DNA from: Mesorhizobium sp. M4B.F.Ca.ET.058.02.1.1
GTDB taxonomy: Bacteria > Pseudomonadota > Alphaproteobacteria > Rhizobiales > Rhizobiaceae
Reading direction: 5' to 3'
Assembly (NCBI RefSeq): GCF_003952505.1
Contig: NZ_CP034450.1
Span: forward strand, 6,389,616 to 6,453,615
Length of the DNA: 64,000 nucleotides
Below the pieces are notes generated by a model. The model was given only the letters and a program-made list of their open reading frames with translations, searched no databases and was not told the DNA's origin. Shown piece after piece: positions 1 through 64,000 of this stretch. The position numbers were made by a program, and so were the translations under genes. Position 1 is the stretch's first letter, and each line of letters opens with the position of its first letter.

Positions 1-596
1 GCCTTCAAGGTCTGCATGAGGTGGGCAGCGAGGCGCTCGGCGGCGTTACCTACGGCACGATCGGCAAGACTACCGGCCGGGCGCCGACGCGCAAGGAGAT
101 CGACGGTATGTGCCGCTTCCTCGAGCGGGCGGCGAAGTCGGCGAAGGCGCGCGGGCTGAAGCTCGGCATCGAGCCCTGCAACCGCTACGAGACGCATCTG
201 ATCAACCGCGGTATCGATGCGACCAGGGTCATCGAGCGGGTCGGGGCGGAGAATATCTTCATCCACCTCGACACCTACCACATGCATATCGAGGAGGAGA
301 GCTTTGCGGCCGGCTTCGAGGCGGCCGCGCCCTTCCTCGGCTATGTGCATGTGTCGGAGGCAAACCGCGGCGTGCCGGGGCGCGGCATGATCAACTGGGC
401 GGCCTGCATGAAGGCAATCGCCGACATCGGCTATGAGGGACCGATCACGCTCGAAAGCATGAACCATGTCGATGTCGACATTGCCGGCGGGCTAGCGGTG
501 TGGCGCCCGGTGGCGGAGGACCCGCGCGACGTCATCGAGGTCGGCCTGCCGTTCCTGCGTGAGGAAGCACGCAAGGCAGGGCTGCAACTGGGGTGA
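1..596 (+). CDS. Sugar phosphate isomerase/epimerase (TIM barrel), 5'-truncated
   Basis: The reading frame is open to the left edge of the window, so the true start lies outside; about 198 codons are visible. The fragment carries the four metal-binding positions of the tagatose/psicose 3-epimerase-like xylose-isomerase family in order: Glu in LGIEPCNRYETH, Asp in HLDTYHMHIEEE, His in YVHVSE and Glu in ITLESM. Enzymes of this family interconvert ketohexoses or related sugars or sugar acids in the cytoplasm with Mn or Co. The substrate cannot be told from the fragment. It ends 33 bases before a convergent small gene. Confidence 0.85.
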   Translation, partial: LQGLHEVGSEALGGVTYGTIGKTTGRAPTRKEIDGMCRFLERAAKSAKARGLKLGIEPCNRYETHLINRGIDATRVIERVGAENIFIHLDTYHMHIEEESFAAGFEAAAPFLGYVHVSEANRGVPGRGMINWAACMKAIADIGYEGPITLESMNHVDVDIAGGLAVWRPVAEDPRDVIEVGLPFLREEARKAGLQLG

Positions 597-629
597 GCGG
601 GCTGTGAGGCGGTGGCCTTCTCCCGATCA

Positions 630-1007
630 CTATTGGTCCGTCTTGTCGCTGTGCGCCAATCGACCTTCTCCTTGAGCGGGAGAAGGAACGTGGTTTGTCC
701 GACGCAATGCCTTCAGGAAGGCAACTAGCGATGCAAGGCCTGCCAGTTGACTACCGGGACCAAGAAAAGCGCCAATGCCGAAGCGCTCTACAATTGCTAT
801 CTGGTCCGGATCATCCGGGCCAATCGGCACTTTTTCAAAGCGATCCCGAGGTGCGGCAGCGAGTTTTGCCGACTTGATCTCGTCGAGGCGATTGCCCAGC
901 CGCCTTAGTCGCGTCTCCAACTCGCCATCTGCTGGTCCCATGCCACCATCATCCCAGCTAATTGAGACAGCCGCAACGAGCATCGATACAATTAGCGAGA
1001 AAGGCAT
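630..1007 (-). CDS. Small hypothetical membrane-anchored protein
   Basis: A 125-residue reading frame with an ATG start. The first 17 residues are hydrophobic and could be a signal anchor; the middle has a charged stretch (ELETRLRRLGNRLDEIKSAK) that may be helical. I do not recognise a family. Residues about 108-115 are encoded by a palindromic repeat (664-686), so the C-terminus may be repeat-derived. It lies downstream of the aldehyde dehydrogenase on the same strand, 40 bases away, and could be cotranscribed. It may be a real small gene or a chance frame. Confidence 0.45.
   Translation of the reverse strand: MPFSLIVSMLVAAVSISWDDGGMGPADGELETRLRRLGNRLDEIKSAKLAAAPRDRFEKVPIGPDDPDQIAIVERFGIGAFLGPGSQLAGLASLVAFLKALRRTNHVPSPAQGEGRLAHSDKTDQ
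664..686. repeat. Short palindromic repeat, partial copy
   Basis: CCTTCTCC and GGGAGAAGG flank a 6-base loop. It is the hairpin core of the longer repeat family seen at 17852, 30831-30970 and 62921-63108. Here only the core is clear, and it falls inside the 3' end of the small hypothetical gene. Confidence 0.5.
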
Positions 1008-1047
1008 GTAGCGCCACCGGCGGATGGCGCCAATGGGACCTGCAGTT

Positions 1048-2493
1048 TCAGAACGGATAATGCTGTCCCGGGTCCTCGATCGTCACCCAGCGCAGGTCGG
1101 TGAATTCGGCAATCGAGGCCTTGCCGCCGAAGCGGCCGTAGCCTGAGCCTTTCACGCCGCCGAACGGCATCTGCGCCTCGTCGCCGACAGTCGGGCCGTT
1201 GATGTGGCAGATGCCGGCCTGAATGCGGGCAGCGACCGCCATGCCGCGCTTGATGTCGCGGCTGAAGACGGCCGACGACAGGCCGTATTCGGTGTCGTTG
1301 GCGACGCGCACGGCCTCGTCCTCGCCTTTGACGCGGATGACCGGCTTGACCGGACCGAAGGATTCTTCAGCGTAGACGCGCATGGCCGGCGTGACGTCGT
1401 CGAGCAACGTCGCTTCCACCACAGTGCCGGCGCGCTTGCCGCCGGCGACAAGCTTCGCGCCCTTGGCGACTGCGTCGGCGACCAGTTCCTCCATCTTGTC
1501 GGCGGCCTGGCTACTGATCAGCGAGCCCAGCACGACGTGGCCGCGCGGATCGCCTGCCGGCAGTTGCGCGGCACGGGCGGCGAGCCTGGCGACGAACTCG
1601 TCGGCGACCTTGTCGTCGACGATCAACCGTTCCGTCGACATACAGATCTGGCCCTGATGCATGAAGGCGCCGAAGGTCGCGGCATTGACCGCCGCGTCGA
1701 TGTCGGCGTCGTCCAGCACCAGTAGCGGCGCCTTGCCGCCGAGCTCGAGCAGGGCCGGCTTGAGATGCCTTCCTGCAAGCTCGGCGATGATGCGGCCGAC
1801 CTTGGTCGAGCCGGTGAAGTTGACGCGCTTGACGGCCGGATGCGCGACCAGCGCTTCGACGATGCCGGCCGCGTCCTTCGGATCGTTGGTGACGACGTTG
1901 ACGACCCCCTTGGGCAGGCCGGCCTCGACCAGCACCTGGCCGATCAGGCGATGCGTGCCGGGGCACATCTCGGAGGCCTTGAGCACCACCGTGTTGCCGC
2001 AGGCGAGCGGCATCGCTAGCGCGCGGGTACCGAGGATCACGGGTGCGTTCCAGGGCGCGATGCCGAGGCAGACGCCGGCCGGCTGGCGGATCGCCATGGC
2101 AAGCGTGCCCGGCTTGTCCGAGGGGATGATCTCGCCCGAGATCTGCGTCGTCATGGCGGCTGCCTCGCGCAGCATATTGGCGGCCAGCATGACATTGAAG
2201 CCGGCCCACGGCCCGGTCGCTCCGGTCTCCTCCATCATCAGCCTGGTGAATTCGCCGACCTTGGAGGCCATCACATCGGCGGCCTTGGAAAGCAAAGCGC
2301 GGCGCTCGCCTGGGCCGGTCCGCGACCAGGCCGGGAAAGCCGCGGCAGCGGCCTCAGCCGCGGCGTTGGCGTCGGCGATGCTGGCGGCGGCGGCGCGCGT
2401 CGCCAGCTTGCCGGTGAAGGGGTCCAGGCGGTCGAAGGAAGCCTTGCCCGCTGCAGTTCTTTCGTCGCCGTCGATCAGAAGTCCGATATCCAT
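1048..2493 (-). CDS. NAD(P)-dependent aldehyde dehydrogenase, aromatic-aldehyde type
   Basis: 481 residues, the usual length for the ALDH superfamily. Visible motifs are PWNAP with the oxyanion Asn149, the cofactor loop FTGST at 226-230, general-base Glu250 in LELGGK and nucleophile Cys284 in GQICMST. The overall look is that of vanillin/salicylaldehyde dehydrogenases. It is the last clear gene of the leftward operon, 41 bases after the coniferyl-alcohol-dehydrogenase-like SDR. This suggests that alcohol to aldehyde to acid oxidation of an imported aromatic feeds 4-hydroxybenzoate, vanillate or protocatechuate. The family call is solid; the substrate is inference. Confidence 0.85.
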   Translation of the reverse strand: MDIGLLIDGDERTAAGKASFDRLDPFTGKLATRAAAASIADANAAAEAAAAAFPAWSRTGPGERRALLSKAADVMASKVGEFTRLMMEETGATGPWAGFNVMLAANMLREAAAMTTQISGEIIPSDKPGTLAMAIRQPAGVCLGIAPWNAPVILGTRALAMPLACGNTVVLKASEMCPGTHRLIGQVLVEAGLPKGVVNVVTNDPKDAAGIVEALVAHPAVKRVNFTGSTKVGRIIAELAGRHLKPALLELGGKAPLLVLDDADIDAAVNAATFGAFMHQGQICMSTERLIVDDKVADEFVARLAARAAQLPAGDPRGHVVLGSLISSQAADKMEELVADAVAKGAKLVAGGKRAGTVVEATLLDDVTPAMRVYAEESFGPVKPVIRVKGEDEAVRVANDTEYGLSSAVFSRDIKRGMAVAARIQAGICHINGPTVGDEAQMPFGGVKGSGYGRFGGKASIAEFTDLRWVTIEDPGQHYPF

Positions 2494-2534
2494 TGTTCTC
2501 TCCCTCGCTCCCGGTGGAGCGTTGCAAGTTCAGA

Positions 2535-3320
2535 TTAGAAGCCGAGCACCTCGGCGTTGATCGAGGCTTCGAGGCCGCCGTCGACCGGCACGTTGGCGCC
2601 GTTGATCCAGCGCGCGCCATCCGAGCACAGGAACAGCACGACCGGCGCGATATCGCCCGACGTGCCGGCACGACCCACCCGCGAAATATCGCTGTCGACG
2701 CGGTCGTCGCCGAGCACGGCGCGGAACTGCTTCAGGATCGGCGTCTCGACCGGGCCTGGGCTGACCGCATTGACGCGGATGCCGCGGCTCTTGAAACGCT
2801 CCTGATGCGCGGCGCGGAAAGTCCACAGCAGCAGAAGCTCCTTCGAGACCGGATAGCCTTCCTCGTTCTTGACCGCATGGTCGGCGACCACCCTGGCGAC
2901 ATCGGGAAAGCCCTCGATGCCGATCATCGAAGCGGCGCGGTTGAGATTGGCGCGCCAGCCGAAGCCGGCGATCGAGGCGACATTGACGATGGCACCGCCT
3001 TCGCGAAGCTTCGGCGCCAGCGCCTCGGAAAGCGCACGCAGCCCGTAGAAATTGACGGCGAGCGTCGACACGGCGCCGGTGTTGCCGGAAAGGCCGGCGA
3101 CGTTGCAGAGCGCATCGAGGCGCTGCGGCAGCCGTGCCACCAGTTCGTCGACGCAGGCCCTCGACGAGATGTCGGCCTTGACGAAGCTGCCAGCACTTGC
3201 TGCTGGCTCACGCACGTCGACGCCGATCACGTCGGCGCCGAGTTGGCCGGCGAGTTCCGCCGTGCGGGCGCCGATGCCGGAGGCGACGCCGGTGATGAGG
3301 ATGGTCTTGCCGAAAAGCAT
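2535..3320 (-). CDS. SDR oxidoreductase, coniferyl-alcohol dehydrogenase type
   Basis: 261 residues, classical short-chain dehydrogenase. The nucleotide-binding motif TGVASGIG is at 10-17, NVAG at 73-76, catalytic Ser near 116 and Tyr156-x3-Lys160 (YPVSK). The VDGGLEAS ending is typical of classical SDRs. The pattern matches the coniferyl alcohol dehydrogenase (CalA) group, which oxidises cinnamyl-type alcohols to aldehydes with NAD. The gene starts 2 bases after the permease stop, so it is almost certainly cotranscribed with the transporter and passes product to the aldehyde dehydrogenase downstream. The exact substrate is unknown. Confidence 0.8.
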   Translation of the reverse strand: MLFGKTILITGVASGIGARTAELAGQLGADVIGVDVREPAASAGSFVKADISSRACVDELVARLPQRLDALCNVAGLSGNTGAVSTLAVNFYGLRALSEALAPKLREGGAIVNVASIAGFGWRANLNRAASMIGIEGFPDVARVVADHAVKNEEGYPVSKELLLLWTFRAAHQERFKSRGIRVNAVSPGPVETPILKQFRAVLGDDRVDSDISRVGRAGTSGDIAPVVLFLCSDGARWINGANVPVDGGLEASINAEVLGF

Positions 3321-3322
3321 GG

Positions 3323-4384
3323 TCAGGCCTTCTCCCGAGATGTCGTTGTCGGTGCCGGCGAAGCGGTCTCGCCCGTCGTTTGGGTCGAGTTGACGGGAAG
3401 CCTGACGCTATAGCCGACGGGCAGCAGGCGCAGCCCAAATCGCTCCTCCAGCGTTCCCCACAGGCCGCGCGGCAACAGTAGCGAGAAGGCGAGGGCCGTG
3501 GCGCCGAGGCCGATCAGGTACCAGACGCCGGCACCGCCGAACCAGGTCTCGATGAGGAAGAAGAGCAGCGCGCCAAGGATGGCGCCCTCGAAGGTGCCGA
3601 TGCCGCCGACCAGCACCATGAAGATCATGTAGGCTGTCCACTGGACGCTGAAATAGGTCTTCGGCTGGAAGGTGATCGAGGTCGCCAGCCACAGCGCGCC
3701 GGCAACGCCGATGCCAAAGGCGGCGAGCACGAAAAGCAGCCGCTTGGTGCCGGTAACGCGCACGCCGACGGAGGCCGCCGCATCCTCGTTGTCGCGGATG
3801 GCGCGGATGGCGGCACCGGTGCTGCCGCGCAGCAGGCCGAACAGGACGGCAAGCAGGGCGGTCATCGACGCCAGCGCCAGCCAGTAGATCGCCACGCGTC
3901 TGGTCGAAGCGTCGTAGACGTTGAGCGAGATCAGCGACGTGCCGGTCTCGCCCTGCACCAGCCGGTCGAGGTTGACGAGGAGATGGGTGAGGGCCGCGAT
4001 CACCCACATGCCGATGGCGAACTCGCCGTTCCTGAGCCGCAGCATGAACAGCGAGATCGGCCAGGAGACAGCGCCGACGACGATCGCCGAGACGAAGAGC
4101 GCGACGAAAGGATTGAGGCCGGCATCCGCCAGCCGGATGCTGAAATAGGCGCCGAGGCCGAAGAACACCTGCTGGCCGACCGAGACCAGTCCGCCGAAAC
4201 CGGCGAGCGCGTTCCACATCGCCGCGAGGATCACATAGATGAACAGCGCGGTCATCCGGTCGACGGCGCCTGCCGACAGGAATTGCGGCGCGATCGCCAG
4301 CAGCGCGATGATCAGGGCCACCGCGATGGCGGCAATGCGCGAGGCGGCGGTGCCGCGCTCGATGACAGGGGAGGCGGCGCTCAT
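3323..4384 (-). CDS. HAAT-family ABC transporter permease (LivM-like)
   Basis: 353 residues from ATG at 4384, which overlaps the upstream permease stop as ATGA; an in-frame extension to 4564 reads arginine/proline-rich shadow sequence and is rejected. It is a multi-spanning inner membrane protein with the LivM-type region around GALWLATSITFQPKTYFS and the EAA-like loop GGIGTFEGAILGALLFF. It forms the channel with the LivH-like protein of 4381-5277. Its neighbours (aromatic catabolism, PcaQ box at the operon head) argue for import of aromatic compounds rather than amino acids. Confidence 0.9.
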   Translation of the reverse strand: MSAASPVIERGTAASRIAAIAVALIIALLAIAPQFLSAGAVDRMTALFIYVILAAMWNALAGFGGLVSVGQQVFFGLGAYFSIRLADAGLNPFVALFVSAIVVGAVSWPISLFMLRLRNGEFAIGMWVIAALTHLLVNLDRLVQGETGTSLISLNVYDASTRRVAIYWLALASMTALLAVLFGLLRGSTGAAIRAIRDNEDAAASVGVRVTGTKRLLFVLAAFGIGVAGALWLATSITFQPKTYFSVQWTAYMIFMVLVGGIGTFEGAILGALLFFLIETWFGGAGVWYLIGLGATALAFSLLLPRGLWGTLEERFGLRLLPVGYSVRLPVNSTQTTGETASPAPTTTSREKA

Positions 4385-5277
4385 GATGCCTTCCCCGCGG
4401 GCAGGCGCAGCAGGCCGCGCAGGCCGAGGCCGGAGGTGGACAGGCGTATGAACAGGGCGATCAGGAACGCGACATGGCCGCCGATCAGAAAGCCCTGCGG
4501 ATGCACCTGGGCGCCGAGCGTCTGGGCGAGCGCCAGCACGATGCCGCCGATCAGCGTGCCCCACAGCGAGCCGGCGCCGCCGATGACCGCCGCCTCGAAG
4601 GCGAACAGCAACTGCGGCGCGCCGGCATAGGGATCGAAGGTGGCGCGCATGCCGAGGAAGGCGCCGGCGAGACCGACGGAGACCATGGCGATCGACGCGG
4701 CGACCGCATTGGCGCGGCGCGCATCGACGCCGACCAGGCCGGCGGTATCAGGGTCTGCCGAGGTCGCGCGGATCGAACGGCCGAGGCCGGTGCGAGTGAG
4801 GAAAAGCTGCAGCCCGCCAAGCAGCACCACGGCGGTGACGAAGATGATGACCGCGAGCTTGCCGACATAGATGCTGCCTGGCCATTCCCAGGAATCGTAG
4901 GAGAGGCTGCCGATAAAGGGCGCCAGCGAGCGCGTGTCGGCGCCGAACTGCTCGAACAAGAGATTGTCGATGACGATGGCGAGGCCGAAGGTTGTCAGGA
5001 TCGGCAACAGCGCGCCGCCACGCGCGCTGCGTTCGAGCAGGAAGCGCTGCAAGGCCCAGCCGATCGCGGCCATCAGCGGCAGGACGATTAGCAGCCCAAG
5101 GAAGGGTGAAATGTGGAAGCGCGAGGCGAACAGCCACAGCGCGAAGGCTGACAGCACGGCGAGGCTGCCATGGGCGAGGTTGATGATGCGCATCACCGAA
5201 AACATGAAGGAGAGGCCGCAGGCGATCAGCGCGTAATAGCCGCCGAGCAGGATGCCCTGGACGATCTGGTTGGTCAT
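4381..5277 (-). CDS. HAAT-family ABC transporter permease (LivH-like)
   Basis: 298 residues. The ATG at 5277 overlaps the upstream ATPase stop (ATGA), and the protein begins MTNQIVQGILLGGYYALIA, the standard LivH N-terminus; longer in-frame starts extend into shadow sequence. Several transmembrane helices and the GGAGSLWGTLIGG loop are visible. It pairs with the LivM-like permease and the two ATPases in a five-gene uptake system. Gene order is binding protein, LivG, LivF, LivH, LivM, all coupled by 4-base overlaps except the first junction. Confidence 0.9.
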   Translation of the reverse strand: MTNQIVQGILLGGYYALIACGLSFMFSVMRIINLAHGSLAVLSAFALWLFASRFHISPFLGLLIVLPLMAAIGWALQRFLLERSARGGALLPILTTFGLAIVIDNLLFEQFGADTRSLAPFIGSLSYDSWEWPGSIYVGKLAVIIFVTAVVLLGGLQLFLTRTGLGRSIRATSADPDTAGLVGVDARRANAVAASIAMVSVGLAGAFLGMRATFDPYAGAPQLLFAFEAAVIGGAGSLWGTLIGGIVLALAQTLGAQVHPQGFLIGGHVAFLIALFIRLSTSGLGLRGLLRLPAGKAS

Positions 5278-6002
5278 GCCGGCATGCCTCCGGCGCCCTT
5301 CCGATGCAGGCCGAAATAGGCTTTCGTCACCTCGTCGCGCGACACGCTCTTGCTGTCTCCGGCAAGCGCGATCCGTCCCTCCAGCATGCAGATGACGTTG
5401 TCGGAGACGGAGAGGGCACGGTTGAGATCCTGTTCGACGAGGATGATCGTCGTACCGGAGCTGATCAGGCCGTGCAGCGAGGCGTAGACGCGGTCGACGA
5501 CCAGCGGCGACAGGCCGAGCGAGACCTCGTCGAGCAAAAGCAGTTGCGGATTGCTCATCAACGCGCGGCCGATGGCGGTTGCCTGCTGTTCGCCGCCGGA
5601 GAGATGCCCGGTCTTGGCGCGGCGGCGCGGCTTGAGGTTCGGAAACGAGTCGAGCACCCTGTCGACGCTCCAGTCGCCGGGGCGGCCGGCGCTTCGTCCG
5701 AGCAGCAGGTTCTCCTCGACCGTCATGTCGACGAACAGTTTCCTGCCTTCTGGCACCAGCGCGATGCCCATGCCGACTCTGCTGTGCGAGGGCACGCCGC
5801 AAAGATCGACGCCATCGAATCGCACGCGCCCCGATGCCTGCGGATGCGCGCCGGCGATGGCTCTCAGCAGCGTCGTCTTGCCGGCGCCGTTGGCGCCGAC
5901 CAGCGCCAGCGTCTCGCCGCGCTCGACGTCGAAACTCACGCCGCGCACCGCCTGCAACAGGCCGTGGCGGACAACCAGATCCTCGACCGAAAGCAGGCTC
6001 AT
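5274..6002 (-). CDS. HAAT-family ABC transporter ATPase (LivF-like)
   Basis: 242 residues, typical for LivF. Walker A is GANGAGKTT near residue 37, the signature is LSGGEQQATAIGRAL and Walker B is LLLLDEVSLGL; the switch His is replaced by Gln in VEQDLNRAL, as is common in LivF proteins. The ATG at 6002 overlaps the LivG-like stop by 4 bases. It powers uptake together with the LivG-like ATPase. Confidence 0.9.
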   Translation of the reverse strand: MSLLSVEDLVVRHGLLQAVRGVSFDVERGETLALVGANGAGKTTLLRAIAGAHPQASGRVRFDGVDLCGVPSHSRVGMGIALVPEGRKLFVDMTVEENLLLGRSAGRPGDWSVDRVLDSFPNLKPRRRAKTGHLSGGEQQATAIGRALMSNPQLLLLDEVSLGLSPLVVDRVYASLHGLISSGTTIILVEQDLNRALSVSDNVICMLEGRIALAGDSKSVSRDEVTKAYFGLHRKGAGGMPA

Positions 6003-6739
6003 TTCGGGCCTCCGCCGAGATAGGCGTGGATCACCTGCGGATCGGCCATGACCGATTGCGGCTCGCCGTCGGCGATGATCTTTCCCGCATCCATGCAGAT
6101 CAGCCGCCCGGCCACCTGCAACAGGATGTGGACGATGTGTTCGATCCAGACGATGCCGATCTTCCGGCGCCGCAATTCCCTGATGGTCTCGACCAACTCG
6201 CCGGCCTCGCCGTCGGTCAGTCCGCCGCCGATCTCGTCGAGCAGAAGCAGCGTCGGCCTGGCAGCGAGCGCCCGGGCGAGCTCCAACCGCTTGCGGTCGA
6301 GCAGGCCGAGCGTCTCGGCACGGCGGTTGGCGACGCCAAGCATGCCGCACAGTTTCAACGAGGCAAGCGCCTCCTCATAGGCTTCGTCGCGCTTGAGTCC
6401 GGCGCCATGCGAGGCGGCGACGAAGACATTCTCGAACGTGGTCATGCCGCCGAACGGTTTCGGCACCTGATGCGTGCGCACGAGGCCGAGCCGGCAGCGC
6501 GCCGTTGCCGGCAGCGACGTGACATCGCCGCCCTTGAAGGCGACGGTACCGGCGTTCGGCGGATAGGCGCCGGACATCACGCTGAGCAATGTCGTCTTGC
6601 CGGCGCCGTTCGGGCCGACAATGCCGACCGCCTCGTCGGCCTGCATGGCGAAGTCGATGTCGTCGAGCACCACCAGCGCGCCGAAGCGCTTGTGGATGCC
6701 GGCGGCATTGAGGATCGCAGCGTTGGGCGAAATGGTCAC
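5999..6739 (-). CDS. HAAT-family ABC transporter ATPase (LivG-like)
   Basis: 246 residues with a GTG start at 6739. Walker A is GPNGAGKTT and Walker B LLLLDEIGGGL, followed by WIEH carrying the switch His. The ABC signature is degenerate: ETLGLLDRKRLELARAL, without the LSGGQ Gly-Gln pair. This drift is seen in some LivG-type proteins, and the LivF partner carries a canonical signature. It starts 25 bases after the binding protein stop. Confidence 0.88.
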   Translation of the reverse strand: MTISPNAAILNAAGIHKRFGALVVLDDIDFAMQADEAVGIVGPNGAGKTTLLSVMSGAYPPNAGTVAFKGGDVTSLPATARCRLGLVRTHQVPKPFGGMTTFENVFVAASHGAGLKRDEAYEEALASLKLCGMLGVANRRAETLGLLDRKRLELARALAARPTLLLLDEIGGGLTDGEAGELVETIRELRRRKIGIVWIEHIVHILLQVAGRLICMDAGKIIADGEPQSVMADPQVIHAYLGGGPK

Positions 6740-6764
6740 GATGCGAACCCCGTCAGCAGTCCAA

Positions 6765-8081
6765 TCAGCCGTTGTACGGCTGCAGCTTGGCTTCGACCGG
6801 CACCTTCGGGTCGGTGGCGTTTTCGGTCACCACATAGTCGAGCGCGAATTTGCTGCCCTCCTTCGCCGCCACCCACTGCGTGCCGATGATCGGGCCGGGC
6901 GAGACATTGGCGACTGGGCCGCTGGTAAAGTCGACCTTGCCGATCATCGTCTCGGTGTTGAGCGTGCTGAGAGCCTTCGCGACCGCCGCCTTGTCCTTGG
7001 CATCGGTGCTGGCCTTCAGCGCTTCGAACCCGGCGTCGAGCAGCGACATCGAGGCGCCGAGCTGCTGCGTCCACTGCTTGCCGCTCGCCGCCTCGTAGCC
7101 GTCGGCCAGCTCGGTTCCGGAGACGCCGGTCAGCGGCGACTTGTAGGGGAAGGCCTTGTGCCAGTAGGCGGCGCTTGAAAGCTTCATGCCGAGATCGCCC
7201 AGCGCCTCGATATCGGACGGGAACAGGCCGGTCTTGGCGACCTGGGCGATCTTGATCTGCCGGGTCAGGCCCTGCTGCGCCGCCTGACGCCAGAACGCGG
7301 CGAAATCCGGCGGGATCGGGAAGGAATTGAAGATCTCGACGCCTTCCTGCTTGAACAGCGCGATCTGCGAGGAATAGTCGGTGGTGCCGGTCTCGTAGGC
7401 GCCGGGGTCGACGATGGTGAAGCCCTGCTTGGCGAGCAGCGGCGCAAGATGGGCACGGATGGCATTGCCGTCGGCGTCGTTCGGATACATGACGCCGACC
7501 TTCTTGTTGGTCTCGATCAGAGTCCACTGCGAGACATAGGCCTTGAAGAATTCGTCGACGCCGAAGCCGAAATGATAGGTCCATTTGAACGGCGAAGGCT
7601 GGCCCGGCTTGGCGCCGCGGCCGAAATACCAGGCTTCCCAAGGCATGACCGTCGACAGGCAAGGCACGCCGGCCGCTTCGCAGGCGTCGGCCACCGGGTT
7701 GATTACCTCAGGCGTGGACACCGCGAGCATCAGGTCGATGGCCTGGTTGTTTATCAGGTCCTTGGCGAGTTGGCCGGCGCGCGAGGGGTCCGACTGCGTG
7801 TCCTGGTCGAGGATCTCGACGCTGTATTTCTTGCCGCCGAGCTCGATGCCATTGGCGAGCGCCTTTCGGGCCAGGTCGAGCACATAGCCGTCGGTCTCGC
7901 CGAAACCGCCGAGAGGCCCGGTGCGCGGGCTGACGAAGCCGACCTTCAGGGTGTCCGCGGCCTGCGCGAAGGCCTTGCCGCGGCCGAGCGCAAGGGCCGC
8001 GCCGCCGGCCACCGAAGTGGCAATGAACTGGCGCCGCGACATGCCGGCGATAACGGGTTTGCTGCCGATAGTCTCAGTCAT
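6765..8081 (-). CDS. ABC transporter substrate-binding protein, HAAT type, Tat-exported
   Basis: 438 residues from ATG at 8081, chosen because a strong GGGAGGAG ribosome-binding site precedes it; an upstream start at 8108 lacks one. The N-terminus has a twin-arginine signal (SRRQF at 15-19), a hydrophobic stretch and cleavage near AFAQA. The mature part is a periplasmic type I binding fold (LKVGFVSPRTGPLGGFG, GVMYPNDADGNAIRAHL). It is the first gene of the operon, downstream of a PcaQ-type promoter copy. A PcaQ-induced HAAT-type transporter for protocatechuate is known in Sinorhizobium meliloti; this gene set looks like the counterpart with two oxidoreductases added. Confidence 0.9.
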   Translation of the reverse strand: MTETIGSKPVIAGMSRRQFIATSVAGGAALALGRGKAFAQAADTLKVGFVSPRTGPLGGFGETDGYVLDLARKALANGIELGGKKYSVEILDQDTQSDPSRAGQLAKDLINNQAIDLMLAVSTPEVINPVADACEAAGVPCLSTVMPWEAWYFGRGAKPGQPSPFKWTYHFGFGVDEFFKAYVSQWTLIETNKKVGVMYPNDADGNAIRAHLAPLLAKQGFTIVDPGAYETGTTDYSSQIALFKQEGVEIFNSFPIPPDFAAFWRQAAQQGLTRQIKIAQVAKTGLFPSDIEALGDLGMKLSSAAYWHKAFPYKSPLTGVSGTELADGYEAASGKQWTQQLGASMSLLDAGFEALKASTDAKDKAAVAKALSTLNTETMIGKVDFTSGPVANVSPGPIIGTQWVAAKEGSKFALDYVVTENATDPKVPVEAKLQPYNG

Positions 8082-8173
8082 CTGCTCCTCCCTCAGTGGC
8101 CGCCCCACGCGGGCCGCAACCGGTTTTCCGGGTGCCGCCAGCCGGGGCTCGCCTTTGATCCTCCACGGTCACA

Positions 8174-8236
8174 TTGCACTAGCGGTTTGGTTCGGTAAAA
8201 TGATATTTTGCGGTGTTTCATTAACCCGTAGGTTAC
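8174..8236 (-). promoter_or_regulatory. PcaQ-type promoter copy A (transporter operon)
   Basis: Read on the minus strand, this starts with the box GTAACC-TACG-GGTTAA (8236-8221), one base from the ATAACC-N4-GGTTAA site described for PcaQ of S. meliloti. The following 47 bases continue toward the binding-protein start at 8081. The whole 63-base block matches copy B at 9189-9251 at 55 positions by hand count, in inverted orientation. It therefore probably carries the same activator site and core promoter as the pcaD promoter. Confidence 0.8.
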
Positions 8237-8264
8237 GAAAAGACACGCCGAACGGAGTCCGTTG

Positions 8265-9182
8265 TCAGGCGCTATGCCGTGCCGCCTCGCGGATCGTCTG
8301 CAGCAGGATGGAAAAGGCCGGAGAGGGAGCAGTGTCGGTGCGCATGGTCAGGCCGACCGGTCCCTTGGTCTCCTCGGTGTCGACTGGCAAGGCGACGAAG
8401 GCGCCGCTGGCGATCTCGTTGGCGACGACGCCGGCCGAGATGATCCAGACCGCATTGCTCTGGCGCATGAAGGAACGTCCGAAGGAATCCGAGACGGTCT
8501 CGATCTCGGTTTTGGGCGCGGTCATGCCATTGGTGATGAAGAGACGGTCGACGAAGGGACGGATGACGGATTCCCTGGTTGGCATCAGCACGGGGAACTC
8601 ATCGAGGCGGGCGAAGATGTCGGCTCCCGGCTCCAGCAGCGGGTGCCCGTCCCGCACCACGAACAGCACCTGCTCGGAATAGAGATGCTCGAAGAAGAAG
8701 CCGGTCATGTTGTCCGGAGCGGCGAGACGGCCGACGACGAGGTCGAGCGCGCCGACTCGCAACTGCTCGAGCAGCACCGCGTTCTCGCCGGTGACGATCT
8801 TGATGGCGGCACCCGTGTTCTCGCTCAGGAACAGGCTCATCGCCAGCGGCATCACCCGCGCCGATACGGTCGGCAAGGCGCCGATGCGGATCGGATGGCG
8901 ATTGATTGCGCCGTCCTGGCGGACGGAATCGACGCCGCGCTTCAGTGCCGTGATCGCCGTGCCGGCATGGCCGAGGAAGATCTCGCCGAGCCGCGTGACG
9001 CGGATGCCGCGGCCGTCGCGTTCGACGACGGCGATGCCGAGCGCCTCTTCCAACTCGCGCAATGTCTTGGTCACGGCCGGCGCGCTGACATGCAGGAATT
9101 CGGCCGCCCTTGCCACGCTGCCTTGCCGCGCCACTTCGAGAAACGCTTGCAGGTGTCGGAAGCGGATGCGGCTTTCGGCCAT
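8265..9182 (-). CDS. pcaQ: LysR-type regulator of protocatechuate catabolism
   Basis: 305 residues. The N-terminal winged HTH (about 8-67, with GSVARAAEFLHVSAPAVTKT) is followed by a LysR substrate-binding domain beginning near INRHPIRIGALPTVSARV. Similarity of style and position to PcaQ of rhizobia is strong: divergent from pcaD with the ATAACC-N4-GTTAA box in the gap. PcaQ senses beta-carboxymuconate or related intermediates and activates pca genes. Here the gene is bracketed by two inverted copies of its own target promoter. The box in copy B ends only 7 bases upstream of its start, so autorepression is likely. Confidence 0.9.
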   Translation of the reverse strand: MAESRIRFRHLQAFLEVARQGSVARAAEFLHVSAPAVTKTLRELEEALGIAVVERDGRGIRVTRLGEIFLGHAGTAITALKRGVDSVRQDGAINRHPIRIGALPTVSARVMPLAMSLFLSENTGAAIKIVTGENAVLLEQLRVGALDLVVGRLAAPDNMTGFFFEHLYSEQVLFVVRDGHPLLEPGADIFARLDEFPVLMPTRESVIRPFVDRLFITNGMTAPKTEIETVSDSFGRSFMRQSNAVWIISAGVVANEIASGAFVALPVDTEETKGPVGLTMRTDTAPSPAFSILLQTIREAARHSA

Positions 9183-9188
9183 GGTTCG

Positions 9189-9251
9189 ATAACCTCGGAG
9201 TTAATGAAACGCCGCAAAATATCATTTTACCGAACCAAATACCTAGTGCAA
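9189..9251 (+). promoter_or_regulatory. PcaQ-type promoter copy B (pcaDCHGB-pobA)
   Basis: It starts with ATAACC-TCGG-AGTTAA (9189-9204), one mismatch from the PcaQ consensus, followed by an AT-rich stretch leading to the pcaD start at 9275. It is the inverted partner of copy A (8174-8236). The longest uninterrupted match is 28 bases (9212-9239), running from CCGCAAAATATC through CCGAACCAAA. Confidence 0.85.
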
Positions 9252-9274
9252 GCTAACATCGGAGGATCGAAATC

Positions 9275-10084
9275 GTGCCATTCGTCAGCATTGGCGGCGT
9301 TACGCTGCACCACCGCTACAGGCCGGGGACTGGCAATGCGTGCCCGATCATATTCATGAATTCGCTGGGGACCGACTTCCGGATCTGGGACGAAATTGTC
9401 TCGCTGCTCGGCGATGAAATGCCGACGCTCGTCTATGACAAGCGCGGGCACGGGCTGTCCGACATCGGCGGCGTCAGCTCGATCGACGATCATGTCGATG
9501 ACCTCTGCGGCCTCGTCGATCACTTCGGCCTGGCCAAGGTCGTGCTGTGCGGCCTGTCGGTCGGCGGCCTGATCGCGCAGGGGTTCTATGCGCGGCGCCC
9601 CGAAAGCGTTGAGGCCCTCATCCTAAGCGACACGGCGCACAAGATCGGCACGGCCGACAGCTGGAACACACGCATCGCGACGGTCGAAAGCAAAGGCATC
9701 CAGGAGATTGCCGACGCCGTGCTCAAGCTGTGGTTCACCCCTGCCTTCCACGCGGAGCGTTCCACCGATCTCGACGGCTGCTGGAACATGCTGACCAGGC
9801 AGCCGCTCGCCGGCTATATCGGCACCTGCGCCGCCGTTCGCGATGCTGACTTCACCGAGGCCGCGCCCCGCATCGCGGTGCCCACGCTCTGCATCGTCGG
9901 TGACCAGGACGGCTCGACGCCGCCCGATCTCGTGCGCTCGCTTGCCGATCTCATCCCTGGTGCGCGCTTCGAGGTGATCCGCAATGCCGGCCACATTCCC
10001 TGCGTCGAGCAGCCCGGGCCGTTTACCGGGCTGATCCGCGATTTCATCGCATCGCTTCCCAGCGGAAAGCAAATCCATGGATGA
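9275..10084 (+). CDS. pcaD: 3-oxoadipate enol-lactonase
   Basis: 269 residues, GTG start behind GGAGGATC. Alpha/beta-hydrolase: nucleophile Ser95 in GLSVGG, an acid in VGDQDGSTPP near 213 and His240 in NAGHIP. It hydrolyses beta-ketoadipate enol-lactone to beta-ketoadipate. It is first in a tightly packed operon (pcaD-C-H-G-B-pobA) and overlaps pcaC by 8 bases. The order DCHGB behind a divergent pcaQ is the rhizobial arrangement. Confidence 0.95.
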   Translation: MPFVSIGGVTLHHRYRPGTGNACPIIFMNSLGTDFRIWDEIVSLLGDEMPTLVYDKRGHGLSDIGGVSSIDDHVDDLCGLVDHFGLAKVVLCGLSVGGLIAQGFYARRPESVEALILSDTAHKIGTADSWNTRIATVESKGIQEIADAVLKLWFTPAFHAERSTDLDGCWNMLTRQPLAGYIGTCAAVRDADFTEAAPRIAVPTLCIVGDQDGSTPPDLVRSLADLIPGARFEVIRNAGHIPCVEQPGPFTGLIRDFIASLPSGKQIHG

Positions 10085-10481
10085 CATTTCCAAGAACACA
10101 ACCCGATACCGGACCGGACTTGAGGTCCGGCGATCCGTGCTCGGCGATTCCCATGTCGACCGGGCCGAGGATGCGGCCACCGATTTCGACCGGCCGTTTC
10201 AGCACCTGATCACCGAAGCCGCGTGGGGAACGGTGTGGGCGCGGCCGGGCTGGTCGAAGCGCGAGCGCTCGATCGTGACGCTGGCGCTGCTTGCGGCACT
10301 CGGCCATGACGAGGAGGTGGCCATGCATGTGCGCGCCACCGCCAACACCGGCGCATCGCGCGACGATATCTGCGAGGCTTTCCTGCATGTCGCGATCTAT
10401 GCCGGCGTACCGGCCGCAAACCGCGCCTTCAGGATCGCCAAGGAGGTGTTCGCGCAGATGGACGAGAATGCCCATGCCTGA
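10077..10481 (+). CDS. pcaC: 4-carboxymuconolactone decarboxylase
   Basis: 134 residues, the normal size of a stand-alone PcaC. It carries the CMD-family core [24 protein letters not shown] segment and the [20 protein letters not shown] helix. It decarboxylates gamma-carboxymuconolactone to the enol-lactone used by PcaD. It overlaps pcaD upstream and pcaH downstream by 8 bases each, so translation is probably coupled. Confidence 0.95.
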
Positions 10482-11226
10482 GTCGGGCTCCAACCGGGCG
10501 CCGGAGACCGGCGCCTTCTTCCAGCGCGATCGCCTTTGGCATCCGCCGGCTTTCACGCCGGGCTACAAGAGTTCGGTGCTGCGCTCGCCGCAAAAGGCAC
10601 TGCTTTCCTTCGACAACACGCTGTCCGAACTCACCGGCCCGGTGTTCGGGCACGCCATGCTCGGCGAGTACGACAACGACCTGATTCACAATTTCGCCCA
10701 GCCAGGCGAGAGCGCCATCGGCGAGCGCATCATCGTGCATGGGCGGGTGCTCGACGAACGGGGCAAGGGTGTGCCGGGCGTGCTGCTCGAATTCTGGCAG
10801 GCGAATGCCGGCGGCCGCTACCGCCACAAGAAGGACAGCTATCTGGCGCCGCTCGATCCGAATTTTGGCGGCTGCGGCCGCACCATCACCGGCGACGACG
10901 GCGGCTACGCCTTTCGCACCGTCAGGCCGGGACCCTATCCGTGGCCGAACGGTCCGAACGACTGGCGTCCTGCCCATATCCATTTTTCGGTGTTCGGCCA
11001 GGGTTTCGCGCAGCGGCTGATCACCCAGATGTATTTCGAAGGCGATCCGCTGATCTGGCGCTGCCCGATCGTCGGCGGCATTTCCGACAAGGCAGCCATC
11101 GAAGCGCTGATTGCTACCCTCGACATGCAGTCGACGATCCCGATGGACGCGCTCGCCTACAAGTTCGATATCGTGCTGCGCGGACGTCGCTCGACGCTGT
11201 TCGAGAACAGGCCGGAGGGCAATTGA
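10474..11226 (+). CDS. pcaH: Protocatechuate 3,4-dioxygenase beta subunit
   Basis: 250 residues from ATG at 10474 (a second in-frame ATG lies 6 bases upstream). The non-haem Fe(III) ligands expected of intradiol dioxygenases are visible: Tyr116 in GGRYRH, Tyr155 in PGPYPW, His168 and His170 in AHIHFS. With PcaG it opens the protocatechuate ring between the hydroxyls to beta-carboxy-cis,cis-muconate. Its stop overlaps the pcaG start as TGATG. Confidence 0.96.
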
Positions 11227-11840
11227 TGGCGCAATCGCTCGACCGGCTGAAGGAAAGCCCTTCGCAGACCGCGGGACCCTACGTTCATATCGGGCTGACG
11301 CCGAATTTCTGCGGCATCGGCGGCGTCTATGAAAGCGACCTCGGCTCGACCATGGTCAATGGTGAGACCAGGGGCGAGCGCATCGAGCTGCGTATCTGCG
11401 TTTTCGACGGTGCCGGCGCGCCGCTCAAGGACGCGCTGATCGAGATCTGGCAGGCCGATGCCAACGGTTTCTACAATTCGCCGGCCGAATTGCGCGGCGC
11501 TGCCGATCCGAGCTTTTCGGGATGGGGCCGGAAGCCGACCGACATGGAAACGGGCGTCTGCTTGTTCCAGACGATCAAGCCCGGCCGCGTGCCGTTCCGC
11601 GACGGGCGGCTGATGGCGCCGCACATTACGCTGTGGATCGTGGCGCGCGGCATCAATATCGGCCTCCATACCCGGCTCTATTTCTCGGACGAGGAAAAGG
11701 CCAATGCCGAGGACCCGATCCTTGCCCGCATCGAGCATCGCCTGCGCGTTCCGACGCTGATCGCCAAGCGCCAGGGCGACACCTACGTCTTCGATGTCCA
11801 CCTGCAGGGCGAGAAGGAGACGGTCTTCTTCGACAGCTGA
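11226..11840 (+). CDS. pcaG: Protocatechuate 3,4-dioxygenase alpha subunit
   Basis: 204 residues, the usual alpha-subunit length. It begins with the SPSQTAGPYVHIGL segment typical of PcaG and has the intradiol fold (EIWQADANGFYNSP, APHITLWIVARGINIGLHTR). The Fe site belongs to the beta subunit. The start ATG overlaps the pcaH stop by one base. It assembles with PcaH in an alpha-beta oligomer. Confidence 0.95.
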   Translation: MAQSLDRLKESPSQTAGPYVHIGLTPNFCGIGGVYESDLGSTMVNGETRGERIELRICVFDGAGAPLKDALIEIWQADANGFYNSPAELRGAADPSFSGWGRKPTDMETGVCLFQTIKPGRVPFRDGRLMAPHITLWIVARGINIGLHTRLYFSDEEKANAEDPILARIEHRLRVPTLIAKRQGDTYVFDVHLQGEKETVFFDS

Positions 11841-11851
11841 CCGACCGGAAC

Positions 11852-14076
<2,225 letters not shown>

Positions 14077-14089
14077 TCGGAAGCAGTCG

Positions 14090-15295
<1,206 letters not shown>

Positions 15296-16099
15296 CTATG
15301 CAGCTTTCCCCTTGGCGGTCCCCTCATGCGCCGCCTTGGTGCGGGCCTGAAGATCGCGCAATGTCGTCAGCTCGAGTTCCGTCGGCGCCGGCGTCTCGTC
15401 AAGGGCCTCGGCGAATTTTACCACCCAGCCACAGGTCGCCTGCACCTGCTCGCGGGTCACGCCTGGATGCAGCGACACGACGGTGAATTCCTTGGTGACC
15501 GGATCCGGCTTCCAGATCGCGAGGTCGGTGATCAAAAGCGTCGGGCCGGCCGTATCGATGCCGAGACGCTTGCGGTGATCGCCGCCGTCGCCATGGCCGA
15601 AGGAGGTGAAGAAGTCGATCTTTTCGACCATGCCGCGCTTCGACTGCGCCATGGTGATGTACACCTCTTTTGAAGAGGTGGCGATTTCCGGCGCGCCGCC
15701 ACCGCCGGGAAGGCGCGTTTTCGGGTGCGCATAGTCGCCGATGACGGTTGTGTTGATGTTGCCGAACCTGTCGAGTTGGGCCGCGCCCAGGAAGCCGATG
15801 GAGATGCGGCCGCCCTGCAGCCAGTAGCGGAACATCTCCGGCACCGCGACGGTGGTAACCGCTGTCTCGCACAATTCGCCATCGCCGATCGACAGCGGCA
15901 GCACATCGGGCGCGGTGCCGATGGTGCCGCTTTCATAGATCAGCGTGATGTCCGGCGCATGGGTCAGCCGCGCGACGTTGCAGGCGGCAGACGGCGCGCC
16001 GATACCGACGAAGCAGACATCCTCGCTCTTCAGCGCCCGGCTGGCGGCGATCGTCATCATCTCGTTGGGCGTGAAGCCAAGATTTTCAGCGTCGCTCAT
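15296..16099 (-). CDS. pcaJ: 3-oxoadipate CoA-transferase subunit B
   Basis: 267 residues, type I CoA-transferase beta chain. The segment LIYESGTIG carries the Glu expected to bind CoA, and AQLDRFGNINTTVIGDY plus the LPGGGGA loop are family features. It activates beta-ketoadipate with succinyl-CoA together with PcaI. Its ATG overlaps the pcaI stop (ATGA). It is longer than the gamma/beta-proteobacterial PcaJ (about 215 residues) and resembles the glutaconate-type subunits used in rhizobial pca clusters. Confidence 0.88.
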   Translation of the reverse strand: MSDAENLGFTPNEMMTIAASRALKSEDVCFVGIGAPSAACNVARLTHAPDITLIYESGTIGTAPDVLPLSIGDGELCETAVTTVAVPEMFRYWLQGGRISIGFLGAAQLDRFGNINTTVIGDYAHPKTRLPGGGGAPEIATSSKEVYITMAQSKRGMVEKIDFFTSFGHGDGGDHRKRLGIDTAGPTLLITDLAIWKPDPVTKEFTVVSLHPGVTREQVQATCGWVVKFAEALDETPAPTELELTTLRDLQARTKAAHEGTAKGKAA

Positions 16100-16953
16100 G
16101 CGGCTTTCCTCAGATGCTCGACGCGACCGGCGAAGTCGGCCGCGCTGCTCTCGATGACGTTCTTCTGCATCCAGGCCTGGAAACGGTCACGGTCGGCGGC
16201 GATCTCGTCCCATTCGAGATAGGCCGCGTTATCGCGCGCATAATATCCATGGGTGTAGGAGGGATGCGAGCCGCCCGGCACGACCGCGATCGCGGCGACC
16301 GTCCAGTTGGGCAGCACGGTGAGGTTGGGGTGGAGATCGTCGAAATTGTCGACTATTTCCTCGACCGTCACCACGGCGCGCTTGGCCGCGAGAACGGCTT
16401 CCTTCTGGATGCCGATGATGCCTTCGACCAGCACATTGCCTTTCCTGTCGGCCTTCTGTGCATGGATGAAGCTGACATCGGGCCGGATCGATGGAACGGC
16501 GGCGAGCACTTCGCCGCTGAACGGGCAGGTGAGCGACCGTATGTTCGGGTTGACCGAAGCGAGGCCGGCGCCGCGATAACCGCGAAAGACCGCGCAGGGC
16601 AGGCCGGCGGCACCCGCCTCATAGGCGTTGGCCATGCCGGCGTGGCTGTGTTCCTCGACCTCGATTGCGCGCGGAAAGCCATTCTCGATGGCGTCGCGGG
16701 CGCGCCGCAGCAGGCCGACGCCGGGATTGCCGACATAGGAGAAGACGATCTTTCTCGCCATGCCCATGCCGATCATCTGGTCGTAGATCAGGTCCGGCGT
16801 CATGCGAATCAAAGTGAGGTCGCGAAAGCCTTGGCGAATGGCCTCATGCGCGGCCGCTGTCGGGATCAGATGGGTGAAGCCCTCGAAGGCGACCGTATCG
16901 CCGTCGTGCAGGTTCTCCGCGACAGCCTCCTTCAGCGGCAGGAACTTCACCAT
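16096..16953 (-). CDS. pcaI: 3-oxoadipate CoA-transferase subunit A
   Basis: 285 residues from ATG at 16953, the first ATG that starts the family-typical MVKFLPLKEAVAENLHDGD; in-frame sequence further upstream crosses the regulator-binding gap. CoA-transferase alpha chain with GFTHLIPTAAAHEAIRQG and GNVLVEGIIGIQKEAVLAAK. It acts with PcaJ. It is the first gene of the pcaIJF operon, divergent from the IclR regulator with an operator-like palindrome between. Confidence 0.88.
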   Translation of the reverse strand: MVKFLPLKEAVAENLHDGDTVAFEGFTHLIPTAAAHEAIRQGFRDLTLIRMTPDLIYDQMIGMGMARKIVFSYVGNPGVGLLRRARDAIENGFPRAIEVEEHSHAGMANAYEAGAAGLPCAVFRGYRGAGLASVNPNIRSLTCPFSGEVLAAVPSIRPDVSFIHAQKADRKGNVLVEGIIGIQKEAVLAAKRAVVTVEEIVDNFDDLHPNLTVLPNWTVAAIAVVPGGSHPSYTHGYYARDNAAYLEWDEIAADRDRFQAWMQKNVIESSAADFAGRVEHLRKAA

Positions 16954-16976
16954 TCTTCGGCTCCCGGTATCGAAAA

Positions 16977-16991
16977 GTTCGTATTGCGAAC
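16977..16991. promoter_or_regulatory. Candidate IclR (PcaR) operator
   Basis: GTTCG-TATTG-CGAAC is a perfect 5-base inverted repeat with a 5-base spacer in the 91-base gap between divergent pcaI and the IclR gene. Operators of PcaR/PcaU-type IclR proteins contain GTTCG-type repeats, and the position fits control of both promoters. The gap also holds AT-rich core promoter sequence (ATATGTTTGATATGTGATAC). Confidence 0.6.
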
Positions 16992-17044
16992 ATATGTTTG
17001 ATATGTGATACTTTCTAATCTTACCCTGAAGGGGAGTCAACGCC

Positions 17045-17827
17045 ATGCAGACGGCTCTAGAAGGCGAGGCCAGTTCGCGCGATCATGTCGGCTCGCTGGA
17101 GCGCGGGCTTGCGGTGATGGAGGTCCTCGCGCGTTATCCCGCCGGCATGACGCTGACCGAGATGGCAGAGGAGGCGGGCCTGACTCGCGCCGGCGCCCGC
17201 CGCTTCCTGCTGACGTTGGTGAACGCGGGTTACGCGACACAGTCGGGCCGGCTGTTTTCGCTGTCGCCACGCCTGCTCACCATCGCGCGGACCTGGCTCG
17301 GCAGTGCCTCGCTGTGGAGCTTCGCTGCGCCGATCATGCGCGAGGTGGCCGGGCAGTTCGACGAGGCCTGTAACGCCGCGGTGCTGTCGGGCGAGGACGT
17401 CGTCTATGTCGCGCGCATCCCCGGCCGCCGCATCCTCAGCGTGGCGCTCGACGTCGGTACCCGGCTGCCCGCCTACTGCACATCGATGGGCCGCGTGCTG
17501 CTCTCTGGGCTGCCGGCCGATGAGATGAAGACCTTCCTCGCCGATGCAAAGATCGAGCCGCGGACGCCTCGGACGATCACCAGCCGCGCCGCGCTGGGCA
17601 AGGCAATCGACAAGGCGGGGGCGGATGGCTTCGCCATTGTCGACGAGGAACTGGAACTCGGCCTGCGTTCGATAGCCGTGCCGATCAGCGACCGTACCGG
17701 CCAGGTAGTCGCCGCCATCAACGTCTCGACGCAGTCGGCCCGGTTCTCGGTCGAGGCGATGGAGCGCGAGATCCTGCCTGTGCTGCGCAAAGCAAAGCAG
17801 CGGGTCGAGGAATTCTTCTTCGACTGA
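17045..17827 (+). CDS. pcaR: IclR-family regulator of the beta-ketoadipate pathway (PcaR type)
   Basis: 260 residues. The N-terminal winged HTH (SLERGLAVMEVLARYPAGMT to about residue 70) is followed by an IclR effector domain with YVARIPGRRILSVALDVGTRLPAYCTS-type sequence, characteristic of the PcaR/PcaU/PobR group. These proteins bind beta-ketoadipate or protocatechuate and activate pcaIJ genes. It is divergent from pcaIJF with an inverted repeat in the gap. I separate it from PcaQ, which controls the upper part of the pathway. Confidence 0.87.
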   Translation: MQTALEGEASSRDHVGSLERGLAVMEVLARYPAGMTLTEMAEEAGLTRAGARRFLLTLVNAGYATQSGRLFSLSPRLLTIARTWLGSASLWSFAAPIMREVAGQFDEACNAAVLSGEDVVYVARIPGRRILSVALDVGTRLPAYCTSMGRVLLSGLPADEMKTFLADAKIEPRTPRTITSRAALGKAIDKAGADGFAIVDEELELGLRSIAVPISDRTGQVVAAINVSTQSARFSVEAMEREILPVLRKAKQRVEEFFFD

Positions 17828-17851
17828 CTGGCCAGCCAACTGTCTGAAGTC

Positions 17852-17905
17852 GGCGCCGCCCCTCATCGCCCTGCCGGGCACTTCTCCCCGTATAGTGACG
17901 GGGGC
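17852..17905. repeat. Palindromic intergenic repeat, single copy
   Basis: The block GGCGCCGCCCCTCAT, then CTGCCGG, then TTCTCCCCGTATAG and ACGGGG matches the repeat copies at 62921-62990 and 30905-30970, but the right arm of its terminal hairpin is degraded. It lies in the 182-base gap between the IclR gene and the GntR gene, close after the stop codon. Confidence 0.65.
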
Positions 17906-17969
17906 TGGCCGCAACGGCGGCGCCTGCATGCGCCGAACTCGACCGTTGACGCCGCCTTTCAAATGCATT

Positions 17970-18002
17970 ATTGAACAGGATTATACAGGTTCAATGAACA
18001 GG
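17970..18002. promoter_or_regulatory. Candidate GntR/HutC operator with three half-sites
   Basis: ATTGAAC (17970-17976) and GTTCAAT (17989-17995) form a perfect 7-base inverted repeat with a 12-base spacer, and a further ATGAACAGG follows directly at 17994-18002. The cluster ends 7 bases before the GntR start codon, so binding would block the promoter or translation start of the whole operon. This fits autoregulation by the encoded HutC-type repressor. Confidence 0.6.
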
Positions 18003-18009
18003 TATTGAT

Positions 18010-18735
18010 ATGGCCCGTCGCGCGACGCAGCTCACTCCCGGCACCGGCAAGCCGGAGCAGATCGCGACGGTTTTGGAGCACGAAATCCGCTCCGGCGTGC
18101 TCGGCTTCGGCGACCGTCTGCAGAGCGAGAACGAACTCGTCCAGCGCTTCTCCGTCAGCCGCAACACGGTCCGAAAAGGTCTCGAGGAATTGTCGAGTCG
18201 CGGCCTGATCACCACCAGGGTCGGCATCGGTTCCTTCGTCACCTTTGACGGCATGCCGGTCGATGATGCCGTCGGCTGGTCGCGCGCGCTTGCCAATGCG
18301 GGCGCCAATGCCGAGACGCGCACGCTGCGGCTCGAAGTCATCGAGGACGCGGAGCTTGCGGCGAAGCTTGGCGTCGACAATCCAGCTTTCATCGCTGTCG
18401 ATCGCGTCCGCACGAATGCAAATGACGGCCATGCGATCTCGATCGAGCGTAGCCGCCTGCCGCTGTCGCCCGAACTGGAAGACGTGCCGCTGCGCGGCCT
18501 GCGCGAAGGCTCGCTGCACCAGACGCTGCGCGGAGCAGGGCTCGTTCCCGACCATGGCGAGGAGTGGGTCGACATCGAGATGCTGAGCGCCGCCGATGCC
18601 GCCATCCTCGACTGCGCGCCGGGCACGCCCTTCCTGCGGACGCGGCGCCTGACTCGCGCCGCCGATGGTCGACCGATCGAATTCGTCACTAGCCTGCTCA
18701 ACCCGGCGCATTTCGCCCTTCATCTGGAGTTTTGA
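18010..18735 (+). CDS. GntR-family regulator, HutC subfamily (YegW-like)
   Basis: 241 residues. N-terminal winged HTH (QIATVLEHEIRSGVLGFGDR, SENELVQRFSVSRNTVRKGL) and a C-terminal UTRA ligand domain ending with IEFVTSLLNPAHFALHLEF. HutC-type proteins usually repress a catabolic operon until a small-molecule inducer binds. It is the first gene of a seven-gene rightward operon with an ADP-ribosylglycohydrolase, a PfkB kinase and an ABC importer; the next gene starts one base after its stop codon. In E. coli, yegW holds the same place beside yegU and yegV. Confidence 0.85.
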   Translation: MARRATQLTPGTGKPEQIATVLEHEIRSGVLGFGDRLQSENELVQRFSVSRNTVRKGLEELSSRGLITTRVGIGSFVTFDGMPVDDAVGWSRALANAGANAETRTLRLEVIEDAELAAKLGVDNPAFIAVDRVRTNANDGHAISIERSRLPLSPELEDVPLRGLREGSLHQTLRGAGLVPDHGEEWVDIEMLSAADAAILDCAPGTPFLRTRRLTRAADGRPIEFVTSLLNPAHFALHLEF

Positions 18736-18736
18736 G

Positions 18737-19774
18737 ATGACGGATGCGGCCGGGGTGATCGACCGGGCAATGGGCGCGCTGATCGGCGGCGCGCTTGGCG
18801 ACGCGCTGGGCATGCCGACGCAGCTTCTGTCGCCCGGCCGCATCGCCGAACTCTATGGCCATGTCGACGACTTCGTCGCGCCCGTCGACGATCATCCGGT
18901 GTCGAAGGGCCTTGAAGCCGGCACGATCACCGACGACACGGAACAGGCGCTGCTGCTTGGCCGCATCCTGGTCGGGTCCGGCGACCGTTTCGACCACACG
19001 CGCTGGGTCAATGCGCTGCTCGACTGGGAGCGCGGGGTCAAGGCACGCGGCAGCTACGACTTGCTCGGCCCGTCGACCAAGCGCGCCATCGACGCCATCA
19101 ATGACGGCGTGCCGCCCGAGGAGGCCGGCAGCGGCGGCGACACCAACGGCGCGGCCATGCGCATCGCGCCAGTTGGCATCATGATGCCGCCGGAGCCACT
19201 CGACACGCTGGTTGCGAAGGTCGCGGAAACCTGCCGGGCCACGCACAATACCTCGATTGCCATAGCTTCGGCCGCCGCGGTCGCTTTGGCGGTCAGCGGC
19301 GGAGTCTCGGGCGCCGACTGGCGCGCGGCTTCCGAGCGCGCCGTGACGGCGGCACGGTTGGGGGCAACGCTCGGGCATTGGGTCACCGGCGGCGACATCG
19401 CCGCGCGGATCGCCTGGGCGCAGGACCTTGTGCGCGGCAAGGCCGAGAAAGAGGCGATCCGGCTGATCGTCGATCTGGTCGGCACCGGCGTCGCCAGCCA
19501 GGAATCGGTTCCGGCGGCGTTCGCCGTGCTGGAGGTCGCCGAAGGCGATCCGTGGCGAGCGGCTGTCATCAGCGCCAATCTCGGAGGCGACACCGACACG
19601 ATCGGCGCCATTGCCGCCAGCATGGCAGGTGCCTCTGCCGGCCTGTCGCGCCTGCCGCAGGATCGCATTGCCAAATTGCACGGCATCGATCTCGCCGCGG
19701 TTCGCGCGCTGGCAGACGATCTCATCGCGGCACGCGAGGCAAAGATCCGCTCCGGCAAGGAGGCTGCAGCATGA
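18737..19774 (+). CDS. ADP-ribosylglycohydrolase-family protein (YegU-like)
   Basis: 345 residues from ATG at 18737. The fold signature is intact: AMGALIGGALGDALG near the N-terminus, metal ligands in TITDDTEQ (Asp66, Asp67) and in NLGGDTDTIGAI (residues about 281-288). The family cleaves N-glycosidic bonds to ADP-ribose or related ribosyl groups with two Mg ions. The partner PfkB kinase and importer suggest that here it hydrolyses an imported N-riboside or N-glycoside rather than reversing protein modification. That role is inference. It overlaps the kinase gene by 4 bases (ATGA). Confidence 0.88.
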   Translation: MTDAAGVIDRAMGALIGGALGDALGMPTQLLSPGRIAELYGHVDDFVAPVDDHPVSKGLEAGTITDDTEQALLLGRILVGSGDRFDHTRWVNALLDWERGVKARGSYDLLGPSTKRAIDAINDGVPPEEAGSGGDTNGAAMRIAPVGIMMPPEPLDTLVAKVAETCRATHNTSIAIASAAAVALAVSGGVSGADWRAASERAVTAARLGATLGHWVTGGDIAARIAWAQDLVRGKAEKEAIRLIVDLVGTGVASQESVPAAFAVLEVAEGDPWRAAVISANLGGDTDTIGAIAASMAGASAGLSRLPQDRIAKLHGIDLAAVRALADDLIAAREAKIRSGKEAAA

Positions 19775-20745
19775 GTGGACGGCTGGTCCATGTCGGCAGC
19801 GCCGTGGTGGACTATGTCTACCGCATCGACGCCTTGCCGGCGCCCGGCACGGAAAAGACCGCGTCGAGCTACGCGCGGGTCGCCGGTGGCGGCTTCAACA
19901 TGATGGTCGCGGCGAGGCGCACCGGCATGAGGGTGGTGTTCGGCGGTCAGCTCGGTACCGGGCCGGACGGCGATTTCCTGCGCGCGGCTTTTGCCGCCGA
20001 AGGCATCTCGACGCTGACGCCGCCGTCGCCGTTGATGGACAGCGGCAATTGCGTTGCCATGATCAGCGGCGACGCCGAGCGCACCTTCGTCTCCTGGCCG
20101 GGCGCCGAGAGCCGGCTCACGCGCGACATGATGGCTTCCGTCCAAGTCCAAGCCGGTGATTGGGTTTTTACCTCCGGCTACACGCTGAGCTATCCCGGCA
20201 GCCGCGACGCGCTCGCCGACTGGATCGAGGCGCTGCCGGCGGAAGTCCCCTTCGTCTTCGATCCAACGCCGGTGATAGCCGAGATTCCGCGCCCGATCCT
20301 GGACAGGGTGCTGGCGCGCACGACCTGGCTGAGCTGCAACACCAGCGAGGCGGCCGCGATCGCAGGTTCGGGCGACGCGCAGACTGCAGCCATCCGGCTG
20401 CTCGCCGACCATTGCCGGAAAGCGGCAGGCGTCGTCATCCGCGACGGCGCGCAAGGCTGCCTAGTGCGGCTGGCCGATGGCGGTACGCGCGCCATACCCG
20501 GTTTCGAGGTCGCCGCCGTCGACACCAACGGCGCCGGCGATGCTCATATCGGCGCCTTCGTCAGCGGCCTGTCGCGCGACATGCCGCCATGCGAGGCAGC
20601 GCGCTATGCCAATGCGGCGGCAGCGATTTCCGTTACCCGCCATGGCGGATCGTCGGCGCCGACCGACGCCGAAACCCAGGAATTCCTTGCCCGGCGCGTT
20701 CAAGCGGCGATCGCGCAGGACCGGGAACGACAGGCCACAACTTAA
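19771..20745 (+). CDS. PfkB-family carbohydrate kinase (YegV-like)
   Basis: 324 residues from ATG at 19771, overlapping the hydrolase stop. Ribokinase fold with the N-terminal GGGFNMMVAARR segment and the C-terminal anion-hole motif DTNGAGDAHIGAF, with catalytic Asp257. Members phosphorylate ribose, nucleosides or other sugars. Placed directly after a glycohydrolase, it most likely phosphorylates the sugar (or nucleoside) that the hydrolase releases. The sugar is unknown. The gap to the next gene, 39 bases, contains a weak hairpin (GCCCG/CGGGC) and an AGGAAAG ribosome-binding site. Confidence 0.88.
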   Translation: MSGRLVHVGSAVVDYVYRIDALPAPGTEKTASSYARVAGGGFNMMVAARRTGMRVVFGGQLGTGPDGDFLRAAFAAEGISTLTPPSPLMDSGNCVAMISGDAERTFVSWPGAESRLTRDMMASVQVQAGDWVFTSGYTLSYPGSRDALADWIEALPAEVPFVFDPTPVIAEIPRPILDRVLARTTWLSCNTSEAAAIAGSGDAQTAAIRLLADHCRKAAGVVIRDGAQGCLVRLADGGTRAIPGFEVAAVDTNGAGDAHIGAFVSGLSRDMPPCEAARYANAAAAISVTRHGGSSAPTDAETQEFLARRVQAAIAQDRERQATT

Positions 20746-20784
20746 CAAGCCCGCCAACCGGGCAAACAATGAGAGGAAAGAAAC

Positions 20785-21846
20785 ATGCGCATGCCCAGAC
20801 TGACCGCTTTTTTGACGGCCACGGCCGTCTTCGCTTCAGCATTCACGCTTGCCGCCAATGCCGGTGAAGTGCATGTGCTCAACTGGAAGGGTTACGGCGC
20901 CGACGAGCCATGGGCGATCGCCGCCTTCGAGAAGGCGACCGGCAACAAGGTGGTCAACGACTTCTTCAACTCCGAACAGGAGATGCTGACCAAGCTCAGG
21001 ACCAATCCCGGCCTTTACGACGTCGTCATGATCAATGCCGCCTTCAACGATCAGGCGATGGCCGGCAAGCTGATCCAGCCGATCGACGTCTCGAAGCTTG
21101 CCAACTACGCCGACATCAGCAAGGACAAGGCCGGCTCGCCGATGCTCAACCATGACGGCAAGGTCTATGGCGTGCCGTGGGTCTGGGGGCTGACCGCCTT
21201 AGCGATCAACGAGAAGTCGTTCCCCAAGCCGCCGACGAGCATCGCCGAAATGTGGGATCCGGCGCATAAGGGCCGCGTCATCATCCGTGATGACGCCGTC
21301 GAGGCGGTGCAGTTCGGCGCCATCGCCAGTGGCCAGAACATCAACGACATCAAGGACATGGAAGCGGTCAAGGCGAAGCTCACCTCGCTGATGCCGCAGA
21401 TCAAGACGTTCTGGAGCTCGGAGAACGACTGGAACCAGATGGTCGCCTCCAACCAGATCGACATCGGCACCTACTGGAGCGGCTCGGCCGATCGCGCCAA
21501 GACGCATTTCAAGCTGCCGGTCTCGCTGGTTATCCCGCAGGAAGGCGCCGTCGCCTGGCTCGATGCCTTCTCGATCCCGGCAGGCTCCAAGAATGTCGAG
21601 GGCGCCGAAGCCTTCATCAACTACATGATCGACCCGAAATTCTACGTCGAATGGGTCACCAAGGTCGGCGCGCCGGTATCGGCCAACACCAAAGCGGTCG
21701 AGGCGCTGCCCGAGGATGCCTTCAACCGCAAGGTCATGGGCGATCCGGACGTCGCCAAGCGCATCCAGTTCCAGGCGCCGGTCACCGACGAGCAGCGCGA
21801 GAAGTACCTGGCGCTCTGGCAGGAGCTGAAGGTCAACGTGAAGTAG
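20785..21846 (+). CDS. ABC transporter substrate-binding protein, PotD/polyamine type
   Basis: 353 residues with a Sec signal peptide ending near LAANAGEV. The mature protein follows the PotD-like type II fold (VHVLNWKGYGADEPWAIAAF, VPWVWGLTALAINEKSF, DNA-free regions with GTYWSGSADRAK). PotD-type proteins bind polyamines, but the same family binds opines, phosphonates and other charged small molecules. Cotranscription with a glycohydrolase and a sugar kinase argues for a charged, ribosylated or glycosylated ligand. The specificity is open. Confidence 0.88.
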   Translation: MRMPRLTAFLTATAVFASAFTLAANAGEVHVLNWKGYGADEPWAIAAFEKATGNKVVNDFFNSEQEMLTKLRTNPGLYDVVMINAAFNDQAMAGKLIQPIDVSKLANYADISKDKAGSPMLNHDGKVYGVPWVWGLTALAINEKSFPKPPTSIAEMWDPAHKGRVIIRDDAVEAVQFGAIASGQNINDIKDMEAVKAKLTSLMPQIKTFWSSENDWNQMVASNQIDIGTYWSGSADRAKTHFKLPVSLVIPQEGAVAWLDAFSIPAGSKNVEGAEAFINYMIDPKFYVEWVTKVGAPVSANTKAVEALPEDAFNRKVMGDPDVAKRIQFQAPVTDEQREKYLALWQELKVNVK

Positions 21847-21875
21847 TCGGCGTCTTTCGCGGAGGAGAGGCATCC

Positions 21876-22745
21876 ATGGCTGACCAGCATGCGATCGGTT
21901 CGCGGCGCGGACTGAGGCCGGCCCTGCCGCTTCTCCTGCCGGCCTATCTGTGGCTGACGGTGGCGATCTTCCTGCCGCTGTCGGCCATGGTCTTCTTCTC
22001 CTTCATGACCGACCTGCCGCTGGCCGGGAAGGAATGGGCGTTCACGCTCGACAACTACGCGGCCTTCTTCTCGCAGAGCCTTTATCTGACGCTTCTGCTT
22101 GCCTCGCTGCGGCTCGGCCTCGAGGTCACCCTTTGGTGCGTGGTGATCGGCTATCCGGCGGCCTATGTGCTGGCCAAGGTGCTGAAGGGACGCAGCCGGG
22201 AGGCGATCTTCCTGCTCGTCATCCTGCCGTTCTGGTCGAACGGGCTGGTGCGCATCTTCTCCTGGGCGATGGTGCTGCGCGAGGGCGGCATCCTCGACAC
22301 GGCACTCAACGCCGTGCTGCCGTTCAAGATCAACATCGATCTCATGTATTCCTACCCGGCCGTGATCATCGGCCTGGTGCACTCCTACGTGCCCTACATG
22401 GTGCTGACCTGCTACCTGACGCTGCAGGCGATCGACGATTCGCTGATCGAGGCCGGCCGCTCGCTCGGCGCCTCGCGGCGGCAGGTTCTTTGGCGCGTCA
22501 TCATACCGCTGTCGATGCCGGGCCTGATCGCGGGGGCGGCGCTGATTTTCGTGCCGGTCGTCGGCTCCTTCATGGAGCCGCGTATTCTCGGCGGCCGCAC
22601 CGGCACTTTCTACGGCACCGTCATCGAGGACCAGTTCGTCGCCGTCTTCAACTGGCCGCTGGGCGCCGCTCTCTCGTTCATCCTGCTTGCCGTCGTGCTG
22701 GTGATCCTGGCGGTGGCCTCGCCAGTGTTGCGGAGGGCCGCCTGA
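21876..22745 (+). CDS. ABC transporter permease, PotB type
   Basis: 289 residues from ATG at 21876 behind GGAGGAGAGG. Six hydrophobic segments, with the EAA loop SLIEAGRSLGASRRQVLWRV. It forms the inner-membrane channel with the PotC-like partner. The stop overlaps the next start (TGATG). It precedes PotC- and PotA-like genes, in the order binding protein, PotB, PotC, PotA. Confidence 0.9.
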   Translation: MADQHAIGSRRGLRPALPLLLPAYLWLTVAIFLPLSAMVFFSFMTDLPLAGKEWAFTLDNYAAFFSQSLYLTLLLASLRLGLEVTLWCVVIGYPAAYVLAKVLKGRSREAIFLLVILPFWSNGLVRIFSWAMVLREGGILDTALNAVLPFKINIDLMYSYPAVIIGLVHSYVPYMVLTCYLTLQAIDDSLIEAGRSLGASRRQVLWRVIIPLSMPGLIAGAALIFVPVVGSFMEPRILGGRTGTFYGTVIEDQFVAVFNWPLGAALSFILLAVVLVILAVASPVLRRAA

Positions 22746-23533
22746 TGGCGACGACGCGCATCCTCGAATGGCTAGGGCGGTTCTACATCGTCCTGCTGCT
22801 CGCCTTCCTCTATTTGCCGATCATCATCATGGCGCTGATGTCGTTCAACGCCTCGCCCTTCTACCAATTGCCACTCGAGTGGACGACGGACTGGTACGCC
22901 TCGCTCTGGCAGAACGACCAGCTGATCGCGGCGACCTGGAACAGCATCGAGATCGCGGTCATCACCACCATCATCTCGACCGTGCTCGGCTCGGCCGCCT
23001 CGCTGGCGCTCTACCGCTACGAATTCCCGGGTAAGAAGGCCCTGCAGGCGCTGCTCTTCCCGCCGATCGCCATTCCGTGGCTGATCACAGGCACGGCGAT
23101 GCTGATCTTCTTCTTCGGCATCGGCATCGGCCGCGGGCTGGTAGCCATCCTGCTCGGCCATGTCGCGCTGGCGCTGCCTTATGTGATCGTCGTTGTCTCG
23201 GCCCGGTTGCAGACCTTCGCGCCGGAGCTGGAGGAGGCGGCGCGCTCGCTCGGCGCCAACCAGTGGCAGGTGACGAACCGCGTCACGTTGCCCTGGATCA
23301 TGCCCGGCGTCATCGCCGGCGGTCTGTTCGCTTTCGCCGTTTCGTTTGACCAGTTCGTGGTCTCGTACTTCCTGTCGACCCCAGGCCAGACGACGCTGCC
23401 GGTCGAGATCTATGCGGCGATCCGCAAAGGCTTCACGCCCGAGATCAACGCGGTGTCGACGATCATCATCGTGGTGTCGATGGCGCTGATGCTGCTCACG
23501 GCGCGCTTCTTCAAATTCGGCGGAGAGAAATAA
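22745..23533 (+). CDS. ABC transporter permease, PotC type
   Basis: 262 residues from ATG at 22745; longer in-frame starts read shadow sequence inside the PotB gene. It has an N-terminal membrane helix followed by LPIIIMALMSFNASPF and the EAA loop ELEEAARSLGANQWQVTNRV. It partners the PotB-like permease. It overlaps the ATPase gene by one base (TAATG). Confidence 0.9.
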   Translation: MATTRILEWLGRFYIVLLLAFLYLPIIIMALMSFNASPFYQLPLEWTTDWYASLWQNDQLIAATWNSIEIAVITTIISTVLGSAASLALYRYEFPGKKALQALLFPPIAIPWLITGTAMLIFFFGIGIGRGLVAILLGHVALALPYVIVVVSARLQTFAPELEEAARSLGANQWQVTNRVTLPWIMPGVIAGGLFAFAVSFDQFVVSYFLSTPGQTTLPVEIYAAIRKGFTPEINAVSTIIIVVSMALMLLTARFFKFGGEK

Positions 23534-24600
23534 TGGCAGGCGTCCAGGTAGCGAACGTCTCGCGCAGTTTCGGCGCGCACAAGGCGCTGGATGACGTCTC
23601 GATCGATTTCGCCGACGGCGGCTTCTACGCACTGCTCGGGCCGTCCGGCAGCGGCAAGACCACCCTATTGCGCCAGATCGCCGGCTTCGATTTTCCGGAC
23701 AGCGGCCGCATCGCCATCGGCGGCGAGAGCGTCGGGCGCGTGCCGGTCGAGAAGCGTCGCATCGGCATGGTGTTCCAGAACTATGCGCTGTTTCCCAATA
23801 TGAGCGTCGCCGACAATGTCGCCTTCGGCTTGTCGGTGCGCGGCGAGGCCAAGGCGACGATCGCCGCCGAGGTGCAGCGGGCACTCGACCTCGTCCAACT
23901 TGGCAAGCTGGGTGCCCGCCGGCCGCACCAGCTTTCCGGCGGCCAGCGCCAGCGCGTGGCGTTGGCGCGCGCCATCGTCACCAAGCCGCGCGTGCTGTTG
24001 CTCGACGAGCCGCTCGGCGCGCTCGACAAGGCGCTGCGCGTCGACATGCAGATCGAGTTGAAGCGCATCCAGCGCGAGATCGGCATCACCACCATCTTCG
24101 TCACGCACGACCAGGAAGAGGCGCTGACGATGAGCGACCGCATCGGCATCCTGCGCGACGGCAGGCTGGTGCAGGAGGGGCCGCCGGAAGAGATCTACGA
24201 CCGACCGCAAAGCGAGTTCGCCGCGACCTTCCTCGGCGACGCCAACATCTTTCGCGGCGCCGCGACCGGCACCGGCATCCGGCTGCCCGACGGCACGGCG
24301 ATCAATGCCTCGTCAGGGCCCTCGTTGGCAGCCGGCGCCAAGGCGAGTTGCGCGGTGCGGCCGGAGCGGATCCAGATCTCGACCGGCGCGGCGAAGCCCG
24401 ATGCGGACAATGCCAATACGCTCAAGGGACAGGTGTCCAAGCGTATCTTCGCCGGCAACAACAGCACCTATTTTGTCGACCGCGACGGCCGGACGCTGAA
24501 GGTGATCGTGCAGAACACCGGCGCCGAAAGGTTGGCTGAAGGTCAGCCGGTGGTGCTCAGCTGGTCGCCGGACAGTACTGTGCTGATCGCGGCGGGCTAA
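23533..24600 (+). CDS. ABC transporter ATPase, PotA type
   Basis: 355 residues. Walker A GPSGSGKTT near residue 38, signature LSGGQRQRVALARAI, Walker B LLLDEPLGALDK and switch His in VTHDQEEA, followed by a C-terminal TOBE domain (KGQVSKRIFAGNNSTYFVD). It energises the PotDBC-like importer. It is the last gene of the operon. 75 bases separate it from the convergent ammonia-lyase-family gene; I see no strong terminator there. Confidence 0.9.
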   Translation: MAGVQVANVSRSFGAHKALDDVSIDFADGGFYALLGPSGSGKTTLLRQIAGFDFPDSGRIAIGGESVGRVPVEKRRIGMVFQNYALFPNMSVADNVAFGLSVRGEAKATIAAEVQRALDLVQLGKLGARRPHQLSGGQRQRVALARAIVTKPRVLLLDEPLGALDKALRVDMQIELKRIQREIGITTIFVTHDQEEALTMSDRIGILRDGRLVQEGPPEEIYDRPQSEFAATFLGDANIFRGAATGTGIRLPDGTAINASSGPSLAAGAKASCAVRPERIQISTGAAKPDADNANTLKGQVSKRIFAGNNSTYFVDRDGRTLKVIVQNTGAERLAEGQPVVLSWSPDSTVLIAAG

Positions 24601-24675
24601 TCGACGCCGCCGGGCGGTCATCTGAAGCGTGTCGCGCTGGCGCCGATTCAAGAAACGCGGCCAACTCTTTGTTTT

Positions 24676-26157
24676 TCAGGCCCGCCACGAGCCGTCGGCG
24701 AGCGCGGCGTAGAGCACGTTGGCGTTGGCTCCGAGCGGCCTGTCCTCCTTGAGCGCCGGGACATGCGCGCGGACAGAAGCGTGGATGACGGCGGTTGCCG
24801 GCGCCAGCGTGATCCCCTCACGCAGGTCGACGGCTTGGGCCGCCGCCATCAGTTCCATGGCGATCAGGCGTCGCCACAGTACCATCATGTCGGCGCATTT
24901 CGAAACCGCCAGAAGGGTTTGCGTTGCGTGATCCTCCACGCCTTCCGAGACCGGCAGGTAATCGAGCATCACGGGGTTGGCCTTATGGCGGATCGCGGCC
25001 AGGATCGCCGTAACGGTCTTCTGCAGAGGCACGAAGCCGGCGGAGGCGCCGCCGAGCGGCGACAGGTATTTGGGCAGGCTGTTGCGGCCCGAGCCGGTGA
25101 GCTGGATGAAGCGAGCGGCGCAAGCCCCCGCGCATTGCGCGATTGCCAGGCCAAGCGTCTCGAAGGCGAGCGCGAGTGACGCGGTGTGAAAGTTGCCGGT
25201 CGACAGCACCAACGCGTCTTCGACCAGCACCAGCGGATTGTCGGCGGCGGCGTTGAGCTCGATCTCGACCGCCAGCCTGGCATGATCGATCGCCTGGATC
25301 AGCGCCCCGTGGATCGAGGGCATGCAGCGGATCGACAGCGGATCCTGCAAGCTCGTCTGCGTCGTTTCATGATCGCGCGCCAGCAGGTCGCGCAGCGTCC
25401 TTGCCGCCAGCAATTGGCAGGCCGCGGGCCGCGCGACATGCAGGCGCGGATCGAGAATGGTGCGGTTGGCCGCGAGCGCTTCCATGGTCAGCGCGCCGGC
25501 CTGCTGCTGCTGTTCCATCGCAGACAGCGCGTCGACAAGTGCCAGTGCGCCGGCGCCGGTGGAGACCGCCGAAGCATTGATCAGCGACAAGCCGTCCTTC
25601 GGCGCCAGGCTGACAGGAGGGAGGCGCGCCATCATAAGCGCCTTGGCCGAAGGCATGCGCCGGCTTTGGTAATCGGCGTCGCCTTCGCCGATCAGCGTGT
25701 GGGCGATCGCCGTCATCATCACCAGGTCGCCGGCGCCGATCGAGCCGAGCGCCGGCATCACCGGATGCACGCCCGCGTTCAGCATTTCGACCAGCGCGCT
25801 GAACACATGCGGCGACAGGCCCGAGCCGCCGGCTGAAAGCATGGCGATACGAGCAAACATCGCTGCCCGCACGAGCTGGATGGGCAACGCGTCACCCACG
25901 GCGGCGCCGCGCCCATCGAGAAGCTGGCGCTGGAAGGCGCTGGCGTCGCCCTCGACTGCGGTGCCGAGATTGGCGCCGAGCCCGGTGTTCAGGCCGTAGA
26001 TCTGCTGGCCGGCGGCGGCAGCTTCATCGAGGACTTTGCGCGCCTTGGCCAGGTGTTCCATGACGGAGGGCGTGACCTCCACCTTGGCCGCATTGCGCGC
26101 GGCAGCGGCGACATCCTCGATGCTGACGCCGGCGCCGGTGAGGACGAGCGGGGTCAT
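24676..26157 (-). CDS. Histidine/aromatic ammonia-lyase family protein lacking the MIO serine
   Basis: 493 residues from ATG at 26157, which overlaps the cyclodeaminase stop (ATGA). The fold of the HAL/PAL/TAL family is complete: YGLNTGLG at 54-61, Asn194 in LSLINAS, GNFH at 321-324 and EGVEDH at 405-410. Yet the prosthetic-group triad Ala-Ser-Gly is broken: residues 138-145 read GSIGAGDL where catalytic members have GASGDL, one residue shorter and without Ser. The loop normally reading QDxYSxRC is QDPLSIRC (271-278), so the catalytic Tyr is Leu. No frameshift is visible. It is therefore unlikely to be a normal MIO ammonia-lyase, and histidine ammonia-lyase is a family label only. Confidence 0.8.
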   Translation of the reverse strand: MTPLVLTGAGVSIEDVAAAARNAAKVEVTPSVMEHLAKARKVLDEAAAAGQQIYGLNTGLGANLGTAVEGDASAFQRQLLDGRGAAVGDALPIQLVRAAMFARIAMLSAGGSGLSPHVFSALVEMLNAGVHPVMPALGSIGAGDLVMMTAIAHTLIGEGDADYQSRRMPSAKALMMARLPPVSLAPKDGLSLINASAVSTGAGALALVDALSAMEQQQQAGALTMEALAANRTILDPRLHVARPAACQLLAARTLRDLLARDHETTQTSLQDPLSIRCMPSIHGALIQAIDHARLAVEIELNAAADNPLVLVEDALVLSTGNFHTASLALAFETLGLAIAQCAGACAARFIQLTGSGRNSLPKYLSPLGGASAGFVPLQKTVTAILAAIRHKANPVMLDYLPVSEGVEDHATQTLLAVSKCADMMVLWRRLIAMELMAAAQAVDLREGITLAPATAVIHASVRAHVPALKEDRPLGANANVLYAALADGSWRA

Positions 26158-27155
26158 GCGAAACGCAGCCTCTGGCCGACGCCTTGCGTGCCGGCCTTGG
26201 CCAGCATCGCCTTGCCGAGCGCGATGTCTGAGAGCGACAGGCCGCGATGCCAGAACAGGATGGTCTCGTCGTCGCCCTGGCGGCCAGGCTTCAGGCCGGC
26301 GGCGATCTGGCCGAGTTCGGCATGCAACGTCGCCTCGCTCAGCCGCCCGGTCTCGACATGGGCGCGCAGCGAGCCGAACTTGCCGCTCTTGCACTGGCCC
26401 CAATCGTCGACGACGATCTTCCCCATGATATCGGTCAAGGACAGCTCCACCGCGCTCATCGTGCCATAGGGCACCACCAGCGCGCCCGGCTTGATCCATT
26501 CGGTCTTGAGCAGCGGCTGCGGTTCGTTGAGCCGCGAGGCCTCGACGACGATGTCGGCTCCGTCGACGCAGCTTTTCCAGTCGGCGACCGCGGTGACTTT
26601 CTTGCCGAGGTCGGCCGACAGTTTCGCCGCGAAAGCATCGCGGCTTTCCGGCCGGCGCGAATGGACGCGGATCTCGTCGAAGTCGAAAAGATGGTCGAGC
26701 AGGCGGACGTTCCAGTAGGCGGTGCCGCGCGCGCCAATATGGCCGAGCACCTTGGCTGTCTTCTTCGCCAGGTGCTTGGCGCCGATGGCGGTGACGGCGC
26801 CGGTGCGCATGTCGGTGATGACGGTGGCGTCGAGGATGGCGCGCGGCGTGCCGGTGCGTGGATCGAACAAATTGAGGATGCCGAATTCCGAAGGCAGGCC
26901 GTGCAGATAGTTGTCGACGTAGTCGCCGACGATCTTGACGCCGGCCGCGTCGAGCGGCGCCACATAGCCGCGCAAGACATTGAAATGGCCGTGGAATGAC
27001 GGGTCCGGTTCAAGATGGACGCGCGGTTCGATCACCGTCTGGCCCTTGCCTTGCGCGACAAGGCCGGCCTCGACCGCACCGATGATCTCGGCATCGGTCA
27101 TCGCCAGCGCTTCGATATCGAGAGCGTTGAGATAGTCGATATAGATGGGCTTCAT
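26154..27155 (-). CDS. Ornithine cyclodeaminase / mu-crystallin family protein
   Basis: 333 residues from ATG at 27155 (ribosome-binding site AGGGGAAG); an in-frame start at 27245 is rejected as untypical. Family motifs are VKIVGDYVDN, ITDMRTGAVTAIGAKHLA and the NAD-binding segment LGHIGARGTAYWNV. Members include ornithine cyclodeaminase, alanine dehydrogenase, ketimine reductase and opine-type dehydrogenases, so the reaction is open. It is the first gene of a two-gene operon with the MIO-less lyase-family protein, facing the Yeg-like ABC operon and divergent from a DHA2 efflux pump. Confidence 0.85.
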   Translation of the reverse strand: MKPIYIDYLNALDIEALAMTDAEIIGAVEAGLVAQGKGQTVIEPRVHLEPDPSFHGHFNVLRGYVAPLDAAGVKIVGDYVDNYLHGLPSEFGILNLFDPRTGTPRAILDATVITDMRTGAVTAIGAKHLAKKTAKVLGHIGARGTAYWNVRLLDHLFDFDEIRVHSRRPESRDAFAAKLSADLGKKVTAVADWKSCVDGADIVVEASRLNEPQPLLKTEWIKPGALVVPYGTMSAVELSLTDIMGKIVVDDWGQCKSGKFGSLRAHVETGRLSEATLHAELGQIAAGLKPGRQGDDETILFWHRGLSLSDIALGKAMLAKAGTQGVGQRLRFA

Positions 27156-27267
27156 CCCACTTCCCCTCTTAGGCCCACTTTCCCATAACAGGCGGCGAGG
27201 CACCACAAAAGTTTGTTGGATAACCACTGGACTAGGCTGGCCCAATGCTGTTCAAAGCAGGTCCGTC

Positions 27268-28716
27268 ATGAGCAGTATCCCCGACAATCCGATGGTGTTC
27301 CAGCCGTCGACAGCCATGCCGGCGCGCCAGGCACGGCGCGTGGCGCTGATCGTCGCCGTCGCCTTCTTCATGCAGCTCTTGGATTCGACGATCATCTCGA
27401 CGTCGCTGCCGCAAATGGGCCAGTCCTTCGGCGTGCCGGCGGTGGCGATGAGCATCGGCATCACCGTTTACATGCTGGCCATGGCCGTGTTCGTACCGCT
27501 GTCCGGCTGGCTTGCCGACCGTTTCGGCGCGCGCAACGTCTTCCTGGTCGCCATCGCCCTGTTCACCCTGGCCTCGATCGCCTGCGGCTTCTCACAGAAC
27601 CTTTCGCAATTTGTCGCCGCCCGCGTAGTGCAGGGTCTTGGCAGCGCGCTGATGACGCCGGTTGGCCGCATCCTGGTGCTGCGCAATGCGTCGAAGTCGG
27701 AGCTGATCGCCGCCACCGCGCTGATCACCTGGCCGGCGCTGTTCGCGCCGGTGGTCGGACCGGTGCTTGGCGGCTTCATCACCACCTATCTCTCCTGGCA
27801 CTGGAATTTCTTCATCAACATCCCGCTCGGCCTGGCCGGCCTGCTGCTGGTCGCCCGCTTCGTTCCGGGCGACCGCGAAGCCGAGACCAGGCCGCTCGAC
27901 TGGCCGGGGTTCGTGCTCACCTCGCTCGGGCTCGCCGCGATGCTCTACGGGCTGGAGCGCATCGCGCATCCAGAGGACGGCGTCTTGCCGACCGTGGCGC
28001 TGATTGCCGCCGGCGTGCTGATCGGCTGGCTGGCGGTGCGGCACCTCGCGCGCACGCCGCATCCGCTGCTCGACCTCAAGGCGTTCAAGGTCCTGACCTT
28101 CGCCATCTCGACGCTTTCGGCCGGACCGATTTTCCGGGTGTCGATCAATGCCACCCCGTTCCTGCTGCCGCTGCTGTTCCAGGTCGGCTTCGGCTTGCGG
28201 CCGGTCGATGCCGGCTTGCTCGTCCTGGCCTATTTCCTCGGCAATCTCGGCATGAAGGCGGTGACGACGCCGACGCTGAGGCGTTTCGGCTTCCGTCGCG
28301 TGCTGGTCGTCAACGGCCTGATCGCCTCGCTCGCGGTGATGGCCTGCGCGGCGATCTCGCCTGAAACGCCGCAGGCGCTGGTGGTGGCGCTGATGCTGGT
28401 CGCCGGCCTGGCGCGTTCGATGCAGTTCACCGCGCTCAACACGCTGGCTTTCGCCGATATCTCCGCCGCGCAGCGCAGCTCGGCGGCGACCTTGTCCAGC
28501 ATGCTGCAGCAGATATCGATGTTGTTCGGCGTAGCGGTCGCGGCGGCGGTCCTCAATCTGTCGCAGATCGCAAGAGGCGGGGCAGCACTCGATCTGGTCG
28601 ATTTCAGGATCGCCTTCCTGGTGGTCGGCGGAATCGGTCTTGCGGCTGCCTTCCGCTTCCTGGTGCTGCCGCCGGCGGCGGGCGCCGAGGTTTCAGGCCA
28701 TTCGCCGCGGAATTGA
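27268..28716 (+). CDS. MFS multidrug efflux transporter, DHA2 (14-TM) family
   Basis: 482 residues from ATG at 27268. DHA2 features: N-terminal FFMQLLDSTIISTSLPQMGQ, motif A GWLADRFGARNV, motif C-like segment ALFAPVVGPVLGGFITTYLSW and a long second half giving about 14 membrane segments. Such proton antiporters export drugs, dyes or metabolites. No HlyD-type adaptor is adjacent. It is divergent from the cyclodeaminase operon, with a 112-base promoter gap that holds CTGTTCAA (27248-27255), a sequence that also occurs in the GntR operator cluster. Confidence 0.87.
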   Translation: MSSIPDNPMVFQPSTAMPARQARRVALIVAVAFFMQLLDSTIISTSLPQMGQSFGVPAVAMSIGITVYMLAMAVFVPLSGWLADRFGARNVFLVAIALFTLASIACGFSQNLSQFVAARVVQGLGSALMTPVGRILVLRNASKSELIAATALITWPALFAPVVGPVLGGFITTYLSWHWNFFINIPLGLAGLLLVARFVPGDREAETRPLDWPGFVLTSLGLAAMLYGLERIAHPEDGVLPTVALIAAGVLIGWLAVRHLARTPHPLLDLKAFKVLTFAISTLSAGPIFRVSINATPFLLPLLFQVGFGLRPVDAGLLVLAYFLGNLGMKAVTTPTLRRFGFRRVLVVNGLIASLAVMACAAISPETPQALVVALMLVAGLARSMQFTALNTLAFADISAAQRSSAATLSSMLQQISMLFGVAVAAAVLNLSQIARGGAALDLVDFRIAFLVVGGIGLAAAFRFLVLPPAAGAEVSGHSPRN

Positions 28717-28784
28717 CATCCGGATTTTGGGCCGATCGCCGAGATATACTCCGCCTCCGCCTTTGGTCGCGCCCTCATCCGTCT

Positions 28785-28798
28785 CGGGGCGCGCCCCG
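28785..28798. terminator. Perfect palindrome between convergent genes, possible terminator
   Basis: CGGGGCGCGCCCCG is a perfect 14-base palindrome in the 111-base gap between the convergent DHA2 and amidohydrolase genes. It could end transcription from both sides, but no T-tract follows on either strand. Confidence 0.35.
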
Positions 28799-28827
28799 AT
28801 CCACCGTCTCTCACAGGGTGCAGGCTC

Positions 28828-29715
28828 TCACGCCGGTCGATAAACCCTTTCAGCAGTGTTCCAGAAGATATCCGCTTCCGCCGCTGCGCCGTGCCTGGCC
28901 ACCGCCGCGCGGTGCGCCTTGATCAACTCGGCGTGGCTGGTCCACAGCTTCTCGATCGGGAAGTTCGAGCCGAACATCAGATGGTCCGGGCCGAGGATAT
29001 CGATCGCGTTGTCGACGATGTAGGCGATCAGCGCCGGATCGTTGCGGTGGACGAAGGTGCCCAGGCCGGACAGCTTGGCGTAGACGTTGGGCGCGGCGGA
29101 GAGCGTGCGCAGGCCGGTCTTCCATGCCTCGGTGGTTTCCGGTTCCATGCCGGTCAGCATGCCGGCATGGGTGAGGATGAAGTTGGTCTGAGGGTTCTCG
29201 CCGACCAGCGTCAGGCCGTCCTTCATCTGCGCCGGGAAAAGCTGGAGGTCGAAGGACAGGCCGTAGTCCTTCAGCCGCGCCACATTCTTCCGCACTGTGG
29301 GATCGATGACCTGGTCTGCCGAGGCGGCGAAGCGGAAAGCCGGCGTCTCGTGCCAGTGCAACTGCATGCGCACGCCGCGAAGCAGCTTGTATTTCATCAG
29401 CCGGTCGATCTGCGGCCGGACATCGTCGACGGTCATGTCGGCATAGCCGACGATGGCGTGCGGCCAGCCGGTTTCGTCGGCGGTCTTCTGCAGGAAGGCG
29501 ACTTCCTTCTCGAAATCCTCCTTGGCCCAGTTGGTCTGGACATAGACGGTCTTTTCGACGCCAGACCCCTTCTGGTCTTCGAGGAATTCCTCGATTGGAT
29601 AGTCGCGGCGGATCGGCTCGTAGGGGCCGAAGATGCGCGGCACCATCGGTCCGACCAGCCAGGGCTGGTCCTTCTGGCGCCAGATGTGGAAATGCGCGTC
29701 GATCGCCTTCTGCAT
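28828..29715 (-). CDS. Amidohydrolase family protein (Amidohydro_2, TIM barrel)
   Basis: About 295 residues. The ATG at 29715 overlaps the VWA stop (TGATG); a GTG three bases upstream is the alternative. N-terminal metal-type motif DAHFHIW, a His in FILTHAGM and the C-terminal DHLMFGSNFPIEKL, as in L-fucono-lactonase, pyrone-dicarboxylate lactonase and related hydrolases. Members hydrolyse lactones, amides or decarboxylate aromatic acids. As last gene of the molybdenum-hydroxylase operon, it may open the ring of the hydroxylated product. The substrate is inferred only as cyclic. Confidence 0.82.
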   Translation of the reverse strand: MQKAIDAHFHIWRQKDQPWLVGPMVPRIFGPYEPIRRDYPIEEFLEDQKGSGVEKTVYVQTNWAKEDFEKEVAFLQKTADETGWPHAIVGYADMTVDDVRPQIDRLMKYKLLRGVRMQLHWHETPAFRFAASADQVIDPTVRKNVARLKDYGLSFDLQLFPAQMKDGLTLVGENPQTNFILTHAGMLTGMEPETTEAWKTGLRTLSAAPNVYAKLSGLGTFVHRNDPALIAYIVDNAIDILGPDHLMFGSNFPIEKLWTSHAELIKAHRAAVARHGAAAEADIFWNTAERVYRPA

Positions 29716-30983
29716 CACGATACCCTTTTCCAGATGGCCTCGGCTGACGGAGCGGGCCGGGCGAGCGACAGGATGAAATCCGTGAGGCTCTTCAGCGACG
29801 AGCCGTCGACCAGATCGTCGAGCACCGGCACGATGGCGCGCAGCGCCGCCGTCGCCGGCCGGAAACGCGGGTCGCCGGCGAGCGGCGTCGCCAGCGACAA
29901 TCGGAAGGCGCGGGCGCTCAGGCGGCGCATCGCGGTCTCGAGATCGGCGTGGTCGCCACGCTCCAGCGCATCCGAAAGGATGACCACCGCCGCGCCGCGG
30001 GCGAAGGCGGAAAAACGCGGCACCGAAAGGAAGGCGAGCAGCGTCGGCCCCATGCGGGTGCCGCCATCCCAGTCGTCGACCAAAACCGCCGCCCGGGCGA
30101 GCGCCTGGTCGCGGTCACGGACCCGCAGCGCCGAGGTGATGCGCGTGAGTCTCGTGCCGAAGGTGAAGACTTCGGCACGGTCGGCGCCCTGCACGGCGGC
30201 GTGCGCCAACTTCAGGTAATCGGCAGTATGGAGCTTCATCGAGCCGGAGACGTCGATGAGCAGGAGCAGCTTGCGCGGCACGGTCTGACGGCGGCGGAGC
30301 TGCGGCGAAGGAATGTCGCCGTCGGCGCTGACGATTTCGCCGAGTGAACGCCTGAGATCGAGCGTGCCGCGCGAGCGGGTGCGGATGGTGCGGAAGGAGC
30401 GGCGGGCGGGCAAAGCGGAGGCGAGCCCGCGGCGGAATGCGCCAAGACCGTCGGCAGCGCGCTGGAAATCGCGGCTGCTCAACTGCTCGCGCGCCGAGGT
30501 CAGCTCGCCGCCCTTCCCCTGGCGAGCGGCCTGGCTTTGCTCTTCGCGCGTGCCACGATCGTCCTTGATGCGGGTTTCATCCTCTTCGCCCTCGATCGAC
30601 GGTTTTACGTCGCCATAGAAGTGGCTGCGTAAATGTGCGTCGAATTCGATGCGACGGTCGGGCGAAGGCGCGAGCGTCGCCAGCGCGGCCTCGCGGATGT
30701 CGTTCATCGAGCGCGGCCCAAGCAGTGTCACCGCCTGCATGAAGCTGGTGGCCTGTTCCGGCGCGACGGCGAAGGCGTGGCGGCGCAACAGGCGGGCAAA
30801 GCCAAGGAAGGGCGCGGCGGCGCGGGGCAAGCTTTCCTCGCCCCGTTCACGGGGAGAGGATGCCGGCAGGCAGGTGAGGGGCAGCGCCATCGTCTGCCCA
30901 TGTTGGCGCCGCCCCTCATCCGCCCCTTCGGGGCACCTTCTCCCCGTGAACGGGGAGAAGGGATTGTTGAGGTCGCGGCTCAC
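29715..30983 (-). CDS. VWA domain protein, CoxE-like
   Basis: 422 residues if started at GTG 30983, which overlaps the MoxR stop (GTGA). The MIDAS motif DVSGS is at 244-248 and SDALERGD follows further on, so this is the VWA protein that works with MoxR AAA+ ATPases. In Oligotropha, CoxD/CoxE take part in maturing the Cu/Mo active site of CO dehydrogenase. Residues about 7-50 are encoded by a paired palindromic repeat (30831-30970) and read as unlikely protein sequence. The native start may be broken, or may be ATG 30890 inside the repeat. Function otherwise as partner of the adjacent MoxR protein. Confidence 0.8.
   Translation of the reverse strand: MSRDLNNPFSPFTGRRCPEGADEGRRQHGQTMALPLTCLPASSPRERGEESLPRAAAPFLGFARLLRRHAFAVAPEQATSFMQAVTLLGPRSMNDIREAALATLAPSPDRRIEFDAHLRSHFYGDVKPSIEGEEDETRIKDDRGTREEQSQAARQGKGGELTSAREQLSSRDFQRAADGLGAFRRGLASALPARRSFRTIRTRSRGTLDLRRSLGEIVSADGDIPSPQLRRRQTVPRKLLLLIDVSGSMKLHTADYLKLAHAAVQGADRAEVFTFGTRLTRITSALRVRDRDQALARAAVLVDDWDGGTRMGPTLLAFLSVPRFSAFARGAAVVILSDALERGDHADLETAMRRLSARAFRLSLATPLAGDPRFRPATAALRAIVPVLDDLVDGSSLKSLTDFILSLARPAPSAEAIWKRVS
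30831..30970. repeat. Inverted pair of palindromic repeats inside the VWA gene start
   Basis: Two copies of the intergenic repeat face each other: 30831-30890 (CGCCCCGTTCACGGGG core, then GAGGGGCAGCGCC) and 30905-30970 (GCGCCGCCCCTCAT, then CTTCTCCCCGTGAACGGGGAGAAG). Each carries a hairpin core. They occupy the 5' end of the VWA reading frame directly after the MoxR gene and stay open in that frame. Confidence 0.8.
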
Positions 30984-31861
30984 GCCAGTGACTCCTCGAC
31001 GATCCTCCCAAGTTCCGGCGCGATCGCGGACAGATCCTCCTCGTCCTTGATCAGCACGCCGATGGCGCGGCGAAAGGCTTCCGGCCATGGGCTTCCGCCC
31101 TTTTCGAGAATGGTGGCGGCATTCGCCCATTCCACCGCCTCGGCAATGCCGGGCGGCTTGGCCAGCGGGCGGGCGCGGATCTGCTGCACGGCATTGGCCA
31201 CCGCGCGCGCCGTCGCCTCGGCGACATCGCCCGCGCGCAGCATGATGATCTCGGCCTCGCGCGCGGCGTCGGGATAGCCGATCCAGTGGTAGACGCAGCG
31301 CCGGCGCAGCGCCTCGGCCAGCTCGCGGGTGCGGTTGGAGGTCAGGATGACGATCGGCTGCGTTGCGGCGCGGATCGTGCCGCGTTCCGGGATGCTGATC
31401 TGGAAATCGGAGAGGAATTCCAGGAGCAGGGCTTCGAATTCGTGGTCGGAGCGATCGATCTCGTCGACGAGCAGCACGCGCTGTTCCGGCACGCGCAGCA
31501 CCTGCAGCAGCGGCCGCGCGATCAGGAAGCGGTCGTCATAGATGTCGATCTCGTGCTCGCCGGCATGGCGGATGGCGAGCAACTGGCGCTGGTAGTTCCA
31601 TTCATAGAGCGCATGCGCGGCGTCGATGCCTTCATAGCATTGCAGGCGCACCAGCTCACGGCCGAGCAGTTCGGCCACTGCCTTGGCGGCTTCGGTCTTG
31701 CCGACGCCCGGCGCGCCTTCGAGCAGCAGCGGCTTGCCGAGGCGAATGGCCAGGAAGATCGCCGTCGCAAGGCTGTCGTCGGCGAGATAGCGCGAGGCGG
31801 CAAGGCGCGCCGCCACCGCTTCCGGCGAAGCCGCGATCTGTTCGGCGTCGGCGCGGGTCAT
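30980..31861 (-). CDS. MoxR-family AAA+ ATPase (CoxD-like)
   Basis: 293 residues. Walker A GAPGVGKTEAAKA, Walker B VLLVDEIDRSD and sensor-1 VILTSNRTREL are intact. MoxR proteins act as chaperones in the assembly of metalloenzymes or protein complexes, usually with a VWA partner, which here follows with a 4-base overlap. It sits 7 bases downstream of the molybdopterin-subunit genes, so it most likely matures that enzyme, as CoxD does for the Mo site of CO dehydrogenase. Confidence 0.88.
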   Translation of the reverse strand: MTRADAEQIAASPEAVAARLAASRYLADDSLATAIFLAIRLGKPLLLEGAPGVGKTEAAKAVAELLGRELVRLQCYEGIDAAHALYEWNYQRQLLAIRHAGEHEIDIYDDRFLIARPLLQVLRVPEQRVLLVDEIDRSDHEFEALLLEFLSDFQISIPERGTIRAATQPIVILTSNRTRELAEALRRRCVYHWIGYPDAAREAEIIMLRAGDVAEATARAVANAVQQIRARPLAKPPGIAEAVEWANAATILEKGGSPWPEAFRRAIGVLIKDEEDLSAIAPELGRIVEESLA

Positions 31862-31868
31862 TGTCCGC

Positions 31869-32873
31869 TCAACCCGCGGCTTGCGCCTTTAGCGCGCGCA
31901 GGATGCGCTCGGGCGTGATCGGCAAAGTGTCGATGCGAACGCCGACGGCGTCGAAAACGGCATTGGCGACGGCGGGGATCTGCGGGTTGGCGCACATCTC
32001 GCCCGGTCCCTTGGCGCCGAAGGGACCGTCCGCCGACGGCCGTTCCAGCACGATGATCTCGGTCTCGGCGAGATCGCCGGGACCGGGCATCAGATACTGG
32101 TTGAAATCGGTGCCGCCATGGTCGCGGTTCGGATAATAGGGCTCCGTCGTCTCGTAGAGGGCATGGCTGATGCCCATCCAGGAACCACCGACGAGCTGCT
32201 GCTCGACCATCTTCGGGTTCAGGGCGCGGCCGATCTCGAAGACGTTCTTGACGTTGAGCACCGTCACTTCGCCCGTCTCGTCGTCGACCTCGACCTCGGC
32301 CACCGTGCAGGCATGCGCGTAGCAGGTCGACGGCTTCATCGCGCCGGTCTCCTTCTCCGGATAGGAGCGCGGGATCAAGAACATGCCGCGCCCAGAGATC
32401 GAGCGGCCGCGCTTGAAATGCGCCGACAGCGCAACGTCGAAGATCGAAATCGATTTCTGCGGCGCGCCCTTCACCAATACGTTGCCTTGGCCGTCGGTTT
32501 CGAGGTCCGAGGCGTTGACTTCCAGCTCTTCCGCCGCCACTTCCAGCATCACCTGGCGAGCTTCCCTCGCAGCCTGGATGACGGCGTTGCCGGCGCGATG
32601 CGTGCCGCGCGAGGCGAAGGTGCCCATGCAGTGCGGCCCGGTGTCGGTATCGGCGGTGTCGACGATGACGCGGTCGGTCGGCACGCCGATGGTCTCGGCG
32701 CAGATCTGCGCCATGATCTGTTTCATGCCCTGGCCGAGATCGACGCTGGAAAGGGTGACCATAAAATTGCCGGTCGGGGTCGAATGAACCAGCGCCTGGG
32801 TCGGGTCGCCGCCGAGATTCATGCCGGTCGGATAGTTGATCGCGGCGACGCCGCGTCCGCGCCGTATCGCCAT
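31869..32873 (-). CDS. Molybdenum hydroxylase large subunit, C-terminal half (separate gene)
   Basis: 334 residues from ATG 32873, one base after the stop of the N-terminal half (TGAGATG). It holds the second molybdopterin-binding part of a xanthine-dehydrogenase-family large subunit: VDLGQGMKQIMAQ, the domain around RGTHRAGNAV and the catalytic Glu in GAKGPGEMC. Normally this sequence is fused to the upstream gene in a protein of about 770-800 residues. The two adjacent genes together give 789 residues with no domain missing. The split resembles nicotinate dehydrogenase of Eubacterium barkeri, which has two Mo subunits of similar sizes. Confidence 0.85.
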   Translation of the reverse strand: MAIRRGRGVAAINYPTGMNLGGDPTQALVHSTPTGNFMVTLSSVDLGQGMKQIMAQICAETIGVPTDRVIVDTADTDTGPHCMGTFASRGTHRAGNAVIQAAREARQVMLEVAAEELEVNASDLETDGQGNVLVKGAPQKSISIFDVALSAHFKRGRSISGRGMFLIPRSYPEKETGAMKPSTCYAHACTVAEVEVDDETGEVTVLNVKNVFEIGRALNPKMVEQQLVGGSWMGISHALYETTEPYYPNRDHGGTDFNQYLMPGPGDLAETEIIVLERPSADGPFGAKGPGEMCANPQIPAVANAVFDAVGVRIDTLPITPERILRALKAQAAG

Positions 32874-32874
32874 C

Positions 32875-34242
32875 TCAGCCTCCCTTCCTGTAGGACGACA
32901 TCGCCATGTATTTCTCCGCCACCGGCCAGTTGGCGGCGCGCGAGGCTTCCTGCATGCACTCGATCAGCGCCGCGCCCTCGGTCGGCTGGCGATGCGCCTT
33001 CATGTCGCCGTCGCGGTAGGCATTGATGAAGCGGAACTCGAGCGGGTCCATGCCGATCAGCCGCGCCAGCTTGTCCATCTGCACTTCCAGCGCAAAGTCG
33101 CCGATAGTGACGCCGAAGCCGCGCATGGCGGAGGAGGGGGTGCGGTTGGTGTAGACGCAATAAGTGTCGATCCAGACATTGGGGATCGTGTAGGGCCCGG
33201 GATAGTGCGCCGCACCCTTCTGAGCGCCATAGGGCGAATGGCGGGAGTACGCGCCGGCATCGGTGTAGCCGGTGACCTTGCGGGCAACGATGCGGCCATC
33301 CTTCATGACGCCGTCCTTTATGACGACCTTCTCGGCAGCGCGGGGCGACGAGATCTGCATCTCCTCCTCGCGGCTGTAGATAAAACAGACCGGTCGTCCG
33401 GTAAACTTTGCGCCGAGGATGGCGATCGGCTCGACGATGACGTCGACCTTGCCGCCGAAGCCGCCGCCGACCGTGCCACCGACGAAATGGAGCTTGCTGC
33501 CGGGCATCTGCAGAATGATCGAGGCGTTGTCGAGGGTGAAGAACATCGCCTGCGTGTTGGTGTAGCAGGTGAAGCGGTCGTTGCCCTCGGGCGCGACCAC
33601 ACAGCCGGTGGTCTCGGTCGGCGCATGCTCGATCGGCGAGGACTGGTAGGTCTGCTCGAGGATGTGGTCGGCCTCGGCAAAGCCCGCCTCGACATCGCCG
33701 AAGCGCACCTTGCGGCACTCGCCGCTGTCATACAGGTAGTGGTTCTGGCCGTGGTACTCGTTGACGAGCGGCGCGCCGGGCTTCAGCGCCTCCTCCATGT
33801 CGAAGACGGCCGGCAGCACCTCGTAGTCGACCTTGACCTTGGCAGCTGCCTCCTGCGCCGCGCGCTCGGTCTCGGCCAGCACCGCCACCACCGCCTCGCC
33901 CTTCCAGCGCACCTTGCCGTCGGCGAGCACTGTTTCGTCCTCGGGGCCGATCTGGATCAGGATCAGGATGGTGTAGACATTGTGCGGCACGTCCCTGGCG
34001 GTGAGGATCTTCATCACGCCGGGATGCTTCTCCGCCTCCGAGATGTCGATCGAGCGGATGCGGGCGTGATGGTGCGGGCTGCGTACCATCTTCAGATGCA
34101 GCATGCCTGGGAAGTTGCGGTCGGCGAAATAGGCTGTCTTGCCGGTGACATGTCCGGGAGAATCGAGCCGCGGCCGTCCCTGGCCGATCTCGTGCAGGCC
34201 GTCCTTGCGCTGATCGGCGAAATAGCTCTTGCGCAGTTCCAT
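32875..34242 (-). CDS. Molybdenum hydroxylase large subunit, N-terminal half (separate gene)
   Basis: 455 residues from ATG 34242. It has the aldehyde oxidase/xanthine dehydrogenase a/b hammerhead region (GHVTGKTAYFADRNFPGMLH) and the first Mo-binding domain with GGTVGGGFGGK and SSAMRGFG. The last motif carries the Arg of purine-type hydroxylases and lacks the Cys of the CO dehydrogenase active loop, so this is not form-I CO dehydrogenase. The frame ends at SYRKGG with TGA, followed one base later by the ATG of the C-terminal half. Hydroxylation of a heterocycle or aldehyde is expected. Confidence 0.86.
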   Translation of the reverse strand: MELRKSYFADQRKDGLHEIGQGRPRLDSPGHVTGKTAYFADRNFPGMLHLKMVRSPHHHARIRSIDISEAEKHPGVMKILTARDVPHNVYTILILIQIGPEDETVLADGKVRWKGEAVVAVLAETERAAQEAAAKVKVDYEVLPAVFDMEEALKPGAPLVNEYHGQNHYLYDSGECRKVRFGDVEAGFAEADHILEQTYQSSPIEHAPTETTGCVVAPEGNDRFTCYTNTQAMFFTLDNASIILQMPGSKLHFVGGTVGGGFGGKVDVIVEPIAILGAKFTGRPVCFIYSREEEMQISSPRAAEKVVIKDGVMKDGRIVARKVTGYTDAGAYSRHSPYGAQKGAAHYPGPYTIPNVWIDTYCVYTNRTPSSAMRGFGVTIGDFALEVQMDKLARLIGMDPLEFRFINAYRDGDMKAHRQPTEGAALIECMQEASRAANWPVAEKYMAMSSYRKGG

Positions 34243-34255
34243 TCTTTTGGTCCCC

Positions 34256-34738
34256 TCAGGCCACGTTCTGCGAATTGGCGCGCGCAGCGGTGAGCACGGC
34301 CTGGATGATCGGCTCATAGCCGGTGCAGCGGCAGATGTTGCCGGACAGCGCCTCGACCACCTCTTCGCGGCTGGGATTGGGCGTGCGGTCGAGCAACACC
34401 TTGGCGGCCATGATCATGCCCGGCGTGCAGAAGCCGCATTGGGTGGCGAAGGCATCGAGGAAGGCGCGCTGCAGCGGATGCAGCACGCCGCCCTCGGCGA
34501 GACCTGCCGTCGTCCTGATGACGGCGCCGTTGCAGGTCTCCGCCAGCGTCAGGCAGGAGAGCCTCAGCTCACCGTCGATGATGACCGAGCAGGCGCCGCA
34601 AGTGCCCTGGTGGCAGCCGCCTTTCGGCGAGGTGTCGCCGATCTTGTCCCGCAGCGCGTGCAGCAGTGTCGCGCCGCTGTCGATTAACTCGGCTTTCTCG
34701 GAACCGTTGAGCGTGAACTGGACCGGGACCTTCACCAT
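34256..34738 (-). CDS. Molybdenum hydroxylase small [2Fe-2S] subunit
   Basis: 160 residues, the usual CoxS size. The plant-type cluster motif is GGCHQGTCGAC plus a later Cys (LSCLTL), and the second cluster is bound by CGFCTPG and CRCTGY. It passes electrons from the Mo site to the FAD subunit. It lies 13 bases upstream of the N-terminal Mo-subunit gene and 114 bases downstream of the FAD gene, with a palindromic repeat between. Confidence 0.93.
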   Translation of the reverse strand: MVKVPVQFTLNGSEKAELIDSGATLLHALRDKIGDTSPKGGCHQGTCGACSVIIDGELRLSCLTLAETCNGAVIRTTAGLAEGGVLHPLQRAFLDAFATQCGFCTPGMIMAAKVLLDRTPNPSREEVVEALSGNICRCTGYEPIIQAVLTAARANSQNVA

Positions 34739-34810
34739 GTCTTTCCTCCCAGCGCGCCTGCCCGGATATCCGGACAGACGCGCGCCCCCGACGTGTGAGA
34801 CTTCCTGCCT

Positions 34811-34854
34811 GTCGCAATCCCAAAACCGCTACGCGTTTTTGGGCGACGGGCATC
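34811..34854. repeat. Palindromic CCCAAAA repeat, copy 1
   Basis: ATCCCAAAACCG, a short loop and CGTTTTTGGGCGA form a hairpin with CCCAAAA/TTTTGGG arms. Nearly the same block occurs at 56942-56984. Here it sits between the FAD- and FeS-subunit genes and touches the stop codon of the former. Confidence 0.7.
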
Positions 34855-35647
34855 ATTCGAGCAGCAGCCGGCCGAGATGGACCGGCAGCACTTCGGCGCG
34901 ATACCAGGCGCTGGCGACCGGATCGGTAATCGGCGTTGTGCCTTCGTTTGCCACAGCCAGCGCCGGCGCGATCTCATCAGGCGTCAGCCTGCAGCCAAGC
35001 AGCGCCTTCTCGGCCGCTCTGGCACGCATCGGCCGGTCGGCCATGCAGCCAAGTGCGATCCGCGCGGCGGTGACCGTGCCGTTGTCTATCCGCTGCAAGA
35101 GCGCGGCGATGCTGAGTACCGAGACGCCCTTGGGCTTGACCCGTGACACTTTGAGAAAACGGAAGCTCTCCGCGCGGGGTAGGGCGAAGGTGACGGAGGT
35201 GACGATGGAACGGCTGGCGTCGCGTCCGGCCAGGAAGGTCTCGATCGGCACTTCGCTATCCTCGGTGGCGACGTTCGCGTCCAGCGCAAGCAGCGCGACG
35301 GCGAAGTCGCCGTAGGGCGCAGGCGCGAAGAGATTGCCGCCGACGCTTGCCATGTTGCGGATCGCCGGGCCGCCGACGGCGCGCACGGTGGGCGCAAGCC
35401 AGGCGAGTTCCGGATGGCGGGCAATCGCAGCCATGGTGACGGAGGCGCCAAGGCGAACCTTGCCGCCGGAAACAGCGATCGCCGACAGTGACGGTTCGGT
35501 GGCGCGGACGAGGCTGGAGACAGAGACATCGCCTTCATTGGCGGCGCGCACGACCAGCGTGCCGCCGCCGAGATAGCGCGTGCCGGCGGCCTGCAGTGCA
35601 GCGTTCGCGTCCTTCACCGTCGGGAATGTCTGGAGGGCAAGCGCCAT
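34853..35647 (-). CDS. Molybdenum hydroxylase FAD-binding subunit
   Basis: 264 residues, CoxM type. FAD contacts are seen in RYLGGGTLVVRAANEG and AIRNMASVGGNLFAPAPYGD, followed by the C-terminal CO-dehydrogenase flavoprotein domain (RALPR-type region, ALGCMADRP). It takes electrons from the FeS subunit. It follows the CoxG-like gene by 15 bases. The stop codon lies at the edge of a palindromic repeat. Confidence 0.9.
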   Translation of the reverse strand: MALALQTFPTVKDANAALQAAGTRYLGGGTLVVRAANEGDVSVSSLVRATEPSLSAIAVSGGKVRLGASVTMAAIARHPELAWLAPTVRAVGGPAIRNMASVGGNLFAPAPYGDFAVALLALDANVATEDSEVPIETFLAGRDASRSIVTSVTFALPRAESFRFLKVSRVKPKGVSVLSIAALLQRIDNGTVTAARIALGCMADRPMRARAAEKALLGCRLTPDEIAPALAVANEGTTPITDPVASAWYRAEVLPVHLGRLLLE

Positions 35648-35662
35648 GGCACGCTCCTTGGC

Positions 35663-36106
35663 TCAGCTTTGGCCGGCGAAATGGCTCTTCAGCGCGTTGA
35701 AGCCGCCCTGGAAGACATTGGCGCCCATGCCTTCGGCGAGCTTGTCGGCTTCCTCGGGAGCGGCGTCGAAGCTCGCGCTCCATTCGGCAAAGGTGCGGTC
35801 GCCGTCGGTGACACGTCGCAACTGCAGCGTCGCCTTGTGATTGGTGATCGGCTGCGGGGTCTCGAGGATGGAGTAGCTGACCAGAAACTTCTCGTCGGAG
35901 AAGTCGAGCAGCTTTTCGCGCAGGCGGGCGCCGCTGACGAGCTGGAAGTTGCGCACGCAGCCAACCGTGCTTGCGTCCTTGCCGTCCTCGATATGGCTTT
36001 CGACCATGCGCGGGTGCCAGCCCGGCAGGCCGTTGAAGTCGCGTATCCGCGCCCAGACCTGTTCGACCGGCGCGTCGATGACGCTGGAGATGGTGATTTT
36101 CGCCAT
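35663..36106 (-). CDS. SRPBCC/CoxG-family protein
   Basis: 147 residues starting MAKITISSVIDAPVEQVWARI, a helix-grip fold of the polyketide cyclase/START type. CoxG-like members occur in molybdenum-hydroxylase operons, where CoxG of Oligotropha helps anchor CO dehydrogenase to the membrane; others are plain lipid- or ligand-binding proteins. It is the first gene of the operon, downstream of a direct-repeat operator. Its exact role is unknown. Confidence 0.8.
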   Translation of the reverse strand: MAKITISSVIDAPVEQVWARIRDFNGLPGWHPRMVESHIEDGKDASTVGCVRNFQLVSGARLREKLLDFSDEKFLVSYSILETPQPITNHKATLQLRRVTDGDRTFAEWSASFDAAPEEADKLAEGMGANVFQGGFNALKSHFAGQS

Positions 36107-36164
36107 GGAGCCGTTCCCTTGCGGATGCGTATGGCGGGAAGGGTAGGGCGCACAGGCAGCCGGC

Positions 36165-36195
36165 GCTTATCAATGCGTCTTGAGTGCCTATCAAT
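36165..36195 (-). promoter_or_regulatory. Direct-repeat operator for the AraC regulator (candidate)
   Basis: GCTTATCAAT (36165-36174) and GCCTATCAAT (36186-36195) are the same 10-mer with one change, 21 bases apart, i.e. two helical turns. Such direct repeats are the classic binding arrangement for AraC-type activators. The pair lies in the 123-base gap between the AraC gene and the CoxG start on the minus strand, 59-89 bases upstream of the start. Confidence 0.65.
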
Positions 36196-36229
36196 CAGTC
36201 TGAAAATAGACCGAAACAGCCAGGGCCGC

Positions 36230-37057
36230 TCAAGCCATCGCCCGCGCCGCCTCGCGATAGAGCGTCGGCGGCACGCCGACATGGTCGCGGAAGAAGCGCG
36301 AAAAATTGCCCTGGGTGGTGAAGCCGAGATTGCAAGCGACCGAGATCAGCGGTTCCTGCGACCATTGCAGCTGGCGCACGGCTTCCTCCATGCGCAGCGT
36401 GTTCCAGTAGACGTTCGGCGTCAGATTGGTCTGTTCCTTGAACAAGGCGAAGAAATGCGGCCTCGACAGGCCGACGCTGCGGGCCACGTCGTCGAAGGAG
36501 ATGCGTTCGCAGACATTGGCCTTCATCAGCTGGATCGCCTTGCGGACGCGGAAATCCTGCATGGTGTTGACGCGGCCACGCGCCACATGCGGCGCCGAGG
36601 CGTCGGCGGCGTCGAGCACGCTGTCGATGAAGCGCTCGATCTCGTAATTGGCGATGTCGTCGATGCTCTCATTGTCGCTGAGATGATCGAGCAGGTGCGC
36701 CGCCGCCTGGTGCAGCCACGGCTCCAGCGTGATCGCGGCCTGCGCGAACAGCGGCGCCGACGAGGGCAGGTCGCGGCGCCGGCGGGCCCAGTCGGGATCG
36801 ATGTAGAAGGCGAGGAACAGGCCCGGCCTGCCGTCATGCGACAGGGCATGGCTGTGCGGCTGGAACGAATTGATGCCGGCGGCGGTGTCGGGCCCGAGCC
36901 GCACCGTCTCGCGGCCGATGGTCATCTCGCCGGCCGTGCCTTCAAGCCAGATGATCAGATGCGCCTCGACATGGGCATGGGTGACGAAGTCGTTGGCGAC
37001 ATTCAGGACAGAGACATGTCCGAACCGGCCCCAATAGAGCCTGATCGCGTCCGTCAT
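36230..37057 (-). CDS. AraC-family transcriptional regulator
   Basis: 275 residues. N-terminal cupin-like sensing part (HAHVEAHLIIWLEGTAGEMTIG) and C-terminal double HTH (ISFDDVARSVGLSRPHFFALFKEQ, then LISVACNLGFTTQGNFSRFFRDHVG). Expected to activate the molybdenum-hydroxylase operon immediately downstream on the same strand, whose promoter gap has matching direct repeats. The inducer is unknown. Confidence 0.87.
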   Translation of the reverse strand: MTDAIRLYWGRFGHVSVLNVANDFVTHAHVEAHLIIWLEGTAGEMTIGRETVRLGPDTAAGINSFQPHSHALSHDGRPGLFLAFYIDPDWARRRRDLPSSAPLFAQAAITLEPWLHQAAAHLLDHLSDNESIDDIANYEIERFIDSVLDAADASAPHVARGRVNTMQDFRVRKAIQLMKANVCERISFDDVARSVGLSRPHFFALFKEQTNLTPNVYWNTLRMEEAVRQLQWSQEPLISVACNLGFTTQGNFSRFFRDHVGVPPTLYREAARAMA

Positions 37058-37218
37058 GAGTATATCCTCCCGCGGGCGACTGGCCTCCCTTCGCCCGCCC
37101 GGGGATTGTGCGGCGGGCGTCGGGCGCTCGTCAAGGCGCGTGCGCTAGGTCTCACAGGCGCCTTGCGCCGCACGGGCGGATTTTCAGACTGAGCGATAGG
37201 AGCCGGATCCGGTCCGGC

Positions 37219-38217
37219 CTAGTCGCTGCGCCTGAAATTGCGGATACGGTCGAACAGGACCGCGAGCAGGATGGCGCCGCCGATGAAGGTGCCTTGCCAG
37301 AAGGCGTTGATGCCGAGCAGGCCAAGGCTGTTGCGGATCACCTCGATCAGCGCCGCACCGACGATGGCGCCGAAGGCGGTGCCGACACCGCCGGCGAGAT
37401 TGGCGCCGCCGATGACGGTGGCGGCGATCACCTGCAATTCCATGCCGGTGCCGATGTTGGTGGTGACGGCGCCCAGCCAGCCGGTCTCGATGATGCCGGC
37501 AATGCCGGCCGCGAGCGCCGAGATCATGTAGACTGCGACCTTGATCTGCTTGACGGGAACACCGGTGAGCGTCGCCGCATGCTCGTTGCCGCCGATGGCG
37601 AAGATGTGCCGGCCGAACTTGGTCCAGCGCAGCGTGAAGCCGGTGATCAGCGCCAGAAGGATCATGTAGAGCACCGGATTGGCGATGCCGAACACCCAGG
37701 CGCCGCCGCCCAGCGCGAGCAGCTTGTCGTGGTCCGGACCGAACTGGAAGACGACCGTGTTGTTGGAGGCGACCATAGCGAGGCTGCGCGCGATGGACAG
37801 CATGCCGAGCGTCACCACGAACGGCGGAAAGCCGAGATACGCGATCAGAATGCCGTTGAAAGCGCCGATGACGAGCGCTGTCAGGATGGTGGCGAGGATG
37901 CCGACTTCGATGCCGTAGCCGGCATGCATGGTGACCGCCAGCACCATCGAGCACAGGCAAAGCACCGAGCCGACCGACAGGTCGATGCCGCCGGTGATGA
38001 TGACGAAGGTCATGCCGAGCGCGACGATGGCGACGAAGGTGATGTTGCGGGTGATGTTGTAGAGGTTCTTCTGCGTGGCGAAGGCGTCGGTGGCGAAGGA
38101 CAGGAACAGGCAGGCGAGGATCACCGCGATCACCACCCAGAAAGTCTGGCTGCCGAGCAGCCGCGACATGAAGGTGTGCTGCTTCTGCGCGATCGTCTGG
38201 TCAAGGGTGACTGCCAT
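37219..38217 (-). CDS. Sugar ABC transporter permease (RbsC/FrcC type)
   Basis: 332 residues with about eight membrane segments and the CUT2 signature region GGIDLSVGSVLCLCS, followed by NGILIAYLGFPPFVVTLGML. It makes a homodimeric channel for a monosaccharide. The gene follows the ATPase by 55 bases in a two-gene leftward operon whose binding protein is encoded divergently. The system resembles FrcBCA (fructose/mannose/ribose) of S. meliloti. Confidence 0.88.
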   Translation of the reverse strand: MAVTLDQTIAQKQHTFMSRLLGSQTFWVVIAVILACLFLSFATDAFATQKNLYNITRNITFVAIVALGMTFVIITGGIDLSVGSVLCLCSMVLAVTMHAGYGIEVGILATILTALVIGAFNGILIAYLGFPPFVVTLGMLSIARSLAMVASNNTVVFQFGPDHDKLLALGGGAWVFGIANPVLYMILLALITGFTLRWTKFGRHIFAIGGNEHAATLTGVPVKQIKVAVYMISALAAGIAGIIETGWLGAVTTNIGTGMELQVIAATVIGGANLAGGVGTAFGAIVGAALIEVIRNSLGLLGINAFWQGTFIGGAILLAVLFDRIRNFRRSD

Positions 38218-38272
38218 TATCGACCTTTCCTGCCGGGCCGCGCCAGCACCGTAAATTCCGGGGTTGCCGTGC

Positions 38273-39016
<744 letters not shown>

Positions 39017-39133
39017 CAGCGTTATGCCTCCCTGTTGCGGCCTGCGGTTCTGCCGCGGCCTCGCTCTCCCCAGCTCCTCCCCGGGAACGGCGATTTCGCG
39101 CATTTACGCTAATGCTCATGCAGGCGTCAATCA

Positions 39134-39187
39134 ATTGTCGGACGAATTGAAGACATGTTTTACCAAAAATCCGTTTTGTAGGACAAA
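39134..39187. promoter_or_regulatory. Two GntR-like operator candidates in a divergent promoter region
   Basis: The 449-base gap between the FrcA-like gene and the divergent binding-protein gene holds ATTGTCGGACGAAT (39134-39147) and the perfect inverted repeat TTTGT-AGG-ACAAA (39175-39187). Both resemble the palindrome TATTGT-CCG-ACAATA at 42444-42458. They fit FCD-type GntR operators and may bind the regulators encoded at 40637 and 43489. Confidence 0.5.
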
Positions 39188-39240
39188 TAGCAATTGACGT
39201 TGGCCGCAAGCCGATATTAGCTAAGCATCGGAGGAAGATC

Positions 39241-39417
39241 ATGCCGATCTTTGGACCCGGCTGGGCGGGCGGAATCGGCGGGCGCGATACCGGTCCGGGA
39301 CTTGGCGGCAGTTCTCGTCAGCGCGGTTCGGTATTGCATCTGGAAATGCTTATCGACCTGGACTGGCGGGGCACGAGCGCTCGTGAAACGATGCTCTGTT
39401 TTCGCGCACCGGGTTGA
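39241..39417 (+). CDS. Possible 58-residue small protein in the leader of the binding-protein gene
   Basis: An ATG preceded by CATCGGAGGAAGATC, a near-ideal ribosome-binding site, opens a frame of 58 codons beginning MPIFGPGWAGGIGG and ending CFRAPG. It lies 48 bases upstream of the sugar-binding-protein start, inside its probable transcript. I recognise no family, and composition is glycine- and arginine-rich. It could be a leader peptide, a remnant of a deleted gene or chance. Confidence 0.3.
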   Translation: MPIFGPGWAGGIGGRDTGPGLGGSSRQRGSVLHLEMLIDLDWRGTSARETMLCFRAPG

Positions 39418-39465
39418 TCTGCGTGGCGGGCACGCCGTGCCCGTCTGTTTCAAGGGAGGACTGAT

Positions 39466-40455
39466 ATGAGGAAATCACTTTTGCTCGCCGCTGCCGCCGT
39501 CATGGCGTTGGGCGCCGGGCCGGCACTGGCCAAGAAACAGCTCGTCATTGTGGTGAAGGGGCTCGACAACCCATTCTTCGAAGCCATCCACCAGGGCTGC
39601 GAGAAGTGGAACAAGGAAAACGCCAGCTCGGAATATGAATGCTTCTACACCGGCCCGGCATCGACTTCGGACGAGGCCGGCGAGGCCCAGATCGTGCAGG
39701 ACATGCTGAGCAAGCCCGACACGGTGGCGATGGCGATTTCGCCTTCGAATGCGCCGCTGATCGCGCAGACGATCAAGACCGCCAATCCCTCGATCCCGAT
39801 CATGACGGTCGATGCCGACCTTGCCAAGGAAGATGCGGGCCTTCGCAAGACCTATCTCGGCACCGACAACTATCTGATGGGCAAGAAGATTGGTGAATAC
39901 ATCAAGAAGGCCAAGCCCAATGGCGGCAAGATCTGCACCATCGAGGGCAATCCGGCGGCCGACAACATCCTGCGCCGCGCGCAAGGCATGCGTGACGCGC
40001 TGTCGGGCAAGGACGGTCTCGCCGCGCTTGCCGGCGAAGGCGGCTGGACGGAAGTCGCCGGCTGCCCGGTGTTCACCAATGACGACGGCGCCAAGGGCGT
40101 GCAGGCGATGACCGACATCCTCGCCGCAAATCCCGACCTCGACGCCTTCGGCATCATGGGCGGCTGGCCGCTGTTCGGCGCACCGCAGCCCTATCGCGAC
40201 CTGTTCAAGCCGATGGCCGACAAGATCGCCAGCAACGCCTTCGTCATCGGCGCCGCCGACACGATCGGCGACGAGGTGGCGATCGCCAGGGATGGACTGG
40301 TGACCGCGCTGGTCGGCCAGCGGCCGTTCGAAATGGGCTACAAGGCGCCGTCGGTGATGATCGACCTCATCGAAGGCAAGAAGGTCGACGACCCGGTCTT
40401 CACCGGTCTCGATGAATGCACCAAGGACACGGTCGACACCTGCATCCAGAAGTAG
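39466..40455 (+). CDS. Sugar ABC transporter substrate-binding protein
   Basis: 329 residues, signal peptide ending at ALAKK, mature domain a type I sugar-binding fold (LVIVVKGLDNPFFEAIHQGC, DADLAKEDAGLRKTYLGTDN, NPDLDAFGIMGGWPLFG). Internal Cys residues (EYECFYTG, KICTIEG, AGCPVF, DECTKDTVDTC) suggest disulfides in the periplasm. It delivers a monosaccharide to the FrcC/FrcA-like channel encoded divergently. It is followed by a strong hairpin. Confidence 0.9.
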   Translation: MRKSLLLAAAAVMALGAGPALAKKQLVIVVKGLDNPFFEAIHQGCEKWNKENASSEYECFYTGPASTSDEAGEAQIVQDMLSKPDTVAMAISPSNAPLIAQTIKTANPSIPIMTVDADLAKEDAGLRKTYLGTDNYLMGKKIGEYIKKAKPNGGKICTIEGNPAADNILRRAQGMRDALSGKDGLAALAGEGGWTEVAGCPVFTNDDGAKGVQAMTDILAANPDLDAFGIMGGWPLFGAPQPYRDLFKPMADKIASNAFVIGAADTIGDEVAIARDGLVTALVGQRPFEMGYKAPSVMIDLIEGKKVDDPVFTGLDECTKDTVDTCIQK

Positions 40456-40466
40456 GTCTCGATCTC

Positions 40467-40490
40467 GGGGTGCCCTTCGAAGGGCGCCCC
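40467..40490 (+). terminator. Stem-loop after the sugar-binding protein gene
   Basis: GGGGTGCCCTT and AAGGGCGCCCC form an 11-base stem (one G-T pair) with a 2-base turn, 11 bases after the stop. There is no T-tract, so it may act as a 3' stabilising hairpin or a weak terminator before the GntR gene. Confidence 0.5.
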
Positions 40491-40636
40491 GTCACTTCCC
40501 TCAGGGACAAGGACAGGCAGCGTTGTCGGGGCGGCAGTCTCCGGATTTGACGCGCCCATAGGTCGGCGAAGGCATCCGCGGGCGCGGACAATTCCGGACA
40601 GTTTCCACGCGACGGACTGACGATGCCGGAACGCCG

Positions 40637-41413
40637 ATGCCGGACGACAAATCAAGAAAACGCTCTGCCGGGACCACGGCCAGCCATCCACTTGTCGCTG
40701 TTCGGCGACCGGAGATGGCCTGGAACCCGGGCTCGAGCGTGCATGCCTCGCTTGCCAGCGAGATCGGTCTTCGGATCGTGCGCGGCGACTATCCGCCGGG
40801 CACCATCCTGCCCAACGAGGCCAAATGGTCGGAAACCTTCAACGTCAGCCGCTCGGCGGTGCGCGAGGCGATCAAGATGCTGATGGCCAAGAGCCTTCTG
40901 GCATCACGCCCCAAGATCGGAAGCTGGGTGGAGCCGAAGGAACGCTGGAACCTGCTCGACCGCGATGTGCTTGCCTGGTACGCGAGCGCGCCGGACCGCG
41001 AGCTGTTCCTGAAGACGGTGCAGGAATTCCGCCACATCATCGAACCGGAAGCCAGCGCCTTCGCCGCCATGCGCAGGAGCGAGGAGCAGATGGCCGAGAT
41101 CAGCCAGGCCTGCCGCGAGATGGGGGCTGCCACAAACCTGCAGGAGCGCACGCGCGCCGACACGCGCTTTCACCTCGCCATCCTCAGGGCATCGGGCAAC
41201 GAGCTGCTGGTGCCGCTCGGCGTGCTGATCGAATCGGCGCTCGACCATTTGTTCGTCTTCGTCACGCGCGAGCACAGCGACCAGCGGCGGGCGCAGTCGT
41301 TGCACGAGGCCATAGAGAAGAACATCCGCCTCAAGCGCCCGGCCGCCGCTCGAACCGCCGTGCACCGGCTGCTGGCCAACACCGACGAGGTCATCGAGCG
41401 GTCGCGGCGGTGA
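40637..41413 (+). CDS. GntR-family regulator, FadR/FCD subfamily (copy 1)
   Basis: 258 residues from ATG 40637. Winged HTH (ASLASEIGLRIVRGDYPPGT, WSETFNVSRSAVREAIKML) and an all-helical FCD domain with the metal/ligand residues in RTRADTRFHLAILRASGN and SLHEAIEKNI. It is about 88% identical (hand count over roughly 225 residues) to the GntR protein at 43489. Such proteins repress sugar-acid catabolism and transport. A half-site CGGACAAT lies 45 bases upstream of the start (40585-40592). Confidence 0.87.
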   Translation: MPDDKSRKRSAGTTASHPLVAVRRPEMAWNPGSSVHASLASEIGLRIVRGDYPPGTILPNEAKWSETFNVSRSAVREAIKMLMAKSLLASRPKIGSWVEPKERWNLLDRDVLAWYASAPDRELFLKTVQEFRHIIEPEASAFAAMRRSEEQMAEISQACREMGAATNLQERTRADTRFHLAILRASGNELLVPLGVLIESALDHLFVFVTREHSDQRRAQSLHEAIEKNIRLKRPAAARTAVHRLLANTDEVIERSRR

Positions 41414-41431
41414 CGCGAGGCCTTCCCGACT

Positions 41432-42370
41432 TCAAATCTTCTGCTTCACGCCATCTTTTGACGGCATCAGGTCGACGCCGTTGACCTTGCCGATATGGGT
41501 CGCCAGCATCGGCACGAACTGCTCGGCCGGGCCGGCGGCGAAGGCGCCGGCAAAGGCGTTCTTGGTGGCGTTGCCGAGCGGGTTGGCGATGCCGGCGGCG
41601 CCCGCCATGGATTCCAGATAGGTAAGGTCCTTGAAGGCGTTGGCGATGGAGAATTTATGCGCGTCCCGGTCGCCCTCCAGCGTCCACCGCATGAAGGTCT
41701 GGTAGAAGGGGCAGTCCATGCGGCCGTTGCGGATGACGCTGTCGAAACGCGGCGGCGAGATGCCGACCTTCTCGGCCAGCGCCAGCGCCTCGGAATAGAT
41801 CGCGGCGTAGCCCAGCGAGATGAAATTGTTGAGCAATTTCATGCGGTGGCCGTCGCCGGTGTCGCCGATATGGACGATGCGGCCGGCCCAGGTCTCGATC
41901 ACCGGCTTCACCCTGTTGAAAACCGGGTCGGGCGCACCGACCATGGCGTCCAGCGTGCCTTCCCAGGCCTCCTTCGGCGTGCGGCTAAGCGGCGCGTCGA
42001 CATAGTCGACGCCGAGCGCCTTGAGTTCGGCAGCCAGCGCCACCGTCGAGACCGGATCGGAGGTCGAGCAATCGACGACCACCGCGCCTTGCCTCAGGCC
42101 CTCCTTCAGGCCGCCGGGGCCGCGAATGATGGCTTCGACCTCGCGCGAGCCGGTGACGCAGATGAAGACGATGTCGGATGATGCCGCCACCTCGCGCGAT
42201 GTCGCCGCTTCTGTGGCGCCGCGACCAGCCAGGTCATCCGCCGGTTTGCGGTTCTTGCGGCCGAGGAAGGTCAGCGGATAGCCCTTGTCGACGATATTCT
42301 TGGCGATGCCGTGGCCCATCAGGCCCAAACCGATAAAGCCGATCCTCTCTCGCGCGGCGGTCGTGTTCAT
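41432..42370 (-). CDS. NAD(P)-dependent beta-hydroxyacid dehydrogenase (3-hydroxyisobutyrate dehydrogenase family)
   Basis: 312 residues from ATG 42370; an in-frame extension to 42472 crosses the operator palindrome. N-terminal Rossmann motif GFIGLGLMGHGIAKNI, substrate segment DAPLSRTPKEAWEG and catalytic Lys in RMKLLNNFISLG. Related enzymes reduce tartronate semialdehyde or oxidise L-threonate, D-glycerate or hydroxyisobutyrate. The DAPLSRTP replacement of the usual DAPVSGG places it outside the best-known subgroups. It is divergent from the epimerase/dehydrogenase gene; substrate unknown. Confidence 0.85.
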   Translation of the reverse strand: MNTTAARERIGFIGLGLMGHGIAKNIVDKGYPLTFLGRKNRKPADDLAGRGATEAATSREVAASSDIVFICVTGSREVEAIIRGPGGLKEGLRQGAVVVDCSTSDPVSTVALAAELKALGVDYVDAPLSRTPKEAWEGTLDAMVGAPDPVFNRVKPVIETWAGRIVHIGDTGDGHRMKLLNNFISLGYAAIYSEALALAEKVGISPPRFDSVIRNGRMDCPFYQTFMRWTLEGDRDAHKFSIANAFKDLTYLESMAGAAGIANPLGNATKNAFAGAFAAGPAEQFVPMLATHIGKVNGVDLMPSKDGVKQKI

Positions 42371-42443
42371 GTGCGTCTCGTCCTGTCTGAAAATTATCGA
42401 TAATTGCGCTGCCGTTCTTGCCGCATGCGCTCGCGGAATGCAA

Positions 42444-42458
42444 TATTGTCCGACAATA
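42444..42458. promoter_or_regulatory. Palindromic GntR operator (candidate)
   Basis: TATTGT-CCG-ACAATA is a perfect inverted repeat in the 119-base gap between the divergent dehydrogenase and epimerase genes. Size and TTGT/ACAA arms match operators of FadR/FCD-type GntR regulators. Two near-identical regulators of that type flank this gene pair. Confidence 0.65.
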
Positions 42459-42489
42459 CACATAGTCCCCAAGCGATGTGGAGAGCGAA

Positions 42490-43386
42490 ATGACGAAGCG
42501 GATCATGTTCACCGGTGGCAGCGGCAAGGCGGGGCGTCATGTCGTGCAATATCTGGTCGAGCATGGCTGCCAGGTGCTCAACATCGATACCAAGCCGCTC
42601 GACAATCCCAAGGTGCGCACGCTGATTACCGACATCACCGACAGCGGCCAGGTTTTCAACGCGCTGTCGAGCTATATGGGCCTGCATGAGTTCGACCCGT
42701 CGCTGCGTCCGCAGCCGGTCGACGCCGTTGTGCATTTCGCCGCCATCCCGCGCATCATGATCACGCCCGACAACGAGGTGTTCCGTATCAACGCGATGGG
42801 CACCTACAATGTCATCGAGGCGGCGGTGAAACTCGGCATCCGCAAGGTGGTGGTTGCGTCCAGCGAGACGACCTACGGGCTGGTCTTCGCCAACGAGCCG
42901 CGCGATCCCAAATATTTCCCGCTCGACGAGGAGTACGACGTCGATCCAATGGACAGCTACGCGCTGTCAAAGATCGTCAACGAAAAGACGGCGCGCGCCT
43001 TCGCGCAGCGCAACGGCACCGACATCTACGCCTTGCGCATCGGCAACGTCATTGAGCCGCATGAGTATTCGCTGTTCCCGAAATGGTTCGCCGATCCGGG
43101 CTTCCGCAAGCGGATCGCCTGGAGCTATGTCGACGCCCGCGACCTTGGCCAGATCACGCTCCGCGCCATCGAGAAGGACGGGCTCGGCTATCAGGTGTTC
43201 AACGCCGCCAACGACGACACCTCGTCCGACCTGCCGACAGCGGAACTCCTGAAGCGGTTCTATCCGAACGTGCCGGTCAAGGAGGAGTTCGGCGAATACG
43301 AGACGCTGCTCTCCAACCGCAAGGCGCGCGACCTGCTCGGCTTCCGTCCGGAGCACAGCTGGCGCAAATACGTCAAAACGGCATGA
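42490..43386 (+). CDS. NAD-dependent epimerase/dehydratase family protein (uronate-dehydrogenase-like)
   Basis: 298 residues from ATG 42490, 5 bases after GGAGAGCG; a GTG start four codons upstream is possible. Extended SDR: FTGGSGKAGRHV at the N-terminus, Ser in VVASSET and Tyr-x3-Lys in DSYALSKIV. The short length and GGSGKAGR motif recall uronate dehydrogenases, which oxidise uronic acids to lactones. Neighbours (sugar importer, hydroxyacid dehydrogenase, GntR regulators) fit sugar-acid metabolism. Sugar-nucleotide epimerase is a less likely alternative. Confidence 0.8.
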   Translation: MTKRIMFTGGSGKAGRHVVQYLVEHGCQVLNIDTKPLDNPKVRTLITDITDSGQVFNALSSYMGLHEFDPSLRPQPVDAVVHFAAIPRIMITPDNEVFRINAMGTYNVIEAAVKLGIRKVVVASSETTYGLVFANEPRDPKYFPLDEEYDVDPMDSYALSKIVNEKTARAFAQRNGTDIYALRIGNVIEPHEYSLFPKWFADPGFRKRIAWSYVDARDLGQITLRAIEKDGLGYQVFNAANDDTSSDLPTAELLKRFYPNVPVKEEFGEYETLLSNRKARDLLGFRPEHSWRKYVKTA

Positions 43387-43440
43387 TGGGGCGCAAAGCC
43401 GTGGCTGATCTGTGCACAGCCGCCGGCTTTGCGCTCCATC
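43385..43440 (+). terminator. Long stem-loop after the uronate-dehydrogenase-like gene
   Basis: The 17-base arms 43385-43401 and 43424-43440 pair with one mismatch (GGCGCAAAGCCG against CGGCTTTGCGC and flanks) around a 22-base loop. It starts at the stop codon. No T-tract follows; it most likely ends or stabilises the transcript. Confidence 0.6.
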
Positions 43441-43461
43441 AGCCTTGCCGTGCTTGACAGG

Positions 43462-43476
43462 GTCCGAAATCCGGAC
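43462..43476. promoter_or_regulatory. Inverted repeat upstream of GntR copy 2
   Basis: GTCCG-AAATC-CGGAC is a perfect 5-base inverted repeat that ends 12 bases before the ATG at 43489. It may be an autoregulatory site; its core differs from the TTGTCCGACAA palindrome but shares TCCG. Confidence 0.4.
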
Positions 43477-43488
43477 TTTCTGGGGCAG

Positions 43489-44265
43489 ATGCGGAACGGG
43501 AAGCCGAACAAGGAAAAATCACCGGAGCAGGCGGCGTCCGCCGAGCGCCAGGCCGCCATTCGCCGAGCCGATGCGCCGCGCATTCCGGGATCGAGCGTGC
43601 ATGCTTCGCTGGCCAGCGAGATCGGCCTTCGGATTGTGCGCGGCGACTATCCGCCGGGCACCATCCTGCCCAACGAGGCCAAATGGTCAGAGACCTTCGA
43701 CGTCAGCCGTTCGGCCGTGCGCGAGGCGATCAAGATGCTGATGGCCAAGAGCCTTTTGGCATCGCGTCCGAAGATCGGCAGCTGGGTGGAGCCGAAAGAG
43801 CGCTGGAACCTGCTCGACCGCGATGTGCTTGCCTGGTACGCAACGTCGCCGGACCGGGAGGTGTTCCTGAAAACGGTCCAGGAATTTCGCCACATCATCG
43901 AGCCGGAAGCGACGGCTTTCGCCGCGATGCGGCGTACCGAAGAACAGATGGCCGAGATCAGCCAGGCCTGCCGCGAGATGGGCGAGGCACCGACCCTGCA
44001 GGAGCGGACGCGCGCCGACACGCGCTTCCACCTCGCCATTCTCAGGGCATCGGGCAACGACTTGCTGGTGCCGCTTGGCGTGCTGATCGAATCCGCGTTC
44101 GACCATCTGTTCAGCTACACGACGCGAGAGGTCGACGACCTGCAACATGCGCAGAAGCTGCATGAGGCGATCGAGAAGAACATCCGTCTGCAGCGGCCGG
44201 ACGCGGCGCGCGCCGCGGTGCGCAAGCTGCTCGCCAACACCGATGACGTCATTAAATCGAGATAG
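43489..44265 (+). CDS. GntR-family regulator, FadR/FCD subfamily (copy 2)
   Basis: 258 residues from ATG 43489; a TTG start 20 codons upstream falls inside the terminator hairpin and is rejected. Same domains as the protein at 40637: HTH with FDVSRSAVREAIKML and an FCD domain with RTRADTRFHLAILRASGN. The copies differ mostly at the N-terminal tail and in a variable stretch of the ligand domain (about residues 205-222), so they may sense different inducers or form heterodimers. They lie in direct orientation about 2.9 kb apart. Confidence 0.86.
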   Translation: MRNGKPNKEKSPEQAASAERQAAIRRADAPRIPGSSVHASLASEIGLRIVRGDYPPGTILPNEAKWSETFDVSRSAVREAIKMLMAKSLLASRPKIGSWVEPKERWNLLDRDVLAWYATSPDREVFLKTVQEFRHIIEPEATAFAAMRRTEEQMAEISQACREMGEAPTLQERTRADTRFHLAILRASGNDLLVPLGVLIESAFDHLFSYTTREVDDLQHAQKLHEAIEKNIRLQRPDAARAAVRKLLANTDDVIKSR

Positions 44266-44285
44266 ACGACGCGACCCGAGCGAAA

Positions 44286-44573
44286 TCAATCGTCTCGCTC
44301 GCGGCCGAAAGCGGCGCGCAACTCGTCCTTGGCCTTCTCCAGCACTCGCTTGCGTTCCGCCGGCAGGTTGCTGCCGGCACGGTTGATGTAGAAGTTCAGC
44401 ATCGACATGGCAGACTGGAACGGCTCGGCCTTACGCCGGTCGCTGTGCTCGGCCGATCGCTTGAGCGAGGCGGCGATCTTCCTGGCGTCGTCGGATTCGA
44501 AAATATGCTCTTCGAGATCCAGCGCGTCGCTGTGCCCGGTCACCTCGGCCGACCATTTTCGTTTCGCGGTCAT
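44286..44573 (-). CDS. DUF3175-family small protein
   Basis: 95 residues from ATG 44573. Begins MTAKRKWSAEVTGHSDALDL, contains FESDDARKIAASLKRSAEHS and FQSAMSMLNFYINRAG, and ends with a Lys/Glu-rich helix. This matches the DUF3175 family of small, mostly helical bacterial proteins of unknown function. A longer in-frame extension toward 44834 is arginine-rich shadow. It converges with the GntR gene and diverges from the MFS transporter. Confidence 0.8.
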   Translation of the reverse strand: MTAKRKWSAEVTGHSDALDLEEHIFESDDARKIAASLKRSAEHSDRRKAEPFQSAMSMLNFYINRAGSNLPAERKRVLEKAKDELRAAFGRERDD

Positions 44574-44743
44574 GGCACCACTCCTTTCGTGACGGAAACT
44601 CAACGCGGCGATGTCTGTTCCCGCCGGATCCTGGTTTCTGGAGCGACGGATTTGCCTGTCGTGGCGCTGCTCGATGCCTGCCGATGGGCCGAATAGTGGA
44701 GCCGAACCGCTCGCTCCCAAGAACACCGCGGACAGGAAACGCC

Positions 44744-45976
44744 TTGGCCACCACCTTCTCCAGCAGCGCCCAGAGCCCAGACATCGACAGCGCCTATGCC
44801 TGGATGCGGCTCGCCATCTCGGTGGTTCTGGCAACGATCGGAGGTGTCGGCATGTGGGCGGTGGTCGTGGTGCTGCCGGCGGTGCAGGCGGAGTTCGGCG
44901 TCGACCGCGCCGCGGCCTCGATGCCCTATACCGCGACCATGGTCGGCTTTGCCGCCGGCAATGTGCTGGTCGGCCGCGCCATCGACCGGATGGGCTACTG
45001 GATCCCGGCGCTGGTCTCCGCGACGGCGCTCGGCGCCGGTTTCCTGCTCGCCTCGCTCACCAGTTCGATCCTCGGCTTCACCCTGGTCCAGGGGCTTCTG
45101 ATCGGCGTCGGGACGTCGGCGATCTTCGGTCCGCTGATCGCCGACATCTCGCATTGGTTCAACCGGCGCCGCGGCGTCGCGGTGACGGTGGCGGCATCGG
45201 GCAATTACCTCGCTGGGGCGGTCTGGCCCTTCATCATGCCGACGATCATGAGGGCGGAAGGCTGGCGCTTCACCTATGCGGCGATCGGCGTCGTCTGCCT
45301 GCTCACAATGGTGCCGCTGGTGCTGATGCTGCGGCGCGGCGCTCCGCATGAAGCGATGGCCGGCACTGCCGGCGGCCGTCCGGTGCGGCCGATCTCGCTG
45401 TCGCCGGCGGCGCTGCAGGTTCTGCTGGTCGTCGCCGGCTTCGGCTGCTGCATGGCGATGTCGATGCCGCAGGTGCACATCGTCGCCTATTGCATGGACC
45501 TCGGTTATGGCATGGCGCATGGCGCCGACATGCTGTCGATCATGCTGGCGGCGGGCGTCGCCAGCCGCATCGGCTCGGGCTTCCTTGCCGATCGCATCGG
45601 CGCGGTGAGGACGCTGCTGCTCGGCTCGGTGCTGCAATGCCTGTCACTGCTGTTCTACATCCCCTTCGACGGGCTTGCCTCGCTCTATGTCGTGTCGCTT
45701 GTCTTCGGCCTGTCGCAAGGCGGCATCGTGCCCTGTTATGCGATCATCATACGCGATTACATGCCGGCAAGGGAGGCTGGACAGCGCGTCGGCATCGTCA
45801 TGATGGCGACCATCTTCGGCATGGCGGTCGGCGGCTGGATGTCGGGCTGGATCTACGACCTCACCGGCTCCTATGCCGCGGCCTTCCTCAACGGCATCGC
45901 CTGGAACCTGGTGAATCTGGCGGCCATCCTCCTCCTGATGTGGAAGGCCCGGCGCAGTGCCCTGGCGATGGCCTGA
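44744..45976 (+). CDS. MFS transporter (12 TM)
   Basis: About 410 residues if started at TTG 44744 (AGGAAA five bases upstream); an ATG at 44684 would add 20 residues. Around 12 hydrophobic segments, with GFAAGNVLVGRAIDRMGYW between helices 2 and 3 and ISHWFNRRRGVAVTVAASGNYLAG, as in OxlT/MCT-like transporters of organic anions. The C-terminal half has the symmetric RIGSGFLADRIGAVRTL. Substrate unknown. It precedes a LacI regulator by about 150 bases. Confidence 0.85.
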   Translation: MATTFSSSAQSPDIDSAYAWMRLAISVVLATIGGVGMWAVVVVLPAVQAEFGVDRAAASMPYTATMVGFAAGNVLVGRAIDRMGYWIPALVSATALGAGFLLASLTSSILGFTLVQGLLIGVGTSAIFGPLIADISHWFNRRRGVAVTVAASGNYLAGAVWPFIMPTIMRAEGWRFTYAAIGVVCLLTMVPLVLMLRRGAPHEAMAGTAGGRPVRPISLSPAALQVLLVVAGFGCCMAMSMPQVHIVAYCMDLGYGMAHGADMLSIMLAAGVASRIGSGFLADRIGAVRTLLLGSVLQCLSLLFYIPFDGLASLYVVSLVFGLSQGGIVPCYAIIIRDYMPAREAGQRVGIVMMATIFGMAVGGWMSGWIYDLTGSYAAAFLNGIAWNLVNLAAILLLMWKARRSALAMA

Positions 45977-46124
45977 TGGCGGGCCGCACGGTGCCGGTCG
46001 CTTGACAAGGGCGGCAGGCTGCGCGACGCCAGATGGCGCGGCGAGGGACTGGCATGGCGATACCGACAAACACCATCGTTTCGCGGCCCAGCCTGGCTGA
46101 TGGCGCGGCATCGAGGGCAGGGCG

Positions 46125-47153
46125 GTGATCAAGCCGCGCTCGCGCCGCGGCGGCGGCCGCCCGACCATCGCCGACGTGGCGCGCAAGGCCGGCGTCGGCG
46201 CCATCACCGTATCGCGGGCGCTGCGCGAACCGGGGCGGGTTTCGGAAGACCTGCGCCGCCAGATCCAGGCCGCCGTCGACGAGCTCGGCTATGTTCCCGA
46301 CCCGAACGCAAGGGCGCTGGCCTCGGCCCGCGCCGAGGTGTTCGGCGTGTTGGTGCCGTCGCTCACCAACAACGTTTTCGCCGAAGTTGTGCGCGGCATC
46401 TATGACAGCCTGTCGGACAGCCCCTTCCGCATCCAGCTCGGCAATACCCACTATTCCGGCCTCGAAGAGGAGCGCCTGCTGCAGGTGTTTGCCCCGCAGC
46501 GTCCGGCGGCGTTGATCGTGGCCGGCATCGACCAGACTCCAACCTCGCGCCGCCTGCTGGAGACTGCCGGCTGCCCGGTGGTTCAGGTCATGGAGACCGG
46601 TCCCGATCCGGTCGACATGCTGGTCGGGTTTTCCCATTTCGACGGCGGCCGGGTGGCGAGCGAGCACCTGGTCGAGGCGGGCTACCGGCGGATCGGCTTC
46701 ATCGGCGCCCGCATGGACCCGCGTTCGCAGCGGCGTCTGGCCGGCTACCGCGCCGCCATGGAAGCGGCGGGCCTGTTCGACCCCCGGCTGGTGACGACCA
46801 CGCCACTGCTGTCCAGCGTGACGCTCGGTCGTGAGCTTTTTCGCGATGCGTTGGCCAAGATGCCGGCGCTCGACGGGATATTCTGCAACAATGACGATAT
46901 CGCGCTTGGCGTCCTGTTCGAATGCCATCGCGCCGCTATCGCGGTTCCGAAGACCATCGGCATCGTCGGCTTCAACGATCTCGACATGATGCAAGCAGCG
47001 TTTCCGTCGGTCACCAGCATCCGCACCCATCGCTATGAAATCGGCCGCCAGGCAGTCGCCATGGCGCTGGCGGCGATCGCGGGAGAGAGGCCGCGACAGC
47101 GCGTTGTCGACCTCGGCTTCGAGCTGATGCGCCGCGAGAGCACAGCACGTTGA
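46125..47153 (+). CDS. LacI-family regulator, gluconate-repressor type
   Basis: 342 residues, GTG start. HTH and hinge are classical (PTIADVARKAGVGAITVSRAL, VDELGYVPDPNARALASARA), followed by a periplasmic-binding-like effector domain (VFGVLVPSLTNNVFAEVVRG, FCNNDDIALGVLFE). The style is that of GntR-type LacI repressors that sense gluconate. The operator TGGTAGCGCTACCA lies 45 bases after its stop, in front of the sugar ABC operon that ends with gluconokinase. It is expected to repress that operon. Confidence 0.87.
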   Translation: MIKPRSRRGGGRPTIADVARKAGVGAITVSRALREPGRVSEDLRRQIQAAVDELGYVPDPNARALASARAEVFGVLVPSLTNNVFAEVVRGIYDSLSDSPFRIQLGNTHYSGLEEERLLQVFAPQRPAALIVAGIDQTPTSRRLLETAGCPVVQVMETGPDPVDMLVGFSHFDGGRVASEHLVEAGYRRIGFIGARMDPRSQRRLAGYRAAMEAAGLFDPRLVTTTPLLSSVTLGRELFRDALAKMPALDGIFCNNDDIALGVLFECHRAAIAVPKTIGIVGFNDLDMMQAAFPSVTSIRTHRYEIGRQAVAMALAAIAGERPRQRVVDLGFELMRRESTAR

Positions 47154-47197
47154 AACACGCAGAAGCGACTGTGCAAATGCCGGTTTACACTGCGTCA

Positions 47198-47211
47198 TGG
47201 TAGCGCTACCA
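47198..47211. promoter_or_regulatory. LacI-family operator (perfect palindrome)
   Basis: TGGTAGCGCTACCA is a perfect 14-base palindrome with the central CG-type core (GCGC) typical of LacI/GalR/GntR operators. It lies in the 308-base gap between the LacI gene and the sugar-binding-protein gene, about 250 bases upstream of the latter start. Confidence 0.8.
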
Positions 47212-47248
47212 ATTGTTTCGTGCGGAAATTCAAAGCAAGGCCAGCGTC

Positions 47249-47295
47249 TGTTTATTATATATAAGCGACAGCTCATGCTTGTTTATTATGTATAA
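47249..47295 (+). promoter_or_regulatory. AT-rich direct repeats with -10-like element
   Basis: TGTTTATTATATATAA (47249-47264) and TGTTTATTATGTATAA (47280-47295) are 16-base direct repeats with one difference, 31 bases apart (three helical turns). The second contains TATAAT (47291-47296). This is by far the most AT-rich spot of the window, and it lies between the LacI operator and the gene it should control. It may be the promoter, a second regulator site or an upstream activating element. Confidence 0.5.
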
Positions 47296-47342
47296 TATGC
47301 TAGCTTTGTTTTCTCCTTGAGGGAGATGGAGGAGGGGGCATC

Positions 47343-47361
47343 GGGTGGCAAACCGCCACCC
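47343..47361 (+). promoter_or_regulatory. Leader hairpin upstream of the sugar-binding protein
   Basis: GGGTGGC and GCCACCC form a 7-base stem with a 5-base loop, about 100 bases before the start codon and downstream of the likely promoter. It would be in the 5' leader of the mRNA; function unknown. Confidence 0.4.
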
Positions 47362-47461
47362 TGGGTAGGCGTCATGGGGCAAGGCTGGAGGGCTTCGCCG
47401 GATGTGGACGGGCGCCAGAACCACGCAGCATCAGGCAGAACTGCAATCGGGAGGAATATCG

Positions 47462-48586
47462 ATGATCAAGTCACTTGTTGGTGGCATCGTTGCCGCCACT
47501 GCATTCGTTATGCTGAGCTCATCGGCGATCGCCGAGCCGGAAATCGTCAAGGGACCGGCCGCGGAGCCGGACTGCTTCGCGCCGTGGGCAGCCGATACCC
47601 AGTTCTTCAAATTCCCCAAGAAGGAGGGCCCGTACCGCATCGCGCTCGCCAACGGCTATATCGCCAATACCTGGCGCATCCAGATGATCCAGACGGCCAA
47701 GGCCTATGCCGCGCAGAAGGACGTCGCGGCAAAGCTCAAGGAATTCAAGGTCGTATCGACCGGCGAGGATGTGCCGGCGCAGATTTCGGCGATCAACAAC
47801 TTCATCGATTCCGGCTTTGATGCGGTCGTCGTCAATGCGCAGAACCCGACGGCCTTCGGGCCGGTGATCAAGCGCGCCAAGGAAGCCGGCGTCGTTCTTG
47901 TCGCCTTCGACAACATCCTCGACACCAAGGATGCCATCAACGTCAATGTCGACCAGAAGGGCCTCGGGGAACTGTGGGCCAAGTGGCTGATCAGCCATAT
48001 ACCCGATGGCGGCAAGATCCTGGAAGTACGCGGTGTTGCCGGCACCTCGGTCGACACCGATCGCCACAATGGCATCCATGAGGTCCTGGACGCTTCGGGC
48101 AAGAAGTGGGACGTCACCGAAGTCGCCGGCAAATGGGATGATCCGACAGCGCAGAAGGTCACCGCCGACGCCATCGCCACCAACGGTCCGTTCGTCGGCA
48201 TCACCGGCCAGGGCGGCGACACCGGCATCGTACAGGCGATGATCGATGCAAAGCATGCTTTCGTGCCGTTCGGCGGCGAGACCGAAAACGGCTTCCGCAA
48301 GTTCTGCGCGGCGCACGCGGCCGATGGCCTGAAGTGCTCGTCGGCCGGCACCGGCCCCGCCCAGGTGGCGGTCGCTATCAAGACGGCGATCTCCGCGCTC
48401 GAGGGCAACGTCGTGCCGCAATCGGTGAAACTGCCGCTGGCGATCGTCGAGGATCCGAACTTTAAGGAAGGCCAGGACTACTTCCCCGATCAGTCCGACA
48501 ATTTCTTCGTCGGCAATTCCTTCCCGACCTGCGGGATCAATTTCACCGCGCAGGAAATCATGGGCCAGACCAAGGAAAACAAGTAG
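47462..48586 (+). CDS. Sugar (acid) ABC transporter substrate-binding protein
   Basis: 374 residues from ATG 47462 behind CGGGAGGAAT; signal peptide ends near SSAIAEPE. Type I sugar-binding fold (RIALANGYIANTWRIQMIQT, VVNAQNPTAFGPVIKRAKEAG, VGITGQGGDTGIVQAMIDAK). At 374 residues it is longer than ribose-type binding proteins and carries several Cys. It is the first gene of a five-gene operon ending with gluconokinase, so gluconate or a related sugar acid is the best guess for its ligand. Confidence 0.88.
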   Translation: MIKSLVGGIVAATAFVMLSSSAIAEPEIVKGPAAEPDCFAPWAADTQFFKFPKKEGPYRIALANGYIANTWRIQMIQTAKAYAAQKDVAAKLKEFKVVSTGEDVPAQISAINNFIDSGFDAVVVNAQNPTAFGPVIKRAKEAGVVLVAFDNILDTKDAINVNVDQKGLGELWAKWLISHIPDGGKILEVRGVAGTSVDTDRHNGIHEVLDASGKKWDVTEVAGKWDDPTAQKVTADAIATNGPFVGITGQGGDTGIVQAMIDAKHAFVPFGGETENGFRKFCAAHAADGLKCSSAGTGPAQVAVAIKTAISALEGNVVPQSVKLPLAIVEDPNFKEGQDYFPDQSDNFFVGNSFPTCGINFTAQEIMGQTKENK

Positions 48587-48666
48587 TCTGACCGGCCGGG
48601 GCGGTGGGCATCTCCCGCGGCTCCGGCTGCTTGCCATCTGTCGATAGAAATTGCCTCGGAGGGCTG

Positions 48667-50211
48667 ATGGACGGCGCGGTTCCGCTCTTTCGCATGGAAG
48701 GCATATCCAAGCGCTATGGCGGCGTGCGTGCCTTGGAAAAGGCCGAGCTGACGGTCACGGCCGGTAGCATCCACGCCATTCTCGGCGAAAACGGCGCCGG
48801 CAAGTCGACACTGATCAAGGTGATGGCCGGGGTCGTCGCGCCGGACGAAGGCCGCATGATGCTGGACGGTCGCGAGGTGAGCTTCGCCTCGCCGGCGGCG
48901 GCCAACCAGGCAGGCATCGTCTGCATCTTCCAGGAACTGTCGCTGATACCGGAACTCAGCGTCGCCGACAACATCGTCATCTCCGACCCGCCGAAACGTT
49001 TCGGCCTGATCGACCGCAAGGCGCAGCGCCGCATCGCCGAAGAGGCGCTCGCCCGCGCAGGTGCTTCCGACATCCATCCGCTGGGGCTGGTGAAGGATTT
49101 GCCGCTGTCGCGCCGGCAGATGGTCGAGATCGCCAAGGCGCTGGCCCGCAAGCCGCGCATCCTGATCCTCGACGAGGCGACCTCGGCGCTGACCGCGACC
49201 GATGTCGCCAAGATCTTCGGCGTGCTGAAGAGGCTGCGGGAAGAGGGGCTGGCGCTGCTCTACATCTCGCACCGGATGAACGAGATCGCCGAGCTTGCCG
49301 ACCAGTGCACCGTCTTCCGCAACGGCCGCAACGTCGCCAGCTACGCGGCTGGCTCGAAGAGCGACAGCGAAGTCGTCGAATTGATGATCGGACGCGAATA
49401 CAGCCACATCTTCCCGCCGAAGCCGGCGCGGCACGCCGCCGCCGTCCCGGTGCTGGAGGCACGCAACCTGTGCTGGACCGATCGGCTGGACAATGTCTCG
49501 CTCACCGTCGGGGCGGGCGAGGTCGTCGGCCTCGGCGGCCTCGACGGTCAGGGCCAGCGGGAGTTGCTGCTTGCCTTCTTCGGCGTGCTGCGCGGCCTTG
49601 CCGGCGAGATCCTGGTCGACGGCAAGGCGGTTTCCATCGCCAGTCCTTCAGCCGCGCGTGACGATCGCATCGGCATGGCGCTCATCCCCGAGGACCGCAA
49701 AACCGAGGGGCTCATGCTGCCGATGACGGTGCGCGAGAACCTTTCCTTCGCGGCGCTCGACCGACTGTCAAAGGCTGGCGTCATCGACCGCGCGACCGAG
49801 CAGCGGCTGATCGACGACATGGTGGAGCTGCTCGCGATCAAGACCGCTGGCCTCGACATTCCGGTCGGCGCGCTGTCGGGCGGCAACCAGCAGAAGGTCG
49901 TCATCGCCAAATGGCTGATGCGGCAGCCGCGCATCGTCCTGCTCAACGACCCGACGCGCGGCATCGATGTCGGCACCAAGCAGGAACTCTACCAGTTGAT
50001 GCGCAAGCTCGCCGACGCCGGGGCCGCGATCCTGTTCTATTCGACCGACTATGACGAACTGATCGGCTGCTGCGACCGGGTGCTCGTGCTCTATGACGGC
50101 GCGGTCAAGCGCGAGCTGGTCGGCGCCGAGATCACCGAGCATGCGCTGATCGCCAGCGCGCTCAATATCCACGGCGAGGGCGCCGGTCCGATGCAGGGAG
50201 AGGGCGCATGA
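48667..50211 (+). CDS. Sugar ABC transporter ATPase, two-domain (RbsA/MglA type)
   Basis: 514 residues from ATG 48667 (CTCGGAGGG upstream). N-terminal half: Walker A GENGAGKST, Walker B ILILDEATSAL, LYISHRMNE; its signature is LSRRQMVEIAKAL, as usual in this class. C-terminal half has a degenerate Walker A (GGLDGQGQRE), signature LSGGNQQKVVIAKWL and DPTRGIDVGTK. It energises both permeases that follow. Confidence 0.9.
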   Translation: MDGAVPLFRMEGISKRYGGVRALEKAELTVTAGSIHAILGENGAGKSTLIKVMAGVVAPDEGRMMLDGREVSFASPAAANQAGIVCIFQELSLIPELSVADNIVISDPPKRFGLIDRKAQRRIAEEALARAGASDIHPLGLVKDLPLSRRQMVEIAKALARKPRILILDEATSALTATDVAKIFGVLKRLREEGLALLYISHRMNEIAELADQCTVFRNGRNVASYAAGSKSDSEVVELMIGREYSHIFPPKPARHAAAVPVLEARNLCWTDRLDNVSLTVGAGEVVGLGGLDGQGQRELLLAFFGVLRGLAGEILVDGKAVSIASPSAARDDRIGMALIPEDRKTEGLMLPMTVRENLSFAALDRLSKAGVIDRATEQRLIDDMVELLAIKTAGLDIPVGALSGGNQQKVVIAKWLMRQPRIVLLNDPTRGIDVGTKQELYQLMRKLADAGAAILFYSTDYDELIGCCDRVLVLYDGAVKRELVGAEITEHALIASALNIHGEGAGPMQGEGA

Positions 50212-50224
50212 AGGGGATCGCAGC

Positions 50225-51205
50225 GTGAAGGATTGGCGTTACTGGCTGGCCGAGCAACGCGGAACGCTGCTCGCACTCGGTATCTTCGTCGCCATGTTCG
50301 CGATCTACAGCGCGAACCACCCGGCGGGCTTTACCGCCAATGTCGTGCAGACGGCCGCCAACAAGGGCGTGCTGCTTGCCTTCGTCGCCATGGCGCAGAC
50401 CCTGGTGGTGATCACGGCCGGCATCGATCTATCCGTCGGCATGATCTTCACGCTGACCAATTGCCTGGCTTCCTGGCTGGTGATCGGCACCGGCCTCGAG
50501 ACGGCCTTCGGCGTCGTCGCGGTGCTCGGCACCGGGCTCGTCTGCGGCGCCATCAACGGCGCCATCGTCATCTATGGGCGGCTGCAGCCGATCGTCGCCA
50601 CCATCGCCACCGGCGCCGTCTATTTCGGCCTCGCACTGCTGCTGCGGCCGTTTCCGGGCGGTTCGGTCAATGAGGACCTTGCCGATTTCCTGACCGGGCG
50701 CTTCTTCGGCGTCGCGCCGGCGAGCCTGGTCGCGCTGGCGGTCGTGGTGCTGATCGTGTGGGTGCCGTTCAGCCGCTCGGAGCTTGGCCGCGCGGCCTAC
50801 GCCGCCGGCTCCTCGGAAACCGCCGCCTACATGTCGGGCGTGCCGATCCGGCGCGGGAAATTCGTCGCCTACGCGCTTGCCGGGCTGCTTGCCGCGATCG
50901 GCGGGCTGTTCCTGACCTTCTTCACCTATACGGGTGACGCCGCCTACGCCAGCGGCAATGCCTATACGCTGTTTTCGATCGCCGCCGTCGTGCTCGGCGG
51001 CGTTTCGCTGTTCGGCGGCAAGGGCAGCGCCATCGGCGCGATCTTCGGCGCGCTCGCCTTCCGCACCATTGGCGACCTTTTGTTCGTCTTCGATTTCGAT
51101 CCGCTCTGGCAACCGCTGTTCCAGGGCGTCATCCTCCTGATCGCGGTCAGCCTCGGCGCCTTCGCCCTGTTCAGGGTCCGCAACCGGCTGGAGTGGTTCC
51201 TGTGA
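50225..51205 (+). CDS. Sugar ABC transporter permease 1 (CUT2)
   Basis: 326 residues, GTG start at 50225, 13 bases after the ATPase stop. Hydrophobic throughout, with VVITAGIDLSVGMIFTLTNC and INGAIVIYGRLQPIVATIAT. The operon encodes two different CUT2 permeases, so the channel is likely a heterodimer. It overlaps the second permease by 4 bases (GTGA). Confidence 0.88.
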   Translation: MKDWRYWLAEQRGTLLALGIFVAMFAIYSANHPAGFTANVVQTAANKGVLLAFVAMAQTLVVITAGIDLSVGMIFTLTNCLASWLVIGTGLETAFGVVAVLGTGLVCGAINGAIVIYGRLQPIVATIATGAVYFGLALLLRPFPGGSVNEDLADFLTGRFFGVAPASLVALAVVVLIVWVPFSRSELGRAAYAAGSSETAAYMSGVPIRRGKFVAYALAGLLAAIGGLFLTFFTYTGDAAYASGNAYTLFSIAAVVLGGVSLFGGKGSAIGAIFGALAFRTIGDLLFVFDFDPLWQPLFQGVILLIAVSLGAFALFRVRNRLEWFL

Positions 51206-52188
51206 GCGAAACGACCATCGGCGGCATCGCCGGGCGCATGCCGAAATTCATCCGCCGCGCCGATCCGGCTGTTATCACGGCCTTCGCCTGCATAGCGCTG
51301 CTGCTGTTTCTCGGCAGCCTCTATTCGCGCAGCTTCCTGTCGCCGGAATATCTCTTGCAGCAGCTCAAAGTGGCGTCGTTCCTCGGCGTCATTGCCACCG
51401 GCATGATGCTGGTCATCCTGCTCGGCCAGATCGACCTGTCGGTGCCGTGGTCGGTGGCGGTCGGCGCGATGATGGCCGCCGCGGCCGCGGCCTACGGTCC
51501 GGTCGGCGTGGCGCTTGCCATCCCGTTCGGCATTGTCTGCGGCATCGCGATCGGCGTCGTCAACGGCATCGGCGTCGCCTATCTGCGCATCCCCTCGATG
51601 ATCGTGACGCTGGCCACCAACGCCGTCGCGCAAGGGCTGATGGTGGTCTACACGGGGGGCTTCTCGCCGCAGGATTCGGCAACGCCGGCCATGCGCTACC
51701 TGGCGACCGGCTTTGCCATTCCGGCGGTGCCCAACGCCGTCATCATCTGGGCGCTAATCGGCGCGGCCATGGTCTTCGTGCTGACCCGTACCGGCTTCGG
51801 CCGCGCCGTCTACGGCATCGGCAACCGTGAGCGCGCCGCCTATCTTTCGGGCATCGACACACGCCGCGTTGTGATGGTCGCCTTCGCGGTTTCGGGCGGA
51901 CTCTCGGCCTTTGGCGGCGTGCTTTTGGCGGGTTACGCTTCGAAGGCGGCGCAGTCGATGGGCGATGCCTATCTCTTGCCGTCGATCGCGGCGGTGGTGC
52001 TCGGCGGCACCTCGATCCTTGGTGGACGCGGTTCCTATCTGGGCACTGTCGCCGGCGTCATCCTGATCACGCTTCTGCAGTCCATCCTCTCGGTCATGCA
52101 GATGCCGGAGGCAGGACGGCAGATCATCTACGGCGTGGTCATCGTGGTCATGCTTCTGCTCTACGGCCGGGCCCCGGCGAGCCGCTGA
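51202..52188 (+). CDS. Sugar ABC transporter permease 2 (CUT2)
   Basis: 328 residues from GTG 51202, chosen for the overlap with the stop of permease 1; a GTG at 51193 is possible. CUT2 features: MLVILLGQIDLSVPWSVAVG, VNGIGVAYLRIPSMIVTLAT and GGTSILGGRGSYLGTVAG. It pairs with permease 1. Gluconokinase starts 2 bases later, which ties transport to phosphorylation. Confidence 0.88.
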   Translation: MSETTIGGIAGRMPKFIRRADPAVITAFACIALLLFLGSLYSRSFLSPEYLLQQLKVASFLGVIATGMMLVILLGQIDLSVPWSVAVGAMMAAAAAAYGPVGVALAIPFGIVCGIAIGVVNGIGVAYLRIPSMIVTLATNAVAQGLMVVYTGGFSPQDSATPAMRYLATGFAIPAVPNAVIIWALIGAAMVFVLTRTGFGRAVYGIGNRERAAYLSGIDTRRVVMVAFAVSGGLSAFGGVLLAGYASKAAQSMGDAYLLPSIAAVVLGGTSILGGRGSYLGTVAGVILITLLQSILSVMQMPEAGRQIIYGVVIVVMLLLYGRAPASR

Positions 52189-52190
52189 CC

Positions 52191-52733
52191 GTGATCGAAA
52201 AAGCGGGACCGCCGGCGACCAAGACGCCGCTGGCCATCGTGGTGATGGGGGTTGCCGGCTGCGGCAAGTCCGCGGTCGGCGAGGCGCTGGCGGCGGCGCT
52301 GGGTACGGCATTCGTCGAGGGCGACAGGCTGCATCCGCCCGAGAATGTGGCGCGCATGGCAAGCGGTGAACCGCTCACCGACGAATTGCGCGCCGGCTGG
52401 CTCGATGCGATCGGCCGGCGCATCGCGGCCTCGATCGCCGACGGGCAGAGCGTAGTCGCCGCCTGCTCGGCGCTGAAGCGCGGCTACCGCAGGCGGCTGC
52501 GCGGCTTTTGCCCGGACCTGCGTTTCGTCTATCTGGAAATCGATGCGGAAACCGCCAGGCGCCGTGTCGGCAGCCGCAAGGGGCATTTCATGCCGGCGAG
52601 CCTGGTCGACAGTCAGTTCGCCACTCTGGAAGCGCCGACAGCGGATGAACCCGCCTTGACCGTGGACGGCACCGGCCGGATCTCCAACATCGTCGCCGGC
52701 GTGCTTGACGAACTCAGGACAAAGACCTCATGA
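52191..52733 (+). CDS. gntK: Gluconokinase
   Basis: 180 residues, GTG start. P-loop GVAGCGKSAVGEAL near residue 20, FVEGDRLHPPENVARMASGEPLTD and the late HFMPASLVDSQFATLE segment are hallmarks of GntK/IdnK shikimate-kinase-fold gluconokinases. It phosphorylates D-gluconate to 6-phosphogluconate for the Entner-Doudoroff or pentose phosphate route. Its presence at the end of the operon is the main hint that the transporter carries gluconate. It overlaps the convergent acyltransferase-like gene by 6 bases. Confidence 0.9.
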   Translation: MIEKAGPPATKTPLAIVVMGVAGCGKSAVGEALAAALGTAFVEGDRLHPPENVARMASGEPLTDELRAGWLDAIGRRIAASIADGQSVVAACSALKRGYRRRLRGFCPDLRFVYLEIDAETARRRVGSRKGHFMPASLVDSQFATLEAPTADEPALTVDGTGRISNIVAGVLDELRTKTS

Positions 52734-53876
52734 GGATACGTCGGCGTCGGCGTCCGTCGTGTCGCCCGACCTCGCGGTGAACCTCTGGGCACCTGCCCAT
52801 ACCATCATCTGTTCCGGGTACAATTTCATCGCCTCCAGGAGGCGATCGCGCTTGAGCAGGATGTAGCGCGCCTGCAGCTCCAGGTTCTTCGCCGCCATCT
52901 CCCCTGTCGCGGCGGATATCGGCTCTTCAGCCGGGACCAGTTCGGGACTGATAACCGCACGGTATTCGCGAAACGGCACCGTCTCGAAGGTCGACATGGC
53001 AAACAGCGCCGTTCCGCCGCGCGCGGCGAAGTTCGCCGGAGTCGAGGCCAGTTGGGTCCAGCCGCTTTGCCCCATGTCGACTTCGGTGAACGTCGTGCCG
53101 GAGTGGGTGGTGTTGGTCATCAGGACGACGCCGTTTTCCCTGAGCATGCGCTGCATGCGCACGGTCACCTGATAGGCGTCGCCGCGCTCGAAGATGACCC
53201 GGCCTTTCAGAAAACGGTTCTCCACCGCGATCAGCGGCCGGTTCAGGAAGCGCAGGCCGAACACCGTGTCCGAAACGCCGTGGAAGTTGACGCTGACCTG
53301 ATGCGCCTCGATGCCGGCCTCATGCAAGGCCCGCTTGCCGATGACGGTCTGGGCGGTGAACTGATCACACCAGATGATGGCGCCCCGACCTCGCTGCAGC
53401 GCCGCGCGCAGGCCCTCAAGCCCCTCCAGCCGAATTTCCGGCGACCATCCATGGCCGGTGATGTGCGCGGCAAGCAGCAATTGTCGGCGATGGACCGCGG
53501 CAAGCAACCCCTTGAATAGCGCTTCCGTATCGACGCCATCGCCGAAGACGGCACGAACCGCCGCGGCATAGCGTGGAAAATCCTTGCGGAGATGGCGCCT
53601 CAGCCGGAGCTTGGAGCTCCAGGCGCAGATCCGCACCCAACTGGCGAGCGGCAGCGTCGCGGCGACCACGAGAAAAAAGCCGAGCAACAGGCTTTCGCGA
53701 ACATCGCGGTTCGAGAAGCGGCGCAGCCGGCCGGGCCTGACCAGCCTGCGGCTGAAGAAGCGGACCGCTTCGCCGCGCTCCGGCACCGGCACGTCGGCGA
53801 TGATCTCGGTGTGGTAGATGTTGGACGATGTCCTGCGGTCGGCCTTGCGGGATTTTCCGAACCACGGCAGCCTCAT
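52728..53876 (-). CDS. LpxL/HtrB-like acyltransferase-fold protein, catalytic motif unclear
   Basis: 382 residues. One hydrophobic segment at about 65-85 (LLLGFFLVVAATLPLASWVR) and a middle part that recalls lipid A acyltransferases: RGRGAIIWCDQFTAQT, FLNRPLIAVENRFLKGRVIFERGD and GGTALFAMSTFETVPFREY. At the place where LpxL proteins have the His-x4-Asp/Glu motif, this protein reads WCDQFTAQT without His, so catalysis is doubtful or differs. Family assignment is moderate, role in envelope lipid or exopolysaccharide acylation is a guess. Confidence 0.55.
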   Translation of the reverse strand: MRLPWFGKSRKADRRTSSNIYHTEIIADVPVPERGEAVRFFSRRLVRPGRLRRFSNRDVRESLLLGFFLVVAATLPLASWVRICAWSSKLRLRRHLRKDFPRYAAAVRAVFGDGVDTEALFKGLLAAVHRRQLLLAAHITGHGWSPEIRLEGLEGLRAALQRGRGAIIWCDQFTAQTVIGKRALHEAGIEAHQVSVNFHGVSDTVFGLRFLNRPLIAVENRFLKGRVIFERGDAYQVTVRMQRMLRENGVVLMTNTTHSGTTFTEVDMGQSGWTQLASTPANFAARGGTALFAMSTFETVPFREYRAVISPELVPAEEPISAATGEMAAKNLELQARYILLKRDRLLEAMKLYPEQMMVWAGAQRFTARSGDTTDADADVSS

Positions 53877-54012
53877 CGGATCGGTGTCCCGCCTGTTCCT
53901 GGTTGCGTCCGAAAGGCCGCTCTACTGCGTCCATTGCCCCGACGCAATCGGGCACAGGCATTCGAGCGCCCAGGGGACGGCGCTGACCTTGATGCGGAGC
54001 TTCAGGTCCGGG

Positions 54013-54462
54013 TCAGATCTGCGAGGTCAGCTCGACGGGAAAATCGTCATTGTCGGCGTCGCGCATGGCGGCAAGGCTGCGGTTGTCCAGCACCTCGGCA
54101 ATCGCCTGGCGCACTTCCAGCATCATGTGCCGGACCTGGCAGGTCGCCTCGTCGCAATCCTCACAGCGCTGGTACTGCGTGCGGCTGGCGCAGGGGATCG
54201 GCGCCAGAGGCCCGTCGAGGACGCGCACGACATGGCCGATCTTGATCTCGGAGGCCGGCCGGGCAAGGCGATAGCCGCCTTCCTTGCCCTTGCGGCTCTG
54301 GACGAAACCGGCATTGCGCAACTCGCCCAGAATAGCGTCGAGGAATTTCTTCGGAATGTTGTTGGCGACAGCGATGTCATTGACGAATGCAAGCTGGCCG
54401 GCCGGCAGTCCGGAAAGATGCACGAGGGCCTTGAGGCCGTATTTGCCTTTTTTGGTAAGCAT
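54013..54462 (-). CDS. Rrf2-family transcriptional regulator with four cysteines
   Basis: 149 residues. Winged HTH typical of Rrf2 (GKYGLKALVHLSGLPAGQL, IPKKFLDAILGELRNAGFV, KGKEGGYRLARP) and a Cys cluster C91-x8-C100-x2-C103-x4-C108. Rrf2 proteins such as IscR, RirA and NsrR bind an Fe-S cluster with three Cys; CymR senses cysteine metabolism. It sits downstream of the sulfate uptake operon on the same strand, beyond a terminator, so sulfur or Fe-S status control of sulfate import is plausible. Targets are not shown. Confidence 0.85.
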   Translation of the reverse strand: MLTKKGKYGLKALVHLSGLPAGQLAFVNDIAVANNIPKKFLDAILGELRNAGFVQSRKGKEGGYRLARPASEIKIGHVVRVLDGPLAPIPCASRTQYQRCEDCDEATCQVRHMMLEVRQAIAEVLDNRSLAAMRDADNDDFPVELTSQI

Positions 54463-54486
54463 GCCCGATTCAGTTCATGAAAACCC

Positions 54487-54509
54487 CAACCGCCTGCATC
54501 TGGCGGTTG
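54487..54509. promoter_or_regulatory. Hairpin upstream of the Rrf2 gene
   Basis: CAACCGCC and GGCGGTTG pair perfectly around a 7-base loop, 25 bases upstream of the Rrf2 start. It could be a leader hairpin or an operator. The remaining gap to 54668 is AT-richer and probably holds the promoter. Confidence 0.4.
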
Positions 54510-54668
54510 TTTGTGTGCAAATCATGACGTCTCGGATCGCGTATTGCCGTTTCGTGCAAAACAAGCCGCCCGACGGCACGTTAGGCGCAAACGCGTTGAT
54601 TCTTTGTAAGGTTTTTCACAGATGAGGTCGAGATTTTGCCAGGATCCGGCCTGCTGACGCATGAAATG

Positions 54669-54695
54669 AGGAAAGCCGGCACGGCCGGCTTTCCT
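54669..54695 (-). terminator. Terminator of the sulfate operon
   Basis: AGGAAAGCCGG and CCGGCTTTCCT form an 11-base perfect stem with a 5-base loop, 30 bases after the stop of the last sulfate-binding-protein gene. Read on the minus strand it ends in TTTCCTCATTT, an imperfect T-rich tail. Confidence 0.75.
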
Positions 54696-54724
54696 GCTCA
54701 GGCCGAAGCCGACGCGTTGGACCC

Positions 54725-55711
54725 TCAGCGGTTGCCATAGGACTGGTCGAGCAGGCCGCCGGCGGCGAAATGCTCGGCCTGCACCTTGGCCCAGCCGCCG
54801 AAGACGTCGTCCACTGTCGGCAGGCGGACGTCGGGGAACTGGTCCTTGTACTTCGCGGCGACCGCCGCATCGCGGACGCGGTTGCCGTTGCGGGCGAGGA
54901 TGTCCTGGCCTTCGGGCGTATAGAGGAAGTCGAGATAGCTCTTGGCGAGATCTCGCGTGCCATGCTCGTCGGCAACCTTGTCGACTATGGCGACGGGAAA
55001 CTCCGCCAGCAGGCTGACCGAGGGCGTGACCTGCTCGAACTTGTCGTCGCCATACTCCTTGCGGATGCCACGCGTCTCCGATTCGAAGGTGATCAGCACA
55101 TCGCCGATCTCGCGCTGCACGAAGGTGGTGGTGGCGGCGCGGCCGCCGGTGTCGAAGATCGGCACGTTGTTGAACAGTTTGGTGACGAATTCCTTCACCT
55201 TGGCGTCGTCGCCCTTGAAGGCCTCCTTGGCGTAGGCCGTGGCGGCGAGATAGGTGTAGCGCGCATTGCCCGATGTCTTCGGATTGGGGAAGATCACCTG
55301 CACGTCGTCGCGTACCAGGTCGTTCCAGTCCTTGATGTGCTTGGGGTTGCCGGCGCGCACCAGGAAGGACGGCAGCGAATAGAAGGGCGAGGCGTTGTCG
55401 GGAAAGTCCTTCTGCCAGTCGGCGGAGACGAGACCCTTGTTGACCAGGAAATCGACATCGGTGACCTGGTTGAAGGTGACGACATCTGCGCCGAGGCCTT
55501 CGGCGATGGCGCGCGCCTGCGCGGAGGTCCCAGCATGCGACTGGTCGATCGTCACGCCCGGATGTTCGGCGATGAAGGCCTGGTTGACCTCGGCGAACAG
55601 CTCGCGGCCGACGTCGTAGGACGCGTTCAGCAATCGGTCGGCCGCCCAGGCTTCGGAGGATGCAAGGAAAAGTGTGGCCAGTGCCGCCGCGCCAAGCAAG
55701 AATCGCTTCAT
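54725..55711 (-). CDS. Sulfate ABC transporter substrate-binding protein (second copy)
   Basis: 328 residues from ATG 55711, which starts a clean signal peptide (MKRFLLGAAALATLFLASS, cleavage near AWAADR); a longer frame to 55759 is rejected. Sbp/CysP family: LLNASYDVGRELFAEVNQAF, NPKTSGNARYTYLAA, FVQREIGDVLITFESE. It binds sulfate or thiosulfate in the periplasm. It is the last gene of the operon, 149 bases after cysA, and may have a promoter of its own. The operon also begins with a binding protein, so there are two. Confidence 0.9.
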   Translation of the reverse strand: MKRFLLGAAALATLFLASSEAWAADRLLNASYDVGRELFAEVNQAFIAEHPGVTIDQSHAGTSAQARAIAEGLGADVVTFNQVTDVDFLVNKGLVSADWQKDFPDNASPFYSLPSFLVRAGNPKHIKDWNDLVRDDVQVIFPNPKTSGNARYTYLAATAYAKEAFKGDDAKVKEFVTKLFNNVPIFDTGGRAATTTFVQREIGDVLITFESETRGIRKEYGDDKFEQVTPSVSLLAEFPVAIVDKVADEHGTRDLAKSYLDFLYTPEGQDILARNGNRVRDAAVAAKYKDQFPDVRLPTVDDVFGGWAKVQAEHFAAGGLLDQSYGNR

Positions 55712-55860
55712 GAAAACCGGCTCCTTGAGAGTTGCAACAAGGGCGCAGGATAATAGCACAAGGCCGGCCAGCGCCAGACATGCGAGCCGGCGCTATCGTG
55801 TCGTCGTCGGAAAAGATTCCGCCGAAACAAATGCTTGTTAGGATTTTCTTTCAGGCTGAT

Positions 55861-56919
55861 TCAGCTGGCTTTTCCGGGCTCAGATGCCGGGAAAAGCTTC
55901 CAGCGCCGCGGCCTGAACGCCACCCGACTCTTCTGCGCCGCCGGATGGTCGACGGGCAATTCGACCTCGACCCGCTGGCGCTCGCCGCCGACTTCGAGCT
56001 CCACCCGCCTGGTGCCAGCGACACGGCGGCTGGCGGCAACGGTGCCGGCGATGCAGCCGCTGCAGCCGTCAAGGAGCTCGACGTCGTGCGGGCGGAAGTA
56101 GAGCATTGCGTCGCCTGAGGCCGCGTGCGGGGCGGACAGGCCGATCGATCGGTCGGCGATCCAGACCTCGCCGCTCTCGACCTTGACCGGCAGCGAGCTC
56201 GATTCACCGATGAAGGAATAGACAAAGGGCGAGTTCGGCGTGTCGTAGATCTCATCGGCGGAACCGACCTGCTCGATGCGGCCCTGGCTCATCACCACGA
56301 CGCGATCGGCAAGCTCGAGCGCCTCTTCCTGGTCGTGGGTGACGAAGACGGTGGTGTGGCCAGTGCGGTCGTGGATCTCGCGCAGCCAGCGGCGAAGCTC
56401 ACGCCGCACCTGTGCGTCGAGCGCGCCGAACGGCTCGTCGAGCAACAGCACCTTGGGCTCGATCGCCATGGCGCGGGCGAGCGCCACGCGCTGGCGCTGG
56501 CCGCCGGAAAGCTGCGCCGGATAGCGCTTCTCCAGGCCCGAAAGCTGGACGAGGTCGAGAAGCTCGGAGGCGCGGCGGCGGATCTCCTGTGTCGGCGGCC
56601 GTGCCGCGCCGTGCCGGACCTTGAGGCCGAAGCCGATATTGTCGGCCACCGTCATGTGCCGGAACAGCGCGTAGTGCTGGAAGACGAAGCCGACATTGCG
56701 CTCCTGTATCGACTTCTGCGAGGCGTCCTCGTCGCCGAAGAAGATCGTGCCCTTGGTCGGCCGTTCCAGCCCTGCAATCAGCCGCAGGAGCGTCGTCTTG
56801 CCGGAGCCGGACGGGCCGAGCAGCGCGATCAGCTCGCCCGACTTGATGTCGAGGGATACGTCATGGAGGGCCGGAAACCGCTCAAACTCCTTGCGCACGT
56901 TGGCAACGCGAACTTCCAT
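55861..56919 (-). CDS. cysA: Sulfate/thiosulfate ABC transporter ATPase
   Basis: 352 residues. Walker A GPSGSGKTT, signature LSGGQRQRVALARAM, Walker B LLLDEPFGALDAQVR, VTHDQEEALELADRVVV, followed by a C-terminal TOBE-like domain. The segment LRRWLREIHDRTGHTTVFVT is typical of CysA. It powers sulfate uptake with CysT and CysW. A palindromic repeat separates it from cysW. Confidence 0.93.
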   Translation of the reverse strand: MEVRVANVRKEFERFPALHDVSLDIKSGELIALLGPSGSGKTTLLRLIAGLERPTKGTIFFGDEDASQKSIQERNVGFVFQHYALFRHMTVADNIGFGLKVRHGAARPPTQEIRRRASELLDLVQLSGLEKRYPAQLSGGQRQRVALARAMAIEPKVLLLDEPFGALDAQVRRELRRWLREIHDRTGHTTVFVTHDQEEALELADRVVVMSQGRIEQVGSADEIYDTPNSPFVYSFIGESSSLPVKVESGEVWIADRSIGLSAPHAASGDAMLYFRPHDVELLDGCSGCIAGTVAASRRVAGTRRVELEVGGERQRVEVELPVDHPAAQKSRVAFRPRRWKLFPASEPGKAS

Positions 56920-56941
56920 AAACTGTCCCTTTTGTCGATGC

Positions 56942-56984
56942 CTGCCGTTATCCCAAAACCGGTTCGCGCTTTTGGGCGATATGC
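56942..56984. repeat. Palindromic CCCAAAA repeat, copy 2
   Basis: ATCCCAAAACCG, loop, CGCTTTTGGGCGAT: the same block as at 34811-34854. It lies in the 67-base gap between cysW and cysA and ends 2 bases before the cysW stop codon. The inverted CCCAAAA/TTTTGGG arms would form a hairpin inside the operon mRNA. Confidence 0.7.
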
Positions 56985-56986
56985 AT

Positions 56987-57871
56987 TCAGTGTCCGCGCG
57001 TGGCGGCGATCTCGGCGCCGTAGCGCATCTCGAGAAGTGTTTTCAAGACCAACGTCACCAGCGCCAGGCCGGCAAGCAGCGAAGCGACGGCGAAGGCGCC
57101 GACCGCATTGTACTCATTGTAGAGGATTTCGACATGCAGCGGCATGGTGTTGGTAAGGCCGCGGATGTGCCCCGAGACCACCGACACAGCGCCGAACTCG
57201 CCCATGGCGCGGGCGTTGCAGAGCAGGACGCCGTAGAGCAGGCCCCATTTGATGTTGGGCAGCGTCACAAACCAGAAGGTCTGCCAGCCATTGGCGCCGA
57301 GCGAAAGGGCAGCCTCCTCGTCGCCGTTGCCCTGTTCCTGCATCAGCGGGATCAACTCGCGGGCGACGAAGGGGAAGGTGACGAAGACGGTGGCGAGCAC
57401 GATGCCCGGCACGGCGAACAGGATGACGACGCCATGCGCCTTCAGCCATTCGCCGAGCATCCCTTGGGCGCCGAACAGAAGCACATAGACCAGGCCGGAA
57501 ATCACCGGCGAAACCGAGAAGGGCAGGTCGATGAGGGTGGTCAGGAAAGCCTTGCCCTTGAACTCGAACTTGGCGATCGCCCAGGCGGCGGAGATGCCGA
57601 AGACGAGGTTGAGCGGCACCGAGATCGCCGCCACCAGCAGCGTCAGGCGGATGGCCGAGCGTGTGTCGGAACTGGCCAGTGCCTCCGTGTAGGCGCTGAC
57701 GCCCTTTGCCAGCGCCTCGTGAAAGACGACAATTAGCGGCATGAGCAGGAAGACGGCGAGGAAGGCGAAGGCCACGACCATCGCCACGATGCGCACCGGC
57801 CGGCTTTCGGTGACCGCCGCCGACTGGCTTTCGTGATGCGGTTCGTAGGATTTGATCTCGGGATCAGCCAT
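56987..57871 (-). CDS. cysW: Sulfate ABC transporter permease subunit W
   Basis: 294 residues. Hydrophobic with the CysW-type start region ([26 protein letters not shown]), and the EAA loop [44 protein letters not shown] is the CysW signature. It forms the channel with CysT, overlapping its gene by 8 bases. Confidence 0.93.
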
Positions 57872-58715
57872 AGCGTTTGCGGCTCCATGACTGCGCCAGA
57901 TTGACGACCAGCAGCATCAGGAAGGACAGCGCCAGCATGATCGCCGCGATCGCGGTGGCGGCGGGATAGTTGTACTCCTCGAGCCTGATGACGATCAGCA
58001 GCGGCGCGATCTCCGACTTGAATGGCAGGTTGCCGGCGATGAAGATGACCGAGCCGTATTCGCCGACGCCGCGCGCGAAGGCGAGCGAGAAGCCGGTGAT
58101 GATCGCCGGCGCCAGGCCCGGGAACAGGATGCGGGTGATGATCTGGAAACGATTGGCGCCGAGCGTGGCGGCGGCTTCCTCGACCTCCTTGTCGAGCTCT
58201 TCCATGATCGGCTGCACGGTGCGCACGACGAAGGGCAGGCCGATGAAGACCAGCGCGATGACGATGCCGAGCGGCGTATAGGCGACCTTGATGCCGAGCG
58301 GCATCAGCAGTTTGCCGATCCAGCCATTCGGCGCGTAAAGCGTGGTGAGCGCGATGCCGGCGACGGCGGTCGGCAGCGCGAAGGGCAGATCGACCATGGC
58401 ATCGACGATGCGACGGCCGGGAAAGCGGTAGCGCACCAGCACCCAGGCGACGATGGTGCCGAAGACGACATTGACGCCAGCGGCGATGAAGGCGGTGCCG
58501 AAGCTGATTTCAAGCGCGTTGATGGTGCGGCGATCGGCAGCGATCGCCCAGAAATCGGTCCAGCCGAGTGCCGCCGAGCGCCAGACCAGCCCGGAGAGCG
58601 GGATGAGGATGATGAGCGTGAGGTAGGCAAGCGAGAAGCCGAGCGTCAGTCCGAAACCCGGAATGACGCTCGGCTGCTTGAATCGCCACCCCGCCGGAGC
58701 GGGTACTGTGGTCAT
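57864..58715 (-). CDS. cysT: Sulfate ABC transporter permease subunit T
   Basis: 283 residues. Begins with a cytosolic tail and [20 protein letters not shown]; the EAA loop is [20 protein letters not shown], and [17 protein letters not shown] is the CysT-type motif. It pairs with CysW. It lies 75 bases downstream of the first binding-protein gene. Confidence 0.93.
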
Positions 58716-58790
58716 GGAATTCTGGTTCGTCCCTTCTTATTCAGACCAGATTGCCGTCGGTGATGTCTCGGGCCGCGAGGCCGTCGCGCC

Positions 58791-59819
58791 TCACTGGGCC
58801 GGCTTGTAGATCTGGTCGAATATACCACCGTCGCCGAAATGATAAGGCTGTGCCTTCTTCCAGCCGCCGAAAAGCGGATCGTCGATTGTGATCAGCTTGA
58901 TCTCGGGCAGTTTGGCGAGGTCCTCGGCGGGAACCAGATCGGGTTTTGCCGGACGATAGTGGTTCTTGGCGATCAGCGTCTGGCCCTCCTTGGAGTAGAG
59001 GTAGCCGAGATATGCCTCGGCCACCTTGCGCGTGCCCTTGGCGTCGACATTGGCGTCGACCACCGCGACAGGCGGTTCGGCCAGGATCGAGGTCGGCGGA
59101 TAGACGATGTCGAAATTGTCGGCGCCGAATTCGTCGAGCGCGAGATAGGCCTCGTTTTCCCAGGCCAGCAGCACGTCGCCCAGGCCCTTTTGCGCGAAGG
59201 TCACGGTCGAGCCGCGCGCGCCGGTGTCGAGGACCGGTACTTGGCTGTACAGCTTGGCAATGAATTCCTTGGTTTTGGCCTCGTCGCCACCGTCATTGGC
59301 GTTGGCATAGGCCCAGGCGGCCAGATAGTTCCAGCGCGCGCCGCCGGAGGTCTTCGGGTTCGGCGTGATCACCTGGACACCGTCCTTGATCAGGTCGTTC
59401 CAGTCATGGATGCCCTTCGGGTTGCCCTTGCGGACCAGGAAGATGATGGTCGAGGTGTAAGGGGCCGAATTATTCTCGAACTTTTTCCGCCAATCCGGAT
59501 TGATCTTCTTCGCCTTCGAGACGATGGCGTTGATGTCCCCTTCGAGGGCCAGCGTCACCACGTCGGCGTCGAGGCCATCGATCACGGCGCGGGCCTGCGC
59601 GCCCGATCCGCCATGCGACTGCTGGATGGTCACGGTCTCGCCGGTCTCGGCCTTCCAGTGCGCGGCGAAAGCCTCGTCATAGGCCTTGTAGAGCTCACGC
59701 GTCGGGTCGTAGGACACGTTGAGAAGGGTCGTATCGGCGAACGCGAAACCGAGCGTGCCGAACTGGACCGATGTGGCGACCAGCGCGCCAAGCAGTTTCT
59801 TGAAATGAGGTTTGGTCAT
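58791..59819 (-). CDS. Sulfate ABC transporter substrate-binding protein (first copy)
   Basis: 342 residues from ATG 59819 behind ACGGAGGCGG; an upstream frame to 59879 has no such site. Signal peptide ends near GFAFADTT. Mature part is Sbp/CysP type (LLNVSYDPTRELYKAYDEAF, QQSHGGSGAQARAVIDGL, NPKTSGGARWNYLAAWAYA, EIKLITIDDPLFGGW). First gene of the operon Sbp-cysT-cysW-cysA-Sbp. It differs clearly from the second copy, so the two may divide sulfate and thiosulfate as Sbp and CysP do in E. coli. Confidence 0.9.
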   Translation of the reverse strand: MTKPHFKKLLGALVATSVQFGTLGFAFADTTLLNVSYDPTRELYKAYDEAFAAHWKAETGETVTIQQSHGGSGAQARAVIDGLDADVVTLALEGDINAIVSKAKKINPDWRKKFENNSAPYTSTIIFLVRKGNPKGIHDWNDLIKDGVQVITPNPKTSGGARWNYLAAWAYANANDGGDEAKTKEFIAKLYSQVPVLDTGARGSTVTFAQKGLGDVLLAWENEAYLALDEFGADNFDIVYPPTSILAEPPVAVVDANVDAKGTRKVAEAYLGYLYSKEGQTLIAKNHYRPAKPDLVPAEDLAKLPEIKLITIDDPLFGGWKKAQPYHFGDGGIFDQIYKPAQ

Positions 59820-59920
59820 TTCCGCCTCCGTTGATGACGGCCGAACTCTAGCGAATTGATAGAATTTAGATGCATTCAATGTTGCCTTTTTTGGCGTCTC
59901 GGAGAAATTTTTCGCCGATC

Positions 59921-59961
59921 GTCTATCCCTTGGGGAAATGGTTTCCTCATATTAGATAGAC
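59921..59961. promoter_or_regulatory. Nested inverted repeats upstream of the sulfate operon
   Basis: Outer arms GTCTATC (59921-59927) and GATAGAC (59955-59961) enclose inner arms GGAAA and TTTCC (59934-59946, 3-base loop). The block is about 100-140 bases upstream of the first binding-protein start, in a 229-base gap. It could be a regulator site or a structured 5' leader. The stretch 59850-59880 is AT-rich and probably holds the promoter. Confidence 0.4.
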
Positions 59962-60048
59962 CGCCCTCGCCGGCTCGACGCTATCTAGAAGCGGGGCCGC
60001 CCTCGGGCAAGGCCGCGTGGCGACAGATCGGCCTTCGCGGCCGGACCT

Positions 60049-60828
60049 CTAAGGCGCGGTGACGGGAAAGTCGAAGCGTTGCTTCGGAAACGGCTCGGCC
60101 ACCAGCGTGAAGTGCCACCATTCGCGGGCGTAGTTGCGGAAACCGGCGGCGCGCATGGCCTCGACCAGTCGCTTGCGGTTTGCAGCCGCGTCGGCGGGGA
60201 GCGGATGGTGCGCGGTTTCGCTGGCCTGGTCGAAACAGTCGAAGCCGGTGCCGAAATCGAGCGTGTCGGCATCGGGCGCGCCGCAGGCAGGGTGAGGTGC
60301 GGCCGCACCATCAATGGCTGCAATGGCGAGATCCACGGTCGAGCCGCGCGAATGGCTGGAGAGTTCGCCGATATAACCCTTGGCGATGAGGTCGCTGCGT
60401 TCCACTGCCGGATACCATTGCGGGTCGGGCGATCCGCCCGTTCGCGTCCACTCGACCATGTCGGCGACGGCCCGCGCCGGGCGGTAGCAGTCGAAGACCA
60501 CCAGGGTCAGGCCCTTTGCTGAAAGAGCTTTCTGGACGATGGACAGCGCTTTCGCTGCTTGTCGGGTGAGGATGCAGACCGGCGCGTCATAGCCCTCGGC
60601 CTTGCGGTGCAGGAAGTTCTTGAGACCGGCATAGCGAATGTCCTGGCGGATCGAGGGGACGACATCGGCAAGACGGACGAAGCCGGCGGGGAGGGGATCG
60701 GCGGAGGCGGGGAAGGTTGCGATCAGGAGAGCTAGCGTTGCGAGAATCCTAGCTGCTCTCGCCGAAGGATGGCGCCGCGCGCCAGACATCCGGCCAAGAA
60801 GCGCAATCCGCTGAATCGGTTGCGGCAT
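60049..60828 (-). CDS. D-alanyl-D-alanine dipeptidase (VanX/DdpX family), exported
   Basis: 259 residues from ATG 60828, 1 base after the pbpC stop. An N-terminal signal (ILATLALLIATFPASADP, about 28-45) precedes the M15 peptidase domain. Zinc ligands and catalytic residues are present: His159 and Asp166 in SSHSRGSTVD, Glu236 and His239 in EWWHF, and Arg116 in YRPARA. VanX enzymes hydrolyse D-Ala-D-Ala; periplasmic members salvage the dipeptide from peptidoglycan. Cotranscription with PBP1C suggests a cell-wall role. Confidence 0.85.
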   Translation of the reverse strand: MPQPIQRIALLGRMSGARRHPSARAARILATLALLIATFPASADPLPAGFVRLADVVPSIRQDIRYAGLKNFLHRKAEGYDAPVCILTRQAAKALSIVQKALSAKGLTLVVFDCYRPARAVADMVEWTRTGGSPDPQWYPAVERSDLIAKGYIGELSSHSRGSTVDLAIAAIDGAAAPHPACGAPDADTLDFGTGFDCFDQASETAHHPLPADAAANRKRLVEAMRAAGFRNYAREWWHFTLVAEPFPKQRFDFPVTAP

Positions 60829-60829
60829 C

Positions 60830-62920
60830 CTATTCAACGAAAACCTTCACGCTTGCCGCGCGGCCGGCGGCGTCGATCACGGTGAGCGTCGAATAGCCGG
60901 CGCCGTCGGGCAGCCAGGTGGCGGTGCGGCGCCGGTCGATGCCGGACAGCGGCTTGCCGTTGGCCAGCCAGCGGAAGGGCGCGCGGCCGCCCTGCAGCTT
61001 CAGCACCAGCGGCGAGGCGTCGGCCGAATTGGCGGCGAGGTCGACGCGCGCGCCGTCGGGCGGAAAGACGATCGTCGGCGCGGGCTCGGCCGGCGTTGCC
61101 TGCACCAGCCCGTCCGATCCGGCGCCGAAGCGCGCCAGCGTCACCGGCAACTCGTCGCGTTTTGGGCGGTGCACGCCGGCCGGCTGGCCGGGAAGCGGAA
61201 CGGTGGCGAGGCCGGCGCGGACGAAGCCCTCGAACAGGATCGGGGCGGCCGAGACGTATCCGGACAGCCCGGGCACGGCGCCGGCATCGGCGCGTCCGAC
61301 CCAGACGCCGAGCACATAGCGGCCGTCGAAGCCCACCGACCAGGCGTCGCGGTAGCCATAGGAGGTGCCGGTCTTGTAGGCGATGCCGCGCTGCAAGGCG
61401 CCCTCCGGCGGCTTCACGCCCGACAATATGTCGGTGATCTGCCAGTTGGCCTGGTCGTCGAGGATGGTGGCGGTGGTGCGCTCGGCGTTGGCCGGCTCGG
61501 TGCCGTCATGCAGCGTGTGCGCCTTGCCGCCATTGGCGAGGCCCGTGTAGAGCTGGACGAGATCGCGCAGCGTCACACCGACACCGCCGAGGCCGATCGC
61601 CAGGCCCGGCGCCTCGTTGACCGGCAGCACCGGCTTGACGCCGGCCTGGCGGAAGCGCGCCGTCAGCCTGGCCGGTCCGACCGCGTCGAGCACCCGGATC
61701 GCCGGCACGTTGAGCGAGAGCTGCAGCGCCTGGCGGATGCTGACGTCGCCTTGATAGCCCATGTCGAAATTTTTCGGCCGGTAGCCGCCGAAATCGGCCG
61801 GGCTGTCCTCGATGATGGTCTCCTGCGCGACGAGGCCCTGCTCGAAGGCGAGCCCGTAGATGAACGGTTTCAGCGTCGACCCCGGCGAGCGGACGATCCT
61901 GGTCATGTCGATCCAGCCGGAGCGGCTGGCGTCGAAGAAGTCGGCCGAGCCGACCTCGCCGAGGATGTCGCCGGTGCGGGCATCGGCCAGCACCATGGCG
62001 ACGGAAAGTTTTGGGCCGAGCCTGGCGGCGGCTTCCTTCGCCACCTGTTCCAGTCCTTGCTGGACGCTCCTGCGGATGGTGAGCTGCAGCGGCTTGCCCG
62101 GTATGGCCTTGGGCAGCATGGCATAGGCGGCATGGGCGGCCAGCGCCGGCAGCTTGCGGCGCAGGCCGGAGACATCGTCGAGGGCGGCGCGCGCGGCTTC
62201 CCGTTCGCCGAGCAGTCCGGCGGAAACCATGCGCGTCAGCACGCGGTCACGCGCGGCATGGGCGATGTCGGGGTTGCGGTCCGGCCGCCGCTTCTCCGGC
62301 AGTTGCGGCAGGGCAACGAGCAGTGCTGCCTCCGAGACCGTCAGCCGCTTCGGCTCCTTGCCGAAATAGGCGAGCGAAGCGGCACGCACGCCTTCGAGGT
62401 TGCCACCATGTGGCGCCAGCGTCAGGTAGCGCTCCAGGATCTCGCGCTTGGAAAGCCGCCGCTCGATCTGGATGGCGCGTAGCATCTGCTTGATTTTGGA
62501 GCCAAGGCTGCGACTGTCGCGCGGTTCGATCAGCCGGGCAAGCTGCATCGACAGCGTCGAGCCGCCGGAGACGATGTGGCCGTTGCTGACGAACTGACCG
62601 GCGGCACGGCAAAGCGCCAGCAAATCGACGCCGTCATGGTCCCAGAAGCGCTTGTCCTCATAGGCGACCAGCATGTCGACGAACTGCTTGTCGACCTGGT
62701 CGAGCCGGGTTTCGAGCCGCCAATAGCCGTCGGAGGTGGCGAAGGCGCGCAGAAGCTGACCGTCGCGGTCCTGCACTTCGGTGGAGACCGCCAGCTTTTT
62801 TGGCAGCGGCGGCGGATAGGCGCGGTCGAGCTGCCAGAGGGTGGCTGTGGAAAGGGCAACAACGCCCACGCAACAAGCCGCGGCTATGGCGCTGCGTCGC
62901 AGGAATTTTCTGGAAAGCAT
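60830..62920 (-). CDS. pbpC: Penicillin-binding protein 1C
   Basis: 696 residues from ATG 62920; an in-frame extension to 63010 is translated palindromic repeat and is rejected. Signal anchor at about 10-28, glycosyltransferase domain with catalytic Glu88 in YEDKRFWDHDGVD and SGGSTLSMQLARL, transpeptidase with Ser348-x2-Lys351 (SPGSTLKPF) and KTGTSYGYRDAW, then the C-terminal PBP1C domain (PTIVFPPDGARVDL). It polymerises and cross-links peptidoglycan in the periplasm. It stands downstream of an alpha-2-macroglobulin gene, the usual pairing. Confidence 0.95.
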   Translation of the reverse strand: MLSRKFLRRSAIAAACCVGVVALSTATLWQLDRAYPPPLPKKLAVSTEVQDRDGQLLRAFATSDGYWRLETRLDQVDKQFVDMLVAYEDKRFWDHDGVDLLALCRAAGQFVSNGHIVSGGSTLSMQLARLIEPRDSRSLGSKIKQMLRAIQIERRLSKREILERYLTLAPHGGNLEGVRAASLAYFGKEPKRLTVSEAALLVALPQLPEKRRPDRNPDIAHAARDRVLTRMVSAGLLGEREAARAALDDVSGLRRKLPALAAHAAYAMLPKAIPGKPLQLTIRRSVQQGLEQVAKEAAARLGPKLSVAMVLADARTGDILGEVGSADFFDASRSGWIDMTRIVRSPGSTLKPFIYGLAFEQGLVAQETIIEDSPADFGGYRPKNFDMGYQGDVSIRQALQLSLNVPAIRVLDAVGPARLTARFRQAGVKPVLPVNEAPGLAIGLGGVGVTLRDLVQLYTGLANGGKAHTLHDGTEPANAERTTATILDDQANWQITDILSGVKPPEGALQRGIAYKTGTSYGYRDAWSVGFDGRYVLGVWVGRADAGAVPGLSGYVSAAPILFEGFVRAGLATVPLPGQPAGVHRPKRDELPVTLARFGAGSDGLVQATPAEPAPTIVFPPDGARVDLAANSADASPLVLKLQGGRAPFRWLANGKPLSGIDRRRTATWLPDGAGYSTLTVIDAAGRAASVKVFVE

Positions 62921-63108
62921 GGCGCCGCCCCTCATGGTCCTGCCGGACATTTCTCCCCGTATAGAGACGGGGAGAAAGGGGCTGTTGCCGATGGTTTCGC
63001 CAATCGCCAACGGTGCAGAATAGTCGGAGAAATTCGCGACAGCCCCCTTCTCCCCGTCACTATACGGGGAGAAGGTGCCGGCAGGCGGATGAGGGGCAGC
63101 GCCATCGC
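62921..63108. repeat. Inverted pair of palindromic repeats between the alpha-2-macroglobulin gene and pbpC
   Basis: Copy 62921-62990 (GGCGCCGCCCCTCAT, then TTCTCCCCGTATAGAGACGG) and copy 63044-63108 in opposite orientation (CTTCTCCCCGTCAC, then GGATGAGGGGCAGCGCC). Each has its own 10-11-base hairpin, and the two could pair with each other into one long stem. They fill nearly the whole 205-base gap and start directly at the pbpC start codon. Confidence 0.85.
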
Positions 63109-63125
63109 CACGTCTATCAAGGCGC

Positions 63126-64000
63126 TTACGGCGCCTTGACCTCCATCATGCCAGTGGCGGTGCGGGCCGAATATTGCGGCCTATACATATCCTCCACCGT
63201 TGCCGCCGGATGGGCATAGGTGCCGGGCGTCACCGCGCGCACAACATAGGCCAGCGTGATGTTGCGGTCGCCGTCGCCGTCGTTCGGGTTGAAGGCCGCG
63301 ACGAAACGGTCGTCGCGGAACTCGAGATGGGCGGCGTCGGTCTGCGCCAGCCAGGAGAAGTTCGACAGCTTGGCGCTGGACACCAGGCCCGGATTGTCGA
63401 TCTCGAAGCCGGCCGGCAACAGGTCGGTGATCAGGAGGCGCGAAGGCCAGCTGTTCTGCTCGTAGACCTTGAGAACGACGACATAGCGCTCGTTCTGCGT
63501 GGCCTCGGTGACGTTGGCCTCGGTGCCATCGAGCCTGTAGTAGGTGCGATCGATGGTGAAGCCGTCGCCACCGGCCGGCAGCGACTCAACCGGCGAGGCC
63601 ACCGTGGTGACCACCGCCTGCAGCGGTGTCTTGCCGGTGTTGGCGATGGTGAGCGGGCTGCCGGCTATATCGCTGCCGCCGAAGCGGTCGGAATAGCCGC
63701 CGGAATGCGGCGCGCCGTTGACGGAGAGCGTGATGGAATCATTGCCCTCCTTCAGCGCCCGCGCGGCGAGCAGCATCCAGGATTCATCCTGCGTGCTCGT
63801 CCAGCGGGCATCGGCGCGCTCCCGGGCCACCAGCTTGATCAGCGCCGGCACGATGGTCGGCACCGGCTTCGATTCGGCGGCCAGCGCCAGGATTGCCGCG
63901 CCGTCGCGGAGCGGCGAACCATAGTCGGAGCGGTAGTAGTCGTACTCGGTGCCCGCCTGCGCTAGACGCAGCGCGGTCTGGAAGGTGGCCTCCGAGCGCT
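63126..64000 (-). CDS. Alpha-2-macroglobulin family protein, C-terminal part (truncated by the window)
   Basis: The frame is open to the right edge; about 291 codons are visible. The sequence reads as the late thioester-domain helices and the C-terminal receptor-like domain of bacterial alpha-2-macroglobulins (DESWMLLAARALKEG, YYRLDGTEANVTEATQNERYVVVLK, LLITDLLPAGFEIDNPGL, YVVRAVTPGTYAHPAATVEDM). These periplasmic lipoproteins trap foreign proteases and are typically encoded next to pbpC, as here. Full size would be about 1700-1800 residues. Confidence 0.9.
   Translation of the reverse strand, partial: RSEATFQTALRLAQAGTEYDYYRSDYGSPLRDGAAILALAAESKPVPTIVPALIKLVARERADARWTSTQDESWMLLAARALKEGNDSITLSVNGAPHSGGYSDRFGGSDIAGSPLTIANTGKTPLQAVVTTVASPVESLPAGGDGFTIDRTYYRLDGTEANVTEATQNERYVVVLKVYEQNSWPSRLLITDLLPAGFEIDNPGLVSSAKLSNFSWLAQTDAAHLEFRDDRFVAAFNPNDGDGDRNITLAYVVRAVTPGTYAHPAATVEDMYRPQYSARTATGMMEVKAP

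Follow-up and report, generated by a model that had tools for sequence, protein, structure and literature searches.

The window, a stretch of 64,000 nucleotides from a Mesorhizobium genome, encodes on its minus strand (positions 24676–26157) a protein of the HAL/PAL fold that shares its catalytic signature with ergothionase, a trimethylamine-lyase working without MIO. The protein falls outside the ergothionase clade, and its gene is directly preceded by one of the ornithine cyclodeaminase (OCD) family. With a probability of roughly 0.7, it would catalyze an ergothionase-type, MIO-free 1,2-elimination of an aromatic or imidazole amino-acid betaine other than ergothioneine, and the OCD partner would carry out a conserved redox step.

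Gene integrity and active-site signature

A first-pass annotation, which gave the coordinates without the strand, had called the reading frame intact; indeed, it starts with ATG, contains no internal stop, and specifies 493 amino acids. Profile PF00221 (424.9 bits, over its gathering score of 27.3) and the structural match assign the protein to the HAL/PAL fold. Eight ammonia-lyase/aminomutase models of NCBIfam match as well, every one below its own cut-off, among them hutH (358.9 bits vs. 539.15). In the database records covered, close homologs bear the name of a histidine ammonia-lyase or of a HAL/PAL/TAL family ammonia-lyase, and these names, together with the PF00221 match, would speak for an ordinary histidine ammonia-lyase (HAL) that forms MIO in another way. 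However, an active HAL was ruled out by the missing serine of the loop (see below), the hutH score below cut-off, and the separate HutH (L066), reading GSVGASGDL, that the same genome encodes; the reading implied by the names is, on the same three grounds, barely credible. MIO-less proteins in NC_008378.1, NZ_CP035002.1, NZ_CP104991.1, and other records are also annotated as hutH or histidine ammonia-lyase, and several of these records carry the GO term histidine catabolic process.

The MIO serine is missing through a one-residue gap, just as had been noted before: residues 138–145 (GSIGAGDL; 25723–25746, minus strand) align with the MIO loop, and the column of Ser143 of P. putida HutH is deleted. 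Residues 271–278 (25324–25347, minus strand) read QDPLSIRC where HutH has QDPYSLRC, which puts Leu274 into the column of HutH Tyr280 (the P. putida row in the 30-row alignment is the Y280F mutant; the tyrosine is visible in the 1gkm row). The earlier statement that the catalytic tyrosine was lost is correct for this column, but the mobile-loop tyrosine, Tyr54 of YGLNTGLG (25996–25998, minus strand; HutH Tyr53), is retained in the alignment. We take HutH Tyr53 to be the loop tyrosine that accepts the β proton and HutH Arg283 to bind the carboxylate. As Tyr54 and Arg277 are both kept, both functions would be retained, and the catalytic tyrosine was not simply lost; Tyr54 is probably the base of the lyase.

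While the two losses had been seen, a gain had been overlooked, Lys380 (25018–25020, minus strand), which the alignment shows to be common to ergothionase (numbered K383 in the printed chain) and which is Val in HutH. The one-residue gap is seen in 27 of the 30 aligned rows, among them ergothionase and the window lyase; all 27 carry Lys in the HutH Val386 column and either Leu (23) or Ile (4) in the Tyr280 column. Val occupies the Val386 column in HutH of P. putida and in L066, and Tyr does so in L064. Conservation was followed in three groups, each consisting of the best 120 rows of one search (plus the query in the Salinicola/Rhizobium group) and thus not of a whole family: the Lys380 column holds Lys in 120/120 rows of the window group, 115/120 of the ergothionase group (five Asn), and 121/121 of the Salinicola/Rhizobium group, and Tyr54, Gln271, Arg277, Glu408, and Asp409 are kept in every row of all three. 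A second HAL type lacking the MIO triad, with GSxGYLTH and no Ala-Ser-Gly, is encoded by L064 (G000:C1:4458157–4459560) and at L158:12978–14540, there among hut genes; it has Leu in the Tyr280 column and Tyr, not Lys, in the Lys380 column.

Both the serine gap and the leucine were found in all 120 closest relatives listed (P0002–P0121). Of 379 loci, the best 80 were compared, 77 of them under the name Mesorhizobium and three unclassified; their aligned lyase gene contains no stop, and its median pairwise dN/dS relative to the window is 0.20. A sequencing error that conceals the serine, and likewise a pseudogene, can therefore be ruled out, and the original judgment that neither decay nor the ordinary HAL reaction is at hand agrees with a signature fixed among the listed relatives and with purifying selection. 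That two groups important in MIO enzymes are gone could also point to a non-catalytic binding protein, a pseudoenzyme on a kept scaffold. This is highly improbable, considering that the window group shows no variation at Tyr54, Arg277, Glu408, Gln271, or the ergothionase-type Lys380, that selection is purifying, and that relatives reside in metabolic gene contexts.

A separate branch next to ergothionase

The closest solved structure by sequence is ergothionase from Treponema denticola (6s7j, E 7e-69), which is also the best structural match of the predicted fold (30% identity in the structural alignment). Its printed chain reads SSIGEGDI, without a modified residue, and QDPLSFRC; the row of T. 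acidophilum HAL shows an X at the MIO. PMC13405746, citing Maurer 2019, describes ergothionase as devoid of MIO; the consulted passages of PMC9002059 contain nothing on MIO-free relatives.

Ergothionase (6s7j/6s7q) and the window lyase have in common the fold, the gap in the MIO loop, Leu in place of Tyr280, the extra Lys, and the retained equivalents of HutH Tyr53, Arg283, and Glu414, but they belong to separate clades and differ in columns 83, 195, 330, 382, and 411 (HutH numbering). HutH of P. putida (1gkj/1gkm/1b8f) shares the fold and most active-site columns but has MIO, Tyr280, Val386, and His83. Because ergothionase has the same gap, the same Leu, and the Lys, the trait would mark known chemistry rather than decay; by this analogy, the double loss of Ser and Tyr280 is that of an already known 1,2-elimination of a tertiary amine. 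The new reaction or binding function initially invoked is thus not needed to account for the two losses. Newness lies in the branch and not in the loss of the cofactor; the substrate may be new as well, as the residues of the ring pocket differ, the clade is separate, and the partner gene is fixed.

HutH columns 83, 195, 330, and 411, which we take from work on HutH to line the ring pocket, hold Arg, Asn, His, and Glu in 120/120 rows each of the window group (Arg83, located at 25909–25911 on the minus strand and in the column of HutH His83; Asn194; His324; Glu405). The corresponding residues in the ergothionase group are His (120), Ser (112), Glu (118), and Gly (120 of 120 rows), which are His83, Ser194, Glu327, and Gly408 in ergothionase's own numbering, and those in the Salinicola/Rhizobium group are Arg (121), Val (116), Asp (121), and Asp (121 of 121). 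Arg83 is an imperfect divider, as L058–L060, which lie in the proteobacterial branch outside the ergothionase branch, carry His83. The tree was computed with FastTree after removal of the loop columns, from 6, 14, and 10 proteins of the three groups plus the loci, with only three MIO enzymes. It contains the ergothionases as one branch (support 1.0) and the proteobacterial proteins as another (0.86), joined with a support of 0.945; L064 and P0123, with their other loop type, branch next to the joined MIO-free clades. Among the proteins sampled, the window lyase is placed outside the ergothionase clade, in the separate branch.

Its rank as top match by sequence and by structure, and the identical catalytic signature, would also be expected of ergothionase proper, which converts ergothioneine to thiourocanate and trimethylamine. 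Opposed to this are the 30% identity, the position in the tree, and the replacement of His83, Ser194, Glu327, and Gly408 by Arg, Asn, His, and Glu throughout the window group. Furthermore, no gene of the genome passes the family cut-off for thiourocanate hydratase: the one urocanase-type gene, situated beside hut genes, reaches 681 bits vs. the cut-off of 930, below which the control genomes also remain. Altogether, ergothionase proper appears quite improbable. An ergothioneine sulfonate catabolic lyase of Agrobacterium radiobacter, by its title a trimethylamine elimination, was reportedly described by Yan in 2022, and this reaction would thus occur in a relative of rhizobia; Arg in column 83 would suit a sulfonate substrate.

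All organism-named proteins among the 120 listed closest homologs are from Mesorhizobium. In the genus sample, 78 of the 99 genomes (own genome counted) have a lyase match with an E-value no worse than 1e-100; the family sample gives 21 of 247 genomes at 1e-90 (own genome and three already in the genus count included), and the class sample gives 4 of 289 at 1e-100 (own genome counted).

The OCD-family partner gene

The gene upstream of the lyase (333 aa; 26154–27155, minus strand) was assigned to the OCD family by its solved relatives, and its TGA overlaps the ATG of the lyase gene by four bases (ATGA). It matches 1omo with E 1.1e-39 and 15 distinct solved sequences in all at E 0.001. The best of these matches are to an archaeal alanine dehydrogenase, a pyrroline-2-carboxylate reductase, SbnB, and mu-crystallin, with iminosuccinate reductase further down. 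When aligned with archaeal alanine dehydrogenase, the Lys of GVKIVG pairs with Lys, but the column of the GAD-motif Asp, the catalytic residue of that enzyme, is Met in the partner.

An OCD gene directly precedes the lyase gene at 80/80 of the best 80 of 379 loci and at 16 of 17 further loci of the window clade, the exception being L056 (the 17 are drawn from L042–L051, L053–L057, L154, L156, and L157, excluding L042, which is the M. soli locus L143 contained in the 80). Near L058–L063, OCD was unmatched, L061–L063 being close to contig ends. All nine sister-clade loci covered (L052, L155, L158, L163–L167, and L174) have an OCD gene in their stretch, in L164 on the opposite strand and apart. 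Conservation is stronger in the partner than in the lyase: the median pairwise dN/dS relative to the window is 0.09 (79 usable loci) vs. 0.20, and the partner is still 68–78% identical where lyase identity to the window is down to 42–45%. A literature search returned no description of a lyase–OCD pair, subscription papers being largely beyond its reach and the absence therefore unproven. Each of the nine sister-clade stretches also contains a PhnD-like gene, which follows the OCD gene in L165:14514–15323 and L155:15612–16430; the copy of L165 seems by eye to be without a signal peptide and therefore may be no transport protein.

EutC-, BhcD-, and SbnB-type enzymes, to which the partner is related by family membership, pair with eliminating or condensing enzymes. 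By the same token, the pair could act on a compound with a leaving group other than trimethylamine, the OCD-family protein processing the released amine or imine. The four-base overlap, the stronger conservation of the partner, the imine reductases and SbnB among its solved relatives, and lyases that have other pocket residues and yet keep an OCD 68–88% identical to that of the window are all in line with this idea. Nevertheless, quaternary-amine transporters adjoin relatives, and by general chemistry a primary or secondary ammonium leaves poorly without MIO, so that a different leaving group is considered unlikely.

Gene neighborhoods and the proposed reaction

Within the stretches of the 17 window-clade loci, genes for an OpuAC-type binding protein, two permeases, and an ATPase occur together in 12 cases and two luciferase-like monooxygenases (LLM) in 14; one of these two exceeds the NtaA/DmoA cut-off in L051 and L046. 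Solved relatives of the OpuAC-type protein are binding proteins for choline, betaine, and ergothioneine (EgtU) and acetylcholine/nicotine-sensor binding proteins; EgtU belongs to a quaternary-amine class with an aromatic cage according to PMC9732360. In five of the nine sister loci, that of R. johnstonii pRL12 among them, the lyase gene comes after genes for a CoA-transferase, an SDR, MaoC, and a HutC-type regulator. On Paracoccus pAMI4, a lyase gene whose product shares 70% identity with the L059 lyase follows genes for a CoA-transferase, an SDR-type dehydrogenase, and MaoC; an OCD gene is not listed at that locus. L158 is probably from Salinicola, because P0244, with 99% identity, carries the name S. 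peritrichatus. In its lyase cluster, HutF, HutU, HutI, and HutG exceed their respective cut-offs, and BCCT-, OsmF-, and OCD-like genes score lower than theirs require; a match at 1e-80 occurs in two of 151 genomes of that family, the one of L158 included. The stretch L158:3905–19547 holds hut, BCCT-like, OpuAC-type, and OCD genes and two MIO-less HAL homologs, and a HAL homolog with Ala-Ser-Gly was not seen in it.

Beside the lyase genes of the window and of the best 80 of 379 loci, neither an OpuAC gene nor a monooxygenase pair was matched, and the own genome has no OpuAC relative at E 1e-20 (in a search without positive control); the case for a betaine therefore draws on the relatives. The Pot-type ABC operon adjoining the window lyase was rejected as a partner: it runs convergently, matches to its genes for permease and binding protein (>50% identity) exist at only 20 of the 80 loci, which reach ∼10 kb to each side, some less, and its ATPase gene is ∼6.5 kb away from the lyase in L040/L041. 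The convergent region of the window (18010–24600) contains, by eye, GntR-, ADP-ribosylglycohydrolase-, and PfkB-like genes besides the Pot-type ABC genes, and nothing lies between the lyase and ABC ATPase genes. KPHMT-, ferredoxin-, desaturase-, isomerase-, and Gfo-like genes (by eye) were found at 67–74 of the 80 loci L067–L146, depending on the gene; this set adjoins the lyase in L040/L041, and none of it was matched in L067. An LLM pair at 3.73 Mb of the own genome was also dismissed as part of the pathway, being surrounded by purine-catabolism-like genes (by eye). This pair (G000:C1:3730975–3733139; L172) is 66% and 41% identical to the second LLM protein of L154.

In the reaction that we infer, Arg277 would hold the substrate carboxylate, Tyr54 would remove the β proton, and Lys380, with Glu408 nearby, would activate the ring side, upon which a tertiary amine such as trimethylamine and a 2-enoate (aryl-acrylate) would leave. 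A tertiary amine being a good leaving group, the electrophilic MIO would be unnecessary, and an acrylate product would explain the CoA genes near relatives and the hut genes. The OCD partner, probably encoded on the same message as the lyase, would catalyze the conserved redox step, with an imine or amine from the same pathway as its substrate. Candidate substrates are histidine betaine (hercynine), which the hut genes of L158 would favor, ergothioneine sulfonate, which Arg83 and the monooxygenases would favor, and a plant or fungal aromatic betaine, for which the CoA genes would speak. Plain trimethylamine elimination leaves the OCD-family protein without an obvious task, which counts against the main reading. 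Confidence in a MIO-free betaine lyase is kept moderate because of this missing task and because no betaine transporter was matched beside the pair at the Mesorhizobium loci or, in the search without positive control, in the own genome.

If the proposed reaction holds, HAL-type database names hide a family of cofactor-free, probably betaine-cleaving lyases, and the contexts of the relatives, with quaternary-amine uptake, enoate-CoA genes, and hut genes, open the betaine catabolism of nodule bacteria to direct testing. Tentatively, and at somewhat less than even odds, the lyase and the OCD-family oxidoreductase may constitute a conserved two-enzyme module with which rhizobia degrade an undescribed aromatic betaine of plant or fungal origin. 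The lyase scaffold would then have radiated into several betaine specificities after the loss of MIO, with ergothionase as one branch, and the OCD-family enzyme would add chemistry absent from the ergothioneine pathway. Together, the known and the new branch would show that a lyase of this fold can work without MIO, given a good leaving group.
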